NCBI GenBank assembly: GCA_905182545.1
Contig: CAJJBY010000001.1
Span: 1 to 64,000, forward strand
Origin: an uncultured Candidatus Puniceispirillum sp.
GTDB taxonomy: Bacteria; Pseudomonadota; Alphaproteobacteria; Puniceispirillales; Puniceispirillaceae
Reading direction: 5' to 3'
DNA length: 64,000 nt
Of the stretch, positions 1 to 64,000 are shown piece by piece. Under the pieces are notes generated by a model. The model ran no database searches. It was not told the origin of the DNA and saw nothing but the letters and a program-made list of their open reading frames with translations. Both the position numbers and the translations under genes were made by a program. How positions within the stretch are numbered: the first letter of the stretch is position 1; each line of letters opens with the position of its first letter.

Positions 1-2
1 GG

Positions 3-1027
3 GCAGATTTTCAGAACCTGCACCGTAACAAGCGCAGCCTGACTTTAAATCTGAAAAGTAAAGCTGGAATGAAAATCTTTCGCCAGCTTGCGGCAAAAGC
101 AGATGTGATTGTTGAGAATTTTCGACCTGACGTGAAAAACCGGCTCGGCGTTGACTATAAAACATTGTCCAAAACCAACCCGCGCCTGGTTTATGCAAGT
201 CATTCTCTGGCTTCGGTCAGGACGGGCCCCTATAGCGAGAGCGTCCTGGGTTTGACCAGATTGCCCAGGGCATGGGGGGCCTGATGTCAATTACCGGTGC
301 GTCAACGGCGAGGGGACCGATGCGTGTTGGCATTCCTATTGCCGACCTTTGTGCAGGCCTTTTTGCTGCGCAGGGTATTTTTATTGCGCTGCTGGAACGA
401 GCGCATTCGGGTCAGGGGCAATGGGTGCAGACCTCGCTGCTGCAGGCGCAAATGTTCATGCTTGATTTTCAGGCGGCGCGGTATTTGATGGATGGCGATA
501 TCGCCAAACAGGCAGGTAATAATCACCCAACCTCAATCCCAACCGGTGTTTTTGTGACCAGTGATGGATACATGAATATTGCCGTTGCCGGTGAATTAAT
601 CTGGGAGCGGTTTGCGGCCGCGCTTGGGCATGAGGATTGGATCACAAATCCTGATTATGCGACTGGTCCTGACCGGTCAAAAAACCGTGATTCGCTGAAC
701 ACTGCAATTACTGCGATTACTGGCACAAAAACGACCACAGAATGGATTGACATTCTGAACGAAGCCGGTGTTCCAGCTGGTGAAATCAATAATATTGGTC
801 AGGCGTTTGAGAATCCGCAAGTTAAACATCTTGGGCTAGCGCAGCCAGTAAAAAGCCATGAGCGCGGTGATACGCATCTGGTCGGTCAGCCAATTATGAT
901 GAGCCGAACCCCAAGCCACCTTGCGGCACCACCGCCGCTTGCCGGCAGTCATGGCGATGATATTCTATCAACACTGGGCTATAGTGCGGCAGAAATTGCT
1001 GCGCTGCGTGAGGACAAAACAATATAG
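3..1027 (+). CDS. CaiB/BaiF family CoA-transferase (5' end outside window, frameshifted)
   Basis: A class III CoA-transferase, which moves CoA between an acyl-CoA donor and a carboxylic acid. The window opens inside the gene. The reading frame from base 3 gives the family block LHRNKRSLTLNLKS and then VIVENFRPDV and NPRLVYAS. After about base 200 the frame slips three times within 50 bases: GFGQDGP, YSE and PGFDQIAQGMGG lie in different frames. From base 272 the frame is open to the TAG at 1025-1027. One slip is at a CCCC run near 227-230. All conserved family blocks survive, so sequence error is more likely than decay. An enoyl-CoA hydratase gene follows after about 110 bases, suggesting a shared acyl-CoA catabolic role. 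The substrate cannot be read from the sequence. Confidence 0.8.
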
Positions 1028-1135
1028 ATTTAAGTCGGCCTGGGTGCATAATCATCAAGGTAATGCAAATTTAACATCAAAGGTCTGATTAATCAGCCCC
1101 TCACCAGAAAGATAAAGTAAAGGATAGTCCGAGCC

Positions 1136-1921
1136 ATGACAGATAAGATTATCGTAAAAAAATCCGGCGCCATCGCCCGGATAATTTTTAACCAGCCGGA
1201 AAAGCGTAATGCGGTCTCGTTGGAAATGTGGGAAGCGGTAGAAGTGGCGCTCGACCAGTTCGCTGCTGATAAGGAAGTACGGGTGTTGATTTTGTCAGGC
1301 GCTGGCGGCAAGGCCTTTGTGTCAGGGGCTGACATCTCCAAATTTGAGAGCGAGCGAGCCAGTGCTGAGGGCGTTGCGCATTATAATGCCACGACAAAAC
1401 GCGTTTATGACAAGGTCGAGGCCTTCCCAAAACCAACGATCGCGCAAATTGACGGGTTCTGTGTTGGTGGTGGCGTGGCGCTGGCGGTTTGCTGTGATAT
1501 CCGTATTTGTGGTCAGGGCTCTAATTTTGCCATTCCAGCGGCGCGGTTGGGTCTTGGCTATGGCTTTTTGGGCATTAACCGGTTGGCCACCCTTGTCGGG
1601 CCAGCCTTTGCCAAGGAGGTCTTTTTCACAGCCCGCCGTTTTGACGCTGAAGAAGCGCGGATTATGGGGCTAGTCAACCGGGTTGCCGAAGATGGTGCGG
1701 TTGAGGTGGCGGCCGAAGATATGGCGACAATGATTACCGCTAATGCGCCTTTGACTGTTGATGCGGTTAAATTCATCGCTAATCAGACCAGCATGGATGA
1801 AAGTCAGCGTGATTTGGTAGCGTGCGATGCGATGGTTCAGGCCTGTTTCGACAGTGCCGACTATATTGAGGGGCGGCGCGCCTTTATGGAAAAGCGCAAG
1901 CCGGTTTGGACAGGTAGCTGA
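1136..1921 (+). CDS. Enoyl-CoA hydratase/isomerase (crotonase) family protein
   Basis: A 261-residue crotonase-fold protein. Members of this family hydrate or isomerise acyl-CoA thioesters in fatty-acid or amino-acid breakdown. The CoA and oxyanion-hole elements are visible as KAFVSGADI (about residues 61-69) and the glycine-rich FCVGGGVALA (about 106-115). The first catalytic glutamate of classical enoyl-CoA hydratases, expected in a PE(I/L) motif, is replaced here by IPAARLGLGYG. The second glutamate position appears kept in AKEVFF. The protein may therefore be a specialised crotonase rather than a general hydratase. The start is supported by an AAAGGA-type ribosome site about 12 bases upstream. 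It follows the CoA-transferase in the same direction. A weak hairpin with a T-rich tail (1932-1952) lies just downstream. Confidence 0.88.
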   Translation: MTDKIIVKKSGAIARIIFNQPEKRNAVSLEMWEAVEVALDQFAADKEVRVLILSGAGGKAFVSGADISKFESERASAEGVAHYNATTKRVYDKVEAFPKPTIAQIDGFCVGGGVALAVCCDIRICGQGSNFAIPAARLGLGYGFLGINRLATLVGPAFAKEVFFTARRFDAEEARIMGLVNRVAEDGAVEVAAEDMATMITANAPLTVDAVKFIANQTSMDESQRDLVACDAMVQACFDSADYIEGRRAFMEKRKPVWTGS

Positions 1922-2095
1922 TTGCAGGGTTCAGCCTTTGATGGCTGTTTATTTGGCGTTAGCGCTCCACAAGAATTTTCTCTTAGCCACTCCTGTTTGT
2001 GCGCCGCGCATGAAAAATCCGTTTTCAAGCCCGATCATGGCGATTGACGGTTTTTCATGCTAATACCGGGTGCGCTGATTACTGGACTGACATTC

Positions 2096-2864
2096 TTAGA
2101 ACTGCATCACCACGCCGCCATTGATTTGCAGCATCTGGCCATTCACAAAAGCCGCCATTTTCCGAACAGAGATAGGCAACCATAGCCGCCGATATCTTCG
2201 GTGCAGGACCAAGCCGGCCTGACGGGTTGGCCTTTAAGCAGCAATGCTGAGAATTTGGCATCATGTGGCAATATCGGCATCATTTGGCCGGAAATGTGCC
2301 GGGTGCAATGATATTCGCGGTGATGCCGTTGGTGCCGAACTCAACGGCGAAGGCCTTGGTCAACCCCCAAACCGCGTGTTTCGCAAACCGAGACCGCCGA
2401 GGCCCCCTGGATAGCCGCGCTGGGCATTCATCCCGGAAAAGCTGATGATGCGGCCCCCAGCCATTGGCAATCATGCCGGGCAGGATCATGCGCGACATAG
2501 CCAGATTGCCGCGTTCAGATCGACATCCATGACCTGTTGCCACTCATCGTCGCTCACATCCAAGAAACGGCCCATGCGGGCGAATGGCGGCGTTATTGAC
2601 CAGAACATCAATCCGGCCGAAATGGTCCAGTACCTGCCTTGGCAACCGCTTCGGCCTCGGCCTTGATGCCGACATTGCCCATCGCCACTAATGCGCATCG
2701 ACACCATGTGCACGCACCTCAGCGGCAACGGCCTCGGCGGCTTCTTGGTTGCGGCTGCCATTGACGATAATGTTAAAGCCGGCCAGCGCTAATTGGTGGG
2801 CGATACCGCGGCCAATATTTTGACCGGATCCGGTGATAAGGGCGGTCTTACTGCCACTGCTCAT
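2096..2864 (-). pseudogene. Short-chain dehydrogenase/reductase (3-oxoacyl-ACP reductase-like), multiply frameshifted
   Basis: Read on the minus strand from an ATG at 2864, this encodes an SDR start with the nucleotide-binding motif TGSGQNIGRGIA and NGSRNQEAA. Later conserved parts lie in other frames: LDVSDDEWQQVMDVDLNA, WGLTKAFAVEFGTNGITANIIAPGTF, and a C-terminal GQMLQINGGVVMQF ending with the stop at 2096-2098. At least four frame changes are needed. The order and spacing of the blocks match a normal SDR of about 250 residues, so no large part is missing. The density of lesions is the highest in the window together with pstS and znuA. It could be a decaying gene or an area of poor sequence. 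SDRs of this type use NAD(P)H to interconvert ketones and alcohols; the substrate is unknown. Confidence 0.75.
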
Positions 2865-3327
2865 TGTTTACCTCTTTGACAAATTCTATTTTGAAGATAA
2901 CCGCGCGTAAATCGGGCAAGAATCCAACTGTAACAAGGTGCGGTAGCTTTGTCATGTTGCTGCCAAGCCGAGACGTCCCAGACTAGGCACCTGCTAACTT
3001 AAATGCCAGTGCAAATTCGAAGAAATAGCTGGTTTTTTGAACGTCTTTGATGGCGTATCCGCCGCTAATGCGCTTCGACTAGACGCTGCGGCCATATGAT
3101 ATAATCCATAGGGAAATCAGCGGTATGACACCCAAAATTCGCTATAGACAAACGCCTGAGGCAGTGTAATTCTTGGGCATCGCGATGATTTATGTATCGA
3201 TAAGATAAGCTCGATAGTAAAACAACGATATCCACGTCGTTTCGCCAAAGCTTATTTTAGCGCCGCTTCCACCCTAGTATTTTTAACTCATGACCCCTTA
3301 AATGATGACGCCTTAGGAGATAATATT
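2865..3327. other. Intergenic region without a recognised gene
   Basis: This stretch of about 460 bases lies between the divergently oriented broken SDR gene and the thioesterase gene, so promoters for both should lie here. I see no convincing open frame, RNA gene or strong palindrome. The only clear element is the AGGAGA ribosome site at 3315-3320 that serves the next gene. Confidence 0.5.
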
Positions 3328-3789
3328 TTGACTAATATACGCAAAGTTGATCCATTTCAGGTTCGCGATCATATCGAGTCTATTCTCGAGAGCAGTGAAC
3401 AGGTCTTTGAAAATTTTTTCCTGTCAAAATTTATTGGATTGGAGTTTGACTATCTGCCGGCAGACGCAGCCGATCCTGACAAAGATCATCTTCGTATCAG
3501 CTTTGAGGTCAATGAAATGCTGATGAACCCGCAAGGATCCCTTCATGGTGGTATTATTGCAGCGGTGATGGATATTTCGATGGGTCATCTTTTGCATAAA
3601 ACCGCTGGGATGGGCATCACTATTGAAATGAAAACGCAGTACTTGCGCCCTGCGCTTAAAGGGCGGACGATCGTCGAGGGCCGTTTCATCAAGAAAGGGC
3701 GTGCGCTATCATTCATGGAAAGCCGTCTGTGGGGCAGCGATGGCAAACTTGCCGCCATGGCAACGGCTACTTGGAAAATGCCTGACTAG
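3328..3789 (+). CDS. PaaI-family hot-dog thioesterase
   Basis: A 153-residue single hot-dog domain protein of the PaaI/acyl-CoA thioesterase type, expected to hydrolyse an acyl-CoA to free acid and CoA in the cytoplasm. The diagnostic block is NPQGSLHGGIIAAVMD (about residues 69-84), where the HGG loop and following aspartate form the active-site region. The C-terminal strand block is TIEMKTQYLRPALKG. The start is TTG at 3328, chosen because an AGGAGA ribosome site lies seven bases upstream and no ATG follows before the conserved fold begins. Its neighbours are CoA-ester genes, which fits a role in releasing or proofreading acyl-CoA. The natural substrate is not recognisable. Confidence 0.8.
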   Translation: MTNIRKVDPFQVRDHIESILESSEQVFENFFLSKFIGLEFDYLPADAADPDKDHLRISFEVNEMLMNPQGSLHGGIIAAVMDISMGHLLHKTAGMGITIEMKTQYLRPALKGRTIVEGRFIKKGRALSFMESRLWGSDGKLAAMATATWKMPD

Positions 3790-3975
3790 CCCAAATTGCC
3801 CAAAACACATCACCGTGAGGCACCGCCGCCGCCCTCCCCCCGGGGGGCATCAACGCCTTATTAATATCTGGCGCTTGGTAAAGACCCTTGGTTTTGGTTA
3901 GACTGGGAAGGCCGACCATTGGTGATCATTGACTTGGCAATGATTTAACTTGGAAATAATTTGATAGGCTTAACA

Positions 3976-5304
3976 ATGTCTGACGCAGCTTTACTGCCGC
4001 ATATACTTGACCTTGCCGCAATTGGGCCTGACCGACTGCCGCAAGATGCCCGCAAGATGGCAGAATTATCACTATTTGACTGGATGGTGGTCAGTCTTGC
4101 TGGTGCTGATCAGCCGTTGGCTCACATTATCCGTGATTTTGTTGCTGCGGAAGGCGGGGTTGCCAAGGCGACGGTTACCGGCAGTAAATTACGCCTACCA
4201 GCGCGCGCTGCGGCACTTGCAAATGGTACAATTTCGCATGCGCTGGATTATGATGATACGCATTTTGCCTACATTGGCCATCCGTCAGTAGCGATTTTTC
4301 CTGCAGCCTTGGCAGCGGCTGAGGATATTGGCGCTTCGGCTGATGATGTCGTTGATGCGTTTTTGATTGGTGCTGAAGCGGCCTGCCGGATTGGCATCGT
4401 ACTGGGGCGCGATCATTATGATGCTGGCTTTCATCAAACGGCTACATCGGGCGCTTTTGGTGCCACCATTGCCGCATCACGCCTTTATCAACTTGATCGC
4501 GCTGCCACTAGTGCGGCTTTGGGGCTTGCTAGTACGCGTGCCTCGGGCCTGAAATCACAATTTGGTACGATGGGAAAACCATTCAATGCTGGTGCCGCAG
4601 CGGCAAATGGCATTGAGGCGGCCAGCCTTGCAAAACGCGGTTTCACCGCCAGCACCGATGCATTTGCTGGCGCTCAAAGCTTTCTTGCAGCACATCATGG
4701 CGTTGCTGGGGGCAGTGCCGCAATTGATGATTGGTCTTTTGACCAATTCTTCTTTGCCGCGGTCAGTCACAAGCTTCATGCCTGTTGCCATGGAACCCAC
4801 GCAATGATCGAAGCACTGCTTTTGCTATGCGCTGATGGCGCTGTTGCGGTTGATGATGTTGATGAAATACAGGTTTATATTGCGCCTCGCTGGCAGAATG
4901 TTTGCGATATAAAGGCGCCTGAAACCGGCCTTGAAATAAAATTCAGCTATGTTTTCTTGGCGGCGATGGTGCTTCGGGGTGTCAATCTGGCTGCCTATGA
5001 AAGCTATGATGATAGCCTGTGCCACGATGCCGATCTGATCGCACTTGCCAAGCGGGTTAAGATCATTGGCGATGATCAGATTGCTGACAGCGCTGCGCAC
5101 GTTGATCTCAAGCACAAGGATGGTCAATCACGATCCCAATCATTTGATCTGCTGTTGCCGATTGATCCGGCGCTTCTTGGCACGAGATTGCTTGCCAAGG
5201 CCAAGGCGCTTATCGGTGATGATCGGGCCAATGACTTATGGGCGATGACGAATGCGCTTGAACCAGTTTTGGCATCTGATCTTGCCGCCAAATTACAAGG
5301 ATAG
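3976..5304 (+). CDS. MmgE/PrpD family protein (2-methylcitrate dehydratase / cis-aconitate decarboxylase-like)
   Basis: A protein of about 440 residues belonging to the MmgE/PrpD family, which includes 2-methylcitrate dehydratase and cis-aconitate decarboxylase, the itaconate-forming enzyme. Family blocks are visible: LSLFDWMVVSLAG near the N-terminus, ALANGTISHALDYDDTHF (about 75-92), GHPSVAIFPAALAAAE, and KPFNAGAAAANGIEAASLAKRGF in the middle. The start ATG at 3976 is favoured; a TTG at 3961 in the same frame is an alternative. It is followed by a MaoC-type hydratase, a CitE-type lyase and a CoA-transferase. This is the set found with a PrpD homologue in the Pseudomonas aeruginosa itaconate locus (PA0878-PA0883). 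Family assignment is firm; the reaction is inferred from context. Confidence 0.85.
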   Translation: MSDAALLPHILDLAAIGPDRLPQDARKMAELSLFDWMVVSLAGADQPLAHIIRDFVAAEGGVAKATVTGSKLRLPARAAALANGTISHALDYDDTHFAYIGHPSVAIFPAALAAAEDIGASADDVVDAFLIGAEAACRIGIVLGRDHYDAGFHQTATSGAFGATIAASRLYQLDRAATSAALGLASTRASGLKSQFGTMGKPFNAGAAAANGIEAASLAKRGFTASTDAFAGAQSFLAAHHGVAGGSAAIDDWSFDQFFFAAVSHKLHACCHGTHAMIEALLLLCADGAVAVDDVDEIQVYIAPRWQNVCDIKAPETGLEIKFSYVFLAAMVLRGVNLAAYESYDDSLCHDADLIALAKRVKIIGDDQIADSAAHVDLKHKDGQSRSQSFDLLLPIDPALLGTRLLAKAKALIGDDRANDLWAMTNALEPVLASDLAAKLQG

Positions 5305-5361
5305 CCGATTGTCTAATAAAATATCTGGCATGATGGCATGACCAAGCAAAGGAGTGAATTT

Positions 5362-6189
5362 ATGGATTTTTCAGATTGGATCGGCAATAGCGTGTCAAGT
5401 GATGACGTGATTACGGCGCGCATGGTTGATCATTTTAAACATACGCTTGGCGACCATTGTTTTACCGGCAATGAGGTACCGCCCGGGCTGCATTGGTGTT
5501 TGGCTCCCGAGGCAGTTAGCCCGGAACTGCTTGGCCCTGATGGCCATCCAAAGCGTGGTGATTTTCTGCCTGAAATTCCTTATGCACGCCGGATGTGGGC
5601 AGGGGGTTGGCTGGAATTTCATGGTGATTTCAAGATTGGCAACCATGTCAAAAAGCAAAGCCGCATTGATGATATCAGCTTTAAATCAGGTAAAAGCGGT
5701 AATTTATGTTTTGTTGCGGTCACGCATGAATTTTCCGTTGGGGACCAGTTGAAATTGCGCGAACGTCATGATGTTGTTTATCGTGAAGAAGTGACGGCTG
5801 CGCCGCCGCTTTACCCGATCACTGACAGCTTAGCGGTGCATCGCTGGCAGGTTGATACCAATAGCGTGATGCTGTTTCGCTATTCGGCGCTGACATTTAA
5901 TGGTCATCGCATTCACTATGATCTTCCCTATTCGACCAATGTCGAAGGGCATGGTGGCTTGTTAGTTCATGGCCCATTGCAGGCAACATTAATGCTGAAT
6001 CTGGCCTGCAGCATTGGCGGGAAGTTGCCAAAACATATGGCCTATCGCGGTGTTCGGCCGTTGGTTTGTGGCGATCCGATCATGGTTGATGCGTCACATG
6101 AAAATGATGATGCCGGCAAAGCCATGCTTGCGGCCTGTGTTCGCGGCGCTGATGGCAATATAACAATGAAAGCCACCGTTACCCCCTAG
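5362..6189 (+). CDS. MaoC-like/FAS1-type acyl-CoA hydratase, probable itaconyl-CoA (or mesaconyl-CoA) hydratase
   Basis: A protein of about 275 residues with the architecture of the mesaconyl-CoA/itaconyl-CoA hydratases: an N-terminal FAS1-like dehydratase half (PPGLHWCLAPEAVSP, PYARRMWAGGWLEFHGDF) and a C-terminal MaoC half. The C-terminal half has RYSALTFNGHRIHYDLPYS and GLLVHGPLQATLMLNL, the usual hot-dog hydratase blocks. The ATG at 5362 is preferred because AAAGGAG lies seven bases upstream; an ATG at 5338 is too far from it. Adjacent to a CitE-like lyase and a CaiB/BaiF transferase, it is the expected middle enzyme converting itaconyl-CoA to citramalyl-CoA. The homologous mesaconyl-C4-CoA hydratase is the main alternative. 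Confidence 0.78.
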   Translation: MDFSDWIGNSVSSDDVITARMVDHFKHTLGDHCFTGNEVPPGLHWCLAPEAVSPELLGPDGHPKRGDFLPEIPYARRMWAGGWLEFHGDFKIGNHVKKQSRIDDISFKSGKSGNLCFVAVTHEFSVGDQLKLRERHDVVYREEVTAAPPLYPITDSLAVHRWQVDTNSVMLFRYSALTFNGHRIHYDLPYSTNVEGHGGLLVHGPLQATLMLNLACSIGGKLPKHMAYRGVRPLVCGDPIMVDASHENDDAGKAMLAACVRGADGNITMKATVTP

Positions 6190-6212
6190 CCGATATTGTG
6201 AAAGACAGATCC

Positions 6213-7028
6213 ATGAATATACCAAAACCCCTATCCGTTCCGTTATTTGTGCCAGGGCATCGTCCTGAATTATTGGCAAAGGCCGGCGCCAGTGGCGCCG
6301 ATGCGGTGATTCTGGATCTTGAAGATGCGGTTGCTGATGCTGATAAACCGGCAGCGCATGCTGCCCTTATGTCGCGGCCTGATTTGCCGGTGCCATTGGT
6401 CGTGCGCTGCAATGGATTTGACTCGAGCTGGTTTGCCAAAGACATGGCAGCTTTGGCCAAGAACCCACCACAGATGATCATGCTGCCAAAGGCGGAATCG
6501 GTTGATCATCTTGATGTGATTGCCAAACAGCTTGGCGTGGATATGCCAATCATTCCAATTGTCGAAAGCGCGCTTGGGCTGGCCGCAATCGAGGCAATGA
6601 TGATGCATCCTTCAGTGCTGCAATGCGCGTTTGGTCATCTGGATTTCTCGCTTGATATTGGGGCAGATCCGCAATGGGATTCGCTTCACTATGCGCGTGG
6701 TAAGATTGTTGTTGCATCTCGCCTTGGGCAAAAGGCACCGCCGCTTGATGGTGTCGCGGTACGGTTTGATGATGCCGAAATTGTTGCTGGTGAGGCGCGG
6801 CGCGCGCGTGACATGGGCTTTGGTGGCAAGCTGTTAATTCACCCACAACAGATTGCACCGGCAAAGGCCGTCTTTCGGCCAAGTGATGCTGATTATGAAT
6901 GGGCGCAGCGCGTCATGGCCGCTGTTGCCAATAGCGCATCAGCGGTGCAGCTTGATGGGGCAATGGTTGATGTGCCGGTGATCAAACGCGCCGAGGCAAT
7001 TATCTCTGATTATCAGTCGCTTGCATAA
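6213..7028 (+). CDS. HpcH/HpaI aldolase/CitE-type lyase, probable citramalyl-CoA lyase
   Basis: A TIM-barrel lyase of about 271 residues from the citrate lyase beta/CitE-like family. It would split a 3-hydroxyacyl-CoA such as (S)-citramalyl-CoA into acetyl-CoA and pyruvate. Motifs visible are PLFVPGHRPELLAKA at the N-terminus, ADAVILDLEDAV (about 28-39), the arginine strand VPLVVRCNG, the metal-binding glutamate in PIIPIVESALGL and the metal-binding aspartate in FGHLDFSLDIG. LLIHPQQIAPAKAVF is the usual C-terminal block. A GTG at 6198 is possible, but the ATG at 6213 begins the conserved region. It sits between the hydratase and CoA-transferase genes, completing an itaconate-type CoA pathway. 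Malyl-CoA or methylmalyl-CoA are alternative substrates. Confidence 0.8.
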   Translation: MNIPKPLSVPLFVPGHRPELLAKAGASGADAVILDLEDAVADADKPAAHAALMSRPDLPVPLVVRCNGFDSSWFAKDMAALAKNPPQMIMLPKAESVDHLDVIAKQLGVDMPIIPIVESALGLAAIEAMMMHPSVLQCAFGHLDFSLDIGADPQWDSLHYARGKIVVASRLGQKAPPLDGVAVRFDDAEIVAGEARRARDMGFGGKLLIHPQQIAPAKAVFRPSDADYEWAQRVMAAVANSASAVQLDGAMVDVPVIKRAEAIISDYQSLA

Positions 7029-7081
7029 TGAAACGCTGGCCACATCATGGCCGCAAAGTACTGAATTGGCAGGAGAGTTAA

Positions 7082-8215
7082 ATGGCGAATAGCCCAAATC
7101 GTGATCTTGACGGATTGCTGGTGATTAGTCTTGAACAGGCTGTTGCCGCGCCTTATGCCGCAAGCAGGCTTGCTGATGCTGGTGCGCGGGTGATCAAGGT
7201 TGAACGACCAGAAGGTGATTTTGCCCGTGGCTATGACGCTGATGCGCATGGGCATAGCTCTTATTTTGTATGGCTTAATCGCGGCAAGGAGTCGGTTGTA
7301 CTTGATCTCAAACAGTTGGATGATCTGCAAATTTTTAAGCAAATGCTGTCCAAGGCTGACGTGTTTATCCAGAATTTGATGCCGGGCGCGTTAGAACGGC
7401 TTGGTGTGTCAATGTTAGATTTGCGGGCGGAAGATCCAGGTTTAATTACGTGTGACATCAGTGGCTATGGCGCATCTGGCCCCTTTGCGAAAATGAAGGC
7501 TTATGATTTTCTTGTACAGGCCGAGGTAGGGCTGGCCCAGATTACTGGGGCACCTGAAGAGCCAGGCCGGGTAGGAGTTTCAATTTGCGATATCGCCGCT
7601 GGTATGACCGCTCATGCGGCGATTTTGCAGGCGCTGGTTGCAAAAGGGCGCACAGGACAGGGTCGTGCAATTGAAGTATCGTTGTTTCACGCGCTCGCTG
7701 ATTGGATGAATGTGCCTTATCTGCAGCACCATTATGGTGGGCGTAAAATCCACCGGCCAGGCCTACATCATCCTACCATTGCGCCGTATGGTGCATATCT
7801 GTGCGGTGATGATCGCATGCTTCTCATCTCAATCCAGAATGAACGTGAATGGGTGCGGTTGTGCACTGAGTTGCTTGATGCACCAAATATGCCCAGCAAC
7901 CCAAAGTTTGATAGTAATGTATCGAGGGTGAAAAACCGGATTGAACTTGATACCATCATAAACGGTGTTTTTAAAAAATATTCAATTGATGAAGTCGCTC
8001 AAAAGTTGCAAACAGCGCAAATTGCCTTTGGCCGGTTAAATGACATGGACGCGTTTGGACAACATCCACAAAATCGATTTGTGGCCGTCAGAACATCGGG
8101 CGGGGATGTCCAGTTATTGTCGCCGGGTGCAGTTGTTAATGGAGTTCTACCACAACTTGGAGACGTTCCTGATTTAGGACAGCATTCAGCAAATATCCGC
8201 CGCGAATTTAATTAA
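7082..8215 (+). CDS. CaiB/BaiF CoA-transferase, probable itaconate (or citramalate) CoA-transferase
   Basis: A complete 377-residue class III CoA-transferase. The catalytic aspartate is visible as residue 170 in GVSICDIAAGMTA, almost the position known for formyl-CoA transferase (Asp169). Other family blocks are VISLEQAVAAPYAASRLADAGARV, YFVWLNRGKESVVLDLK and CDISGYGASGPF. An AGGAGAG ribosome site lies just upstream of the ATG. It is last in a same-strand series after the lyase gene, so the pathway order would be activation by this enzyme, hydration, then cleavage. Succinyl-CoA would be the usual donor. Mesaconate or citramalate as acceptor cannot be excluded. Confidence 0.8.
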   Translation: MANSPNRDLDGLLVISLEQAVAAPYAASRLADAGARVIKVERPEGDFARGYDADAHGHSSYFVWLNRGKESVVLDLKQLDDLQIFKQMLSKADVFIQNLMPGALERLGVSMLDLRAEDPGLITCDISGYGASGPFAKMKAYDFLVQAEVGLAQITGAPEEPGRVGVSICDIAAGMTAHAAILQALVAKGRTGQGRAIEVSLFHALADWMNVPYLQHHYGGRKIHRPGLHHPTIAPYGAYLCGDDRMLLISIQNEREWVRLCTELLDAPNMPSNPKFDSNVSRVKNRIELDTIINGVFKKYSIDEVAQKLQTAQIAFGRLNDMDAFGQHPQNRFVAVRTSGGDVQLLSPGAVVNGVLPQLGDVPDLGQHSANIRREFN

Positions 8216-8249
8216 ACGTGTGACTTGACCAGGACTTATCAGAATTGAT

Positions 8250-8283
8250 CCGGCTGGTTTCTTTTATATGAAAAAGTAGCCGG
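8250..8283. terminator. Candidate terminator between convergent genes
   Basis: CCGGCT (8250-8255) and AGCCGG (8278-8283) form an inverted repeat with further TTTC/GAAA pairing inside, followed on the plus strand by a T-containing stretch. It lies between the convergent CoA-transferase and LysR genes, where a shared terminator is expected. The T tract is weak. Confidence 0.4.
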
Positions 8284-8323
8284 CGAAATGTTTTGTTGAC
8301 TATTGATTAACTTCTAACGTTGT

Positions 8324-9211
8324 TCAGGGTTTAAGTTCGCCGATCTCTACGGCATTCAAAAGTGTTAAGTGTACTTCTTTGATCACATCTAATTTTGGAT
8401 GGTCATTATTGTACGCCAGCCCAAGCTGGCGAGTTGGAGCGTCGGCGCCAAGAGAAAGCCGCCGGATTGGGAGAGGATTTACACTTTGAACGCAGCTTTT
8501 TGGAACTATTGACAAGCCTAGATTTGCAAAAACCATACTTGATATAGCTTCTAGCCCATCAAGTTCCATGGATTCGTTGACTTGTATATTATTTTTTTGA
8601 AGCCACTTCTCAACCATTTGGCCAAAAAGAGCATCCCTATCGAATCTGATGAAGGGCAATGTGCGAAGCAGGTGCAAAGGATCACTGCTTGTGGTGTTCG
8701 GTGGCGCAAGCAACTGCATTGGTTCTGCCGCAATGTCTAAACAATTAAGTCCGCTGGGGAGCAATTCCGGTTTGCCTATAATTCCTGCGTCGATTGAACC
8801 TCTATCTATTTGGGTCATTAATCGTGTTGATAATGCTGGATAGATTACCACTCGAAGCTCTGGGTAGCGCTGCTTTAACAAATTTACTGCCATCGGCATC
8901 AAACCAGTCAATGTTGTGGGAACAGCGCCGAGTTTAAGTTGCCCTTTGAAACCATCACCAAAAAGCGCTGAGCTTACGATGTTGTCATAAGCTTTTATGG
9001 CCACTTCAGCTTTTGTTGTCAGAGCTTTTCCAACCGTGGTCATCTGAGGACTCCGGTTGCTGCGATCAAAAATTTTTTTATCCCACAATTTTTCCAAGGA
9101 TTTGATTTGCTGGCTCACAGCAGACTGACTTAGATATAATGCCTCTGCAGCAGATTGGAAACTTCCATATTTTTTGATCGCAATCAGTGTGCGCAGATTT
9201 CTTATACTCAT
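8324..9211 (-). CDS. LysR-family transcriptional regulator
   Basis: A regulator of about 295 residues: an N-terminal winged helix-turn-helix (about 1-60; LRTLIAIKKYGSFQSAAEALYLSQSAVSQQIKSLE split over the recognition helix) and a LysR substrate-binding domain. The ATG at 9211 is used; a TTG directly before it is possible. It converges on the itaconate-type genes and diverges from the dioxygenase gene at 9396. LysR proteins commonly control the divergent neighbour, and LysR regulators also accompany itaconate loci. Base use is more A+T-rich than the surrounding genes, as in the dioxygenase gene, hinting that the two travelled together. Confidence 0.88.
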   Translation of the reverse strand: MSIRNLRTLIAIKKYGSFQSAAEALYLSQSAVSQQIKSLEKLWDKKIFDRSNRSPQMTTVGKALTTKAEVAIKAYDNIVSSALFGDGFKGQLKLGAVPTTLTGLMPMAVNLLKQRYPELRVVIYPALSTRLMTQIDRGSIDAGIIGKPELLPSGLNCLDIAAEPMQLLAPPNTTSSDPLHLLRTLPFIRFDRDALFGQMVEKWLQKNNIQVNESMELDGLEAISSMVFANLGLSIVPKSCVQSVNPLPIRRLSLGADAPTRQLGLAYNNDHPKLDVIKEVHLTLLNAVEIGELKP

Positions 9212-9242
9212 CAAAAAAAGCCCCTGAAATTATACGGTCTAA

Positions 9243-9263
9243 TACTTAACAAAAATTAAAGTA
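9243..9263. promoter_or_regulatory. Candidate LysR operator (T-N11-A palindrome)
   Basis: TACTT-N11-AAGTA is a perfect five-base inverted repeat with the 11-base spacing typical of LysR-type binding sites. It lies about 32 bases before the LysR start and about 130 bases before the divergent dioxygenase start, inside a very A+T-rich interval. A poor information content in such a background is the main doubt. Confidence 0.5.
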
Positions 9264-9395
9264 AATTGTTATTTTTTTTTACTGTTATTAAAAAAATTAA
9301 ATGATTAAAGTGCAACTGTATGGGTCACAATACAAAAAACAATTTGTGAAAACCTGCTTATTTTAATTACTCAGATCAGAAAGTTGGGGGTTCTA

Positions 9396-10244
9396 ATGCT
9401 TGATACAGTCGAAAATGATTATCAAACGATTTCTGTCAAAAGGTTTGCCCCAAATCTGGGTGCAGAAATATCTGGGGTTGATTTGTCAAAAGATATAACA
9501 GATGCACAATTTTTGGAGATTTTGACGGCATTTCATGATCACCAGGTTCTGTTTTTTAAAGATCAAAAAGAGATTTCTCCTGAAATGCAGGTTATTTTTG
9601 GACAGCGTTTTGGTGAACTTCATGCCCACCCCGCGGCACCAACAATGGCGGGCCATCCTGAAGTTTTTGAAATTCACGCAACTAAGGACTCAAAAATTGC
9701 TAATGGTGAGTTCTGGCACTCAGACGTGTCTTGTGATGAAACTCCACCACTTGGTACTATGCTTCAAATACATATTCTGCCACCGTGTGGTGGCGATACA
9801 ATGTTTAGCAACATGTATTCTGCTTTTGATTCCCTGTCAGAACCGATTAAAAATCTTTTATTGGGTATGACTGCAACCCATGAGTCAGAGCATATTTATA
9901 AGGGTCGCTATAGTGACCGTGGAAAAAATGACGCAGATATTGACTGTCCAAGGGCAATTCACCCCGTTGTTCGGACACATCCAGAAACAGGAAAAAAGGC
10001 ATTATTTGTTAACAGAACCTTCACAACCAAAATAAATGAGGTGTCGGCGCATGAAAGTGAGAGCATTTTGGAAATGCTCTTTCAGCACGCGGAACATATT
10101 GACCATCAAATTCGTTTTCGTTGGTCACTGAATGATATGGCGTTCTGGGACAACCGCTGTTGTATGCATCGTGCAATATGGGATTATTGGCCTGAAGAAA
10201 GAAAAGGCAGGAGGGTTACTATACTCGGCGATAAGCCGAGGTAG
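9396..10244 (+). CDS. TauD/TfdA-family Fe(II)/2-oxoglutarate-dependent dioxygenase
   Basis: A 282-residue non-haem iron dioxygenase that uses 2-oxoglutarate and O2 to hydroxylate a substrate, often releasing a sulfonate, sulfate or other group. The iron ligands are visible: His108 and Asp110 in FWHSDVS and His258 in CCMHRAIWDYWP. An arginine for 2-oxoglutarate is in the RRVTI block near the C-terminus. The ATG at 9396 is chosen because a GGGGG ribosome site ends five bases upstream; a TTG at 9384 overlaps that site. It is divergent from the LysR gene and leads into the fumarase-like genes 38 bases later. Taurine is possible, but the taurine-type transporter is 48 kb away, and the neighbours suggest a carboxylic-acid substrate. 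Confidence 0.87.
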   Translation: MLDTVENDYQTISVKRFAPNLGAEISGVDLSKDITDAQFLEILTAFHDHQVLFFKDQKEISPEMQVIFGQRFGELHAHPAAPTMAGHPEVFEIHATKDSKIANGEFWHSDVSCDETPPLGTMLQIHILPPCGGDTMFSNMYSAFDSLSEPIKNLLLGMTATHESEHIYKGRYSDRGKNDADIDCPRAIHPVVRTHPETGKKALFVNRTFTTKINEVSAHESESILEMLFQHAEHIDHQIRFRWSLNDMAFWDNRCCMHRAIWDYWPEERKGRRVTILGDKPR

Positions 10245-10282
10245 TTATGAAATGCCATCTTTCAATAAGGAAAGTTCTTTAA

Positions 10283-11215
10283 ATGATATCCATTGAGGTG
10301 GTTGAAGAAACAGCCCAACTTTTGATGAAAAAGGCCGCAATCGAAATTCCAGATGATTATCATGCAGGATTGAAAAAAGCGGCACTTGAAGAAGATGGTG
10401 ACTTATCAAGCTTTGTTCTTGAAGCTATGCTGGAAAACTATGCTGCAGCTAAAGAAGATGGCCGCGCTATGTGTGGTGACACTGGGTGCCCACGCTGGTA
10501 TGTCAAAATGGCTAATGAGGCGCAGATTGATGGTGGGCCAATCGCGCTTGAGGCGGCGTTGCGCCGAGCAACCGCCAATGCAACGCATTCAGTGCCGTTG
10601 AGACCCAATCGCGTTCACCCTTTATGGCGGACTGACCATAATAATAATGTGGGCATTGGCGCCCCTGAAATTGAATATGGGTTTGAACCTGATGGTAATT
10701 GGATTGACCTTGTCACAGTTCACAAAGGTGGCCTTTTTGGCACTGATTACCGGATGCTGTTCCCAAGTGACGGGATTGAAGGCATTAAACGGTTTTATCT
10801 TGATTCGCTTGTCGCATTTGGCAAGCGTGGCCTTGCGTGCCAGCCAGCAATTATTGGCATTGGTCTTGGTGGGTCAAAAGATAGCTGTATGGTTCTTGGA
10901 AAACGCGCTGCATGTCTTCGCATGGTTGGTGATCGCAATCCCGATCCGAAAATTGCCGCGCTTGAAGATGAATTCAAAGAATTGGGAAATAGCATCGGCA
11001 TGGGCGCGATGGGGTTTGTTGGCAAATCCATGGTGATTGATTGCAATATCGAGGTTGGCTATTGCCACACTGGCGGTATGCAGATGAGCGTTCATGCTTT
11101 TTGTTTGTCATCGCGCCGTGCGGTAGCGCGGATTTATGACGATGGGCGTGTTGAGTTCCGAACGGATCCGGCATGGTTCACCGACTATCAGCGGCGGGAG
11201 ACAGTCGAATGGTAA
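10283..11215 (+). CDS. Class I fumarate hydratase / L(+)-tartrate dehydratase-type alpha subunit
   Basis: The 310-residue N-terminal-type half of a two-subunit [4Fe-4S] hydro-lyase. Cysteines expected to hold the cluster are in MCGDTGCPRW (about 63-72), GGSKDSCMVLGKRA and GYCHTGGM. Family members interconvert fumarate and malate, dehydrate tartrate, or, for some class I fumarases, hydrate mesaconate to citramalate. The start ATG at 10283 has an AAGGAAAG site upstream. The beta gene overlaps its end. The dioxygenase gene upstream and the C5-dicarboxylate genes nearby make mesaconate a candidate substrate, which is inference. No separate fumarase is visible in the window for comparison. Confidence 0.85.
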   Translation: MISIEVVEETAQLLMKKAAIEIPDDYHAGLKKAALEEDGDLSSFVLEAMLENYAAAKEDGRAMCGDTGCPRWYVKMANEAQIDGGPIALEAALRRATANATHSVPLRPNRVHPLWRTDHNNNVGIGAPEIEYGFEPDGNWIDLVTVHKGGLFGTDYRMLFPSDGIEGIKRFYLDSLVAFGKRGLACQPAIIGIGLGGSKDSCMVLGKRAACLRMVGDRNPDPKIAALEDEFKELGNSIGMGAMGFVGKSMVIDCNIEVGYCHTGGMQMSVHAFCLSSRRAVARIYDDGRVEFRTDPAWFTDYQRRETVEW

Positions 11216-11886
11216 AAGACAATAAACCGCGCAAAATTCGTCTTAGTGCAAACCCAACTGCAGAGGCGCTTGCCGATCTTCACATTGGCGATATTGTTTA
11301 TCTTGATGGCACGGTCTATACGGCGCGCGAAGGGGTCTATAAACGCGTTCTGGAAGATGGCATTGCCATGCCAATGGATTTACCAGCCCGTAGTGCTGCC
11401 AATTTTCATTGTTCGCCAGCTGCCACCCAGCATGATGACGGCAGCTTTGATCTTGGCGCGGTAACGGCAACGGCGTCTTTTCGCTTTTCCAAATGGATCG
11501 GCCCATGGCTGGCCGCATCAGGTGCCAAATTGATCATTGGCAAAGGTGGGATGAGATCCAATGATTACCGCGAACATTTCGTACCGCATGGTGCAATTTA
11601 TCTGACCACGGTTGGCTATGGCACGGGTGCGCTTTTGGGGCGTGGTGTCAAACAGGTTAGCAACCTTCATTGGAAAAAAGAACTTGGACTGGCTCAAGCC
11701 ATGTGGGTTCTTGATGTTGAAAATTTTGGCCCTTTCATTGTCGAAAGTGACCTTGAAGGCAACAGCTTGTTCGAACGTGAAAATGCCCGTATTTCGGCCT
11801 CGCTTGACAAGGTTTATGAGGGGACAAGGCCAGCGATTCTTAAACGGTTTGGCGAAACCGATGACCGAAGCGATGAAATGATCTGA
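11209..11886 (+). CDS. Class I fumarate hydratase / L(+)-tartrate dehydratase-type beta subunit
   Basis: The partner half of the iron-sulfur hydro-lyase, about 225 residues. Typical beta-domain blocks are LHIGDIVYLDGTVYTAREGV, NFHCSPA, LIIGKGGM and YLTTVGYGTGALL. An ATG at 11173 lies in the same frame, but the ATG at 11209 is favoured. It has GGGAG eight bases upstream and overlaps the alpha stop codon by a few bases, the usual arrangement for coupled subunits. Together the two genes equal the length of a single-chain class I fumarase. The substrate is uncertain for the same reasons as the alpha subunit. Confidence 0.85.
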   Translation: MVKDNKPRKIRLSANPTAEALADLHIGDIVYLDGTVYTAREGVYKRVLEDGIAMPMDLPARSAANFHCSPAATQHDDGSFDLGAVTATASFRFSKWIGPWLAASGAKLIIGKGGMRSNDYREHFVPHGAIYLTTVGYGTGALLGRGVKQVSNLHWKKELGLAQAMWVLDVENFGPFIVESDLEGNSLFERENARISASLDKVYEGTRPAILKRFGETDDRSDEMI

Positions 11887-11928
11887 TCACGCTGATATCA
11901 GGCTGAGAGGAAATAAAGGGATTTGGCC

Positions 11929-13305
11929 GTGGCAGATCAAAAAATTCTGATAATTGGCAGCGGCTTTGCCGCCGCCGCAAATCTGCTTCACCTTGTCGAA
12001 GCGGGCATAAGGCCATCACAAATCACAATTGTTGGGCCAGGCCAGCTTGGTAGGGGCAACGCCTATGGTTGTGATGATGATGATTTCCGGTTGAATGTGC
12101 GGGCCAATCTGATGTGGGTATGGCCTGACCGGCGTGATGATTTCGGCAATTGGGCAAAAACCCATATCACAGATGATAAAGACGCGGTGCGCAGCAGCGG
12201 CATATTTTACCGCCGCCGCGATTTTGGACGCTATGTGGCAAGCCTTGTTGATGCCGCCTTGGCCGTTGCTGGTGGTACCATCACCCATTACCCGCAAATC
12301 GTCACAAAGCTTGGCAAGATCGATCAAGGCGGCTGGCAGGCCGAATGTTCAGACGGGCGTTTGATCAAGGCTGATCTGGCGCTTTTGGCAACAGGTAGTC
12401 CGCCGCCGCAATGGCCATGCCCAATCCATGGCGCAAAGGCGCAACTGCCCAAATTGGAAAACCGGCTTGTGCAAAATCCGTGGAATGGTCGCTGGCTTGG
12501 TCATATCCCAGCACAGTCACGCCTTGCCATTATTGGCGGTGGGTTAACCGCCCTTGATGCAGTAACCGCCTTGGCGCGGCGTGATCATCAAGGGCCAATT
12601 TTTTTGCTGGCGCCGCATGGCACTTTGCCGCCAGAACAGGCCGATTGGGTGAAACAGGCACCGCCATCATGGCCTGATGCGCCGCGCCCATCAGAAATCT
12701 TGCGCCGGTTTCGAAGCTATCTTCCCGATTTACCAACTGATGATCCAGTTTGGCAACAAGCATTTGAAGAATTGCGCATTGATATCAATCAGCGGTGGCA
12801 AGCCTTGAGCGATCATGACCGGCGGCGGCTGATGCGGCGGCTTGGCTGGCTATGGTCGCGTTATCGCTATCGGGCGGCACCTCAAACGATTGCTGCGGCA
12901 AACCGGTTACAGCAAGCTGGCATTCTTGAAATCTGCCATGCCAGACTTAGTGCCATTCATCTGGAAATGGCTGCTGATGATGCGTCTTTGCGGCTGGATT
13001 TGCATGATACCAAAACCGGCTCGCGCGACCTCGTTGTCGATTATGTGATTAATTGCACCGGTGTTGGGCATGACCCGCTTCTTGCCAATCTTGTGGCAGA
13101 TGGCATTGGTGTGCCCGACGCGTTTGGACAGGGGCTTCGCGTGAGTCACCAAAATGAAGTGATCAATCCTGAAGGTCAGGCCATTCCGACGCTGTTACTG
13201 GTTGGCCCAGCAATGGCAAGCAGTCTTGGTGATGTTGTCGCGGCAAGTGGAATTTCACTCGCCGGCATGCGGGTGGCGGCACGGCTTGCCAGCCAGATTC
13301 TCTAG
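11929..13305 (+). CDS. FAD/NAD(P)-binding protein of the YdhS-like type
   Basis: A flavoprotein of about 458 residues. An N-terminal dinucleotide-binding motif ILIIGSGFAAAANLLHL is followed by PGQLGRGNAYG and a second dinucleotide motif LAIIGGGLTALDAVTAL near residue 200. The C-terminal VINCTGVGHDP and AGMRVAARLA are typical of this FAD/NAD(P)-binding family, which includes E. coli YdhS, whose reaction is not well defined. The GTG at 11929 is preferred because the AAAGGG site lies eight bases upstream; a TTG at 11923 would be too close to it. It follows the fumarase-like genes by about 40 bases and is probably co-transcribed. I cannot name its substrate. Confidence 0.75.
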   Translation: MADQKILIIGSGFAAAANLLHLVEAGIRPSQITIVGPGQLGRGNAYGCDDDDFRLNVRANLMWVWPDRRDDFGNWAKTHITDDKDAVRSSGIFYRRRDFGRYVASLVDAALAVAGGTITHYPQIVTKLGKIDQGGWQAECSDGRLIKADLALLATGSPPPQWPCPIHGAKAQLPKLENRLVQNPWNGRWLGHIPAQSRLAIIGGGLTALDAVTALARRDHQGPIFLLAPHGTLPPEQADWVKQAPPSWPDAPRPSEILRRFRSYLPDLPTDDPVWQQAFEELRIDINQRWQALSDHDRRRLMRRLGWLWSRYRYRAAPQTIAAANRLQQAGILEICHARLSAIHLEMAADDASLRLDLHDTKTGSRDLVVDYVINCTGVGHDPLLANLVADGIGVPDAFGQGLRVSHQNEVINPEGQAIPTLLLVGPAMASSLGDVVAASGISLAGMRVAARLASQIL

Positions 13306-13363
13306 CTGATAAGATATTTTAGCCAGCTAAATGTTTTGATGCGCCTAATCTTTTGACGCCACT

Positions 13364-15427
13364 TTAATCAGCAGCGGCGAAGGTCATGATGGTTACATCG
13401 ACGCTTAGGATATCGCCTTCGCCTGAAAACAGCTTTTCAATTTTGCAGCGTTTTTCGGCGATCAGCGCATTTTCCATTTTCATCGCTTCAACAATACATA
13501 GCGTTTGACCAGCCTCGACAATTTCGCCTTCGGCAACAAATAATTTGATCAGGCTTCCGGGCATGGGGCAAAGTAGCATATTGGACGTATCAGGCCGTTC
13601 AACTGGTTTCATGTGATGGGCAAGCGCGGCAATGTGTGGTGCTCGGACATGCGCACATAGGCTGATTCCCCGATAATAGAGATGCCAGCGATCCTGCTGC
13701 CGCCATAATTCACATAAATATTCGGTCGTTTCGCCATCTTCGGTTAGTAAGATATGCAAGCGCGGATGGCTCGGGTCGCGGTCAAAAACCAGGTGAATAT
13801 TGGTACTGGCCTCTGGCGGCGCGGTGATTCTAAAGCTGCCATCATCTAACCTAGTGATGCCAATCTCCAGATCTTCATCCGCGTTATGCGCGCTGGTGTC
13901 GGCATTGGCAAATTGCACAATCTGGCGGTTTGAATTGTCATCATGGCGGGGATGTGTTGGGACGGTTTCAAGACTGGCAAGCCGGTGCATCTCGTCACAG
14001 GCTGCCGCCGCCATGATCATGCCAAGATGGCGTTTGCGGGCAGGTGATGCGGTGACGCCGCGAAACCCGTCTTGATATTCTTCATCAATAAAGGCGGTGG
14101 TGATGTTCCCGCTGATAAAGCGGTCATGTTCCATCACTGCCGATAGAAACGGAATATTATGCCCAATCCCGCGCATGGTAAAAGCATCAAGCGCGGTTTG
14201 CATGCGGCCAATGGCGGCGTTGCGGTCATGCCCCCAGCTGCATAATTTGGCAATCATCGGGTCATAATAGATTGAGATAACATCGCCTTCGCCAACGCCG
14301 GTATCATTGCGGGTGATCGTACCATCATCATGCGTCTGTTCGGCAGGGGGGCGATAAAGCGATAACCGGCCAATGGCTGGCATGAAATTGCGATAGGGGT
14401 CTTCGGCATAAAGCCGGCTTTCCATTGCCCAGCCATGAATGCCGATATCGATTTGCTTGTAGCGCAGGTTTTTACCTGCGGCGATCGCGATCATTTCTTC
14501 GACAAGGTCAAGCCCTGTGATCATTTCAGTTACTGGATGTTCGACCTGAAGGCGGGTATTCATTTCTAGAAAATAGAAATTGTGATCACCATCAACGATA
14601 AATTCGACCGTACCGGCACTGTAATAGCCAACAGCCGCGGCAAGCCGGATCGCTTCGGCGCCCATTGCCTGACGGGTGGCATCATCCAGAAAAGGCGATG
14701 GTGCTTCTTCGATGATTTTCTGGTTACGGCGCTGGATCGAACATTCACGTTCATTCAAATGGATACAATTGCCAGATTTATCGGCTAGAATTTGAATTTC
14801 GATATGGCGCGGGCTGGTGATGAATTTTTCAATAAACACGCGATCATCACCAAAGCTGGATGCGGCTTCGCGCATGGCGGTGGCATAGCCATCAGCCACT
14901 TCACCAGATGAATGGGCAATCCGCATGCCTTTGCCGCCGCCGCCAGAGCTTGCCTTGATCATCACCGGATAGCCAATTTCATCGGCGGTTTTGACCGCTT
15001 CTTTGGCGGTTGCAATCACCCCGATATGGCCAGGGACGGTGCTAACACCAGCCGCCTTGGCCAGCTTTTTGGATTCGATCTTGTCGCCCATTGCCGCAAT
15101 CGCATTGGCTGGCGGCCCGATAAAGGCAATATTGGCTTTCTCAAGCGCAGTCGCAAAACCGGCTTGCTCAGACAGGAAGCCATAGCCCGGATGCACCGCT
15201 TGTGCGCCGGTTTCGTGGCAGGCAGCGATAATCTTATTGGCTTGAAGATAGCTGTCTTGTGCTGTATTGCCGCCAAGAGCTATGGCTTCATCGGCAAGCT
15301 GCACATGTTTTGCTGCCCGATCAGCATCGGAATAGACAGCAACAGTGGCAATGCCCATTTTGCGGGCTGTATGGATGATCCGGCAGGCGATTTCGCCACG
15401 ATTGGCAATCAGGATTTTTTTAAACAT
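13364..15427 (-). CDS. pccA: Acyl-CoA carboxylase alpha subunit (biotin carboxylase plus biotin carrier), probably propionyl-CoA
   Basis: A protein of about 687 residues containing an N-terminal biotin carboxylase (MFKKILIANRGEIACRII; ATP-grasp KASSGGGGKGMRIA; EFIVDGDHNFYFLEMNTRLQVEHP split across its length), a middle domain, and a C-terminal biotinyl domain with the biotin lysine in AMKMEN at about residue 650. It carboxylates biotin with ATP and bicarbonate and passes the carboxyl group to the beta subunit. The ATG at 15427 begins the conserved region and has an AGAGAG site; an ATG 30 bases further upstream is less likely. The beta gene lies immediately upstream on the same strand. Propionyl-CoA is favoured over 3-methylcrotonyl-CoA by the similarity of the pair, but the call is not certain. 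Confidence 0.88.
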   Translation of the reverse strand: MFKKILIANRGEIACRIIHTARKMGIATVAVYSDADRAAKHVQLADEAIALGGNTAQDSYLQANKIIAACHETGAQAVHPGYGFLSEQAGFATALEKANIAFIGPPANAIAAMGDKIESKKLAKAAGVSTVPGHIGVIATAKEAVKTADEIGYPVMIKASSGGGGKGMRIAHSSGEVADGYATAMREAASSFGDDRVFIEKFITSPRHIEIQILADKSGNCIHLNERECSIQRRNQKIIEEAPSPFLDDATRQAMGAEAIRLAAAVGYYSAGTVEFIVDGDHNFYFLEMNTRLQVEHPVTEMITGLDLVEEMIAIAAGKNLRYKQIDIGIHGWAMESRLYAEDPYRNFMPAIGRLSLYRPPAEQTHDDGTITRNDTGVGEGDVISIYYDPMIAKLCSWGHDRNAAIGRMQTALDAFTMRGIGHNIPFLSAVMEHDRFISGNITTAFIDEEYQDGFRGVTASPARKRHLGMIMAAAACDEMHRLASLETVPTHPRHDDNSNRQIVQFANADTSAHNADEDLEIGITRLDDGSFRITAPPEASTNIHLVFDRDPSHPRLHILLTEDGETTEYLCELWRQQDRWHLYYRGISLCAHVRAPHIAALAHHMKPVERPDTSNMLLCPMPGSLIKLFVAEGEIVEAGQTLCIVEAMKMENALIAEKRCKIEKLFSGEGDILSVDVTIMTFAAAD

Positions 15428-15468
15428 GGCAAACTCTCTAAACGAATTGCGCGGCAATCAACCAAAGG

Positions 15469-17013
15469 TTAAAGCGGAATATTGCCAAATTTCTTGGCAG
15501 GATTTTGCTGGCGTTTGCCACGCAGTTTTTCAAAAGCCTGAATGATGCGAAACCGGCTGTTCTGCGGAATGATAACATCGTCAACAAAACCGCGTTCAGC
15601 CGCGATAAAGGGATTGGCAAATCGCGTTTCATAATCTGCGGTGCGCGCCGCAATTTTTTCAGCATCGCCAAGCTCCGATCGATAGAGAATTTCAACCGCA
15701 CCCTTTGCTCCCATCACGGCAATTTCGGCAGTTGGCCAAGCGTAATTTGCATCGCCGCGAAGATGTTTTGAACTCATCACATCATAGGCGCCGCCATAGG
15801 CTTTTCGGGTGATCAATGTCACTTTGGGAACGGTAGCTTCGGCATAGGCAAATAATAGCTTGGCACCATGTTTGATGATGCCGCCATATTCCTGCGCGGT
15901 TCCGGGCATGAATCCTGGAACATCGACAAGCGTTAGAATGGGAATATTAAACGCATCGCAAAACCGGACAAACCGCGCCGCTTTGCGGCTGGAATCAATA
16001 TCCAGACAACCGGCAAGAACCATTGGCTGATTGGCAACAACACCAACTGGCGATCCGTTCAGCCGTACAAACCCGGTTAGAATATTTTTGGCAAAATCTT
16101 CCTGCAATTCAAAGAAATCACCATGATCGGCAAGGCTTGTTACGAGCTCGCGCATATCATAGGGCATATTTGCATTTTCGGGGATCAGGCTGTCGAGTGC
16201 CGGGGTGGTGCGCGCCGGATCATCATTGGGAGCTAATTGCGGTAATCCGGCAGCGTTATGCGACGGTAAAAACCCGACAAGACGGCGAATTTCGGCAAGC
16301 GCTTCAAGATCATTGTCAAATGCGCCATCGGCAACGGATGATATGGTTGTATGGGTTTCGGCACCGCCAAGCTGTTCGGCAGTCACCTCCTCACTGGTCA
16401 CGGTTTTGACAACATCAGGGCCGGTTACAAACATATAGCTGCTGCCCCGAACCATGAAGGTGAAATCGGTCATTGCTGGCGAATAGACGGCACCGCCAGC
16501 GCATGGCCCCATGATCACAGAGATCTGAGGCACGACACCTGACGCAAGCGCATTTTGCAAAAACACATCAGCATAGCCACCAAGAGAATCAACACCTTCT
16601 TGAATCCGCGCCCCGCCACTGTCATTCAGCCCGATGACCGGCGCACCATTCTGGATTGCCAGCTTTAAAACTTTGACAATCTTGCTCGCGTGAGCGGCCG
16701 AGAGCGAGCCGCCAAAAACGGTAAAATCTTGCGAAAATACATAGATGAGGCGGCCATTGACGCGGCCTGATCCGGTAATGACACCGTCACCGGCAATTGT
16801 ATTACCATCCATGCCGAAATCGCGAGTGCGATGCACGACAAACATATCAATTTCTTCAAACGATCCGGGATCAAGCAAAACATCAATGCGCTCACGCGCG
16901 GTTAGCTTTCCGGCGGCGTGCTGGCGTTCAATGCGGGTGGTACCACCGCCAAGACGTGCCTGCTCACGGCGATCTTGCAATTCCTTAATAATGTCCTGAC
17001 CTGTATGTTTCAT
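15469..17013 (-). CDS. pccB: Acyl-CoA carboxylase carboxyltransferase (beta) subunit, probably propionyl-CoA
   Basis: A 514-residue carboxyltransferase with N- and C-lobes of the crotonase-like fold. Visible blocks are [18 protein letters not shown], the oxyanion region [38 protein letters not shown], and in the C-lobe [25 protein letters not shown] and [17 protein letters not shown]. It transfers the carboxyl group from biotin to an acyl-CoA, giving methylmalonyl-CoA if the substrate is propionyl-CoA. The gene precedes the alpha subunit by about 40 bases on the same strand, so the two form an operon. Length and motifs match PccB well. Both genes are intact across 3.6 kb, unlike many genes in this window. 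Confidence 0.9.
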
Positions 17014-17222
17014 ACTCTATCCAATCGTTACGCCTTGCGGCCATTGCATCACCGATGAGATGCCAGTCATTGATCACAATGCACCATGACAATACAAAGC
17101 CGAAAGCCAAACGTCACCAGCTTATGTTCTAATTTTGCACCGTTTGGCTGAGTAGGCATGGCAGATTGATTGATTTTCACTGGTAAAAGCTGCATTCTTG
17201 GCAGGTATTTTGAGGAACTGTT

Positions 17223-18002
17223 ATGTTGCGATTTTCTGCCAATCTTGGGTTTTTATGGACTGAACTGCCTCTGCCAGCCGCCATTATTGCCGCGGCAAAG
17301 GCCGGATTTGACGCGGTTGAATGTCATTGGCCTTTTGACGTGCCGTCATCCGAAATTATGGCGGCGTTAACAGCAAAAAAGCTGCCGATGCTGGGCCTGA
17401 ATACTCGGCGCGGGAATGCCGATGCTGGCGATTTTGGCCTTGCCGCCTGCGTTGGGCGCGAAGATGAGGCGCGGCGCTATATTGACGAGGCGGTTGATTA
17501 TGCCGCCTCGATTGGTGCTCAGTCGGTTCATGTAATGGCAGGGCGAACCGATGGCAATAGCAAGGCTGAAACCGCCTATTGCGATGCCCTTGCCTATGCT
17601 GGTGCTGCTGCCGCGCGCCATGACATGACGGTCTTAATTGAACCGATCAATCAGCGCGATGTTGCCAATTACCATCTTTCAACAGTCGAAGCTGGCGTTG
17701 CCACGATCAAACAGGTTGGGCTTGGCAATATCAAATTGATGTTTGATTGTTACCATATTCAAATCATGCAGGGCGATTTGATCCGCCGGATCGAGGCCAA
17801 TCTGGATTTTATTGGCCATATACAAATCGCCGCTGTACCTGACCGTGCCGAGCCAGATCATGGTGAACTTGCCTATAAGGATATTTTGCTGGCAATCGAT
17901 GCGTCAGGCTATGACGGATTTATCGGTGCCGAATACCATCCGGCACAATCAACCGAGGCTGGACTTGGCTGGTTGGAAACGGCAAAAGGCTGGCAGAAAT
18001 GA
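17223..18002 (+). CDS. hyi: Hydroxypyruvate isomerase family protein
   Basis: A 259-residue TIM-barrel sugar isomerase of the Hyi/OtnI type, which interconverts hydroxypyruvate and tartronate semialdehyde or a 2-oxo-tetronate pair. Diagnostic blocks are MLRFSANLGFLWTELPL at the N-terminus, VLIEPINQRDVANYHLS with a metal-binding glutamate, KLMFDCYHIQIMQGD, and GFIGAEYHPA near the C-terminus. The last bases overlap the ATG of the glucokinase gene, so translation of the two is probably coupled. The pair suggests a small carbohydrate or glyoxylate-shunt module. The exact substrate within the family is not decided by sequence reading. Confidence 0.85.
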   Translation: MLRFSANLGFLWTELPLPAAIIAAAKAGFDAVECHWPFDVPSSEIMAALTAKKLPMLGLNTRRGNADAGDFGLAACVGREDEARRYIDEAVDYAASIGAQSVHVMAGRTDGNSKAETAYCDALAYAGAAAARHDMTVLIEPINQRDVANYHLSTVEAGVATIKQVGLGNIKLMFDCYHIQIMQGDLIRRIEANLDFIGHIQIAAVPDRAEPDHGELAYKDILLAIDASGYDGFIGAEYHPAQSTEAGLGWLETAKGWQK

Positions 18003-18970
18003 AACGGCTTATCGCTGATATTGGCGGCACATCGTTGCGGTTGGCGCATCAACATGATGATGATCCTGCGCTTTGCGATCCAGCCATTATGGCCTGTGCT
18101 GATTTCGCCACAGCGGAAGATGCTTTTGCTGATTATTGCGCCAAACATAAGCTTGATATCGATATGCTTTGTCTGGCGGTTGCCGGCCCTGTAACCGGTG
18201 CGCAGGTCGATATTACCAATAACCATTGGCAATTTGATGCAGGCAAGCTGGCGGTGGCGATGAATCTTCGTGCTTATTTGCTGATCAATGATTTTACCGC
18301 GCAGGCAATGGCGCATCGCGATCTGTTGCAATATAACAGATCAATGCCGGTAAACCGCCGGCAGATTTTGCGCGATGGAACGGCTGATCAAACCACGCCT
18401 TTGCTTGTCATTGGCCCTGGAACCGGTCTTGGTGTTGGGGCGCTGGTGCCTGCTGGTGATGATGTTCAGGTGATCGAAGGCGAGGGCGGTCATGTCAGCT
18501 ATGCTCCGCGCAACTCTGCCGAAGATATGGTTCTGGCGCATCTGGCAAAAGAATTTGGCCATGTTTCGGCTGAACGGATTGTCAGCGGGCCCGGCCTTGA
18601 ATCGATTTATCATTGCCAGACAGGTGAGCACAAATCAGCGCCGGACATTGGCGCATTAGCACTTGCTGGTGATAAGGCGGCTTTGTCGGCGGTGCGATTG
18701 ATGCTGCAGAGCCTTGGCACAGTTGCAGCGAATGCGGCACTCAGCCTTGGCGCGCGAGCTGGCGTGGTGATTGCTGGTGGTATTGCTGGTAAATTATCAG
18801 CGCTTCTTGGTGACAGTGGGCTTATTAACCGGTTTGAAGATCATGGTCGCCGCCGGTCTTATCTTCACGCATTGCCAATTTATCTGTCGGTTGACCCCTT
18901 TGCCGGATTGCGCGGCGCGGCGGCGGCAATTGATAATCACTTTCTGGCGCGGCGCATCACCCTAGTCTGA
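17999..18970 (+). CDS. glk: Glucokinase (Glk family)
   Basis: A 323-residue ATP-dependent hexokinase of the bacterial Glk family, expected to phosphorylate glucose at carbon 6. The N-terminal phosphate loop LIADIGGTSLRLA, the middle LVIGPGTGLGVGALV and EGEGGHVSYAP, and VVIAGGIAGKL are all in place. The start codon overlaps the hydroxypyruvate isomerase stop (ATGA), indicating coupling. The stop codon at 18968-18970 lies inside the first unit of an 18-base tandem repeat, so the end of the gene may be polymorphic. No transporter or other glycolytic gene is adjacent. Confidence 0.87.
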   Translation: MKRLIADIGGTSLRLAHQHDDDPALCDPAIMACADFATAEDAFADYCAKHKLDIDMLCLAVAGPVTGAQVDITNNHWQFDAGKLAVAMNLRAYLLINDFTAQAMAHRDLLQYNRSMPVNRRQILRDGTADQTTPLLVIGPGTGLGVGALVPAGDDVQVIEGEGGHVSYAPRNSAEDMVLAHLAKEFGHVSAERIVSGPGLESIYHCQTGEHKSAPDIGALALAGDKAALSAVRLMLQSLGTVAANAALSLGARAGVVIAGGIAGKLSALLGDSGLINRFEDHGRRRSYLHALPIYLSVDPFAGLRGAAAAIDNHFLARRITLV

Positions 18971-19019
18971 CGTAAATCGGCGGTCTAACGTAAATCCGCG
19001 GTTTAACGCAAATCTGCCA
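18966..19019. repeat. Three-unit 18-base tandem repeat overlapping the glk stop codon
   Basis: Three head-to-tail units of 18 bases each: TCTGACGTAAATCGGCGG, TCTAACGTAAATCCGCGG and TTTAACGCAAATCTGCCA. Units one and two differ at two positions and the third has diverged further. The TGA stop of glk is in the first unit. Eighteen is a multiple of three, so copy-number changes would not shift a frame. Confidence 0.7.
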
Positions 19020-19085
19020 ATTAGATCGCATCCCCTTATGATGGCACTCTTGCCATGCCTAACCAGACTCCCTAGTTTATATCTA

Positions 19086-19106
19086 ACCTTCTTGTTAAAG
19101 GAAGCT
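19086..19106 (+). promoter_or_regulatory. Candidate MerR/CueR-type operator
   Basis: ACCTTC-N8-GGAAGCT resembles the copper-type MerR operator ACCTTCC-N7-GGAAGGT. A TATGAC -10-like hexamer overlaps its right edge and a poor -35 lies at its left, the layout of the long-spacer promoters that MerR proteins open. It sits about 50 bases before the MerR-family start, so autoregulation is likely. Confidence 0.5.
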
Positions 19107-19157
19107 ATGACCCTCTGGCGATTAACGGCAATGGGATGAACTAAAAAAGAGGCGATC

Positions 19158-19559
19158 ATGTATAAAATCAGCGATGCGGCACGGCGCGCGGCTTTAACGG
19201 TAAAAACCGTTCGCTATTACGCCGATATCGGACTTGTGAAACCGGCGGGCCGATCGGCAGCCGGATACCGGCTTTATGCCGAATCAGACATTGCCAAGCT
19301 GGGATTTATCGGGCGGGCACGCCGCTATAGCTTTTCGATTGAGCAATGCCGTGATCTTCTCAGCCTTTATGAAGATGATCAACGGCCAAGTGCCGAGGTA
19401 AAGCGAATTACCCTTGAAAAAATTGCCGAAATTGATCGGAAGCTTGGTGAATTGCAGGAACTGCGTGACGAATTGAGCCATTTAGCCGGAAATTGTCATG
19501 GCGACTCACGCCCTGATTGCCCGATTATTGGCAATCTTGCCAGCGGTCTGGCGGTTTAA
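19158..19559 (+). CDS. MerR-family regulator of the CueR/HmrR copper-sensing type
   Basis: A 133-residue MerR protein: N-terminal winged helix (ISDAARRAALTVKTVRYYADIGL), a dimerisation coiled coil (about 75-110), and a metal loop GNCHGDSRPDCPII at the C-terminus. The two cysteines with seven residues between them match the Cu(I)-binding loop of CueR. The serine-rich block YSFSIEQCRDLLSLYEDD is also typical. CueR proteins activate copper-efflux genes, but none is adjacent here, so the targets must lie elsewhere. An AAGAGG site supports the ATG. A palindrome upstream could be its own operator. Silver or gold sensing cannot be distinguished by sequence reading. Confidence 0.85.
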   Translation: MYKISDAARRAALTVKTVRYYADIGLVKPAGRSAAGYRLYAESDIAKLGFIGRARRYSFSIEQCRDLLSLYEDDQRPSAEVKRITLEKIAEIDRKLGELQELRDELSHLAGNCHGDSRPDCPIIGNLASGLAV

Positions 19560-19601
19560 TGATGGCAAAATACAGCTAAGGTGATATTTGATGTTTGGCT
19601 T

Positions 19602-19619
19602 TTGTCATATTTCTATAAC
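19602..19619 (+). promoter_or_regulatory. Candidate Pho box upstream of ppk
   Basis: TTGTCATATTTCTATAAC matches the PhoB-binding pattern of two CTGTCAT-like direct repeats 11 bases apart, sharing TTGTCAT and CT.TAAC with the upstream pstS box. It lies about 50 bases before the ppk start, a usual position. It is a single box and not a perfect match. Confidence 0.55.
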
Positions 19620-19670
19620 AATTTAACGCCATGATATGGGTAGATACCTGCACATCAGAAATGTAACGAG

Positions 19671-21786
19671 ATGAGAAGCAAAGAAACTGATCCAATCCTT
19701 GACGGGTCAAAAGAAGATGAGTGCTTTTTTAACCGTGAGCTAAGCTGGCTTGCGTTTAATGAGCGTGTTCTGTCTCTGGCTGAAGATGACGAAAAGCCGC
19801 TTGGGGAACGCATTCGGTTTCTGGCCATTTCGGCAGATAATTTAAATGAATTTTTCATGGTGCGCGTGGCCGGTCTTCTCCAGCTTGTGGATCGCGGTTT
19901 CAAGCATTTGCCAGAAGATGATGTTGATGTCGATCAATTGCTGGCACAGATCATGGCGCGAAGTGCCAAATTGATGGCGCGCCAAAATCAGGTTTTGCCC
20001 GAATTGATTGGCTGTCTTGCGCGATGAAAATATCCATGTTCTTTCAAATATTCCCGATGATGAGCAAGATCGGCTTTGGCTTGAAGATTGGTTCATTGAT
20101 AATGTTTTGCCATTGATCACCCCGACAACCCTTGATCCAGCCCACCCATTTCCATTTTTTCATAATGACGGCAAGGGCATGATGCTGGAACTGACCAGCC
20201 CAGACGGCAAGCCAATGCAAAGCGTGATTTTGCTACCAGCGAATTTGCCGCGTTTTGTCAAATTACCTGGTGGTGGTTTGCGGCTGGCTCTGGTTGAGGC
20301 GGTGATTCGCGCGAGTATTGCCAAAATCTATCCGCGTCATCAGCTTGTGTCGGCAGCGATGTTCAGCATCTTGCGTGATTCTGAAATTGAAATTGATGAT
20401 GAGGCGAATGACCTGATCCATGAATTTGAGAATGCGCTTCGAGCCCGCCAACGTGGCAATGTGGTTTTATTGACGCTGTCAAAAGATGCGCCAAAACCGA
20501 TCCGGCATTTGCTGAAATCGGCAATGGGTATTGATGAAAATAATTTCTTTGATACCGATGGGCCGGTGGCGTTGAATAATTTTTCCGAATTGCTGAATTA
20601 CATTCCCAAACATTTGCTGTTTCCGGCTTTTACGCCTCGCTTTCCCCAGCGGATCAGCGATTTTAATGGTGATTGCTTTGCTGCGATCCGCAATAAGGAT
20701 ATTATCGTTCACCATCCTTATGAAAGTTTTGAGGTGGTGGTGCGCTATCTCCAGCAGGCCGCAACCGATCCTGATGTTTTGGCAATTCGCCAGACGCTGT
20801 ATCGAACCACGTCAAATTCGCCAATTGTAAAGGCGCTGATCCAAGCGGCCGAAAATGGCAAGACGGTCACTGCCGTGATTGAATTAAAGGCGCGGTTTGA
20901 TGAGCGCAATAACATTCAGCTGGCGCGGGCGCTTGGCCGTGCTGGGGTGCAGGTTGCTTATGGCCTGACCGATTTGAAAATCCATCTTAAAATGTCGCTT
21001 GTTGTGCGGCGTGAACATGGCAAGCTGGTATCCTATACACATGTCGGCACCGGCAATTACCACTCGATCACCGCTGGCATCTATACGGATTTGTCCTATT
21101 TTACCTGTGACAAGGATGTGGGGCGTGACGCCTATGAAATTTTCAAATATCTGACAAGCCATGTGCAGCCAGATAAATTGAAACGCAGCTTTATTTCGCC
21201 GCATCAATCTTTTCCCCAGTTAAAGCTTATGATTCTTGCCGAGATCGAAAATTGCAAAAATGGTCTTCCATCAGGCATCTGGCTGAAATGCAATTCGCTT
21301 GTTGATCATCGTTTGATCGGATTGCTGTATGAGGCCTCGCAGGCAGGCGTGCCGATTGAAATTATGGCGCGTGGCGTTTGCTGTTTGCGACCGGGTGTGG
21401 CCGGCCTGTCCGAGACCATTACGGTTCGGTCAATCATCGGCAGGTTTCTTGAACATGGGCGGATTTATGTTTTTGCCAATGGTGGCGAATTTCTATCTGA
21501 CAAAAATATTGTGATGATTTCATCGGCTGATTTGATGCCGCGTAATCTGCGCCGCCGTGTCGAGTGTTTTATGCGGCTGGAAAACCCAACCATTCGCAAA
21601 CAGGTGCTTCACCAAATTATGGTGGCGCTTCTTCGTGATGAAAAAAACTCTTGGTACTTGCAGCCTGATGGAAGTTATGTGCATCCTCAAACCGATGAAA
21701 CTAGCTTCTCATGCCATGAATATTTCATGTCAAATCCCAGCCTTTCCGGGCTTGGCAGTTTGGCAGCTAAGCAGGATAATGGTTAG
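19671..21786 (+). CDS. ppk: Polyphosphate kinase 1 (one frameshift)
   Basis: Encodes PPK1, which polymerises the terminal phosphate of ATP into polyphosphate. The first frame (19671 to about 20010) carries the N-domain FFNRELSWLAFNERVL and LAISADNLNEFFMVRVAGL. The rest follows one frame over, beginning VLRDENIHVL, with VRYLQQAATDPDVLAIRQTLYRT, VIELKARFDERNNI and the phospho-histidine region THVGTGNYH. The two parts join at about 20005-20015 to give roughly 700 residues, normal for PPK1, so a single-base error is the simplest explanation. A Pho-box-like site precedes it, and ppx follows after 18 bases, which points to a phosphate-regulated ppk-ppx-phoR operon. Confidence 0.88.
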
Positions 21787-21804
21787 GGAATTGGGACCGA
21801 AGCA

Positions 21805-23312
21805 ATGAGCTCCTCTGCAAATCAATTGCCCATGACTGTTGCCGAACGGCTGTCTCATCCAGCTTATCAAGATGCTGTGCCACCGACCGCGCGCATTGCG
21901 GTGATTGATATTGGTTCCAACTCGGTTCGGCTGGTGATCTATGGCAAGAATGGTGCGTATCCGGCGCCATTATTTGATGAGCGATCAAATTGCCGGCTCG
22001 GTGCGGGGCTTGACGAAACCGGCATGCTTGCCAGTGATCGTATTGCGGTTGCTCTTGAAACCTTGACGCGGTTTGCCGCCATCATTCGTGCGATGAAGGT
22101 TGATAGCTGTTATCCGGTGGCAACAGCGGCGGTTCGGCGGGCTGGCAATGGTGATGAATTTCGCCGTCCTGCCGAGATTATTCTTGGCCAGTCGATTCAG
22201 GTTTTGTCACAACAAGAAGAAGCAGCCTATGTGTCACGGGGCTGACCTTGAATGTGCCTGAGGCCAGCGGGCTGGTCGCCGATCTTGGTGGTGGCAGTAT
22301 CGAAATTGTGGCATTGAAAAAAGGCGAGATTCGGCATTCGGTCAGTTTGAATTATGGTCATTTGTCAAATGCCGATGAGGCCGAAATCATCACAGCATTG
22401 ACGCAAATTGGCTGGATCAAAAGCTTTGCAGCCAAACAGCTATTTGGCGTTGGAGGCAGTTTTAGAGCTCTTGGATCGGCTTTTATCGAGCGTGAGCATT
22501 ACCCCTTGCCAGTGCTTCATGGTCTCAAGATCAGCAGCGATATGGTGATGACGCTGTGCGATGATTTTATCCAATCCGACTCAGCGCTTGACGGTGTGCC
22601 GGTTGCGCGGCGACGCACCATGCCGATGGCGGCAAAAATTATTCGGGCGTTGGTTGATATTGCGGCGGTGCGCCGGGTGGTTGTCAGCGGCACCAGTATT
22701 CGTGATGGTGTTGTCGCCATCAATGAGTTGAATGAAACCCAAAGAGCCGATTTTCTGGTCGCGATCAGTCAGGAAATTTCTGGCGCAAGCGGCCGGTTTG
22801 TTGGTGTGTCGGATGCGCTGAAACATTTTTTGCAGCCCTTGACCATTGGCCGTAAACCTAGATTTGCGCGGTTGCTTGATGTGGCCTGTAATCTTGCTGA
22901 TATGTGCTGGCACGAACATAGCGATATGCGCGGTGATCTTGCCGCACGGCGGGTGCTTGGTCTGCCAGTGAATTGCATAACCCATAAGGAACGTATCTGG
23001 TTGGCGACGGTGCTTTATCACCGCTATGTTGGCCTAAAGCAGAACAAGCCGCATCCTGAAGAAATGGAAAGCCTGCTTCGCTCGAAACGGCGTGCCGAGG
23101 CGTTAACAGTTGGGCTTGCCTTGCGCTTTGCGCTGATCTTCAGTGCCGGAACATGCGATTATCTGAAAAATATCCGGCTTGAATGCCAGCCAGATGTGAT
23201 GAGATTGCATATTGATCCATCGGCGCGGGCTCTGTTTGATTCGCATTGTCAACGCCGGTTCATTGATTTTGCAGCATCGGCAAATTGCAGTGCCGAAGTG
23301 ATTTATGACTAG
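21805..23312 (+). CDS. ppx: Ppx/GppA family exopolyphosphatase (one frameshift)
   Basis: An exopolyphosphatase/guanosine pentaphosphatase of the ASKHA fold, releasing phosphate from polyphosphate ends. The first frame gives IAVIDIGSNSVRLVIY and VATAAVRRAGNG. The second, from about 22236, gives LTLNVPEASGLVADLGGGSIEIV, the second phosphate loop, and a long C-terminal helical region. The break is in a CGGGGC run and the joined product is about 500 residues, normal for alphaproteobacterial Ppx. All motifs are kept, so I treat it as one gene with a probable sequence error. It lies between ppk and phoR on the same strand. Confidence 0.87.
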
Positions 23313-23361
23313 GCTTTTGTGGCTTGTTGATGGCCCGCCCAACATCAGGTGAGAAATGATC

Positions 23362-24425
23362 ATGCCACAAGATAGCCATACGCAATCGCCTATCAGCCAG
23401 ATTGGTGACATGCTTGATGATGGGTTGATTCTGACCGATCTTGATGGGGTTATTCTGTCTGTAAATCCGGCGGCAGTGCGCTGGTTTGGCGAAAACCTCT
23501 CCGGACAGAAGGTCTTTGATATGATCAACCATCCCAATATTGGTGAACTGTTTGCCCAGGCGGTGGACGGTGCCAAGCGTTGCGAAATGCGCTATGAGCC
23601 AACCAATATCATACAGCGTGAATTCCAAATGCGCCTGCAGCGGATTGGCGATCAATCGGTTGCGGTGTTGTTTTTGGATATGACTCTGCAACGCAACCTA
23701 GAAAAGGTGCGGCGCGATTTTGTCGCCAATGTCAGCCATGAATTGCGCTCGCCGCTAACCAGCCTTGCTGGTTTTGTTGAAACCATGCTGTCGGATGAAG
23801 TGCCAGACCCGGCGATGCGGATGCGGTTCTTGAATATCATGGATGAAGAAGCCAAACGGATGACGAGGCTGATTGATGATCTATTGTCATTATCGCGAGT
23901 CGAGGTCGATGAACATATCATTCCCAAAAATCGGGTGAATCTGTCTGAATTGCTTCATTCGGTCAGCGATAGCATGATTGGTCGCGCGATGAAAAAGAAC
24001 ATGAATATCAAAGTTACTCAGCCCGACAATGAGGAATCGCGCGCTGTGCCGCCGGTGATTTTTGGCAAAGATGATGAAATAACCGAGGTATTTGTCAATC
24101 TTCTGGAAAATGCAATCAAATACGGGTTTGATGGAAGTGATATTACGCTTGCCATCACCCTGGTGGCACCGCGTCATGTGCGTATTGACGTTACCAATTT
24201 TGGTGAGGGAATCGAAGAACGCCACCTGCCACGTCTGACCGAACGTTTTTACCGTGTTGATAAAGCCCGATCACGCCAGATTGGCGGTACGGGTCTTGGA
24301 CTTGCCATTGTGAAACATATTGTCAACCGGCATCGCGGTGCCTGTCGATCAACAGTACGCTTGGAGGAGCTACCAAATTTTCGGTCAATCTCCCACTGGC
24401 GCCTCCAAGTGATGTTGCGATTTGA
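23362..24425 (+). CDS. phoR: PhoR-like sensor histidine kinase (late frameshift, no membrane segment)
   Basis: A histidine kinase of about 355 residues with a PAS-like domain (about 12-105), a HisKA helix pair with the phospho-accepting His126 in FVANVSHELRSPLTSL, and a HATPase domain (LLENAIKYG; IGGTGLGLAIVKHIVNRH). The frame is lost near 24342. Shifting it restores LSINSTLGGATKFSVNLPLA and a TGA at 24423-24425. The ATG at 23362 is preferred because AGGTGAG lies eight bases upstream; an ATG at 23356 is too close. Unlike usual PhoR there is no N-terminal membrane helix, and only 50 bases separate it from ppx. Its partner PhoB is encoded 12 kb away behind the zinc genes. Confidence 0.82.
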
Positions 24426-24780
24426 TATCCCGATCATGTCGTTAAGCAAAGCCAAAATGCGCCATTTGTGATGCCATGCATGTGGTAACTTTAGGTCATG
24501 TATCCGCTTGTTTAGGTCATTAGGAACATACTCAACTAACGTTTTGTCTGCCTGTTAAGAACTTTTGGTATGAAAAATTTTGCGCGCAAAACTGATGACG
24601 GTTTTCAAATTAGATCCTTGGAAAGGATGTGTTGTTTTACCGGCTCCAAAGAAATCTGTTAAAACTGTTACAGGAACATTGTCAATTTGTTGCATTCTTT
24701 GCTACGCCTATCATAATGTTATATTGTTACGTTGGCTAGAATTCAGAATTTAGTCAAATTTTGAAAAAATTGGATTTGAA
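24426..24780. other. Intergenic region between phoR and the zinc genes
   Basis: A stretch of about 355 bases with no convincing gene. It holds two exact copies of TTTAGGTCAT (24490-24499 and 24511-24520), starting 21 bases apart, and a Zur-box-like palindrome near its right end. Base composition becomes clearly more A+T-rich across it, marking the left edge of the zinc segment. Confidence 0.5.
24717..24731 (+). promoter_or_regulatory. Candidate Zur box upstream of the CobW-like gene
   Basis: TGTTATATTGTTACG resembles the alphaproteobacterial Zur palindrome TGTTATANTATAACA. The left half is complete and the right half keeps T.AC. It ends 49 bases before the CobW-like start, a good position for repression. 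A second, better box lies between znuA and znuC. Confidence 0.55.
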
Positions 24781-25893
24781 ATGGATATAATACCCGTAAC
24801 GTTACTCACAGGCTTTCTTGGTAGCGGTAAATCCACTCTTCTTACACAGTTATTGCAAGATCCAAAATTTTGTGACACCGCTGTTGTAGTAAACGAATTT
24901 GGTGAAGTTGGACTTGATGGAATTTTAATTGAGCACAATGGTGACCAAATTGTTGAAATGACATCAGGTTGTCTATGCTGCACCATTAGAGGCGATATAA
25001 GAGAGACACTTCTCGCACTTTACGGTCAACGCGAACGGAATGAAATCCCAAGATTTAAACGGTTAGTTGTAGAATCCACAGGGTTAGCTGATCCAGCGCC
25101 CGTCATCCATACGTTGATCAGTGACCCCTTGCTTGATCGGCGATACATGTTAGGGGGGGTTATAACCACTATAGACGCCATTAACGGTGCGGCAACATTG
25201 GGTTCTCACATCGAATGCGAGAAGCAGGCTGCTGTCGCTGATCGGTTGGTGATCACCAAGACTGATTTAATAAACGACCCAGTTTTAAAAACAGAATTGG
25301 AAATGCTTGAGTGTAAGTTATTGGAGCTTAACCCTGGAGCAGTAATTCTTTGTCGTCATGAGCCCACTTTTGATTTTCACCGCTTATTTGATACCTCACT
25401 TTACAATCCTGAAACAAAAACTACTAATGTGCGCATGTGGTTGGGTTCCGAAGCAGAAAAACTTGACCACGATGATCACCACCACCACGGGCACGAGTCT
25501 CACGATCACAGTCATGAATATCGTCACGAAGGAAGCAGGGAAGAGGGCTCCCATAACGTAACACGGCACGGCACAAACATAAGATCGTTCACTTTAACCT
25601 TTGAGGAGCCCTTGGAGCTTGAAGCCCTCGCAACTGCACTCGAGGTGCTAACTATGACCCATGGGGCAAATCTGCTTCGCCTCAAGGGTATCGTTAATAC
25701 CACTGAAAGGCCTGGAATGCCCCTTATCATTCATGGTGTTCAACATTTATTTCACACCCCAGTTTGGCTGGATGAGTGGCCAGATGAGAGTCAACAAACG
25801 CGGCTCGTTTTTATAACTAATGGCATCGAGCGTAAAACTTTAGAAACTTATTTTGGATCTTGGATCGCTTCCTACAAAGGTGGTTTTAGATAG
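24781..25893 (+). CDS. CobW/COG0523-family GTPase, probable zinc metallochaperone
   Basis: A 370-residue G3E GTPase. Visible are the Walker A loop GFLGSGKST (11-19), the metal-binding GCLCC (63-67), the Walker B region VVESTGLADPAP, the base-recognition TKTD, a histidine-rich stretch around residues 228-245 and a CobW C-terminal domain. Zur-controlled members deliver zinc to client enzymes under zinc starvation. The Zur-box-like site upstream and the znuACB-zur neighbours support zinc rather than cobalamin. It converges on znuA, with a hairpin between them. Base use is more A+T-rich than the flanking phosphate genes. Confidence 0.85.
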   Translation: MDIIPVTLLTGFLGSGKSTLLTQLLQDPKFCDTAVVVNEFGEVGLDGILIEHNGDQIVEMTSGCLCCTIRGDIRETLLALYGQRERNEIPRFKRLVVESTGLADPAPVIHTLISDPLLDRRYMLGGVITTIDAINGAATLGSHIECEKQAAVADRLVITKTDLINDPVLKTELEMLECKLLELNPGAVILCRHEPTFDFHRLFDTSLYNPETKTTNVRMWLGSEAEKLDHDDHHHHGHESHDHSHEYRHEGSREEGSHNVTRHGTNIRSFTLTFEEPLELEALATALEVLTMTHGANLLRLKGIVNTTERPGMPLIIHGVQHLFHTPVWLDEWPDESQQTRLVFITNGIERKTLETYFGSWIASYKGGFR

Positions 25894-25990
25894 ATATTGA
25901 AGTCAACTTGGAAACGTCGCGTCATTCATGTTTTCGGACTCCAAGGAAAGAGTTGCTGTTAATTCCAAACATTTTTTTAACACACCAGGA

Positions 25991-26023
25991 TAAAAAGATG
26001 CGCTTCAAGTTTGAAGCGCATCT
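25991..26023 (-). terminator. Intrinsic terminator of znuA
   Basis: A perfect 13-base inverted repeat, AGATGCGCTTCAA / TTGAAGCGCATCT, with a two-base centre (25996-26023). Read on the minus strand it is followed at once by TTTTTA, the form of a Rho-independent terminator for znuA, which ends about 70 bases upstream. It may also stop transcription from the convergent CobW-like gene. Confidence 0.75.
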
Positions 26024-26094
26024 GATGAATGTTTATGCCAGCCGCTGCATTTTGGCCGCTGCCTGGTGCACCGACTGGTTTATTTACTAGAACA

Positions 26095-27252
26095 TCAGCT
26101 CTTAGCTGAAAGGCATTCTTTCAACGAACGTGCCATTTCACGTACAAGCTGAAAATAGAGATCAGGTCCTTTGGTTAATGACGCTCCAAGTGGATCAAGA
26201 ACACCTGTTCGGGCGCCTGTGCCCTCCACAAGAGTAGTTACCAGTTTTGGCTCAAACTGTGGCTCTGAGAAAACGCATGTCGCTTTCAAATCTCTGATTT
26301 TATTCCTTAAGACACTCACTCTCTCAGCGCCAGGCATAACTTCAGGTGATACCGTTATAGAGCCGATGGCTGACACGCCGAATCGTTGTTCGAAATATTG
26401 ATACGCATCATGGAAAACAATAAAGCCCTTGTCTTGGACGGGCTGTAATTGCGCACGCAACTCTTTCACGAGTTGGTCCATCTCCCCTGCAATTCTGATC
26501 TGCATTGGCTTCATATTTTTGTGCATTTTTGGGATCTGCTTTGACCAGCGCCTCTTCTATTTCATGAACAATCGCTTTTGCGTTGATTGGATCCAACCAT
26601 ACATGTGGGTCAAATTCACCATGCCCGTGGTCATCATGATCATCCTTAGCGTGTTTATCCTTGCCGTGGTCATCATGATCGTCTTTGGCGTGTTTATCCT
26701 TGCCGTGGTCATCGTGATCATCCTTGGCGTGTTTATCATGCCGTGGTCATCTGATCTCTTGGCGTGTTTATCATGCCGTGGTCATCTGATCTCTTGGCGT
26801 GTTTATCATGCCCGTGGTCATCGTGATCATCCTTGGCGTGCTCTTCCTTGTCGTGGTCGTCATGATCATCGTGATCATCATGCTCGTCAAACATTCCTCC
26901 TTCTCTGAATTTAATTTTTTTCAGTCCGTGGGATTCAATCAGTTTTATTGATTTGGCGTTTTTGGCAATATTTTGAATTGGTCCTTCCAAAAATGTCTCC
27001 AACTCATCTCCCATCCAAAAAACCAAATCAGCATCTTGCAGCTGCTTGGCCTGTGATGGCTTGAGAGAATAGGTGTGCGGGGATCCAGCGCCTTCAATAA
27101 TCACTGTCGGCGAGCCAACTCCCTGCATTACACTAGAGACGAGTGAGTGAACGGGCTTTATCGACGTTACGACGCTGACATCGGCATTCGCTGCAGAGAC
27201 TCCCCAATGAGCTGAGGGCCCAAAGAATAGTTGCAGTTTTATTTACACGCAT
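26095..27252 (-). pseudogene. znuA: Zinc ABC transporter substrate-binding protein ZnuA (multiply frameshifted)
   Basis: Periplasmic zinc-binding protein of the ZnuABC importer. Read on the minus strand from the ATG at 27252, a signal-peptide-like start is followed one frame over by VVTSIKPVHSLVSSVMQGVG, PHTYSLKPSQAKQLQDADLVFWMG and LETFLEGPIQN. A long His/Asp-rich loop follows, then DPINAKAIVHEIEEAL and, in yet another frame, FIVFHDAYQYFEQRFG. At least three frame changes are needed: in the signal peptide, in the repetitive loop and near 26515. All ligand regions are recognisable, so errors in a repeat-rich gene are plausible, but true phase variation or decay is not excluded. It diverges from znuC, with a Zur-box-like site between them. 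Confidence 0.8.
26620..26890 (-). repeat. 39-base tandem repeat encoding the His/Asp-rich zinc loop of ZnuA
   Basis: About five consecutive units of 39 bases, each coding on the minus strand for a 13-residue unit close to DDHDDHGHDKHAK. Two adjacent units are 35 bases long and identical to each other; their four-base losses shift the frame. Codon-level differences between the other units show they are not just recent copies. The loop is the metal-rich region typical of ZnuA. Confidence 0.75.
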
Positions 27253-27289
27253 TTTTTTCTCCAAGTCTTTTGACAATAAAATAATAAAA

Positions 27290-27304
27290 CGTTATGTTAT
27301 AACA
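27290..27304. promoter_or_regulatory. Zur box in the znuA-znuC divergent region
   Basis: CGTTATGTTATAACA differs from the alphaproteobacterial Zur palindrome TGTTATANTATAACA at only two or three positions and keeps GTTAT...ATAAC. It lies 38 bases before znuA and about 75 bases before znuC, so one site could repress both directions. Confidence 0.7.
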
Positions 27305-27379
27305 CTTCCCTTTCGTAGCAATGTAGCGATATACTTGTCAACAGGGCGTTTAAACAAATAAGAAAAAGAGATAAGCAGC

Positions 27380-28204
27380 ATGAATGTTGGTAAAGACACG
27401 TTGGTTGCTTTAGACGGTGCTGGCCTTTCCATTTCTAATAAATGGCTTGTGCGCGAGGTATCGATGAGTGTCAGCGCAGGCGAAATTGTCACTTTGATAG
27501 GGCCAAATGGCTCTGGCAAATCAACAACTGCAAAAATGGCACTAGGGATTATGACGCCCAGCGAGGGTAGCGTCTATCGGCGTGAAAATGCTCGGGTAAG
27601 TTATGTGCCCCAGAGGCTTTCTATAGACTGGACCATGCCTCTTAGGGTTAATCGTTTCATATCACTGACGAGGTTTTTGCAAAAAAAAGAAATCAAAAGA
27701 GTGCTGTCTATGACTGAGACTGAACACCTCTATGACGCTGAGGTCAGAACTCTATCGGGTGGAGAGTTTCAGCGGGTTCTGCTTGCTCGCGCTATAGCCC
27801 AATCACCTCAATTTTTAGTGCTTGATGAACCGGTTCAAGGCGTAGATTTTAATGGTGAAATTGCGTTATACAAATTAATTGAAAAAATTCGAAACGAGTT
27901 AAATTGTGGTATTGTACTGATATCTCATGACCTACATGTAGTAATGTCCAGTACTGACCGCGTCATTTGCTTGAACGGCCATGTTTGTTGCTCAGGAACG
28001 CCAGCGGTTGTAGCAACTGAACCTGAATTTAGAGCCTTATTTGGGGATCGCGCTGCTAATGAGCTTGCGTTCTATAAACACCACCACGACCATGAGCATC
28101 TGGCAGATCAAACTGTTAGAAAGATCAAAGAGGTGGAACCGAACGCGAGTGCCCAACTTGGGAGAAAAAACACTAGCCATGTCTCGGTGAAACGAAATGC
28201 TTGA
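27380..28204 (+). CDS. znuC: Zinc ABC transporter ATP-binding protein ZnuC
   Basis: A 274-residue ABC ATPase that powers zinc import. The Walker A loop GPNGSGKST (about 42-50), signature LSGGEFQR, Walker B FLVLDEP and switch histidine ISHDLH are all intact. SYVPQRLSIDWTMPL is typical of the ZnuC branch. The C-terminus has a histidine-rich patch YKHHHDHEH, common in ZnuC proteins and probably metal-binding. The gene overlaps znuB by eight bases and lies opposite znuA across a Zur-box-like site, so zinc starvation should induce it. Manganese transport is a less likely alternative given zur next door. Confidence 0.88.
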   Translation: MNVGKDTLVALDGAGLSISNKWLVREVSMSVSAGEIVTLIGPNGSGKSTTAKMALGIMTPSEGSVYRRENARVSYVPQRLSIDWTMPLRVNRFISLTRFLQKKEIKRVLSMTETEHLYDAEVRTLSGGEFQRVLLARAIAQSPQFLVLDEPVQGVDFNGEIALYKLIEKIRNELNCGIVLISHDLHVVMSSTDRVICLNGHVCCSGTPAVVATEPEFRALFGDRAANELAFYKHHHDHEHLADQTVRKIKEVEPNASAQLGRKNTSHVSVKRNA

Positions 28205-28991
28205 TGATTTTTTTATTCGTGCAGTCGTTGGGGGCGTGGGTGTGGCTCTGTTAGCTGGTCCACTTGGGTGTTTTATAGTTTGGCGCCGGCTTGCGTATTT
28301 TGGCGACACCCTATCGCATTCAGCATTGTTAGGTGTGGCAATGGCTCTTCTTCTTGACATGAACATCACCCTCACTGTTTTTATTATTTCGGTAGCTGTC
28401 TCACTGCTACTGATACTGTTGCAACGTCGAGCCAGCCTGTCTTCTGATGCGTTGCTCGGACTGCTTGCGCACGCGACATTAGCGGTTGGCTTGGTAGTGC
28501 TTGCATTCATGACATGGGTTAGAGTTGATTTAATGGGATTCCTTTTTGGCGATATTCTCGCGATCACAGTGAGGGACATTATAATCATCTGGTGTGGCGG
28601 GTTAGCAGTTATAGCTATTGTGTCACTTATTTGGAAATCACTACTTGCTTCAACTGTAAGCTATGACATTGCTGTTGCTGAGGGCTTGAGGCCGGACTTA
28701 TCTAACTTCGTATTCATGGTATTAATGGCTGGAGTAATCGCAATTTCAATGAAAATTGTGGGGGTTTTGTTAATTACTGCTTTGCTTATCATTCCTGCTG
28801 CGACCGCAAGACGATTTTCAGGTAACCCTGAAGTCATGGCGGTAATGGCTTCAGTATTAGGCGCTGGGAGTGTCTGGCTTGGTCTTGAGGGGTCACTTGA
28901 ATGGGACACACCAGCTGGACCGAGCATCGTAGTTGCAGCTCTAGCTTTCTTCATTACGTCAGTTCTGCCGTTTCCAAAATTTAAAAAATAG
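28197..28991 (+). CDS. znuB: Zinc ABC transporter permease ZnuB
   Basis: A 264-residue ABC-3 family permease with about eight membrane helices, forming the inner-membrane channel for zinc. The N-terminal block FIRAVVGGVGVALLAGPLG and GDTLSHSALLGVA are family signatures, as is the loop VAEGLRPDLSNFVFM near residue 165 and ALLIIPAATARRFS towards the end. It overlaps znuC by eight bases and is followed by zur after 38 bases, giving a znuCB-zur operon. The gene is intact. Confidence 0.88.
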   Translation: MLDDFFIRAVVGGVGVALLAGPLGCFIVWRRLAYFGDTLSHSALLGVAMALLLDMNITLTVFIISVAVSLLLILLQRRASLSSDALLGLLAHATLAVGLVVLAFMTWVRVDLMGFLFGDILAITVRDIIIIWCGGLAVIAIVSLIWKSLLASTVSYDIAVAEGLRPDLSNFVFMVLMAGVIAISMKIVGVLLITALLIIPAATARRFSGNPEVMAVMASVLGAGSVWLGLEGSLEWDTPAGPSIVVAALAFFITSVLPFPKFKK

Positions 28992-29029
28992 AAAAGTGAC
29001 AGCCACAATTCAAGCAGTGCTCCGGAGGT

Positions 29030-29443
29030 ATGAAAACAGTGAAAAATAAACTGACGAAAAAACAGGCACTAACTAAAAATCAATCATTGGTACTCAAAGC
29101 CTTGCGAAAGGCCAAACAACCGGTTGGAGCATACGAATTACTCGATCAATTGCGTGAACATGGTTTGAAGGCGCCACTTCAAATATACAGAACTTTAGAT
29201 CAGTTGATTGACCTTAAGATAGTCCACCGCCTTGAGAGCCTTAATGCTTGGACTCTATGTTGTGATGCAGAGCATGACTCAACACCCGTTTTCGCTATTT
29301 GTAATGATTGTGGCAGTGTTAATGAGTATTTTGATGAAAACCTTACTAGCAATATAGCAAAAATTTCCAAAAAGAGTGGCTTTGTTGCGGACCGGTCAAT
29401 AATTGAGATTCATGGCCGATGCGATCAGTGTGAGACTAGTTAG
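29030..29443 (+). CDS. zur: Fur-family zinc uptake regulator Zur
   Basis: A 137-residue Fur-family protein with an N-terminal winged helix (LTKNQSLVLKALRKAKQPVGAYELLDQL; LKAPLQIYRTLDQLIDLKIVHRLES, each part of the DNA-binding domain) and a C-terminal dimer domain. The structural zinc site is visible as two CxxC pairs, CNDC and CDQC, which are usual in Zur. With zinc bound it should repress the znu genes and the CobW-like gene, both of which have matching palindromes. GGAGG lies one base before the ATG at 29030, so an in-frame GTG at 29039 is a real alternative start. Confidence 0.85.
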   Translation: MKTVKNKLTKKQALTKNQSLVLKALRKAKQPVGAYELLDQLREHGLKAPLQIYRTLDQLIDLKIVHRLESLNAWTLCCDAEHDSTPVFAICNDCGSVNEYFDENLTSNIAKISKKSGFVADRSIIEIHGRCDQCETS

Positions 29444-29602
29444 GATAATTTGGCATAGTGTAGACCAAAGAAAAATTTTAATAATCGGCATCAAACCGAC
29501 AGTTAGTGAGCCAGAGGCTTCTATGCATGTTTCTTAACCAAGAGAGGTTCCCTAATTCAAATGTGCATTGTCTTCTTGCTGCACTAATGATCTAACAGAA
29601 TA

Positions 29603-30505
29603 ATGCTAAATAACTGTCTACCCTATTTGAGTCTGTTGTATATGGGTGGTGCTTGGGGGTTGGGTTTCTCATTAGCCAAACTTGCTGCAGTTGATGGAAC
29701 CACGCCGATAGGAATTGCATTTTGGCAATGTATTTTGGCGAGTTTTTTACTTCTGGTTTTTGTTTTTTTCCGTCGATCAAAAATTCCTCTTAGTTGGCAA
29801 TTAATTAAATTATATTTAATTGTAGGGTTGTTGGGTGCTGCAATACCAACAACATGCTTCTATTATGCTGCCCCCAAGTTGTCTGCTGGAGTGTTGTCAA
29901 TTACGGTGACACTCGTCCCAATTCTTACCTACGCACTTGCTTTGCTTCTGCGAACTGAATTTTTTTCTGCGAAACGTGTCACGGGAATTTTGTTCGGTGC
30001 CATATCGATTTTTCTGCTTGTAAGTCCTGAAAACAGTTTGCCTTCTGAGACTTCTCTCATTTGGGTTTTACTCGGGTGTGTAAGTTCACTTTGTTATGCA
30101 ATTGAGAATATATATTTGGCAACGCGCGGTAGCAGCGATGTTGGCCCGATTAGGCTTGCCTGTGGAATGCACATAAGCGCATCGATCTTCTTGGCATTGG
30201 CCGCAAAAACAACAGACAGTTTTTTCTTTTTAGAAATCCCAATTGGGAGCCTCGAACTAATCATTATTGGAATGGCTATTATTAACGCTACTGCATATGC
30301 ATTATTCGTTATCTGCATTGAGAAATCTGGCCCACTGTTTGCCAGTCAAGTTGGGTATATTGTTACATTAGCAGGTGTTTTTTGGGGTATTGTCATTTTT
30401 AACGAAAGTCATTCGATTTGGGTATGGGTGTCTCTTGTCACAATGTTGATAGGTTTAATGCTTGTGTCGCCAAAAAAAGACAATAAATACAGCGTTGCAG
30501 ATTGA
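29603..30505 (+). CDS. DMT-superfamily (EamA) permease
   Basis: A 300-residue membrane protein with about ten predicted helices in two EamA repeats (first near 6-140, second near 150-290). Visible elements are MGGAWGLGFSLAKLAA, the repeat end FGAISIFLLVSPE, and VGYIVTLAGVFWGIVIFNE, where the last segment matches the conserved EamA end. Such permeases usually export amino acids or other small metabolites; the substrate is unknown. It shares the A+T-rich base use of the zinc genes, starts about 160 bases after zur, and ends about 220 bases before the first pstS Pho box. It may belong to the same inserted segment. Confidence 0.82.
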   Translation: MLNNCLPYLSLLYMGGAWGLGFSLAKLAAVDGTTPIGIAFWQCILASFLLLVFVFFRRSKIPLSWQLIKLYLIVGLLGAAIPTTCFYYAAPKLSAGVLSITVTLVPILTYALALLLRTEFFSAKRVTGILFGAISIFLLVSPENSLPSETSLIWVLLGCVSSLCYAIENIYLATRGSSDVGPIRLACGMHISASIFLALAAKTTDSFFFLEIPIGSLELIIIGMAIINATAYALFVICIEKSGPLFASQVGYIVTLAGVFWGIVIFNESHSIWVWVSLVTMLIGLMLVSPKKDNKYSVAD

Positions 30506-30837
30506 GCAGGCCTAGCTCTGGGCGACGCCATAATGGGTTTTTTGGGCCGAGCGACCATACTGTCAGGGAAATTAATCTAAGCTATTGATAAGACCACTGG
30601 CCTTAAGCCCATAAACCGATAAACCCTTCAAACAATTTTCCTGAATATTTCCTGCAGGTTTCAAAATGTGGAATGGCGAGTTCAAGATTCGCTTAGCTGG
30701 TCATATATTTTCAAAAAAACCGCCTTTGTCATAAAACTGTAACATCGCTGTCATCTAACTGTCGCATTGGATCGCTAAACCCGAATCGGATCAGACGATA
30801 TGGATCGTTTGACGGATTGTGAATGTAGGAGAAAAAA
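30506..30837 (+). other. Intergenic region upstream of pstS
   Basis: A stretch of about 330 bases without a gene. The right third holds two Pho boxes and a possible -10 element (CTAAAC, about 30775-30780) ten bases beyond the second box, as expected for a PhoB-activated promoter lacking a -35. I see nothing in the left two thirds. Confidence 0.55.
30726..30765 (+). promoter_or_regulatory. Tandem Pho box controlling pstS
   Basis: TTGTCATAAAACTGTAAC (30726-30743) and CTGTCATCTAACTGTCGC (30748-30765) each match the 18-base PhoB site, and they start exactly 22 bases apart, in phase with PhoB half-site spacing. This is strong evidence for PhoB activation of the pst operon under phosphate starvation. 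Confidence 0.85.
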
Positions 30838-31862
30838 ATGCGTTTTACCCCTTTGATTGCGGGCATGATTGCTAGCCTTGCCCTGTCATCCGCAGCGCAG
30901 GCAAGAGACCAGATTTCAATCGTGGGATCGTCAACTGTGTATCCGTTTGCAACGATCGTTGCTGAAAAATTTGGCCAAGTCTAGCGGTTTTAAAACACCG
31001 GTTATCGAGTCCACAGGCACCGGCGGCGGCATGAAGCTTGTTTTGTAAAGGGATTGGCGTTGAACATCCAGACGTAACCAATGCATCGCGCGCAATGAAA
31101 AGCAAAGAAGCTAAGATGTGCGCCGATGCTGGTGTCGAGTTCCAGGAATTTATTGTTGGCAATGATGGAATCGCTTTTTCCAACAGTTTGCAGGGCAGGC
31201 ATTTCAAATTTCGATTGCGCACATTCGCCGCAGCATTGGCGGCAGAGTTGCCATATCAGGGAAGCATACTCAGATAATTTATCCCCAAACAGCCTCAACA
31301 CTTGGGCTGAGGTTGACGCATATACCGCAAAACGCACTGGTGCCGACCTGTTGGTTTGCCGAATATCCCGGTTTCAGTGATGGTTCCTCCGCCAACCTCA
31401 GGCACCCGTGATGCGATGGGCGCTTTATTCATGAAAAATGGTTGGAAAAAGCTTGGGCTTGACGGAAGTGGATATAAAAAGCTGCGCGAGGATGGCGCCG
31501 CCATTGAAGTTGGTGAAAATGACTCACTAATTATTGAAAAGCTTGTCGCTGACAAGAATATGTTTGGTGTGTTTGGCTATTCATTCTTTGATCAGAATCG
31601 CGACAAGGTACAGGCTTCCGTGCTTGATGGTGTGGTTTTAGACTTTGAAAATATTGCATCTTACAAATACCCGGCAGCGCGCCCGTTGTTTTTCTATGTC
31701 AAGAAGGCGCACATGGGCGTGATCCCAGGCATGAAAGAATTCATCAATGAATTTGTTTCGGAAAAAGCAATGGGCTTGGATGGATATCTGTTCCCGGCAG
31801 GTCTGGTGCCTTTATCAGAGGATGATTTTGCCAAGCAGGTTGCGGCGCGCGACGCGCTCTAG
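30838..31862 (+). pseudogene. pstS: Phosphate ABC transporter substrate-binding protein PstS (multiply frameshifted)
   Basis: Periplasmic phosphate-binding protein. An ATG after a GGAG site starts a signal peptide (LIAGMIASLALSSAAQA) and then ISIVGSSTVYPFATIVAEKFG. Several frames then carry the remaining conserved parts: STGTGGGMKL, KGIGVEHPDVTNASRAMKSKE, EFIVGNDGIAFSN, LNTWAEVDA, and from 31356 VMVPPPTSGTRDAMGALF continuously to the stop. At least five frame changes occur between about 30980 and 31360. The order and length are those of a full PstS of about 340 residues, and the rest of the operon is nearly intact, so this is probably local sequence error. Two Pho boxes precede it and a hairpin terminator follows. 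Confidence 0.82.
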
Positions 31863-31882
31863 GCAAAGCCTGAAATAAAACC

Positions 31883-31928
31883 GGCATGTCACAAACGATG
31901 TTTCAGTTTGTGGCATGTCTTTTGTTTT
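31883..31928 (+). terminator. Hairpin terminator/attenuator after pstS
   Basis: GGCATGTCACAAAC (31883-31896) pairs with GTTTGTGGCATGTC (31906-31919) over 14 positions, two of them G-U, with a nine-base loop and a TTTTGTTTTG tail. Placed between pstS and pstC, it would let the binding protein be made in excess of the membrane parts. Confidence 0.75.
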
Positions 31929-32063
31929 GTACCATTGGCGTGCTAGGCAAAGATAGTTCGTTGCCTGCCATGAATTACCGCGGGTCTAGATGGCAAAGCG
32001 GGTATCGTAAAATGGGGTAGGTGCCGGCATGGGCATGTTTGATTTTAGGTTATGTAGGGCAGT

Positions 32064-33480
32064 ATGAGTGATTTTCTTTCACCGAACTTTTTGGTTTTTG
32101 CGGCAACAATTGTGGCCGCATTTCTGTCATTCTATCTGGCGACTGGACGCGTTCGCAAACAAGCCATTGCCAGCCAGACCAAATCGCACTCGCTAAACCA
32201 ATATTACGGATTCTATGTATCTTTATGGGTTCTGGTGCCGGCAATTTTACTGGCGCTGATCTGGATGTTTGCCGCTGACCCGATGCTGACAAGCGCGGCC
32301 AAGGCGCGGATGGAATGCCGCCTATCCGAACCTACCTGACTCGTTCCTGAATTTGAAAATGGCGCAGCTTGTCAATATTGCTGCAGGCTATATCAAAGCA
32401 CCTGACGCGGTGATGGCCGCGCAGGCCGAATTGCTTCGTGCCGCGCAGGCCTCGGCTGACCGCGCCCGCAGCCTGACTTTGGCGGCGGTGATGTGTGTTG
32501 GTTTCTTCTATGCCTTCTGGCGGGTGTCGCCCGAATTGCGCGCCCGCGTGCTGTGCGAGGCATTTTTACGCCGCCTGTTCTTTTTATCGGCTGTTGTGGC
32601 TATTCTGACAACGATTGGTATTGTGGCGTCACTGCTGTTCGAGGCCGTTCGGTTTTTCCGCGAAATTTCGCTATTTGATTTTTTCTTTGGCACGCATTGG
32701 TCGCCAATGACCGCGCTTCGTCCGGGTGACACTGCGGCTGCGGATGAATTTGTGGCGGGATCTTCGGGCTCATTTGGGATGGTGCCGGTGATGGCTGGTA
32801 CCTTGTTGGTGGCGGTGATTGCGATGGCGGTGGCGGTGCCGATCGGATTGTTTTCAGCCATCTATACATCTGAATTTGCCTCGCGGCGGGTGCGTAATAT
32901 TGTCAAGCCAACGCTTGAGGTTCTGGCTGGTGTGCCAACCGTTGTTTACGGGTTTTTTGCGGCGCTAACGGCGGCACCTTTTTTCCGCGATCTTGGATTG
33001 GTTGTCGGGCTTGATGTGTCGTCACAAAGTGCGCTTGCCGCTGGCGGCGTGATGGGAATCATGATCATTCCGTTTATTTCCTCATTATCGGATGATGTGA
33101 TTACGGCGGTGCCGCAATCATTGCGCGATGGCGCTTATGGGTTGGGAAGCACGCGGGGCGAGACCATCATTAGGGTTGTTTTGCCAGCCGCGTTCCCCGG
33201 ACTTGTTGGTGCCTTTTTATTGGCCATCAGCCGGGCGATTGGTGAAACCATGATTGTGGTCATGGCGGCAGGTGTTGCGGCAAACATGACGATAAACCCG
33301 CTTGAGTCAGTGACCACTGTCACCGTGCAGATTGTCATGCTTTTGACCGGTGATAACGAATTTGACTCGGTGAAAACATTATCGGCCTTTGCGCTTGGCA
33401 TGACCTTGTTTGTGATTACTTTGCTGCTGAATGTTGCCGCGCTGACCGCGTCACGCAGGTTAGGACAACGTTATGAATAA
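32064..33480 (+). CDS. pstC: Phosphate ABC transporter permease PstC (one frameshift)
   Basis: Inner-membrane subunit of the phosphate importer, about 470 residues when joined. The first part (32064 to about 32310) holds two membrane segments of an extended N-terminal domain (FLVFAATIVAAFLSFYLATG). The rest, one frame over, reaches the transporter core: GTHWSPM, GLFSAIYTSEFAS, LEVLAGVPTVVYGFFA and the ATPase-contact loop DGAYGLGSTRGETIIRVVLPAA. The break near 32310 leaves PDSFLNLKMAQL in register with the second part, so one small indel explains it. It overlaps pstA by eight bases. The long N-terminus is usual in alphaproteobacterial PstC. Confidence 0.87.
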
Positions 33481-34792
33481 CCCTATCGAAATGATCCAGC
33501 CTGATGCCAAAACCCAAGCGCGATTTGAAAAAATTGCGCAAGGTTTGAAAAAACGTCATGCTGCATCACGGCGGCTAAAAACCTATGGCATTATGGCCAT
33601 TGTGACAGCGATCAGCTTTCTTGCGATCCTGCTGACAACGATTATCAGCAATGGCTATACCGCAATCCAGCAGACGGAATTGCAGATTGCTCTGACCATT
33701 CCAGCTGAAAAACTGCAAAATGACGATGGCGCAATTGATCCGGTAAAGGCGCGTAATTTTAACTGGAACGGCCTGATCAAAAAAGCGTTTCGTGCCGAAT
33801 TTCCAGATGTAACGGCGATGCTTGACAAGCGTGCGCTTGGTGAGATTCTGTCGAAAAATGCAGGCTATGATCTTCGCCGTCAAATCGAGGCAAAGGGAGT
33901 CATCCCCACAGGTGGGACAAAGCTGTGGATCAAAACATCGGATGATGTCGATATGCTGATGAAGGGGCGGCTTGACCGCAACCTTGACGAATCCCAGCGC
34001 CGGTTATCCGATCAGCAAATTGGCTGGATTGATAAACTTGTTGCGGATGATCGTATCCGACTTGTGTTTAATGATACATTTTTCACCGCGGCAGATTCGC
34101 GTGAGCCGGAAAGCGCTGGCGTTCTTGGTGCGACTGTTGGGTCGGCAATGGCGTTATTTGTAACGGTTTTGCTGGCTTTGCCACTGGCTGTTATGGCAGC
34201 TGTCTATTTGGAATATTTTGCCCCGCCTGGCCGCGTGACTGATTTTATCGAAGTGAATATCAATAATCTGGCAGCGGTACCGTCAATCGTTTTTGGCCTT
34301 TTGGGGCTTGCGGTCTTTCTTGGGTTTTTTGGCATGCCGCGATCAGCCCCGTTGGTTGGCGGGATGGTGCTGGCGCTGATGACCTTGCCGACCATTATCA
34401 TTGCTACACGCGCGTCAATTCGTGCCGTGCCAACCTCGATCCGTGATGCTGCGCTTGGGCTTGGGGCATCACGCATGCAGGCCGCAATTGATCATATTTT
34501 GCCGCTTGCCGCGCCGGGGATTTTAACGGGAACCATCATTGGCATCGCGCAGGCGCTTGGTGAAACTGCACCGCTGATAATGATTGGCATGGTTGCCTTT
34601 ATCGTTGATGTGCCAACCACCTTAACCGATCCGGCAACCGCATTGCCTGTACAGATTTACATCTGGTCAGATAGTGCCGAACGCGCTTTTTACGAACGGT
34701 CATCACTGGCAATTATGGTGCTTTTGACCTTTCTGATTACAATGAATATTTCGGCGGTTCTATTGCGCCGGAAATTTGAGAAGAAGTGGTAA
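33473..34792 (+). CDS. pstA: Phosphate ABC transporter permease PstA
   Basis: A 439-residue permease partner of PstC. It has an N-terminal membrane helix (about 38-60), a long periplasmic insert (about 65-205), then five helices of the transporter core. The core shows [31 protein letters not shown] and the coupling loop [26 protein letters not shown], split by the usual cytoplasmic turn. The periplasmic insert makes it longer than E. coli PstA, as is usual in alphaproteobacteria. It overlaps pstC by eight bases and is followed by pstB after nine. The gene is intact. Confidence 0.9.
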
Positions 34793-34800
34793 TAAATTCG

Positions 34801-35583
34801 ATGGATACAGTCGTGGATATGGCAAAAGCCATCAAAATTCAGGCCAAAGATGTCAATGTGTTTTATGGCGAAAAACAAGCCCTGAACAATGTGTCGATTG
34901 ATATTGAAGATCGGTCGGTAACGGCATTTATTGGCCCGTCAGGTTGCGGCAAATCAACCTTTCTGCGCTGTTTTAACCGCATGAATGATGTCATACCCAG
35001 CTGCCGTGTCGAAGGGTCGATCATGATGGGTGATGTTGATGTGAACAACCCGCAAACCGATCCGGTTTTGCTTCGTGCGCGCATTGGTATGGTGTTTCAA
35101 AAACCGAACCCCTTTCCTAAAACAATCTTTGAAAATGTGGCCTATGGGCCGCGCATTCATGGGCTGGCGCAAAGCAAAGCTGAGCTTGATGACATGGTTG
35201 AAGACAGTCTGAAAAAAGCAGGTCTTTGGGGTGAGGTCGCCGACCGGCTTGCCGATCAGGCAACCGGCCTTTCGGGTGGCCAGCAACAGCGGCTTTGCAT
35301 CGCGCGGGCGATTGCGGTTGGGCCGGATGTTCTGTTGATGGATGAGCCTTGTTCGGCACTTGATCCGATTGCCACCTCGGTGATTGAGGAGTTGATCAGC
35401 GAATTGCAGCAACGCTTTACCATTCTGATTGTCACCCATTCGATGCAGCAGGCAGCAAGGGTGTCGCAGAAGACCGCCTATTTCCATCTTGGAACGCTGG
35501 TTGAATATGGCGATACCAAAGACGTGTTTACCTTGCCGAAAAACGAGCAGACCGAAGCCTATATCTCTGGCAAAATTGGTTAG
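34801..35583 (+). CDS. pstB: Phosphate ABC transporter ATP-binding protein PstB
   Basis: A 260-residue ABC ATPase for phosphate import. Walker [10 protein letters not shown] (about 44-52), the PstB-specific Q-loop region [20 protein letters not shown], signature LSGGQQQR, Walker [14 protein letters not shown] and the switch histidine [12 protein letters not shown] are all present. The ATG at 34801 is taken; an internal ATG at 34819 and a GTG at 34786 are alternatives, and no strong ribosome site decides. It lies between pstA and phoU in the standard operon order, and should be induced through the Pho boxes before pstS. Confidence 0.92.
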
Positions 35584-35591
35584 GAAAAATC

Positions 35592-36302
35592 ATGGATACA
35601 CAAAAACATATCAGCTCGGCCTTTGATCAGGATTTGACGACCCTGAATGATGCATTGCAAAAGCTTGGCGATTTGGCATGCCAACAGCTTGAAGGCGCTA
35701 TGGAAGGGCTGGCAATGCAGAATCAAGCTAATCTTGATGAGGTGATTAAAGGCGATGCCGCGCTTGATGCGCTTGAGGCCGAAATCAATGAAAAGGCGAT
35801 TGAAGTCATTGCAATTCGCTCGCCGCGTGCTAAGGATCTGCGCTATGTTCTGGTGGCGTTAAAGGTGGCAACCATTCTCGAGCGCATGGGTGATTACGCA
35901 CGAAATATCGCTAACCGAACCAAGGTGATTATGACCGCTGGCAATGAAAATATTCCGGGTGTGAATATTGGCCGAATGGGTCAGGTGACACAGGAAATGG
36001 TGCGTGATGCAATGACATCCTATCAGAATCGCGATGCTGAAATGGCGCTTGCCGTTTGGCGTCGTGATATCGAGGTGGATCATATGCACACCGCATTTCA
36101 TAAAGAGGTCTTGGCCTCAATGTCGCGCAACCCAAATATGGTTGGCACTGGTGCGCATCTTTTGTTTATCGCCAAAAATATTGAACGGATTGGTGATTAT
36201 GCGACCGGCATAGCCGAACAGGTGCATTTCCTTGTCGAAGGCGCGATGCCTGATGAAGACCGGCCAAAAGCCGATAAAACCAGCAAGGTCGTTGGGACCT
36301 GA
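35592..36302 (+). CDS. phoU: Phosphate signalling complex protein PhoU
   Basis: A 236-residue all-helical protein with two PhoU repeats (about 15-100 and 120-205). Metal-binding repeat motifs are visible as LERMGDYARNIANR and IERIGDYATGIAEQ. PhoU links the Pst transporter to the PhoR-PhoB pair, damping the phosphate response when phosphate is plentiful. The start ATG follows an AGGA site and lies nine bases after pstB, and phoB follows within 20 bases. Gene order pstB-phoU-phoB is the standard alphaproteobacterial one. Confidence 0.92.
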   Translation: MDTQKHISSAFDQDLTTLNDALQKLGDLACQQLEGAMEGLAMQNQANLDEVIKGDAALDALEAEINEKAIEVIAIRSPRAKDLRYVLVALKVATILERMGDYARNIANRTKVIMTAGNENIPGVNIGRMGQVTQEMVRDAMTSYQNRDAEMALAVWRRDIEVDHMHTAFHKEVLASMSRNPNMVGTGAHLLFIAKNIERIGDYATGIAEQVHFLVEGAMPDEDRPKADKTSKVVGT

Positions 36303-36319
36303 TTTTGAGGTAGCGAGTG

Positions 36320-37015
36320 ATGCCGGTAAAAATCCTGATTGCCGATGATGAGCCAAACCAACTGGAACTTTTGTCCTATAATCTGGTGCAAGCCGGTTTT
36401 GACGTTGCGCAGGCGCATGATGGCCAGGCCGCGCTGACCATGATTGAGGATTGGCATCCTGATCTGGTGGTTCTTGACTGGATGATGCCGCATATGTCGG
36501 GGATCGAACTTTGCCGGATATTGCGGTCACGCGCCGATACGAAATTACTGCCAATAATCATTCTAAGCGCCCGCGGTGAAGAAGGCGACCGCACGCTTGG
36601 GCTGGATACAGGGGCTGATGATTATATGTCGAAACCCTTTTCACCGCGCGAGCTGGTTTCACGGGTCAAGGCGCTTTTGCGGCGATCCCGCCCAGCCTTG
36701 ATGAATGATGTTCTGGAATTTGAGGATTTACAGCTATTCCCAAGCCGGATGGAAGTCTTTCGTGGCGGCGTTCGGGTGGTGCTTGGGCCAAAGGAATATC
36801 AGCTTTTGTCGATCTTGATTGAACGGCCCGGTCAGGTGTTTAGCCGATCCCAGCTTCTTGATCTGGTTTGGGGGCATGGTGTTTATGTCGAAGAACGCAC
36901 GGTTGACGTTCACTTGAGCCGGCTTCGCAAGGCGCTTGATCAGGCAGGTAATGCGCCATTGCCAAACCTGATTCGTACCGTGCGCGGCAGTGGCTATGCC
37001 CTTCAATCTGGATGA
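36320..37015 (+). CDS. phoB: Phosphate regulon response regulator PhoB
   Basis: A 231-residue OmpR-type response regulator. The receiver domain carries the acidic pair in LIADDEPNQ, the phospho-accepting Asp53 in VVLDWMMP and the conserved lysine in YMSKPFSPREL. The C-terminal winged helix includes LGPKEYQLLSILIERPGQVFSRSQLLD and RTVDVHLSRLRKAL. Phosphorylated PhoB binds Pho boxes, two clear examples of which precede pstS and one candidate precedes ppk. The ATG at 36320 is used; a GTG one codon earlier is possible. Its kinase gene phoR lies 12 kb upstream across the zinc genes. Confidence 0.92.
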   Translation: MPVKILIADDEPNQLELLSYNLVQAGFDVAQAHDGQAALTMIEDWHPDLVVLDWMMPHMSGIELCRILRSRADTKLLPIIILSARGEEGDRTLGLDTGADDYMSKPFSPRELVSRVKALLRRSRPALMNDVLEFEDLQLFPSRMEVFRGGVRVVLGPKEYQLLSILIERPGQVFSRSQLLDLVWGHGVYVEERTVDVHLSRLRKALDQAGNAPLPNLIRTVRGSGYALQSG

Positions 37016-37171
37016 TTGGAAATGCGCGGTGATTGCCAAGCCTCAATAAAAACATTAGCAAGATCATCAGAATATTGTATCACCGGTCTAGACGGCGTGA
37101 TGACAGGCCAACCAGATCAGCACCGGCTAGATCAGCATCAGCCAGATCGGCAAATAACAAGGTTTAAAAGC

Positions 37172-37609
37172 ATGGCAAAGACAACAAAGCGCGGCGCACC
37201 ACATCACGATAGCGACGCGCCAGCGCATTTCGTGCCGCTGGCGGTGATCATTGACGAATATGATGGCGTTCTTGGCCAATATATCAGCGCGACCGGAGCG
37301 GGTGATGTTGTGGTGACAATGCCGGTTACGGTTGATGTGGCACGCGAAGGCAAACAGAAATTTTTTGTCGCGGTTGCGGTTACAACGGCATTTGATGACC
37401 CCGAAGCCTTGTCTGATGAAATTGAACGAACCGCCCCAAAGGGTCATCGGCCGGTGTTTGCATGGGTTCCTGCCAATCTTTTTGGCCACGATGATTTCGG
37501 TATTTTCATCGATGAAGGGCCAATTGGCGAGGTGTTGAAAAACAGCCTTGTGAATGAGGTGATCGAACAGGCCGCGATTGAAGCGACTGTTGTCGCACTA
37601 GGAAAGTAA
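37172..37609 (+). CDS. Conserved-looking hypothetical protein downstream of phoB
   Basis: A protein of about 145 residues that I do not recognise. It has no signal peptide or membrane segment. The start at 37172 is preferred over earlier in-frame codons because the preceding residues are low-complexity (QPDQHRLDQHQPDRQ) and AAGG lies nine bases upstream. The body is regular: VPLAVIIDEYDGVLGQYISATGAG, VDVAREGKQKFFVAVAVT, and WVPANLFGHDDFGIFIDEGPIGEVL. The pattern of alternating strands and helices suggests a small globular alpha/beta protein. It lies between phoB and a DUF188 gene on the same strand, so phosphate-linked expression is possible but unproven. Confidence 0.6.
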   Translation: MAKTTKRGAPHHDSDAPAHFVPLAVIIDEYDGVLGQYISATGAGDVVVTMPVTVDVAREGKQKFFVAVAVTTAFDDPEALSDEIERTAPKGHRPVFAWVPANLFGHDDFGIFIDEGPIGEVLKNSLVNEVIEQAAIEATVVALGK

Positions 37610-37671
37610 CCAATAAACGGCCGGTGCCTGATAATCTGCCGTCCTTGGGTAATTTTGAAGAGCGGATGAAA

Positions 37672-38154
37672 ATGCCAACCATCTATATTGATGCAGATGC
37701 CTGTCCGGTAAAGGCCGAAGCCGAAGAGATTGCCAGCCGCCATCAGCTTCGTCTTGTGATTGTCTCAAATGGCGGCATTCGGCCATCCGCAAACCCGCTT
37801 GTCGAGCTGGTGATTGTCAGTGAAGGCGCCGATATGGCCGATAAACATATTGCCGATCAAGCGCATGAAGGCGATATCGTAATCACGGGGGACATTCCGC
37901 TTGCGGCCAAGGTGCTGGGCAATGGTGCGGCGGCAATCCGGCATAATGGCGATATATTTACCAGTGCTAATATTGGCGGCCAGTTGGCGACCCGTGATTT
38001 GATGGCTGATATTCGGGCGGCTGATCCATTTTTGGTGCAATCTGGCCGCAAAGGCGGCAATGCAGCTTTTTCGGCCAATGACCGGTCACGGTTTCGCAAT
38101 GCGCTTGAGGCGGAAATTCGCAAAGCCTTGTCTTTAGGCCTGCGGCGACTGTGA
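37672..38154 (+). CDS. YaiI/YqxD family protein (UPF0178, DUF188)
   Basis: A 160-residue protein of the DUF188 family, related in fold to PIN-type nucleases, with no established reaction. Family blocks are [18 protein letters not shown] at the N-terminus, [36 protein letters not shown] and the C-terminal [13 protein letters not shown]. The aspartates of DADACPV and GDIPLA are the likely metal-site positions. The ATG at 37672 has GAAGAG nine bases upstream; an ATG at 37666 is too close to it. A small opposite-strand gene overlaps its last 21 bases. Confidence 0.87.
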
Positions 38155-38304
38155 TGATGGCGCGTTGCCAACGCCTTGACAGCGTTTGGAGCAAAAGCGC
38201 ACCTGCTCCCAATCACGCGCCCATTTTTTGCGCCATTGGAACGGCCTGCCGCAGCTAGCACATATTTTTTCTGGCAGATTGGCTTTTTTCAACATTTTTG
38301 TCAT
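38134..38304 (-). CDS. DUF2256-type zinc-ribbon small protein
   Basis: A 56-residue protein on the minus strand. It has the DUF2256 pattern: [20 protein letters not shown] followed by VRFCSKRCQ, so CxxC and CxxxC pairs can form one zinc knuckle. The family is a short, widely conserved protein of unknown function, often near cryptochrome/photolyase or DUF-type genes. The ATG at 38304 is used; a second ATG three codons in is possible. The end overlaps the DUF188 gene tail by 21 bases in the opposite direction. The match of the whole aromatic-basic core makes it convincing despite its size. Confidence 0.8.
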
Positions 38305-38385
38305 ATTCACAGGCTATGCATCGTTGCTGTTCGCGGCAAGGCCTATCATGCTCACTGGGGCCTATCATGGTCATAAGGAAAAACA

Positions 38386-38895
38386 ATGCCATCCATGCCG
38401 TTACATGTTTTGTTTCTATGCACGGGGAATTCTGCACGGTCATTGATTGCCGAAGGCGTGCTGCGCGCATTAGGCCATAATCAATTTCGTGCCTACTCGG
38501 CTGGTTCACAGCCAACGGGCAAACCAAACCCCTATGCGATTCTGGTTCTTCAAGACCATGATATTGACGTTGATTTTGCCACCTCAAAACGATGGGATGT
38601 CTTTGCCGGTGATGATGCGCCAAAGATGGATCTGATTGTTACGGTTTGCGATAATGCGGCTGGCGAGACCTGTCCTGTTTGGCCGGGGCATCCGCAGATG
38701 GCGCATTGGGGGGTTGCCGACCCTGCCACCATTGATGGCAGTTATGAAAAGATTGTTGCCGCCTTTCAAACCACCTATGAAGAAATGAGCCGCAGAATTC
38801 GTGCCTTGATCGCCAGCCACCCCACGGCCGAAACAATTGGTGATCTGGCGCGGTCAATCGGCCAAAGCGAGGCAAGACATAATGACCCAAAATGA
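38386..38895 (+). CDS. arsC: Arsenate reductase ArsC, low-molecular-weight phosphatase (thioredoxin-coupled) type
   Basis: A 169-residue protein with the phosphatase loop FLCTGNSARS near residues 10-19, whose cysteine attacks arsenate, and the redox cysteine pair in VCDNAAGETCPVWPGHP (about 88-96). This cysteine trio defines the thioredoxin-coupled ArsC branch, which reduces arsenate to arsenite. AAGGA precedes the ATG. The start of the next gene, an aquaporin-like channel, overlaps its end, so arsenite leaving through the channel is a reasonable model. No ArsR is nearby; the phosphate regulon upstream is a possible control. Confidence 0.88.
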   Translation: MPSMPLHVLFLCTGNSARSLIAEGVLRALGHNQFRAYSAGSQPTGKPNPYAILVLQDHDIDVDFATSKRWDVFAGDDAPKMDLIVTVCDNAAGETCPVWPGHPQMAHWGVADPATIDGSYEKIVAAFQTTYEEMSRRIRALIASHPTAETIGDLARSIGQSEARHNDPK

Positions 38896-39575
38896 TCTTT
38901 CAAAACGGCTATTTGCTGAATGGTTCGGAACATTGGCTTTGGTGGCGACGGTTGTTGGTTCGGGAATCATGGCCGAAACCTTGGCAAATAATAATGTCGC
39001 GCTGGCATTGCTTGGCAATACCATTGCAACCGGTGCCATTCTTGTGGTGTTAATCACCATGCTTGGGCCGGTATCAGGCGCACATTTTAATCCGGCGGTC
39101 AGCGCTGCCTTTGCCTTGAAAGGGGCATTGTCTGGCAGGCTGGCAGTCTTTTACATCATCTGTCAGATTGCCGGTGGCATTTGTGGCACCTTGTTGGCGC
39201 ATTGGATGTTTGCCGCGCCATTATTGCAGGATGCAACGCATCTTCGCAGCGGGATACATCAATATGGATCTGAATGGGTTGCCACTTTTGGCCTGTTAAT
39301 GGTGATTTTTGGCGGCATCAGACACCGGCCGGATGCGGTGGCGTGGATGGTTGGACTTTACATCACCGCCGCCTATTGGTTTACCGCCTCAACAAGCTTT
39401 GCCAACCCAGCTGTAACCATTGCCCGATCATTGACTGACAGCTTTTCTGGCATCTACTACGGGCGATATGCCGTTTTTTATTCTGGCGCAAATGCTGGCT
39501 GTCTGGCCTGCTTGTCGTCTTGCTGGCTGGTTATTTGCACCGATTGAGCAAAGCGATGATAAATCTGCCTCTTAA
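38882..39575 (+). CDS. Aquaporin/MIP-family channel, AqpS-like (frameshifted near 3' end)
   Basis: A six-helix MIP channel with both NPA loops visible, AHFNPAVSAAFAL (about 63-75) and FANPAVTIARSL (about 178-189). The ATG at 38882 overlaps the arsC end. From about 39462 the frame is lost; other frames carry DMPFFILAQMLA and GLLVVLLAG, then a TAA at 39573-39575 in the frame giving GWLFAPIEQSDDKSAS. At least one slip is needed. The second NPA loop keeps an arginine two residues later (TIARS), as in aquaporins. Beside ArsC, it resembles the AqpS-ArsC arrangement of Sinorhizobium, in which the channel lets arsenite out. Water or glycerol transport is possible. Confidence 0.82.
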
Positions 39576-39651
39576 AATAATGCTTTCCATTCGGGCGCAT
39601 TGGCTATAGGAATGCGGCGCGGATAGAAATCGCCAACCCAAGAGACATTAT

Positions 39652-41466
39652 ATGACCCAAGAGCTACGCAATATAGCCATCATTGCCCATGTTGATCATG
39701 GCAAAACCACGCTTATTGACTCAATCATGAAACAAAGCGGTATGTTCCGCGAAAACCAGCAGGTCGATGAACGGCTTATGGATTCTGGCGACCTTGAAAA
39801 AGAACGCGGTATCACCATCCTGGCCAAACCAACATCCGTCACTTGGAAAGATGTCCGTATCAATATTATTGATACGCCCGGCCATGCTGATTTTGGTGGC
39901 GAAGTCGAACGCGTTCTCAGTATGGCTGATGGGGTGATTTTGCTTACTGACGCTGCCGAAGGGCCAATGCCGCAAACAAAGTTTGTTCTCGGCAAAGCTT
40001 TGGCGCAGGGGCTGCGGCCGATTGTCATTATAAACAAGATTGACCGCAGCGATGGCCGCCCTGAAGAGGTGGTTAATGAAGTGTTTGATCTGTTTGTTGC
40101 GCTTGATGCATCTGAAGACCAGCTTGATTTTCCAATTCTCTACGCATCTGGCCGTAGTGGTTGGTGTGTTCGCGAACTCGAAGATCCGCGTGATAATTTG
40201 CATCCGCTTCTTGATGTCATCCTTGATCATGTTCAGCCGCCACATGTTGATCAGGGCGCGCCTTTTGCCATGCTGGCAACCTTGCTTGATGCTGACCCCT
40301 ATCTTGGCCGCTGTCTTGTCGGGCGGGTTGCGCAAGGCAGTGCTTCAGTCAATGACAGTGTTCGTGGTTTGAACCTTGATGGAAAGGTTATTGAAACTGG
40401 CCGTTTAACCAAGCTTCTTAAGTTTGAGGGCGCATCCCGTATTCCTGTTGACAAGGTTCAGGCTGGAGACATTATCTGCATTGCTGGTTTGGCTAAAACA
40501 TCTGTTGCAGATACAATCTGCGCACCTGAAGTTACTGTTCCATTGCTGGCAACGCCGATTGATCCGCCAACCATGTCAGTTACTCTCATGGTAAATGACT
40601 CACCGTTAGCGGGTCGCGAAGGCAAAAAAGTGACATCGACTGTCATCCGTGAGAGGCTTTTAGCTGAAGCGGAAACCAATGTGGCGATTACATTTGCCGA
40701 GAGTGGTGGCAGGGATTCGTTTGAGATCGGTGGCCGTGGCGAATTGCAATTGGGTGTGTTAATCGAAACCATGCGCCGCGAAGGGTTTGAAATGACCGTC
40801 TCGCGGCCAAAGGTTTTATATCAAAAAGATGAGTCTGGTCAGCGGTTAGAGCCGATGGAAGAGGTGACCATTGATGTAGATGAGGAGTTCTCCAGTGGTG
40901 TTGTTGACAGTTTGAACCGCCGCAAGGGTGAGATGCTGGATATGCGATCAGCTGGTGCAGGCAAAACCCGTCTTATGTTCCGCGCACCTTCGCGTGGCCT
41001 CATTGGCTACCAAAGCCAGTTTTTGACCCAAACACGAGGCACTGGTGTTTTGAACCGCATTTTTGACTCCTATGCGCCGCACAAAGGTCCTATCGAGAGC
41101 CGACGTAATGGCGCGTTGATTTCAACTGATTCAGGGGTTGCTGTTGCCTATGCTCTATTCAACCTGCAGGATCGCGGGCAAATGTTCGTGACGCCGCAGA
41201 CACCGGTATATCAGGGCATGATCGTCGGTGAGCATAACCGTGATAATGATCTTGAAATCAATGTTCTTAAAGGAAAACAGCTTACAAATGTTCGGTCATC
41301 TGGTACCGATGAGGCGGTCAAGCTTGTGCCGCCGCGCCGAATGTCGCTTGAACAGATGATGGCCTACATTAATGAAGATGAATTACTTGAGGTAACACCG
41401 CTGAATTTGCGGCTTCGTAAGATGTATCTTTGCCCGCATGAGCGCAAGCGCGCCGCGCGCGCGTAA
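39652..41466 (+). CDS. typA: Translational GTPase TypA/BipA
   Basis: A 604-residue ribosome-associated GTPase. G1 is AHVDHGKTTLID (about 11-22), the switch region ERGITILAK, G3 DTPGHADF, and G4 NKIDR. C-terminal landmarks are GRGELQLGVLIETMRREGFE and the TypA-specific tail EDELLEVTPLNLRLRKMYL. TypA helps ribosome assembly and growth under stress, notably at low temperature. The gene is intact over 1.8 kb and stands alone on its strand between the channel gene and pyrE, separated from each by short gaps. Confidence 0.94.
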   Translation: MTQELRNIAIIAHVDHGKTTLIDSIMKQSGMFRENQQVDERLMDSGDLEKERGITILAKPTSVTWKDVRINIIDTPGHADFGGEVERVLSMADGVILLTDAAEGPMPQTKFVLGKALAQGLRPIVIINKIDRSDGRPEEVVNEVFDLFVALDASEDQLDFPILYASGRSGWCVRELEDPRDNLHPLLDVILDHVQPPHVDQGAPFAMLATLLDADPYLGRCLVGRVAQGSASVNDSVRGLNLDGKVIETGRLTKLLKFEGASRIPVDKVQAGDIICIAGLAKTSVADTICAPEVTVPLLATPIDPPTMSVTLMVNDSPLAGREGKKVTSTVIRERLLAEAETNVAITFAESGGRDSFEIGGRGELQLGVLIETMRREGFEMTVSRPKVLYQKDESGQRLEPMEEVTIDVDEEFSSGVVDSLNRRKGEMLDMRSAGAGKTRLMFRAPSRGLIGYQSQFLTQTRGTGVLNRIFDSYAPHKGPIESRRNGALISTDSGVAVAYALFNLQDRGQMFVTPQTPVYQGMIVGEHNRDNDLEINVLKGKQLTNVRSSGTDEAVKLVPPRRMSLEQMMAYINEDELLEVTPLNLRLRKMYLCPHERKRAARA

Positions 41467-41644
41467 AAGCTTTGCCCGATCATGATGGTTGACGGCGTGC
41501 CGGGTATTCGTGCGTCACGTCAACTGGTATAATGACAAGCCGCAAATTAGCCGATATGATCCAGAATCAGCCAGCTGCATGTCTTACCCAAGATATGCAG
41601 CCTTTTGATCTATTTTTTCTGAAAGACAGACCGAGGATAAGAAG

Positions 41645-42334
41645 ATGGCAGGTGACAGTTTCACGCATGTTTATGACAAGGCTGCGATGGCCCGGTCGGT
41701 GGCACGGATGCTTCTTGAAATTGACGCGGTTCTGTTTCGAGCGGATGAGCCGTTTAAACTGACCTCTGGCATGATGAGTCCGGTCTATATCGATTGCCGC
41801 AAGATCATTTCTTTCCCGCGGATGCGGTCGGCCATTATGGATTATGGCGCAACGGTAATTTTAAACGACATCGGCTATGAGTCACTTGATGCCTTGGCGG
41901 GCGGCGAGACAGCCGGTATTCCCTTTGCGGCATGGCTTGCCGAGCGAACCCATCTTCCGATGCAATATGTCCGCAAAAAGCCAAAAGGCTTTGGCCGTGA
42001 TGCGCGGATTGAAGGCGATATTTCCGAAGGTCAGCGTATTTTGCTTGTCGAAGATCTGACAACCGATGGCGGCAGCAAGCTGAATTTTGTCGAGGCCATG
42101 CGCACAGCTGGTGCCGAGGTTGCGCATACATTTGTGATTTTTTATTACGATATTTTCAAAGACACACCAGCCCGCCTTGCGGAGGGTGGAATCAGCCTTC
42201 ACTATTTGGCGACATGGTGGGATGTTCTGGCCGAATGTAAGGACTCGAAAAGATTTGATACGAAAACATTGGCCGCAGTTGAAGATTTTCTCAATAATCC
42301 GCGTGAATGGTCAAAGGCACATGGCGGCGTCTAG
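41645..42334 (+). CDS. pyrE: Orotate phosphoribosyltransferase
   Basis: A 229-residue type I phosphoribosyltransferase that joins orotate to PRPP in pyrimidine synthesis. The PRPP-binding loop is visible as [15 protein letters not shown] (about 136-150). The N-terminal [17 protein letters not shown] and [16 protein letters not shown] are typical PyrE blocks, and [17 protein letters not shown] is the flexible catalytic loop with its basic residues. The start follows an AAGA-rich region rather than a strong ribosome site. It is not next to other pyrimidine genes. Upstream is typA, downstream a GMC oxidoreductase remnant. Confidence 0.92.
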
Positions 42335-42503
42335 CTAATTTGATTTATCTTGCGCCTATTTTGCATTTCCATTTGCAACCACGGTTAGATCAAGTGAATG
42401 CTTTATTCAGATTTTTTGCTAGCACCAAAATGTGATTGCGTAGAATAATTGGGCAAAACTGTCGGGTAACATATGTCTGCTGCAAGCATATTAGGTGTGA
42501 CCA

Positions 42504-42842
42504 ATGGCGCGTTTGATTGGCCAGATGCGGGATAGAGCCACAATAAAAGGGCTGTTGACAGCGCCCTTTGAAACAGGACTATCCGTCATGTCAGATGAGG
42601 CCTTCATTGATGATTTTCGGGAACGAAGCGGCATGGTTTTTCATCCTTGTGGCACTTGCCGGATGGGGCCGGATGCAGCGCATGCTGTTGTTGATCCGTC
42701 ATTGCGGGTTCATTGTATTGACCGGCTGCGTATTGCTGATGCTTCGGTGTTTCCGAATATCACCTCAGCCAATCTGAATGAGCCAACGATCATGCTGGCG
42801 CACAAGGCTTCCCAGCTAATTCTCGCGGCGCAAACCGGCTGA
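42504..42842 (+). pseudogene. C-terminal remnant of a GMC oxidoreductase
   Basis: An open stretch of 112 codons that matches only the last fifth of GMC oxidoreductases such as choline dehydrogenase, which are usually over 500 residues. FHPCGTCRMGPDA carries the catalytic-histidine region, and RIADASVFPNITSANLNEPTIMLAHKAS is the classic C-terminal block. The FAD-binding N-terminus is absent: the 170 bases upstream contain no GxGxxG motif in any frame that I can see. A working enzyme is therefore not expected. This is a deletion remnant, unlike the frameshifted genes elsewhere. It may still be translated, since it has an ATG. Confidence 0.8.
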
Positions 42843-43005
42843 CAAGATTAAGATTGATGGTAAAACTTGTTTAATGCTGGCTATCAATAGCCGTTGGATG
42901 ATGATTTGGTGCAGGCGGGTTGCCTTGCGATAAGGGTAAAATACGCCTATATAAAACTCACTAATTAACTCTCGCGGGCGCCGTGGAAATAGCAAGGCTT
43001 TAACA

Positions 43006-44112
43006 ATGAAATCAAAATCCTCGTACCTGTTGGCAGGCGTGGTTGCGTTGGTGGTGGCTGGCTGGATGCTGTCGGGTTATTTGTTTGGCAAGGCTGATGG
43101 CGCCGCATCGCAAGAATCGGCATCAGCCACCGCCACGTCAACGACCACCGCGCCAACGGTAACTGTAGAAAATGGATTATTGGTATCGGCAGTAGTGGTC
43201 AAGAATCAGCCAATCACGCGCATTATTCGGGCAAGCGGTGTCAGCGAGGCCAAATTTGAAATGACTGTCTCTGCAAATGCTGATGGACAGATCATTTCAC
43301 TTGATGCGGTTGAGGGCAATGATGTTGCCGCTGGCGATGTTTTGGTCCGGCTTGATAAAGGTACGCTTGCCGAACAGATCAACGCTGCCAAGGCCAATCT
43401 TGAAGTTGCCAAACGCCGCCGCGAAGTGACCGAGCGTCTTGCCAAAGAAAATTTCAGCGCGCCGCTTGAACAGGCTGAGCGCGCGGCAGCCTATGCCACG
43501 GCTGAGGTTAATCTTCGGAAACTTGAAGAACAATTAAGTGATACGGTGATTGTTGCGCCGGTCTCGGGTCTTCTTGAAACATTACATGTCGAAAAAGGCG
43601 AGCGCGTGCGCCGCGATACTGCCACCGCAACCATTCTCGGCCTGGATATTTTGCCGGTAGTTGTTGCGGTTCCGCAAAATGAAGTTAGCCGGATCAAGCT
43701 TGCCAGCAAGGTGAAAGTGCAAATTGTGGGCAATGGATCGCGTCACGGAACTGTCTCAAAAATTGCGTCAAAATCAAATCCGGCAACGCGCACATTCGAC
43801 GTTACGATTGATCTGCCAAACCAAGATCGTAATTTACGCGCCGGTATGAGTGTCGAGGCGACGATTGATGCTGGCAGTTTGCAGGCTTTTGCCATGTCGC
43901 CAGCGCATTTATCGGTTGCCGAAAATGGCATTTTAACAGCAAAAATTGCCGTTGATGGCAAGGCGGTAACACTGCCTGTCGAGGTTATTCGGGCAGGGGC
44001 GGAAACCGTGTTTGTATCTGGCCTCCCGGATGATGCCATTTTGCTGACGGTTGGCCAGGGATTTGTTGAGGATGGCGCAGCGGTCAATTACAAGCTTACG
44101 AGCGCATCATGA
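43006..44112 (+). CDS. RND efflux periplasmic adaptor (membrane fusion protein)
   Basis: A 368-residue HlyD/AcrA-type adaptor. An N-terminal membrane anchor (YLLAGVVALVVAGWMLSGYLF) is followed by a lipoyl-like half (DAVEGNDVAAGDVLVRLD), a coiled-coil hairpin with heptads around residues 125-170 (NAAKANLEVAKRRREV and the AYATAEVNLRKLEE arm), the second lipoyl half (VSGLLETLHVEKGERV) and a beta-barrel. It connects the inner-membrane pump to an outer-membrane channel. The stop overlaps the pump gene ATG by four bases, so translation is coupled. No outer-membrane factor gene is adjacent. Confidence 0.88.
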   Translation: MKSKSSYLLAGVVALVVAGWMLSGYLFGKADGAASQESASATATSTTTAPTVTVENGLLVSAVVVKNQPITRIIRASGVSEAKFEMTVSANADGQIISLDAVEGNDVAAGDVLVRLDKGTLAEQINAAKANLEVAKRRREVTERLAKENFSAPLEQAERAAAYATAEVNLRKLEEQLSDTVIVAPVSGLLETLHVEKGERVRRDTATATILGLDILPVVVAVPQNEVSRIKLASKVKVQIVGNGSRHGTVSKIASKSNPATRTFDVTIDLPNQDRNLRAGMSVEATIDAGSLQAFAMSPAHLSVAENGILTAKIAVDGKAVTLPVEVIRAGAETVFVSGLPDDAILLTVGQGFVEDGAAVNYKLTSAS

Positions 44113-47100
44113 ATCAAATCATCGAGGCGGCATTTTCACGCGCGGGCGCCGTTTTGGTGGCTATGGTGATGCTGTTTGGGGTTGGTGTTTCTTCATATTT
44201 CAGCATCCCCAAAGAAGCCAAACCCGATATTGATATTCCAGTGGCCTATGTGTCGGTACCTTATGATGGCATCTCGCCTGAAGATGCTGAACGGCTCTTG
44301 GTCAAGCCGCTGGAAAAAAAGCTTCGTTCGGTCGAAGGTCTGGATAAAATGACCTCGGTTTCGGCCGAAGGCTATGGGTCGGTGTCGCTGGAATTTGCCG
44401 CTGGTGAGGATATTGACAAAGCCATTGCCGATGTGCGCAAAGCGGTTGATGACGCCAAACCTGATTTGCCGCCTGATGCTGATGAACCAAAAGTGGTCGA
44501 AGTCAGCCTGTCGCTATTTCCGGTTCTGACCGCAGCACTTTATGGGCCGGTTCCCGAACGCGAAATGGTGCAGGCGGCACGCCGGATCAAAGACCGGCTC
44601 GAAGCCTTGCCGGGTATTTTGAAAGTCGATATTGGCGGTGACCGGAAAGAGGTTTTGGAAATTCTGGTCGATGCGGCGGCGATGGAAGCCTATGGGCTTG
44701 ATCCGGCTGCGGTAACCCAGCTTGTTCGCAATAACAACCAGCTTGTAACCGCTGGTGCAATTGACGATGGCGGCGGAAGGCTTGTTGTCAAAGTCCCGGG
44801 CATTTTGGAATCGGTTGATGATCTGATCAATATGCCAATCAAGGCAAAGAACGGAAACAGCATCCGGTTTGGCGATGTCGCCGTTGTGCGCCGGACATTC
44901 CAGCAGGCGCAAGGCTGGTCACGGGTCAATGGCGAAAAGGCGATTGTTCTCGATGTTCGCAAACGGGTGGGATCAAACGTCATTGAAGTGGTTGAGGCGG
45001 CGCGTGCGATCATTGATGCCGCTGCCCCACAAATCGGCCCCGAAGTCAAAGTCAGCTATTTATTTGATGATTCAAAAGAGGTTCGCAATCTGCTTCGCGA
45101 CCTTGGAAATAATGTAGGCGCAGCGGTCATTATCGTGATGGTTGTTGTGCTTGCCACTTTGGGGCTTCGCAATGCAGCCCTTGTTGGTCTTGCCATTCCC
45201 GGATCGTTCTTAGTTGGCATCACGGCGCTAAATGCGCTTGGCATCACGATGAATATTGTTGTTCTATTTTCGCTGATTCTTGTTGCCGGAATGCTTGTTG
45301 ATGGGGTGATTGTCACCACCGAATATGCCGACCGGCAAATTGCCATGGGCAAAAACCGGCGCGAGGCCTATAAGCTTGGCGCGCAACGCATGGCATGGCC
45401 GATTATATCGTCAACGATCACCACCTTGATGGTGTTTATGCCGCTATTATTCTGGCCGGGCATTGTTGGGCAATTTATGCAATATTTGCCAATGACGGTC
45501 ATTGCAGTGCTGACCGCATCATTGCTAATGGCGCTAATTTTCATTCCGGTGCTTGGTGGTTTCATTGGCAAAAAGCGCATTGATTCAACTGCGATTTCAG
45601 CAACTGCACCGCGATTTTATCGGGCGGTTTTGAAATTTGCCATCCACAGACCATCCATCGTGATGCTCAGTGTTGTTGGGTTTATGGTTGTGTCTTTTTA
45701 TGGTTATGCATCGGCTGGCCTTGGTGTGTCTTTCTTTCCTGATATCGAGCCGGATCAAGCACAGGTGCAAGTGCTGGCGCGCGGCGATCTGTCAGCCAAA
45801 GAACGTGATAAGCTGGTCAAAACTGCTGAAGACAGCATTTTGACGCAGCCTGGGATTCGTGATTTTTATGGCAAATCTTTCCGGTCGGGTGGTGCCGGTA
45901 ATCAGGCACCGCGTGATTCGGTTGGCACGATCCGTACCGTTTTTGCCGATTGGCAAGAGCGTGACAAGGCCGAGGTGCTGATTGACCAGATGCGGGCGCG
46001 TGTTACCGCGCTTGCTGGTGCCAATTATAATATCCAAAAACAGCAGCAAGGCCCGGGGTCATCCCAGCCAATCCGTATTGATATTGTTGGCATTTCACTT
46101 GATGAGATTGGCGCGGCGACAAGCAATATGATTGCCCGAATGAATGAAATCGGTGGTTTCATTGATGTGTCGGACAGTCGCCCTTTGCCTGGAACCGAAT
46201 GGTCGCTAGTCACAGATCGTGACGCCGCCAGCCGTCATGGTGTTTCAATTTCTGGCCTTGGCATGATGATTAAAATGCTTACCCGCGGCATGCGCATTTC
46301 AGATTACCGGCCAGATGATTCAGAAGACGAGTTGGATGTCGTCATGCGCTTCATGGGCGATCAGCGCAATCTTGACCGGCTAAAAGAATTGCGCGTGCCA
46401 ACAATTGATGGGTCTTATGTGCCGCTTTCGGTTTTTGCCAGCCTTGAACCACGGATCAAGGGCGGTGATATCGAACGCAAAGATGGCCAGCGTTACATGT
46501 ATATCAAATCAAGTGTCAAAACTGGCTTATTGCCAGCCGATATGATCGAAAAATTACATCAGTCTTTGGTGGAGAACCCGATCAAGGGTGCGGTTGATAT
46601 CCAATTTGGTGGCGAGGGTGAAGACATTGCCGAAACCCAGAATTTCCTTGGCAAGGCATTTGGCATTTCACTGTTGTTGATGGTGATCGTGCTGATGGTT
46701 CAGTTTAATTCGGGCTGGCAGGCGATTGTCACAATGTCGGCAATCATCCTATCGACAGGTGGGGTGTTTTTGGGGTTGTGGATCAGTGGCCGCCCCTTTG
46801 GCATTGTCATGTCTGGGCTTGGCGTGATCGCGCTTGCGGGTATTGTGGTGAATAATAATATTGTTCTGATCGACACTTTTAATGAATATCGCAAACGCGG
46901 CTATTCGCCTGCTGAATCGGCGTTTCGGTCAGGGCTGGTTCGTTTCCGGCCAGTTATCTTGACCGCGATCACGACGATTCTCGGATTGATTCCGATGGTG
47001 TTTGAAATGACCATTATTTTGGTTGATCGGGAAATTCTGATTGGCGCGCCATCATCTCAATGGTGGACACAGCTTTCAAGCACGATAGCTGGCGGCCTGA

Positions 47101-47219
47101 CCTTTGCCACTATGCTCACTTTGGTGGCAACGCCAGCGATGCTTGTTCTTGGCGCAAAGGTGCCAGTTCTGTTTGGCAATGGCGCGCGCTTTTTCCAGCG
47201 CCAGCCTAAATCGGCATAA
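44109..47219 (+). CDS. RND-superfamily efflux pump inner-membrane subunit
   Basis: A 1036-residue proton-driven efflux pump with 12 membrane helices and two large periplasmic loops. The fourth-helix region reads LVAGMLVDGVIVTTEYADR, where AcrB-type pumps have VDD; the second aspartate is a glycine here. The tenth-helix region is VVNNNIVLIDTFNEYRKRG. Periplasmic porter segments include YDGISPEDAERLLVKPLEKKL. The substrate could be toxic organics or a metabolite and is not predictable. It is translationally coupled to the adaptor gene and intact over 3.1 kb, the longest uninterrupted gene in the window. Confidence 0.9.
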   Translation: MNQIIEAAFSRAGAVLVAMVMLFGVGVSSYFSIPKEAKPDIDIPVAYVSVPYDGISPEDAERLLVKPLEKKLRSVEGLDKMTSVSAEGYGSVSLEFAAGEDIDKAIADVRKAVDDAKPDLPPDADEPKVVEVSLSLFPVLTAALYGPVPEREMVQAARRIKDRLEALPGILKVDIGGDRKEVLEILVDAAAMEAYGLDPAAVTQLVRNNNQLVTAGAIDDGGGRLVVKVPGILESVDDLINMPIKAKNGNSIRFGDVAVVRRTFQQAQGWSRVNGEKAIVLDVRKRVGSNVIEVVEAARAIIDAAAPQIGPEVKVSYLFDDSKEVRNLLRDLGNNVGAAVIIVMVVVLATLGLRNAALVGLAIPGSFLVGITALNALGITMNIVVLFSLILVAGMLVDGVIVTTEYADRQIAMGKNRREAYKLGAQRMAWPIISSTITTLMVFMPLLFWPGIVGQFMQYLPMTVIAVLTASLLMALIFIPVLGGFIGKKRIDSTAISATAPRFYRAVLKFAIHRPSIVMLSVVGFMVVSFYGYASAGLGVSFFPDIEPDQAQVQVLARGDLSAKERDKLVKTAEDSILTQPGIRDFYGKSFRSGGAGNQAPRDSVGTIRTVFADWQERDKAEVLIDQMRARVTALAGANYNIQKQQQGPGSSQPIRIDIVGISLDEIGAATSNMIARMNEIGGFIDVSDSRPLPGTEWSLVTDRDAASRHGVSISGLGMMIKMLTRGMRISDYRPDDSEDELDVVMRFMGDQRNLDRLKELRVPTIDGSYVPLSVFASLEPRIKGGDIERKDGQRYMYIKSSVKTGLLPADMIEKLHQSLVENPIKGAVDIQFGGEGEDIAETQNFLGKAFGISLLLMVIVLMVQFNSGWQAIVTMSAIILSTGGVFLGLWISGRPFGIVMSGLGVIALAGIVVNNNIVLIDTFNEYRKRGYSPAESAFRSGLVRFRPVILTAITTILGLIPMVFEMTIILVDREILIGAPSSQWWTQLSSTIAGGLTFATMLTLVATPAMLVLGAKVPVLFGNGARFFQRQPKSA

Positions 47220-47237
47220 ATCTATCCTTGATGAGAT

Positions 47238-48599
47238 CTAGCCGCGAATGATCGCCTCGCTTGCGGCGGCAATCGCCAACAGCCTGCGGTCATGCTGGCG
47301 CGATCCGATAAGCGAAACGCCGACAGGGCCGGTACCCGCCGCATGGCAGGGAATGGTGATTGTTGGCCGGTCAAGATAGTTAGAGATCGCCGTATTGCGA
47401 AGGCATTTGGCATTTTGCGTGGTCTTGGCTTGGATATCGCGGAGTGATGATAAGGCTGGTGGCAGCGTTGGTGATGTTGGCAGAATAAGCGCGTCATAGC
47501 CCCGAACAGCAGTTTGCACAGCCGCCCATATCCGTTTGCGTATGTCGAACATCTCAATATATTCGCTTGCCAGAATATCCTTTCCACCTTGAATGCGAAA
47601 GGCTATCAGCGGGTCATATTGGTCGCCCTTGCCAGCTTCAAGATTTGATTTGTGAAGATGATAAGCCTCGGCAGCGACAATGCTTTTGGTGCTGTTGCTT
47701 GGGCGCAAGACTTCGATTTCGGCAAGGGTGATATCGCTGATACTGGCTCCTGCAGCAGATAACCGGTCAATTGCCGCGGTAAAGCTGCTGGCGACATGCG
47801 GGTCAAGATCTTCGAATAGATATCCTTTTGGTAGGGCAAGCCGAAGGCCTTTTACGGCAAAAGCCGCCTCATCTCCACCCGATCCGCCAGCCATTAAACT
47901 ATCTAAAATGGCGCAGCAAGATACCGTATTTGCCATTGGCCCCGCCGCGTCAAAAGACCGTGATAGCGGAAAAATACCATCAGATGGCATGCGTGTTGTT
48001 GTTGGTTTCAGGCCGACAATACCGCAAAAGGCGGCTGGGGCGCGAGTCGATCCGCCAGTATCTGATCCAATCGTTGCTGGCGCCATGCCATCGCTGATTG
48101 AAACTGCGCTTCCAGATGATGACCCACCAGCCACACGGCCTTTGGTAATGTCATTCGGATCGCGTTCAAAGGGGCAGCGCGCATCACCATAATGGGCATT
48201 TGTGCCAAGACCGGAAAAGGCAAATTCGGTCATATTGGTGCGGCCAATCACGATGAATCCGGCGGCTTTTAATCGGGCCAGAACCTTTGCGTCACTGCTT
48301 GCCGGGGGAGCATCTTGTAAAATCTTTGATCCGGCGCGGGTGACAATACCTGCCTCGTCAAACAGATCTTTGATCGATAGTGGAATCCCGGCAAAGTCCG
48401 GAAGGCTCCATCCCTGTTTACGGGCATGATCAACGGCATCAGCCTCTTTGAGAGCGCGGTCGTGATAGACCTGGATAAAGCTGCGCTGGCCTTCGCCATT
48501 TGGGTCATCAATCGCGGCCAAACAATCTTCAACAAGTGCGCGGGCGCTCTGTGAGCCGGTTTGAAGCTGGGCGGCAAGGGCGTTTAGGGAATAGGTCAT
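47238..48599 (-). CDS. Amidase signature family hydrolase
   Basis: A 453-residue amidase. The Ser-cisSer-Lys triad is visible: Lys77 in GIPLSIKDLFD, the cis-serine in GGSSSGSAVS and the nucleophile in GSDTGGSTRAPAAFCGIVGLKPT. Such enzymes hydrolyse amides or, as GatA, support tRNA amidation. No gatB or gatC lies nearby and the length and C-terminus (GPVGVSLIGSRQHDRRLL) fit a free amidase. It faces the RND pump gene tail to tail with a 19-base gap and is transcribed away from the formaldehyde dehydrogenase gene. The natural amide is unknown. Confidence 0.87.
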   Translation of the reverse strand: MTYSLNALAAQLQTGSQSARALVEDCLAAIDDPNGEGQRSFIQVYHDRALKEADAVDHARKQGWSLPDFAGIPLSIKDLFDEAGIVTRAGSKILQDAPPASSDAKVLARLKAAGFIVIGRTNMTEFAFSGLGTNAHYGDARCPFERDPNDITKGRVAGGSSSGSAVSISDGMAPATIGSDTGGSTRAPAAFCGIVGLKPTTTRMPSDGIFPLSRSFDAAGPMANTVSCCAILDSLMAGGSGGDEAAFAVKGLRLALPKGYLFEDLDPHVASSFTAAIDRLSAAGASISDITLAEIEVLRPSNSTKSIVAAEAYHLHKSNLEAGKGDQYDPLIAFRIQGGKDILASEYIEMFDIRKRIWAAVQTAVRGYDALILPTSPTLPPALSSLRDIQAKTTQNAKCLRNTAISNYLDRPTITIPCHAAGTGPVGVSLIGSRQHDRRLLAIAAASEAIIRG

Positions 48600-48758
48600 G
48601 ACAAGATATGGCTTTGCTAAAGGTAAAAATCACGCAATTTCTGACGCGAATGGGACTTTGTGAATCGCACTTGTGTTTGACAAGTTTATTATGCCATCGT
48701 TTTGTAGGGCAAGATATAAAATCAAAAAGGTCGATTTGGCCTGTAAAGGGGTATTATT

Positions 48759-49892
48759 ATGAAAACACGCGCCGCAGTTGCAGTGGCAGCAGGCAAGCCG
48801 CTGGAGATTTTGGAAATTGATCTTGATGGGCCGCGCCAGGGTGAAGTGCTTGTTGAGATCATGGCGACTGGCATTTGTCATACCGATGAATTCACCCTGT
48901 CAGGGGCTGATCCTGAAGGCATGTTTCCGGCCATTTTAGGGCATGAAGGGGCAGGGATTGTTCGTGAGATCGGCGCTGGTGTAACCAGTGTTGCGGTTGG
49001 CGATCATGTGATCCCGCTTTATACGCCTGAATGCCGCGAATGTGATTACTGTCTGCATCCAAAAACCAATCTTTGTCAGGCCATCCGCAGCACACAAGGT
49101 CAAGGGGTGATGCCCGATGGCACCAGTCGCTTTTCGCTAAAGGGCAAACCAATCCTGCATTATATGGGAACATCGACCTTTTCAAATTTTACTGTTCTGC
49201 CGGAAATCGCGCTTGCCAAGGTGAATAAGGCCGCGCCGTTTGACAAGATTTGCTATATCGGCTGCGGCGTTACAACCGGCATTGGCGCGGTGATCAATAC
49301 GGCCAAGGCTGAACTGGGCTGCGTTGCGGTGGTATTTGGGCTTGGCGGCATCGGGCTGAATGTGATTCAGGGGCTTCGCATGATTGGCGCGCGGATGATC
49401 GTTGGCGTTGATATGAATGACAGCAAACAAGCCTGGGGCGAAAAATTTGGCATGACGCATTTTGTCAATCCGTCAAAGATCAAAGGCGATCTTGTTGGCC
49501 ATCTTGTCGAATTGACCGGTGGTGGTGCTGATTATTCATTTGAATGTATCGGCAATGTCGAGGTTATGCGTCAGGCGCTTGAATGTGCGCATAAAGGATG
49601 GGGTGAATCGATCATCATCGGCGTTGCTGGTGCGGGTCAGGAAATCAGCACCCGCCCGTTCCAACTGGTGACCGGACGAAGCTGGCGTGGCACGGCCTTT
49701 GGTGGTGCGCGTGGCCGAACCGATGTGCCAAAAATTGTCGATTGGTATATGGATGGCAAGATCGATATCGACCCAATGATTACCCACACGCTGTCGCTTG
49801 ATGAAATCAATACGGGGTTTGACTCTGATGCATGCTGGCGACTCAATTCGCTCGGTTGTGGTGTATTGATGGGCAATGGCGCGGCCATTTGA
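48759..49892 (+). CDS. S-(hydroxymethyl)glutathione dehydrogenase (class III alcohol dehydrogenase)
   Basis: A 377-residue zinc alcohol dehydrogenase, class III, which oxidises the glutathione adduct of formaldehyde and can reduce S-nitrosoglutathione. Catalytic zinc ligands include Cys40 in [10 protein letters not shown] and the histidine in LGHEGAGIV. The structural zinc loop is [17 protein letters not shown]. The NAD-binding motif is [14 protein letters not shown] and the class III active-site region includes [13 protein letters not shown]. It starts from an ATG after a purine-rich stretch. It lies between the amidase and the M24 hydrolase genes. The usual downstream partner, S-formylglutathione hydrolase, is not seen here. 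Confidence 0.9.
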
Positions 49893-49985
49893 GTGCAGCC
49901 AAAAAACGCCTTTGACCGGAAATTTGCGTTTTGAAACCCTAATGCCTCTATTAGGCGGCGTGCATATCGAGATAATGGAGGCATG

Positions 49986-51161
49986 ATGGCACCAGCATTT
50001 TTGAAGACCGAATATGATGATCGGTTGCGCCGTGTCCGCCATGTGATGTCGGATTGTGGTCTTGACGCCATCATCATTGGTGACCCGTCAAATATAAACT
50101 GGCTATGTGGTTATGACGCTTGGTCTTTTTATACGCCGCAAATGATGCTTGTCGATCTTGATCGCGGCCCGTTCTGGATGGGGCGCGAAATGGATGCAGG
50201 TGCCGCCCGCTTTACCACCTATCTTACGGCTGATCAAATCATCCCCTATCCCGAAACTTTGGTTCAACGCCCCGATACGCATCCGGCGTCGTTTCTGGCC
50301 GACTGGATGGCAAAGGCTGGTTTTGCCAATGTAAAAATTGGCTATGAAAGCGATGTTTATTATTTAACGCCGCGCGCGCTTGCCGGTTTGCAGGACGGGA
50401 TGCCAAAGGCGGTTTGGGTTGATGCTGATCTGCTAATCAATTGGGTTCGCCTTGTCAAAAGCAATGCCGAAATTGCCATTATGCGCGAGGCGGCGCGCAT
50501 TGCCGAAATCGCAATGCAAACCGCATGGGATGGGGCGCGCCCCGGTGTGCGGCAATGCGATCTGATGGCCGATGTGATTGCAGCGCAAATTCGCGGCACT
50601 CCTGAATTTGGTGGTGACCAGACTGCACTCCACCCGTTAATATTGGCTGGTGACGCTGCGTCGACCGCGCATCCACTTTGGAATGATGCTGTTCTTGAAG
50701 ATGGGCAGACCGTGGCATTTGAACTTGGCGGTTGCCGCAAACGCTATAATGTTGGGCTGGCGCGAACTGTGCATCTTGGCACGCCATCACAGCAGCTTCA
50801 AGAAACCGCTAAGGCAGTTGAAGAGGGCATGAATGCGGTAATGGTGACTTTGCGTGCTGATGTGTTTGCCGGTGATGTTCATGCGGCATGGCAAAAGGTA
50901 CTTGATCGTTGTGGGCTGGAAAAGAAAAGCCGTATTGGCTATTCGATTGGCGCTGCCTATGCCCCTGATTGGGGCGAGCATACGCTTAGTTTCCGGCCAG
51001 ATGAAGAAGTGCTGGTTCCCGAAAATGCCGTTGTTCATATCATTCTTGGCATGTGGATGGATGGCTGGGGCATGGAGCTTAGCGAGACCTTGCATGTGAC
51101 CAAAACTGGTTGTGATAAGCTGGCTGATTTTCCACAGCATGTTCATCTGGTGCGGCGATGA
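49986..51161 (+). CDS. M24-family creatinase/ectoine-hydrolase-like protein, DoeA-like
   Basis: A protein of about 391 residues with the pita-bread fold of aminopeptidase P and creatinase: an N-terminal domain (CGLDAIIIGDPSNINWLCGYDAWSFY) and a C-terminal catalytic domain (PLILAGDAASTAHPLWND). The metal-ligand positions of true aminopeptidases are not kept: AFELGGCRKRYNVGLARTVHLG replaces the usual aspartate pair. This points to a metal-free hydrolase such as creatinase or ectoine hydrolase DoeA. FPVHIILGMWMDGW-like residues near the end are also DoeA-like. The ATG at 49986 is four bases from GGAGG. It overlaps the ArgE-like gene by four bases, so the two act together. Ectoine is a hypothesis. 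Confidence 0.75.
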   Translation: MAPAFLKTEYDDRLRRVRHVMSDCGLDAIIIGDPSNINWLCGYDAWSFYTPQMMLVDLDRGPFWMGREMDAGAARFTTYLTADQIIPYPETLVQRPDTHPASFLADWMAKAGFANVKIGYESDVYYLTPRALAGLQDGMPKAVWVDADLLINWVRLVKSNAEIAIMREAARIAEIAMQTAWDGARPGVRQCDLMADVIAAQIRGTPEFGGDQTALHPLILAGDAASTAHPLWNDAVLEDGQTVAFELGGCRKRYNVGLARTVHLGTPSQQLQETAKAVEEGMNAVMVTLRADVFAGDVHAAWQKVLDRCGLEKKSRIGYSIGAAYAPDWGEHTLSFRPDEEVLVPENAVVHIILGMWMDGWGMELSETLHVTKTGCDKLADFPQHVHLVRR

Positions 51162-52333
51162 CTGACCGACTTGCGGCTGCTGAGGCACTTTTGGCCAATC
51201 TTGTTGGCTTTGCCTCGATAAGCGGCCAGCCGAATGGCAATATTGTCAATTACATCAAAACCTATCTTGAGTCCCACGGGGTTATTGTACATCTCGATTC
51301 GCATGAAGATGGGCAAAGGTTCAATCTGTTTGCCAGCATTGGCCCGCAAATTGATGGCGGTATTTTATTGTCGGGTCATCTTGATGTCGTGCCAGCCAAT
51401 CCGGCAGGCTGGTCGCGTGATCCGTTTGTTTTGCACAAACAGGATGGGCGGCTTTACGGCCGCGGCACCGCTGATATGAAAGGGTTTCTGGCGATTGCGC
51501 TGGCGATGGCGCCTGCCTTTCAAGAGGCGGCAAGCCAGCTTGCCAAGCCAGTGCATCTTGCCTTTACCTTTGATGAAGAGGTTGGCAGTTTTGGCGCTGC
51601 ACAAATGCCGGCGATGATGGGTCGGCTAGGCGTCAAACCGGCGATTGCCGTGGTTGGTGAGCCAACCGGCATGAAACCGTTTATTGGCCATAAGGGCGGG
51701 CTTGAACTGATTGCCGATATTCGCGGAACGGCGGGTCATGCCTCTGATCCGCGTGGCACGGTGAATACGCTCTATTACGCGGCGCGGCTGATTAGCCATC
51801 TTGAGGATAAGGCGCGAGCATTGGCAAGTCAGACACATTATGACACGCCGTTTGACCCGCCCTATACCACCATTTCAGTTGGTCATATCAAGGGCGGTGA
51901 GGCGCGAAACATCATTGCCGATCATTGCCGGTTTCTGTGGGAAATACGCCCGCTTCCAGAAGATGACCCCTATGCCATTCTCGATGAAATCCAGCAATTT
52001 GTTATCAAAGAGCTATTGCCGGAAATGCAGGCAATTCACGCTGATGCTGGCATTGATCTGATTGTCGAGTCTTGGTGTCCAGGCATGCAGGCGCGGGCTG
52101 GTTCACCGGCGGCTAATCTGGTGGCGCGGCTTTGGACAAATGAAATGCCTGACGTGGTGTCTTTTGGAACCGACGGTGGGCATTATCAGGCGGCAGGGAT
52201 TGAAACGATTGTTTTTGGGCCGGGCGGTATGGAGCAAATGCATCAGCCTGACGAATTTATCGAAGTGACGGCGCTTACTGAAGGGCTTGAGTTTCTTGGC
52301 CGGCTTTTAACGCATATAAAAACGCCGCTTTAA
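51158..52333 (+). CDS. M20-family deacylase, acetylornithine deacetylase (ArgE)-like
   Basis: A 391-residue zinc-dependent amidohydrolase. Metal ligands are visible in GHLDVVPA (His), GRGTADMKG (bridging Asp), DEEVGSFGA (catalytic Glu pair), VGEPTG and, at the C-terminal end, FGTDGGHYQAAG with a histidine. The length and the DMKGF motif match the ArgE branch, which removes the acetyl group of N-acetylornithine. The ATG overlaps the stop of the M24 gene, so the pair probably catalyses successive steps: ring or amide opening, then deacylation. A true arginine-pathway role is possible but no other arg gene is near. An EamA permease follows after 12 bases. Confidence 0.83.
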   Translation: MTDRLAAAEALLANLVGFASISGQPNGNIVNYIKTYLESHGVIVHLDSHEDGQRFNLFASIGPQIDGGILLSGHLDVVPANPAGWSRDPFVLHKQDGRLYGRGTADMKGFLAIALAMAPAFQEAASQLAKPVHLAFTFDEEVGSFGAAQMPAMMGRLGVKPAIAVVGEPTGMKPFIGHKGGLELIADIRGTAGHASDPRGTVNTLYYAARLISHLEDKARALASQTHYDTPFDPPYTTISVGHIKGGEARNIIADHCRFLWEIRPLPEDDPYAILDEIQQFVIKELLPEMQAIHADAGIDLIVESWCPGMQARAGSPAANLVARLWTNEMPDVVSFGTDGGHYQAAGIETIVFGPGGMEQMHQPDEFIEVTALTEGLEFLGRLLTHIKTPL

Positions 52334-52345
52334 CAGGAATCGCCA

Positions 52346-53293
52346 ATGCAGTTTCGCCATATTCTGATCGCCCTGATCGTGCCGCTGACATGGGGTTTTG
52401 GCTTCACCTTTGCCAAGGCCGGACTTGGGCATTTTCCGCCATTACTGTTGATGGGCATGCGGTTTGTGCTGGCGGCATTCTTGCTGGTATGGTTTGTACC
52501 CCTGCCACGTGGGCATTTCTGGACCTTGTGCTGGATTTCTTTTATCGCCGCGACATTGCAATATGGACTTACTTTTTCTGGTTTGGCGCTGATGGCGGCA
52601 ACGCCAGCTGTATTACTGGTGCAAAGCGAGGTGATTTTTGGCGTGATCATCGCCGCCATTCTTCTTGGTGAGCGGCCAAGCCTTCGGCAGATTCTTGGCA
52701 TTGCCATGGCGTCTTGCGGGGTTTTTGTCATTCTTGGTGCGCCCGCATTGGAAGGGAAATGGCTTGGCATCGGACTGGTGCTGTCAGGGGCGCTTGTTTG
52801 GGCATTTGGTCAGGTTCTGATCCGCCGCCTCGACGGGGCTTTGGGCGGGTTTCAGCTTACCGCATGGATTGGGGTTATGGCTGGTCCGCAAATGTTGCTG
52901 GCATCATGTCTGATTGATGGCAATCCGCTGCCCGCCATTCAGGCAGCGCCAATCGAAGCGTGGCTTACAGTGATCTATCTTGGCGTGGTGATGACCGCAA
53001 TTGGCTATTCGGCTTGGTTTTATGTGCTGGCGCGTTATCCGGTGCCAATGGTGATGCCGGTCTTGCTTTTGCTGCCGGTTGCGGCAATTTTTGGCGCTGT
53101 GACGATGCTTGGTGAGGTGCCTGACCCTATGGTTCTTGCTGGTGGTATGGTGGTGATTTTTGGTGTTGGCGTGGTGGTGGTTGAACCGGCCTACCTGCTG
53201 GCATGGTGGCGCAAAAAAATCTGGCTAGGCTTAGGCCATGCCGGTTTTTATGTGCCAAACAATCATCTGCCGGGTTTATATGCGTCGGCCTGA
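52346..53293 (+). CDS. DMT-superfamily (EamA) permease
   Basis: A 315-residue membrane protein with about ten predicted helices in two EamA repeats. The N-terminal LIVPLTWGFGFTFAKAGL and the repeat end VFVILGAPALEGKWLGIG are typical, as is the second repeat VTMLGEVPDPMVLAGGMVVIFGV. It resembles amino-acid or metabolite exporters; the substrate is not predictable. It starts 12 bases after the ArgE-like gene on the same strand and is probably part of that operon, perhaps moving its substrate or product. Its TGA stop abuts the stop of the convergent glutaryl-CoA dehydrogenase gene with no gap. Confidence 0.85.
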   Translation: MQFRHILIALIVPLTWGFGFTFAKAGLGHFPPLLLMGMRFVLAAFLLVWFVPLPRGHFWTLCWISFIAATLQYGLTFSGLALMAATPAVLLVQSEVIFGVIIAAILLGERPSLRQILGIAMASCGVFVILGAPALEGKWLGIGLVLSGALVWAFGQVLIRRLDGALGGFQLTAWIGVMAGPQMLLASCLIDGNPLPAIQAAPIEAWLTVIYLGVVMTAIGYSAWFYVLARYPVPMVMPVLLLLPVAAIFGAVTMLGEVPDPMVLAGGMVVIFGVGVVVVEPAYLLAWWRKKIWLGLGHAGFYVPNNHLPGLYASA

Positions 53294-54487
53294 TCAGGCG
53301 CCGGTAAAGGCCTGCAATCCTGTTTGCGCCCGTCCTAGAATAAGCGCATGGACGTCATGCGTGCCTTCATAGGTGTTGACCGTTTCCAGATTAATCATAT
53401 GTCGCATGATGTGGTATTCCTCGGCAATGCCATTGCCGCCATGCATGTCGCGAGATGTTCGCGCAATAGTTAGGGCTTTGCCACAGTTATTGCGTTTGAT
53501 CAGCGAAATATTTTCCGGTGCGCAATTATTCTCGTCAAGTAAGCGGCCAACCCGAAGCGCAGCTTGCAATCCAAGAGTGATTTCGGTTTGCATATCGGCA
53601 AGCTTTAGCTGGATAAGCTGATTGGCGGCAAGAGGCCGGTTAAACTGCTTGCGATCAAGCGTGTATTGACGCGCGGCGTGCCAGCAGAATTCAGACGCAC
53701 CCATCACACCCCAAGCGATGCCATAGCGGGCTTTGTTCAGGCAGGAAAATGGCCCTTTTAATCCGCTAACATGCGGTAAAAGGTTGTCTTCAGATACAAA
53801 GGCATTGTCCATCTGGATCGAACCGGTAACCGATGCCCGAAGAGAGAGCTTTCCCTCGATTTTCGGTGTGCTAAAGCCGCTGCCAGCAGTTCCACGCTCG
53901 ACGATAAAGCCGCGGATGGCGCCATCAAGCTTGGCCCAGATGATGGCGATATCGGCATAGGGTGCGTTTGAAATCCAGATTTTCGAGCCCGATAAATGAT
54001 AGCCGCCATCAGTCTTGACCGCTTTGGTTGTCATACCGCCGGGATCCGATCCGAAATCAGGCTCGGTCAGGCCAAAACAGCCAATCATCTCGCCTGTTGC
54101 CAATTTTGGCAGGAATTTATGTTTTTGCTCGTCACTGCCAAAGCTATAGATCGGATGCATGACAAGTGATGATTGAACAGACATGGCCGACCGATAGCCA
54201 GAGTCGACCCGCTCAATCTCGCGTGCAGCAAGACCATAGGCAACATGATTGACGCCAGCGCCGCCAAATTTTTCGGGGATTGTTGAACCAAGAAGGCCAA
54301 GCGCCCCCATATCTTTTAGCAATGCGGGATCAAAAGCCTCATCGCGGTAATCCCCAATGACGCGTGGCATCAGAATGTCATCGGCGAATGCCTTGGCGGC
54401 ATCGCGAACCATACGTTCTTCATCGCTAAGCTGTGCCTCAAGGAAAAAGGGATCGTCCCATTGAAATTGTGGCTTTGAAGAGGTCAT
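53294..54487 (-). CDS. Glutaryl-CoA dehydrogenase
   Basis: A 397-residue FAD acyl-CoA dehydrogenase of the glutaryl-CoA branch, oxidising and decarboxylating glutaryl-CoA to crotonyl-CoA in lysine and tryptophan breakdown. The catalytic glutamate is at about residue 374 in [12 protein letters not shown], with the branch-typical [23 protein letters not shown] just before. Other blocks are [16 protein letters not shown] and [19 protein letters not shown]. An arginine expected to hold the glutaryl carboxylate lies in the [19 protein letters not shown] region. The gene is intact and convergent with the EamA permease, the two stop codons touching. A LysR regulator, often paired with gcdH, is not adjacent. 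Confidence 0.9.
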
Positions 54488-54743
54488 GTTGGTGTCCTTG
54501 GAAATTAGGGTTGATCGTGAAAACAGGGGCCAACCTACCCTATTTTAAAAGGATTTGTCATCGTTTTATCGGCTATATTTTGACGCAGGTGGGGGAAATA
54601 TGATCGATTGGCGTCACTGGGTAGAGGGCATGGGGCTGGTGAATGGCTTGTAATTTGATGTTATTGTCATTAGAAAAGCCTAACACAGCAGCAAAACTGC
54701 CCTGAATGCCAGCATGAGGTCACCATGATTGGGATTGGATACA

Positions 54744-55400
54744 ATGACTGATGATCTGATAATTGCCCCGTCGATATTGGCAGCTGACTTCAGCCGGATT
54801 GGCGATGAGGTGAAAGCTGTTGATGCGGCAGGTGCCGACTGGATTCACCTTGATGTCATGGATGGTCATTTTGTGCCAAACCTGACCTTTGGCCCGCCTT
54901 TGATCAAAGCTTTGCGGCCGCATAGTCGGAAATGTTTTGATACGCATCTGATGGTGTCAAACCCTGATGCGCTGTTGGCCGAATATGCCGCTGCCGGATC
55001 GGATATCATTACCGTTCACGCCGAAGCATGCCCGCATCTTGACCGCAGTCTTAGCCATATCCGCGAGCTTGGCTGCAAAGCCGGTGTTTCCTTGAATCCG
55101 CATACGCCGATTGATGGGTTACAGCATGTTATTGACCGGTTGGACCTTATCCTTGTGATGACGGTCAATCCTGGATTTGGGGGGCAAAGCTTTATCAATG
55201 CTATGATCGACAAAATCGCCGCCGCCAAAGCGATGATTGGTAATCGCCCAATCACCATCGAGGTTGATGGCGGCATTACGGCGGATAATGCCGGCATGGT
55301 GGTGGCCGCAGGAGCGCGCGCGCTTGTTGCTGGTTCGGCTGTGTTTGAAGGCGCATCCTATGCAGAAAATATCGCGGCAATTCGCGCTGCGGTTGCCTAA
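54744..55400 (+). CDS. rpe: Ribulose-phosphate 3-epimerase
   Basis: A 218-residue TIM-barrel epimerase that interconverts ribulose 5-phosphate and xylulose 5-phosphate in the pentose phosphate pathway. Metal and catalytic residues are visible in [24 protein letters not shown] (about 33-46) and VDGGITADN, and the central [13 protein letters not shown]. The ATG at 54744 begins the conserved region; a TTG 15 bases upstream is possible. It stands alone on the plus strand after a gap of about 250 bases in which I see no gene, followed by the glutathionyl-hydroquinone reductase gene. Single-copy housekeeping function is likely. Confidence 0.93.
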
Positions 55401-55481
55401 TTTCGCATTGCCAATAATCATAGGGGCGTGATTTGGCGCCCTGAAAAGGCTTGCCATCGCTTTCGACCTTGGAGAGTCCAA

Positions 55482-56458
55482 ATGGGGTTATTAATTGACG
55501 GAAGCTGGTCAACGGCTTGGTATGATACCGAAAAGACTGATGGCAAATTTGTTCGCGAGGATGCTGGATTTCGCCATTGGATAACCGCGGATGGCGCAGC
55601 TGGGCCAACCGGTAAGGGTGGCTTTAAAGCCGAATCCGGACGCTATCATCTTTATGTTTCGCATGCTTGCCCTTGGGCGCACCGGACGATGATTTTTCGT
55701 CATCTAAAGGCACTTGATGCGCATATTTCGGTTTCGGTTGTGCATCCGCTGATGTTGGATAATGGCTGGAGCTTTGACACGGATGAATTTGCGACTGGCG
55801 ACACACTCTATCAAAGTGATTTTCTTTATCAAATTTACCAGAAATCAAAACCCGATGTGACTGGGCGGGTAACGGTGCCGGTTTTATGGGACAAGCAAAC
55901 CGAACAGATTATTTCGAATGAGTCATCAGAAATTATTCGCATGTTCAATTCGGCATTTGATGTGATTACTGGCAATAGGTTGGATTTCTGGCCAGCGGCA
56001 AGCCGTAACGCCATCGAGATGATCAATGATGATATTTATCAGCATATCAATAATGGCGTTTATCGCGCTGGATTTGCGACAAAGGCATTGGCTCATGATG
56101 AGGCGGTAACCGGCCTGTTTGATGCGCTTGACCGTATTGAGGCGCGTTTGGACGAAAGCCGCTTATCTTCTTGGCGATGATATCACCGAGGCTGACTGGC
56201 GGCTTTTTACCACATTGGTTCGGTTTGATCCGGTCTATGTCGGACATTTTAAATGCAATTTACGGCGCATCGCCGATTACCCGGCCTTGATCGGGCTATC
56301 TTCGCGAGCTATATCAAATGCCGGGAGTCGCCGAAACGGTGGTGATGCCGCATATCAAAACACATTATTATGCAAGCCACCGCAATCTGAACCCGACTGG
56401 CATTGTGCCAAAGGGCCCAATTCTTGATTTTCTGGCGCCGCATGGGCGCCAGCGCTAG
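55482..56458 (+). CDS. Glutathionyl-hydroquinone reductase (YqjG-type glutathione transferase), two frameshifts
   Basis: A glutathione transferase of the Xi class, which removes glutathione from glutathionyl-hydroquinones. The catalytic cysteine is in YVSHACPWAHRTMIFRHLKAL (split here for length). The ATG at 55482 follows GGAGAG five bases upstream; an earlier in-frame start only adds low-confidence residues. The frame is lost near 56155, where AAYLLGDDITEADWRLFTTLVRFDPVY continues in another frame, and again near 56294 at a GGG run, where MPGVAETVVMPHIKTHYYAS continues. The end is the TAG at 56456-56458 and the joined length of about 325 residues is normal. Both breaks look like single-base errors. 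It overlaps the convergent trhO gene by four bases. Confidence 0.85.
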
Positions 56459-57471
56459 TCGCTTTCCGGCGAGAATGGCGATGTTTTTTTGCGGCGCGGG
56501 TTTATGCCAAGATGCGCCTCGCCCCGTTTGGCGGCAAGTCGCATCTGTTTTTGCCGTTCGGCAAAGCGCGCTGCGCGGTCGGGATCAAGATCAGGTTTGC
56601 AATGTGGACAGCTAATGCCGTCTTCAAAATCCGGATGCGCCACATCAATGGCCGATAGTGGCATGCGGCAAGCATGACACATATCATAGCCTCCGGGCTG
56701 TAAATCATGGTCAACCGTCACCCGCCCATCAAAAACGAAACATTCGCCTTGCCACTGGCTGTTGGCGGTGGGTACATCTTCAAGATATTTCAAAATGCCG
56801 CCCTTTAGATGATAGACCTCGTCAAAGCCCATATCCTGCATCAGTGCGCTGGCTTTTTCGCAGCGAATGCCGCCAGTGCAATACATTGCAATTTTCTTGG
56901 GACGCCGGTCGGCAGGCTGATTGGCAAGCGAATGCGCCCATTCGGGAAATTCGCGAAAATTTTTTGTCATGGGATCGACCGCACCATCAAACATCCCAAT
57001 CGCAGTTTCATAGCTGTTGCGGGTATCAACAAGCAAAACATCTGGATCGGCAATCAGGCTGTTCCAATCTTTTGGGTCAACATAGGCTCCGGTGCGTTTG
57101 GCTGGATTAATCTCAGGGCATCCCATTGTCACAATTTCGCGCTTGGGACGCACTTTCATCCGCATGAAAGGCTGATCAGGGCTAAATGAAAATTTTAACG
57201 ATAATTGATCAAACCGGCCATCAGCCTCTAGCCAATTAAGGCATTGCGTCATGCCCTTCCGTGGGGCGGCAATCGTGCCGTTAATACCTTCTTCAGCCAA
57301 AAGAATCGTGCCAAGAGCCTGGTTTTTATCGCAAAGCTGCTGCAACGTCTGGCGCAGCCCATCAATATCGTCAAGGGAGACGAATTTATATAACGCCACA
57401 ATAACAAAGCCGTCATTGGCGGCGCCAAGACGGTCAAGCATCATGTTCATTTCAGCGTCAAACGAGGTCAT
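56455..57471 (-). CDS. trhO: tRNA uridine(34) hydroxylase TrhO (YceA-like rhodanese)
   Basis: A 338-residue rhodanese-domain protein that hydroxylates uridine 34 of some tRNAs with oxygen. The N-terminal acylphosphatase-like half carries LLAEEGINGTIA and VRPKREIVTMG. The rhodanese domain has the loop cysteine in MYCTGGIRCEKASALM. The C-terminal part contains MCHACRMPLS and ISCPHCKPD, four cysteines that could bind zinc, as in TrhO relatives. Lengths and motifs fit well. It is convergent with the glutathione transferase gene and divergent from the taurine-type transporter operon, with about 180 T-rich bases between them. Confidence 0.88.
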   Translation of the reverse strand: MTSFDAEMNMMLDRLGAANDGFVIVALYKFVSLDDIDGLRQTLQQLCDKNQALGTILLAEEGINGTIAAPRKGMTQCLNWLEADGRFDQLSLKFSFSPDQPFMRMKVRPKREIVTMGCPEINPAKRTGAYVDPKDWNSLIADPDVLLVDTRNSYETAIGMFDGAVDPMTKNFREFPEWAHSLANQPADRRPKKIAMYCTGGIRCEKASALMQDMGFDEVYHLKGGILKYLEDVPTANSQWQGECFVFDGRVTVDHDLQPGGYDMCHACRMPLSAIDVAHPDFEDGISCPHCKPDLDPDRAARFAERQKQMRLAAKRGEAHLGINPRRKKTSPFSPESD

Positions 57472-57649
57472 GGTTGGTCTTTAATGCAGTAATTCAACGG
57501 CTTTAATGGCGCAAATTAACATTCTGTGGCAAACAAACCAATACGATTATTTTTTTATTGGTTTATGCTTTGGTTTTTTTATTGAGGCAATCTTGAAACA
57601 TGTTAGCTTTCATACGGTATCGAAAATAACATCGTTAAGGGAGATTAAG

Positions 57650-58630
57650 ATGAAGAAAACAACGAAAAATATTGTATCAGCTGGCGTTGCGGCAGTTATG
57701 ATGGGGGGCGCAAACCTTGCGCATGCTGCCGATAGCGTTAATGTTGCGTTTTTCCTAGAATGGGCAACACCAAATCAGATTTCCAAGGTCGAAAAAGCTT
57801 ACGACGATGCGATGGGGGTCAAGGTCAATTGGACTGATTTCAAAACGGGCACTGCAATGACAGAGGCTATGCTAGCCGGTGACATCGACATTGCCTATTC
57901 TCAGGGCCTTTCACCGTTTGTTACAGCCGTTCAACAGGGCCACCCGCTTAAAATGGTTGGTGTTGCAATGGAATACCCTGCGAATAACTGTTACATCAAG
58001 AATGGATTGGGTATCGACGCGTCGAATGCATCTGAGCTTGAAGGCAAGACCGTAGCGGTGCCTCTTAATACAATGGCTGATTTTGCTTTTAGAAGCTATA
58101 TGAAGCACTTCAAAGTCGACGTTTCAACCCTAAGTATTGTTGATATGGAGCCGGCAGATGGTGCAAAATCCCTCGCTGATGGCAATGTGGATATGGCATG
58201 TATTTTTGGTGGTAATTCAAGTAAGGCAGCAGCAGAAGTTGGCGCAGCGATAATGACTGACGCCCAAAAGGTTGATGCTGGCATCGGATCTTTTGATGTG
58301 ATTTCTGTCACTGAAGCTTTCGCTACAAAAAATCCTGACCTTTTGCGTACGTTTATGGAGGTCACTGCTGAAGCAAACTCTGCTTGGACTGGCAGTGCTG
58401 CCCAACTCGCAACAGTAGCTAAAGATGCGGGGATGAGCCCAACTGACACAAAAGACCAAATGGATACATTTATCTTTCTCTCACCAGACGAGCAAAAAGC
58501 GAAGTATTTTGGTAGGAACGGTGTCGCTGTGTCAGCTGCAGAGTCGCTTGGTTTAATGTTCAAGAAACCTGGCGCATGGAATGTTGATCAGAAGATTAGC
58601 AAAGTCGTCACAGGCGAATATCTTAATTAA
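57650..58630 (+). CDS. tauA: Taurine/sulfonate-type ABC transporter substrate-binding protein
   Basis: A periplasmic binding protein of 326 residues with a signal peptide (VSAGVAAVMMGGANLAHA, cut before ADS). Mature family blocks are VAFFLEWATPNQISKVEKAYD, IAYSQGLSPFVTAVQQGHPL and DLLRTFMEVTAEANSAW. The ATG at 57650 is chosen because AAGGGAG lies seven bases upstream and the signal peptide begins there. The family binds taurine, and close relatives bind other sulfonates or amino acids. A hairpin terminator follows, then the ATPase and a long permease. The class III aminotransferase on the opposite strand nearby would fit taurine or beta-alanine use. Confidence 0.83.
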   Translation: MKKTTKNIVSAGVAAVMMGGANLAHAADSVNVAFFLEWATPNQISKVEKAYDDAMGVKVNWTDFKTGTAMTEAMLAGDIDIAYSQGLSPFVTAVQQGHPLKMVGVAMEYPANNCYIKNGLGIDASNASELEGKTVAVPLNTMADFAFRSYMKHFKVDVSTLSIVDMEPADGAKSLADGNVDMACIFGGNSSKAAAEVGAAIMTDAQKVDAGIGSFDVISVTEAFATKNPDLLRTFMEVTAEANSAWTGSAAQLATVAKDAGMSPTDTKDQMDTFIFLSPDEQKAKYFGRNGVAVSAAESLGLMFKKPGAWNVDQKISKVVTGEYLN

Positions 58631-58650
58631 AAAAAATTTTGAAAACAGGA

Positions 58651-58680
58651 AAAACAAGGCTTTTGCGAGCCTTGTTTTTC
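58651..58680 (+). terminator. Intrinsic terminator/attenuator between tauA and tauB
   Basis: AAAACAAGGCT and AGCCTTGTTTT form an 11-base stem around a TTTGCG loop, followed by a T run. It lies between the binding-protein and ATPase genes, where partial termination would make the binding protein more abundant than the membrane complex. Confidence 0.8.
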
Positions 58681-58703
58681 TTCCTTGATAAAGGGGGTCA
58701 CGC

Positions 58704-59502
58704 TTGGCTGATCTCAAATGCACAGATTTATGCATGACCTTTTCGAACCAGCAAACTGGTGCCAAGGTCGAAGCATTAAAAGACATTAATTTCACTTTAA
58801 AAAAGGGTGAGCTGCTAAGTGTTCTTGGCCCGTCTGGCTGTGGCAAGACGACATTGCTGAACATGGTTGCCGGTTTCATCACCCCAACCAGTGGCCAGAT
58901 TGCCGTTGGCGACCGAGTGATTGACGGTCCGGGTGCCGATCGCGGTATGGTGTTCCAGCAGGGCGCGCTTTTTGAATGGCTGACTGTTGCCAAAAATGTT
59001 GATTTTGGACTTCGGATGCAAGGGGTTAGCGAAGCCGAGTCGCGTGACCAGGTGGAAAAATGGCTGGCAACTGTTGGCTTGCAGGGGATTTGCCGACACG
59101 CCAACATATCAATTATCAGGTGGTATGCAGCAACGTGTGGCATTGGCGCGCTGTTTGGTGAATGATCCAGATGTGATTTTGATGGATGAACCGCTTGGCG
59201 CGCTCGATGCGCTGACACGCGAAAAGATGCAATCACTGATTCTGGAATTATGGAAAAAAACCGGCAAGACCATCATCATCATTACTCATTCAGTTGAAGA
59301 GGCTTTATTGCTTGGCGAGCGTTTGTTTGTGATGGCGCCGCGTCCGGGCCGAATTCACAAGGAATATCAGCTTCCTTTTGCGGAATGGGGGCTGAAACGC
59401 TCATTGCGCGATATTAAATTAGAGCCTGAATTTTCCACAGTTCGTGAAGAAATTCTAACGATGATCTGGAATATGGAAGAGGAGATCATGGGTGGTGCTT
59501 GA
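58704..59502 (+). CDS. tauB: Taurine-type ABC transporter ATP-binding protein (one frameshift)
   Basis: A nitrate/sulfonate/taurine-branch ABC ATPase of about 265 residues. The first frame gives Walker A GPSGCGKTTLL and the Q-loop MVFQQGALFEWLTVAKNVDFGL. The second, from about 59085, gives FADTPTYQLSGGMQQRVALARC, Walker B ILMDEPLGALDALTRE and the switch histidine IITHSVEEAL. The break is at a GGGG run (59084-59087), so a single-base error is likely. The start is TTG at 58704 after an AAAGGGGG site. It overlaps the permease gene by 11 bases. Confidence 0.85.
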
Positions 59503-61423
59503 TTGGCTTTCAGATAATCGCGCCTTGGTCGCGGCAGTCATCATCCTTTGTCTGGTTGGCAGTTTTTTTGTCTCGATCTTTTATGGGTTAAAGCAAACTC
59601 GGCTTCGCGAAAAAGATCAGGTTTTTGGTGATCCAGAACGAACCGTTGGTGGCTGGTTCTGGGCAGTATGCGGTGTGTCAACATTGCTTCTTGTCTGGTT
59701 CTATTTTTCATGGGGTTCGGCGCGGGCATTTTTCCCGCAAGCGGCCAATGAATTATGTCAGGTTGCCAAACTTCATGAAGCGGCATCGCCGGTCACCTCG
59801 TCCCTGGCAATCGAGTCACGCTATTCCAAATCGAAAACCTTGCTAGTGCGCAATTCACGCCAGCTTGATGAATTGCAGGCACGGCTTCCGGTTAACGTCT
59901 TTTCGACAGCCGACGCGGCGCGTGTGACCCTAGTCATGCAAAATACCCAGCAATTGATCAGCATGATGGCAACGCCAGATTTTGTTGATCAGAGAACGAT
60001 TGTCGAAATTCAAGCCATCAAGGCTGGCTATGCTGGGATTACCAATGAATTGGCCAATCCGAAACTGGGTTGGACAGCCTCAACTGACGCCTTGGCGCAG
60101 CCATCATGGGGCATTACCGAGCCAGAAATCCCGTTGCTTCCGATTTCGGCAAAAGGTGCGATGTATGATGCGCTTGCCCGGGATGCCGCTGACTTATCGA
60201 AAGATTATTTGAAAATTCGCAATTTGGCGCCAGCAGCAAAAGCGCTGATTGTCGAAACGAACGCAATGATTGCTGCGTTGAAAAAATCACCATCAATGCG
60301 TGATGGTGATGCGCAAATTGTCAAAGAACGCGCTGATTACATGAAAGCGGTTGATCGTATTTTCAAGCGGATTGACGATGGTAAGATTTTCCCAGCTGTT
60401 GTCATGGCCGAAATGCAGGTTGCTGTTCAGACGATGCTTGATCAAGCTGAACGGGCAAAAGGCAGCCTTGGTATTGTTGAAATGCTGTTTTTCCCGGCTG
60501 GCGATATTGTGAAATCTCGGACCCAATGCACCGAACAAGGGCCGGGTCGCTGGTTACCAAAACCAACCGATGTTGTTGCCACGTTTTTTGCGCTTGCCAA
60601 TCCTGATGTGGAAAATGGCGGCGGCTATAAAGGTACCACCTTATTATGGTGGAAATGGCTTCCAATTTCAGATGTTGTGTCCTTTGTGATTCCAGACGCG
60701 CTGATCGATCTTCTTCCCGGTGATTACGGCCGGTTGAATGATGATGGGCGGTTCGAACTGAATTATAAAGATTGGATGCTGGCGTTGGCGCAAGGCGATG
60801 TTTATCTTGGCGCGGTTCCAATGCTGGATGGCCATATTTGGGACTCGCTTTTCCGCGTTCTGGTGGCGATGTTCTTTGGTGTTTTGCTTGGCGTGCCACT
60901 TGGCATCTACATGGGGGTTTCGCGCTTTTGCAAATCCTTCTTTGACCCGATGATCGAGCTTTACCGTCCAGTGCCACCATTGGCATGGGCACCATTGATC
61001 CTGACTATTTTCGGCATTCAGGATGACGGTAAGATATTCCTTTTGTTCATGGTTGCGTTTGCCATCATGGTGATTTCGGCACGAACCGGCGCATCAGGGG
61101 CGCAATTGTCAAAAATCAGAGCGTCACATTCGCTTGGCGCCAGTGACAGACAGATTTTGCGCTATGTGATTTTACCAAATGCTTTGCCTGAAATCATGAC
61201 CGGTATCCGTATTTCGATTGGTGTTTGCTGGGGTACGCTTGTGGCGGCTGAAATGCTGGCTGGTACAACTGGTGTTGGCTTTATCGAAAATGTCGCGCGT
61301 ACGGTGTCAGACTATGAATTGATCTGGGTCACGATTTTGATCATGGGCAGTTTGGGTCTGATTTTCGATCTGATGATGCGCTGGGTTATTGGACGGCTTA
61401 TTCCATGGCGCGGCAAAGGCTGA
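59492..61423 (+). CDS. tauC: Taurine-type ABC transporter permease with long N-terminal extension
   Basis: A 643-residue permease. Normal TauC proteins have about 270 residues. Here two N-terminal membrane helices (about 10-32 and 55-75) precede a non-membrane region of about 370 residues (75-450), rich in Ala, Lys and Gln with alpha-helical stretches such as ADAARVTLVMQNTQQL and LARDAADLSKDYLKIRN. Only then comes the binding-protein-dependent permease core (about 455-640), with the coupling loop SHSLGASDRQILRYVILPNA near residue 545 and VCWGTLVAAEMLAGTTGVGF. The frame is continuous, so the extension is real. It could be a periplasmic domain that holds substrate or partner. It overlaps tauB by 11 bases. 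Confidence 0.85.
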   Translation: MVLDWLSDNRALVAAVIILCLVGSFFVSIFYGLKQTRLREKDQVFGDPERTVGGWFWAVCGVSTLLLVWFYFSWGSARAFFPQAANELCQVAKLHEAASPVTSSLAIESRYSKSKTLLVRNSRQLDELQARLPVNVFSTADAARVTLVMQNTQQLISMMATPDFVDQRTIVEIQAIKAGYAGITNELANPKLGWTASTDALAQPSWGITEPEIPLLPISAKGAMYDALARDAADLSKDYLKIRNLAPAAKALIVETNAMIAALKKSPSMRDGDAQIVKERADYMKAVDRIFKRIDDGKIFPAVVMAEMQVAVQTMLDQAERAKGSLGIVEMLFFPAGDIVKSRTQCTEQGPGRWLPKPTDVVATFFALANPDVENGGGYKGTTLLWWKWLPISDVVSFVIPDALIDLLPGDYGRLNDDGRFELNYKDWMLALAQGDVYLGAVPMLDGHIWDSLFRVLVAMFFGVLLGVPLGIYMGVSRFCKSFFDPMIELYRPVPPLAWAPLILTIFGIQDDGKIFLLFMVAFAIMVISARTGASGAQLSKIRASHSLGASDRQILRYVILPNALPEIMTGIRISIGVCWGTLVAAEMLAGTTGVGFIENVARTVSDYELIWVTILIMGSLGLIFDLMMRWVIGRLIPWRGKG

Positions 61424-61481
61424 TAACGGCTTTCATCTTTGATGATGATTTGGCGGAGGGGCAAAGGCCAGCTCGTGCCGC

Positions 61482-62609
61482 CTAGGCGGCGGCCCAGACC
61501 TCAGCAAGCCATGCGTTTAGCATTGGCGCACCACCAAGGCCAATGAGCGTACTTCGCACCGTTGCGCCAGCGCCGTCAAGCGCCATGATTTTGCTGCTTA
61601 CCGCCGCTTTTTTGAAAATCACGCCAACCGCTTTGGATCTTTCACGCGCGTAACCCGACAGCGCCGAATCAAGATTAGCATTCGCCATCCAGTGCAAAAG
61701 GCTGGCCGCATCAACAAGGCTTTGCCCAGCGCCTTGTGCTAAATTAGGTGGGACCGGATGGGCGGCATCGCCTGCCAGGACCGTCCGGCCACGTCGCCAG
61801 CAATCATGATAGTGATGCGCGGGAAGAGCTGTTTTGACCCATTTAATATCGGCATGGTCGCAAAGCTGGCCAAGAATGTCATTGCTCCCAAGATAGCGTT
61901 GCTGCCAGCCATCAGCAGCCTTGGCCGCATCAAGCGTCAGCACCATATTAACATCTTTGCCGCCATGCAATGGGTAATGCACAAAATGCGCGCCCTTCCC
62001 AAGCCATAGATTGCAAAAAGGTTGTGAAAAAATACGTGGCAAATCGGCGGTTCTAGCAACGGCGCGCATTGCAACGCGTCCCTTATTGGGGGCGGTATCT
62101 GTGCCGTTATCAATGCCATTGACATAATGGCGGCCAAAACCAGAAACGCCATCGGCGGCGATCAACGCATCGACAACATGCCTGCCGCCGTCATCCGTTA
62201 GCATATGCACCGCCTTGCCCTGATCGGAGCCGCGCTGAACCACATGGGTGATATTGGCGGTGATATGGGTCATGCCCTTTGCTGCGCTGATTTCGGCTTT
62301 TAGAAGGTTGGCAAGATCGGCGCGTGACAGGCTGGCATAAGGTGACGCGCTCAGATCAAGGCTGGCAAGGGTTGCCGCTGACCGCATATCGCGAACCGTA
62401 ATCGCTATTAAATTAGTAGCATGCGCGCGGGCCGTATCGCCAAGCCCAAGTTGGTCAAGGGCTGCCCAGCCATTAGGGGCGATTTGCACCCCGCCGTGAA
62501 GCATTGTTGTTGGCGTCGAGCCAGCAACAAGCAATAGTGGTTTTTGATTGCGAAGAACGGCAAGCGCAGCCGCTAAACCGGCAATGCCGCTGCCGCTTAC
62601 CGCTATCAT
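61482..62609 (-). CDS. FAD-dependent monooxygenase (PHBH/UbiH-like)
   Basis: A protein of about 375 residues of the aromatic-hydroxylase flavoprotein group. The N-terminal dinucleotide fold IAVSGSGIAGLAAALAVL, the middle DG motif (LIAADGVSGFGRHYV) and the GD motif TVLAGDAAHPVPPNLAQGAGQSLVDA are all visible. It would use FAD, NAD(P)H and O2. The ATG at 62609 overlaps the stop of the aminotransferase gene by one base (TGATG), so translation is coupled. A TTG just before is possible. The substrate is unknown; a link to the neighbouring aminotransferase product is inference. Confidence 0.82.
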   Translation of the reverse strand: MIAVSGSGIAGLAAALAVLRNQKPLLLVAGSTPTTMLHGGVQIAPNGWAALDQLGLGDTARAHATNLIAITVRDMRSAATLASLDLSASPYASLSRADLANLLKAEISAAKGMTHITANITHVVQRGSDQGKAVHMLTDDGGRHVVDALIAADGVSGFGRHYVNGIDNGTDTAPNKGRVAMRAVARTADLPRIFSQPFCNLWLGKGAHFVHYPLHGGKDVNMVLTLDAAKAADGWQQRYLGSNDILGQLCDHADIKWVKTALPAHHYHDCWRRGRTVLAGDAAHPVPPNLAQGAGQSLVDAASLLHWMANANLDSALSGYARERSKAVGVIFKKAAVSSKIMALDGAGATVRSTLIGLGGAPMLNAWLAEVWAAA

Positions 62610-63935
62610 CAAATGCTGGCTTCTAGCGTTTCGTCCAAGGTTTTGCGGAATTTATCAACAATCTCGTCAATGTGTTTGCGCTCGGCAACAAAGGCCGGAG
62701 CAACAATCGCATTATCGCCAGTCCATTTCACATGAAGCCCGTTCCAGAACATATCCTTTTGCATCTGCCCACCACGCCGTCCGGGGACGCCGTCAGAATG
62801 AACCTCGATACCAGCCATCAGGCCAATACCGCGGATATCGGCAACAAGTGGATGATCTTGGAAGCGTCCAGATGGCATCAAGAAAATAATCCTCAAGCGC
62901 AGCTGAGCGTTCAAAAAGGCTTTCGCTCTCATAGATTTTCTGCGTAGCAATGCCCGCAGCACAGGCTGCTGGATGCGCTGAATAGGTGTACCCATGGAAA
63001 AACTCAATGGCATTTTCTGGTGCAGCATTGGTGATGGTGTCATAAATTTCATCAGTCACTGCAACGCCGCCCATTGGAATCGAACCATTGGTCAATGCCT
63101 TGGCCATGGTGATGATGTCGGGGCGCACATTGAATTTCTGTGTGGCAAATGGGGTTCCCATACGGCCAAAGCCGGTGATGACCTCATCAAAAACCAGCAA
63201 TAGACCATGCTTGTCACAAATTTCACGGATTTTTTCCAGATAGCCAACTGGCGGAACCAATGTTCCGGTTGATCCTGCAACAGGCTCGATAAAGACCGCA
63301 GCCAGTGTTGAGCCACCGAGGTTTTCGGCGATCCGCTCAAGATCCATTGCAAGTTCGGCGCCGGTTTTCGGCTGGCCTTTGGCAAAGCGCTGATCTTCTT
63401 GCCATGTATGGCGGATAAGCGAGATATTTGGCAAAGTCAGGCCAAAGGTTTCGCGGTTGCGAACCATACCGGCAAGCGACACGCCGCCCATATTCACGCC
63501 GTGATAGGCACGTTCGCGGCTGATCAAACGGTTCCGCTGGGCCTGACCTGCGGCACGCTGATAGGCCAGAATGACCTTGATCGCGGTCTCGATTGATTCG
63601 GATCCTGAATTAGTGAAAAACACATGGTTGAACTGATCGGGAAGAAGCCGGCAAACCCTCTCGGCAAGTTCAAATGACCCTGGATGCCCAAGCTGGAAAT
63701 GCGGTGTATAGTCATTGGCCAGCATTTGCTTATAAACGGCTTCGGCAATTTCACGGCGGCCATGGCCAAGCGGTGTGCAGAACAAAGCGGATGATCCATC
63801 GATGATTTCGCCGCCCTTGTAATCCCACATATACATGCCTTCAGATTTAACAACGATACGCGGGTCTTTTTTGAAGTCGCGATTTGCTGAAAATGGCATC
63901 CAATGTGCTTCAAGTGAATTGACGTCATACGACAT
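62609..63935 (-). CDS. Class III aminotransferase, omega-amino acid/taurine--pyruvate type (one frameshift)
   Basis: A PLP-dependent aminotransferase of about 440 residues. The first frame (from 63935) gives HWMPFSANRDFK, FFTNSGSESIETAIKVILAYQ, YHGVNMGGVSLAG, LLVFDEVITGFGRMGTPFA and the PLP lysine in ITMAKALTNGSIPMGG. The C-terminal part continues one frame over from about 62875 with GRFQDHPLVADIRGIGLMAG and HVKWTGDNAIVAPAF, ending at 62609. AAGGAG precedes the ATG. Family members transfer the amino group of beta-alanine, taurine or other omega-amino acids to pyruvate. The taurine-type transporter opposite favours taurine or a relative. The sulfoacetaldehyde acetyltransferase gene is not in the window. 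Confidence 0.85.
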
Positions 63936-64000
63936 TTGACTGCTCCTTCTAAAAGCTGCGTCCGCCGCGATAGCGGCATTAACGGCAATCGGCCTAAAAA

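Follow-up and report, generated by a model that had tools for sequence, protein, structure and literature searches.

Gene content and conservation of the locus

The window, i.e. the whole stretch of 64,000 nucleotides that was analysed, carries at positions 3976-8215 a block of four co-directional genes encoding, in this order, an MmgE/PrpD-family protein (PrpD), a FAS1/MaoC-type hydratase, a CitE-type lyase and a CaiB/BaiF CoA-transferase (Table 1). The genes are separated by gaps of 33, 8 and 53 bases from PrpD to CaiB, and the first of them starts either at TTG 3961 or at ATG 3976. All four, as well as the adjacent LysR-type regulator gene, are intact and in place, and Pfam confirmed the five families to which the first-pass annotation had assigned them. 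The catalytic Asp170 that it had reported for the CoA-transferase was also verified at its alignment position. A class III CoA-transferase retaining this Asp, encoded in the same direction as the hydratase and the lyase, is one of the features of a Pseudomonas aeruginosa-type cluster, and this arrangement is present here. In contrast, the proposed succession of five genes holds for the four co-directional ones, as the LysR gene lies convergent on the minus strand and probably belongs to the next operon. Scans for promoters and terminators gave nothing above shuffled sequence.

Table 1. Features at and around the gene block
Feature	Position	Strand	Evidence
PaaI-like hotdog thioesterase gene	3328..3789	+	Pfam 4HBT 4e-11; next gene upstream of PrpD
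MmgE/PrpD-family gene	3976..5304	+	Pfam MmgE_PrpD N and C domains (E 1e-54, 3e-14)
FAS1/MaoC-type itaconyl-CoA / mesaconyl-C4-CoA hydratase-like gene	5338..6189	+	FAS1_DH_region 3e-9, PDB matches, tree
CitE-type (S)-citramalyl-CoA lyase-like gene	6198..7028	+	HpcH_HpaI 3e-29, PDB matches, tree
CaiB/BaiF (class III) CoA-transferase gene	7082..8215	+	Pfam CoA_transf_3 3e-97, Asp170
LysR-type regulator gene	8324..9214	-	Pfam HTH_1 + LysR_substrate
A+T-rich divergent intergenic region LysR/TauD, expected (putative) operator site	9215..9395	.	weak inverted repeats
TauD-family Fe(II)/2-oxoglutarate dioxygenase gene	9396..10244	+	231 bits to solved taurine dioxygenase (3pvj)
Class I fumarase-like alpha subunit gene	10283..11215	+	Pfam Fumerase 2e-63; alignment
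Class I fumarase-like beta subunit gene	11173..11886	+	Pfam Fumerase_C 3e-23; alignment

Ten genomes of the genus (SAR116 clade), namely that of the window and nine others (L033-L038, L085-L087), have the order PrpD-hydratase-lyase-CaiB in common. The thioesterase gene upstream of PrpD is kept across most of the genus (L033-L035, L037, L085-L087). When the block was compared with that of genomes G005 and G007, the DNA was about 85% identical and the proteins 87-96% identical, which is what selection on these genes would produce. Genes of a DctP/DctM TRAP transporter lie next to the same set of four in another SAR116 family (L058-L064).

The enzymes of the block and the acyl-CoA dehydrogenase

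The only PDB matches of the hydratase, which was also placed in a tree built for its family, were two near-identical chains of the P. aeruginosa itaconyl-CoA hydratase (8khg, 8huc; 203 bits each). For the lyase, the best matches were the P. aeruginosa acyl-CoA lyase beta chain (Ccl, 150 bits) and Yersinia RipC (134 bits), whereas malyl-CoA lyases scored 96-104 bits. A quick tree put the lyase in a 30-row clade (SH-aLRT 92) together with P. aeruginosa Ccl (8khl) and the lyases of five-gene clusters; Yersinia RipC and Mtb CitE fell outside this clade. No grouping of the lyase with enzymes of the malyl-CoA or methylaspartate type was seen. The hydratase matches and the lyase tree thus support the C5-dicarboxyl-CoA route to acetyl-CoA and pyruvate, with Ict-, Ich- and Ccl-like enzymes, that had been suggested for this locus.

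None of the relevant NCBIfam equivalog cut-offs was reached: the lyase scored 159 bits of the 375 required for RipC (NF038242), the CoA-transferase 167 of 700 for mesaconate CoA-transferase, and PrpD 25 of 950 for 2-methylcitrate dehydratase (NF042438, the sole PrpD model matched). The lyase of SAR116 cluster L045, in which a dehydrogenase and a PrpD gene are linked, also lies below the RipC cut-off, so that such a failure says little, and the equivalogs were set aside as judges of function. Hydratases of the same family occur in Bradyrhizobium with no lyase nearby, and membership of the hydratase family alone therefore does not fix the substrate.

The itaconate-methylsuccinate cluster of P. 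aeruginosa (PA0878-PA0883) and Cupriavidus necator comprises ich, mcd, msi, ict and ccl, and in both species its PrpD homologue acts as an (S)-(R)-methylsuccinate isomerase (Gonner 2025, PMC12290011). The methylsuccinyl-C4-CoA dehydrogenase gene present in such five-gene clusters is absent from the window's cluster, and no gene of this kind adjoins PrpD in the window genome. The nearest kin there is unlinked (G000:C8:225231) and carries an apparent frameshift in the present assembly, as do upstream genes. In the tree, the unlinked dehydrogenase of the genus is sister (SH-aLRT 95) to dehydrogenases found inside such clusters. Its distribution is uneven: the copy was not detected in genome G007, which has the cluster, and one is present in G009, where the hydratase is missing. 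Among the named relatives, whose loci were mapped with tblastn, an acyl-CoA dehydrogenase shared the examined locus with the hydratase in 65 of 80, and in Stappia, Paracoccus, Acuticoccus and Pseudorhodobacter the dehydrogenase, PrpD (50-54% identical to the window's) and hydratase genes are consecutive. This row, recurring in several other families, is as expected for methylsuccinate use. A PrpD of the window type adjoins a methylsuccinyl-CoA dehydrogenase gene in L097, L107, L117 and L126.

In the PrpD tree, in which the Paraburkholderia-type protein served as stand-in for PA0881, window-type PrpD forms a separate 25-row clade (support 100/100) outside the clade of Paraburkholderia-type five-gene clusters. 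As it is also only 26-29% identical to that stand-in, its substrate may differ. The catalytic residues H88, H102, Y148, H153, K201 and K266 are present, including all three residues named for the two-base mechanism (H102, Y148 and K266; PMC12290011).

What was observed for the block comprises its protein families, the order of its genes, the catalytic residues, the positions in the trees and the predicted fold. On these grounds we consider it probable, though far from certain, that 3976-8215 represents a form, found in the alphaproteobacterial SAR116 clade, of the itaconate/methylsuccinate operon of the P. aeruginosa/Cupriavidus type, with PrpD acting as a two-base isomerase. What we infer are the substrates, the direction in which the pathway runs and the participation of the unlinked dehydrogenase. 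With succinyl-CoA as the donor, CaiB would place CoA on a C5 dicarboxylate, the hydratase would convert itaconyl-CoA or mesaconyl-C4-CoA to (S)-citramalyl-CoA, and the lyase would cleave the latter to acetyl-CoA and pyruvate. PrpD would act on a 2-substituted succinate and invert its stereocentre, most likely turning (S)- into (R)-methylsuccinate, by a His102/Tyr148 two-base mechanism, and both enantiomers could then enter the pathway. The required acyl-CoA dehydrogenase would be supplied from elsewhere in the genomes of the genus.

It is conceivable, but we rather doubt it, that the same CoA transfer, hydration, cleavage and epimerisation serve a different 2-substituted dicarboxylate, for example another alkyl- or hydroxy-succinate. 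The separate PrpD clade, the failed equivalog cut-offs and the hydratase relatives in lyase-free clusters would fit such a substrate, as would the second hydratase homologue of C. necator, which is thought to serve another pathway (PMC12290011). However, the clade of the lyase includes P. aeruginosa Ccl, and the cluster content of several families is that of the known pathway.

The neighbouring LysR-TauD-fumarase unit

The LysR gene converges on CaiB and diverges from the genes of TauD and of the fumarase-like pair. A homologous LysR gene diverges from an SDH-like/fumarase unit in L033, L076 and other loci. Since this is also the case in G022 (L076), which is devoid of such a hydratase, LysR is probably the regulator of the TauD-fumarase operon and not that of the block at 3976-8215.

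In the sister genomes, four genes encoding a second, succinate dehydrogenase-like (SDH-like) complex (SDH2) stand in place of TauD; relative to G007, the replacement block spans 8210-10291. At the substrate site, the Thr of canonical SdhA is invariably replaced by Glu in the SDHA2 subunit, which retains the remaining His and Arg residues of the active site, and the window's fumarase-like alpha subunit reads CGDTG in place of CQDTG (C[GA]DTG in FUMa generally). TauD homologues (59-78% identical) occur in other SAR116 genomes beside sulfatase, PhyH oxygenase, CaiB, thiolase or ABC transporter genes, and in G014 a 94% identical copy coexists with SDH2. As these neighbours vary and point to no single pathway, gene context was abandoned as a guide to the role of TauD. 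The idea that SDH2 and the fumarase replace the acyl-CoA dehydrogenase was likewise weakened, because the genus keeps its unlinked dehydrogenase, whose sister group is formed by the cluster-linked ones, and because many genomes have SDH2-FUMab but no hydratase (G016, G018, G019, G022, G024, G028).

A rather unlikely alternative is that the two units form one pathway with a free-acid branch, in which SDH2 (or TauD here) would oxidise free methylsuccinate or another 2-substituted succinate, the fumarase-like pair would hydrate mesaconate to (S)-citramalate, and CaiB and the lyase would finish the degradation. The units do adjoin in the genus wherever contigs reach far enough, but the hydratase-free genomes imply that SDH2-FUMab does not need the C5 pathway. 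Both SDHA2 and FUMa are altered at substrate positions, and mesaconases occur among class I fumarases (PMC4682846, PMC12290011); nevertheless, the Glu of SDHA2 would be expected to repel the second carboxylate, and the window genome has TauD instead of SDH2. In L246, from another family, SDH2 and the fumarase pair lie about 4 kb from a hydratase-CaiB-dehydrogenase group, a single case that is compatible with chance. We hold it to be somewhat less likely still that the genus oxidises methyl-branched or substituted succinate as the free acid, an altered-site respiratory complex-II-like dehydrogenase and a re-specialised class I fumarase feeding the lyase operon, and that in the window lineage the O2-dependent TauD took the operon place of the respiratory enzyme.

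PrpD as isomerase or decarboxylase, and known systems

Against the PDB, the PrpD sequence matched iminodisuccinate epimerase and Bacillus subtilis MmgE with 145-151 bits, and the cis-aconitate decarboxylase ACOD1/IRG1 with 77 bits, the weakest matches. The AF2 model gave its best Z value, 43.0, with iminodisuccinate epimerase, against 39.7-40.3 for ACOD1 and at most 36.4 for 2-methylcitrate dehydratases. The difference between 43.0 and 40 is too small for the fold alone to set an ACOD1-like use aside. ACOD1 further shares most of the compared catalytic positions, including carboxylate-binding residues, but is 26% identical and has Met in place of Tyr148. This second catalytic base is kept in PrpD, as in the epimerases and in methylsuccinate isomerase, with which the other compared catalytic residues are shared as well, although identity to these proteins is also low (28% to iminodisuccinate epimerase and 26-29% to methylsuccinate isomerase). 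Furthermore, neither cis- nor trans-aconitate was detectably converted by the P. aeruginosa homologue (PMC12290011). Judging by residues and the predicted model, PrpD is most likely a dicarboxylate isomerase/epimerase of the methylsuccinate isomerase kind and not a cis-aconitate decarboxylase. Formation of itaconate from cis-aconitate by PrpD, as the first-pass annotation had envisaged, with degradation by the other three enzymes, is thus very improbable in spite of the common superfamily and fold, the more so as it would be wasteful to produce itaconate only for it to be broken down again.

The parallel that had been drawn with the P. aeruginosa itaconate locus stands for the families that carry out CoA transfer, hydration and cleavage, as well as for an MmgE/PrpD member, and the solved structures nearest to the hydratase and the lyase are those of P. 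aeruginosa proteins; it does not extend to a decarboxylase, the homologue there being the methylsuccinate isomerase. In contrast to that cluster and its C. necator counterpart, the window's operon has no acyl-CoA dehydrogenase (a related gene lies elsewhere) and no adjacent lactonase-like or TRAP genes, its PrpD is of another lineage, and the nearby LysR probably serves the neighbouring unit. With Yersinia pestis ripABC it shares the predicted series of reactions that ends in acetyl-CoA and pyruvate, but the Yersinia lyase differs in its tree position and the window's lyase in its RipC score; the Yersinia-type cluster consists of three genes only, with no methylsuccinate isomerase (PMC12290011).

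The pathway is thus already known, and the SAR116 arrangement is a new variant of it; in the paper collection that was searched by full text, no article mentions SAR116 together with itaconate. The second SDH-like complex and the fumarase-like pair beside it, each with changed substrate positions, mark an oxidation of the dicarboxylate type that can be directly assayed. Since the same CoA pathway occurs together with PrpD proteins from more than one lineage, the annotation of a PrpD encoded beside Ich and Ccl homologues should read probable isomerase, and not decarboxylase or 2-methylcitrate dehydratase. If our preferred reading as an itaconate/methylsuccinate operon is true, an abundant marine clade would be able to use or detoxify itaconate and methylsuccinate.

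Core cluster

The five genes proposed in the first-pass annotation were borne out in both coordinates and domains. The four co-directional genes (PrpD, hydratase, lyase and CaiB) are separated by 33, 8 and 53 bases, Asp170 is present in CaiB, and LysR is convergent with CaiB and divergent from TauD-FUMa-FUMb. Ten genomes of the genus, that of the window (a 2.0-Mb draft) among them, share the PrpD-hydratase-lyase-CaiB order, and protein identity exceeds DNA identity. The window genome was placed in SAR116 because its sister genomes point there, as does L093, a named record (uncultured SAR116 cluster alphaproteobacterium) whose hydratase lies inside the genus clade.

The sole PDB match of the hydratase was P. 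aeruginosa itaconyl-CoA hydratase (203 bits, two near-identical chains). The lyase scored 150 bits against the P. aeruginosa lyase, 134 against Yersinia RipC and 96-104 against malyl-CoA lyases, and in the tree it fell in the clade of P. aeruginosa (S)-citramalyl-CoA lyase, together with lyases of five-gene clusters; the C5-dicarboxylate assignment thus withstood the refuting condition set in the first-pass annotation, closer grouping with malyl-CoA or methylaspartate-pathway enzymes. NCBIfam equivalog cut-offs were missed by the window cluster proteins. The L045 lyase, from a SAR116 cluster with linked acyl-CoA dehydrogenase and PrpD, missed them too.

In another SAR116 family (L058-L064), hydratase-PrpD-CaiB-lyase adjoins DctP/DctM TRAP transporter genes, which fit dicarboxylate uptake, together with a second CaiB and a mesaconyl-CoA hydratase-like MaoC gene.

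Positions of the features (empty cells, no value)
Feature	Window	Other loci
PrpD, +	3976-5304	
Hydratase, +	5338-6189	
Lyase, +	6198-7028	
CaiB, +	7082-8215	
LysR, -	8324-9214	
SDHB2-C2-D2-A2 (TauD instead in the window), nearly always with a two-subunit class I fumarase-like pair after it	9215-11886 region	L033, L034, L036, L038, L073-L090, L236-L252
Clean cassette swap, flanks ~85-92% identical on both sides	8210-10291	L086 6980-11270
Upstream CaiB-type gene and minus-strand SDR gene (SDR named from sequence only), frameshifted; intact in sister genomes	3-1027, 2099-2864	
Class III aminotransferase gene immediately upstream of PrpD, same strand (G002)		L036 6250-7617

PrpD protein

In the P. 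aeruginosa and C. necator clusters, the MmgE/PrpD gene product has been shown to be an (S)-(R)-methylsuccinate isomerase, for which a His/Tyr two-base mechanism, common to iminodisuccinate epimerase, was proposed; cis-aconitate decarboxylase (ACOD1) uses one base (Gonner et al. 2025, PMC12290011). Alignment of the window protein gave H88, H102, Y148, H153, K201 and K266. Its AlphaFold2 model (mean pLDDT 89.6) best matched iminodisuccinate epimerase (Z 43.0, 3.1 A, 428 residues), followed by B. subtilis IRG1 (Z 42.1), ACOD1 (40.3) and 2-methylcitrate dehydratases (36.4 and less). It is best read as a predicted isomerase. The earlier suggestion that it makes itaconate is unlikely, since Tyr148 is Met in ACOD1 and the P. 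aeruginosa and C. necator proteins are inactive on cis- and trans-aconitate (PMC12290011).

In the tree, the window PrpD belongs to an alphaproteobacterial clade of 25 rows (support 100/100). The Paraburkholderia five-gene-cluster PrpD lies outside this clade, as does a further, third group with members in Ochrobactrum, Hoeflea, Aquabacter and others. The same CoA pathway is thus accompanied by PrpD of more than one lineage; the inner branches are long and would fit differing numbers of independent recruitments.

Neighbouring SDH2/fumarase unit

In sister genomes, a four-subunit succinate-dehydrogenase-like complex (SDH2) occupies the site of the window TauD: from the CaiB stop to the FUMa start there lie exactly LysR+TauD in the window and LysR+SDH2 in the sister genome G007. 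The TauD form was found in the window genome and G010. A standard SDH is encoded elsewhere in genomes of the order, and a long-form class I fumarase in nearly all. In SDHA2, Glu replaces the substrate-contacting Thr (Thr254, E. coli numbering) in 19/19 sequences seen, the remaining active-site residues being kept, and FUMa carries C[GA]DTG in place of CQDTG; both changes were invariant among the sequences checked.

SDH2 is present in 21 of 289 alphaproteobacterial genomes, with the fumarase pair mostly adjacent. As SDH2 often occurs without the hydratase within the order, it is a separate module, which here could act in the pathway of the core cluster or in another. At L246 (unrelated alphaproteobacterial family), ~4 kb separate SDH2 and a divergent fumarase pair from hydratase-CaiB-acyl-CoA dehydrogenase; genes for a TPP enzyme and a 2-hydroxyacid dehydrogenase fall in this interval.

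Acyl-CoA dehydrogenase

The genus cluster itself is without acyl-CoA dehydrogenase, which accompanies the hydratase in 65 of 80 named loci; Stappia, Paracoccus, Acuticoccus and Pseudorhodobacter have the genes arranged as dehydrogenase-PrpD-hydratase, and their PrpD is of the window type. In most genomes of the genus an unlinked copy is present; it shares 58-62% identity with the L045 dehydrogenase and is sister to the cluster-linked enzymes of these four genera (SH-aLRT 95). The simplest reading is relocation. Two genomes fit it less well: in G007 the cluster is present and no dehydrogenase copy was detected, and G009 has the copy without hydratase. The window assembly's copy (L173) is split by an apparent frameshift; this and the upstream frameshifts may be either draft-assembly errors or decay. 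In two sister genomes (L174, L179), an acyl-CoA dehydrogenase lies next to a third SDH-like pair, CaiB and CitE, making up a second dehydrogenase-CaiB-CitE set.

Judged by its sequences, the core cluster would be a known pathway in a new variant form.
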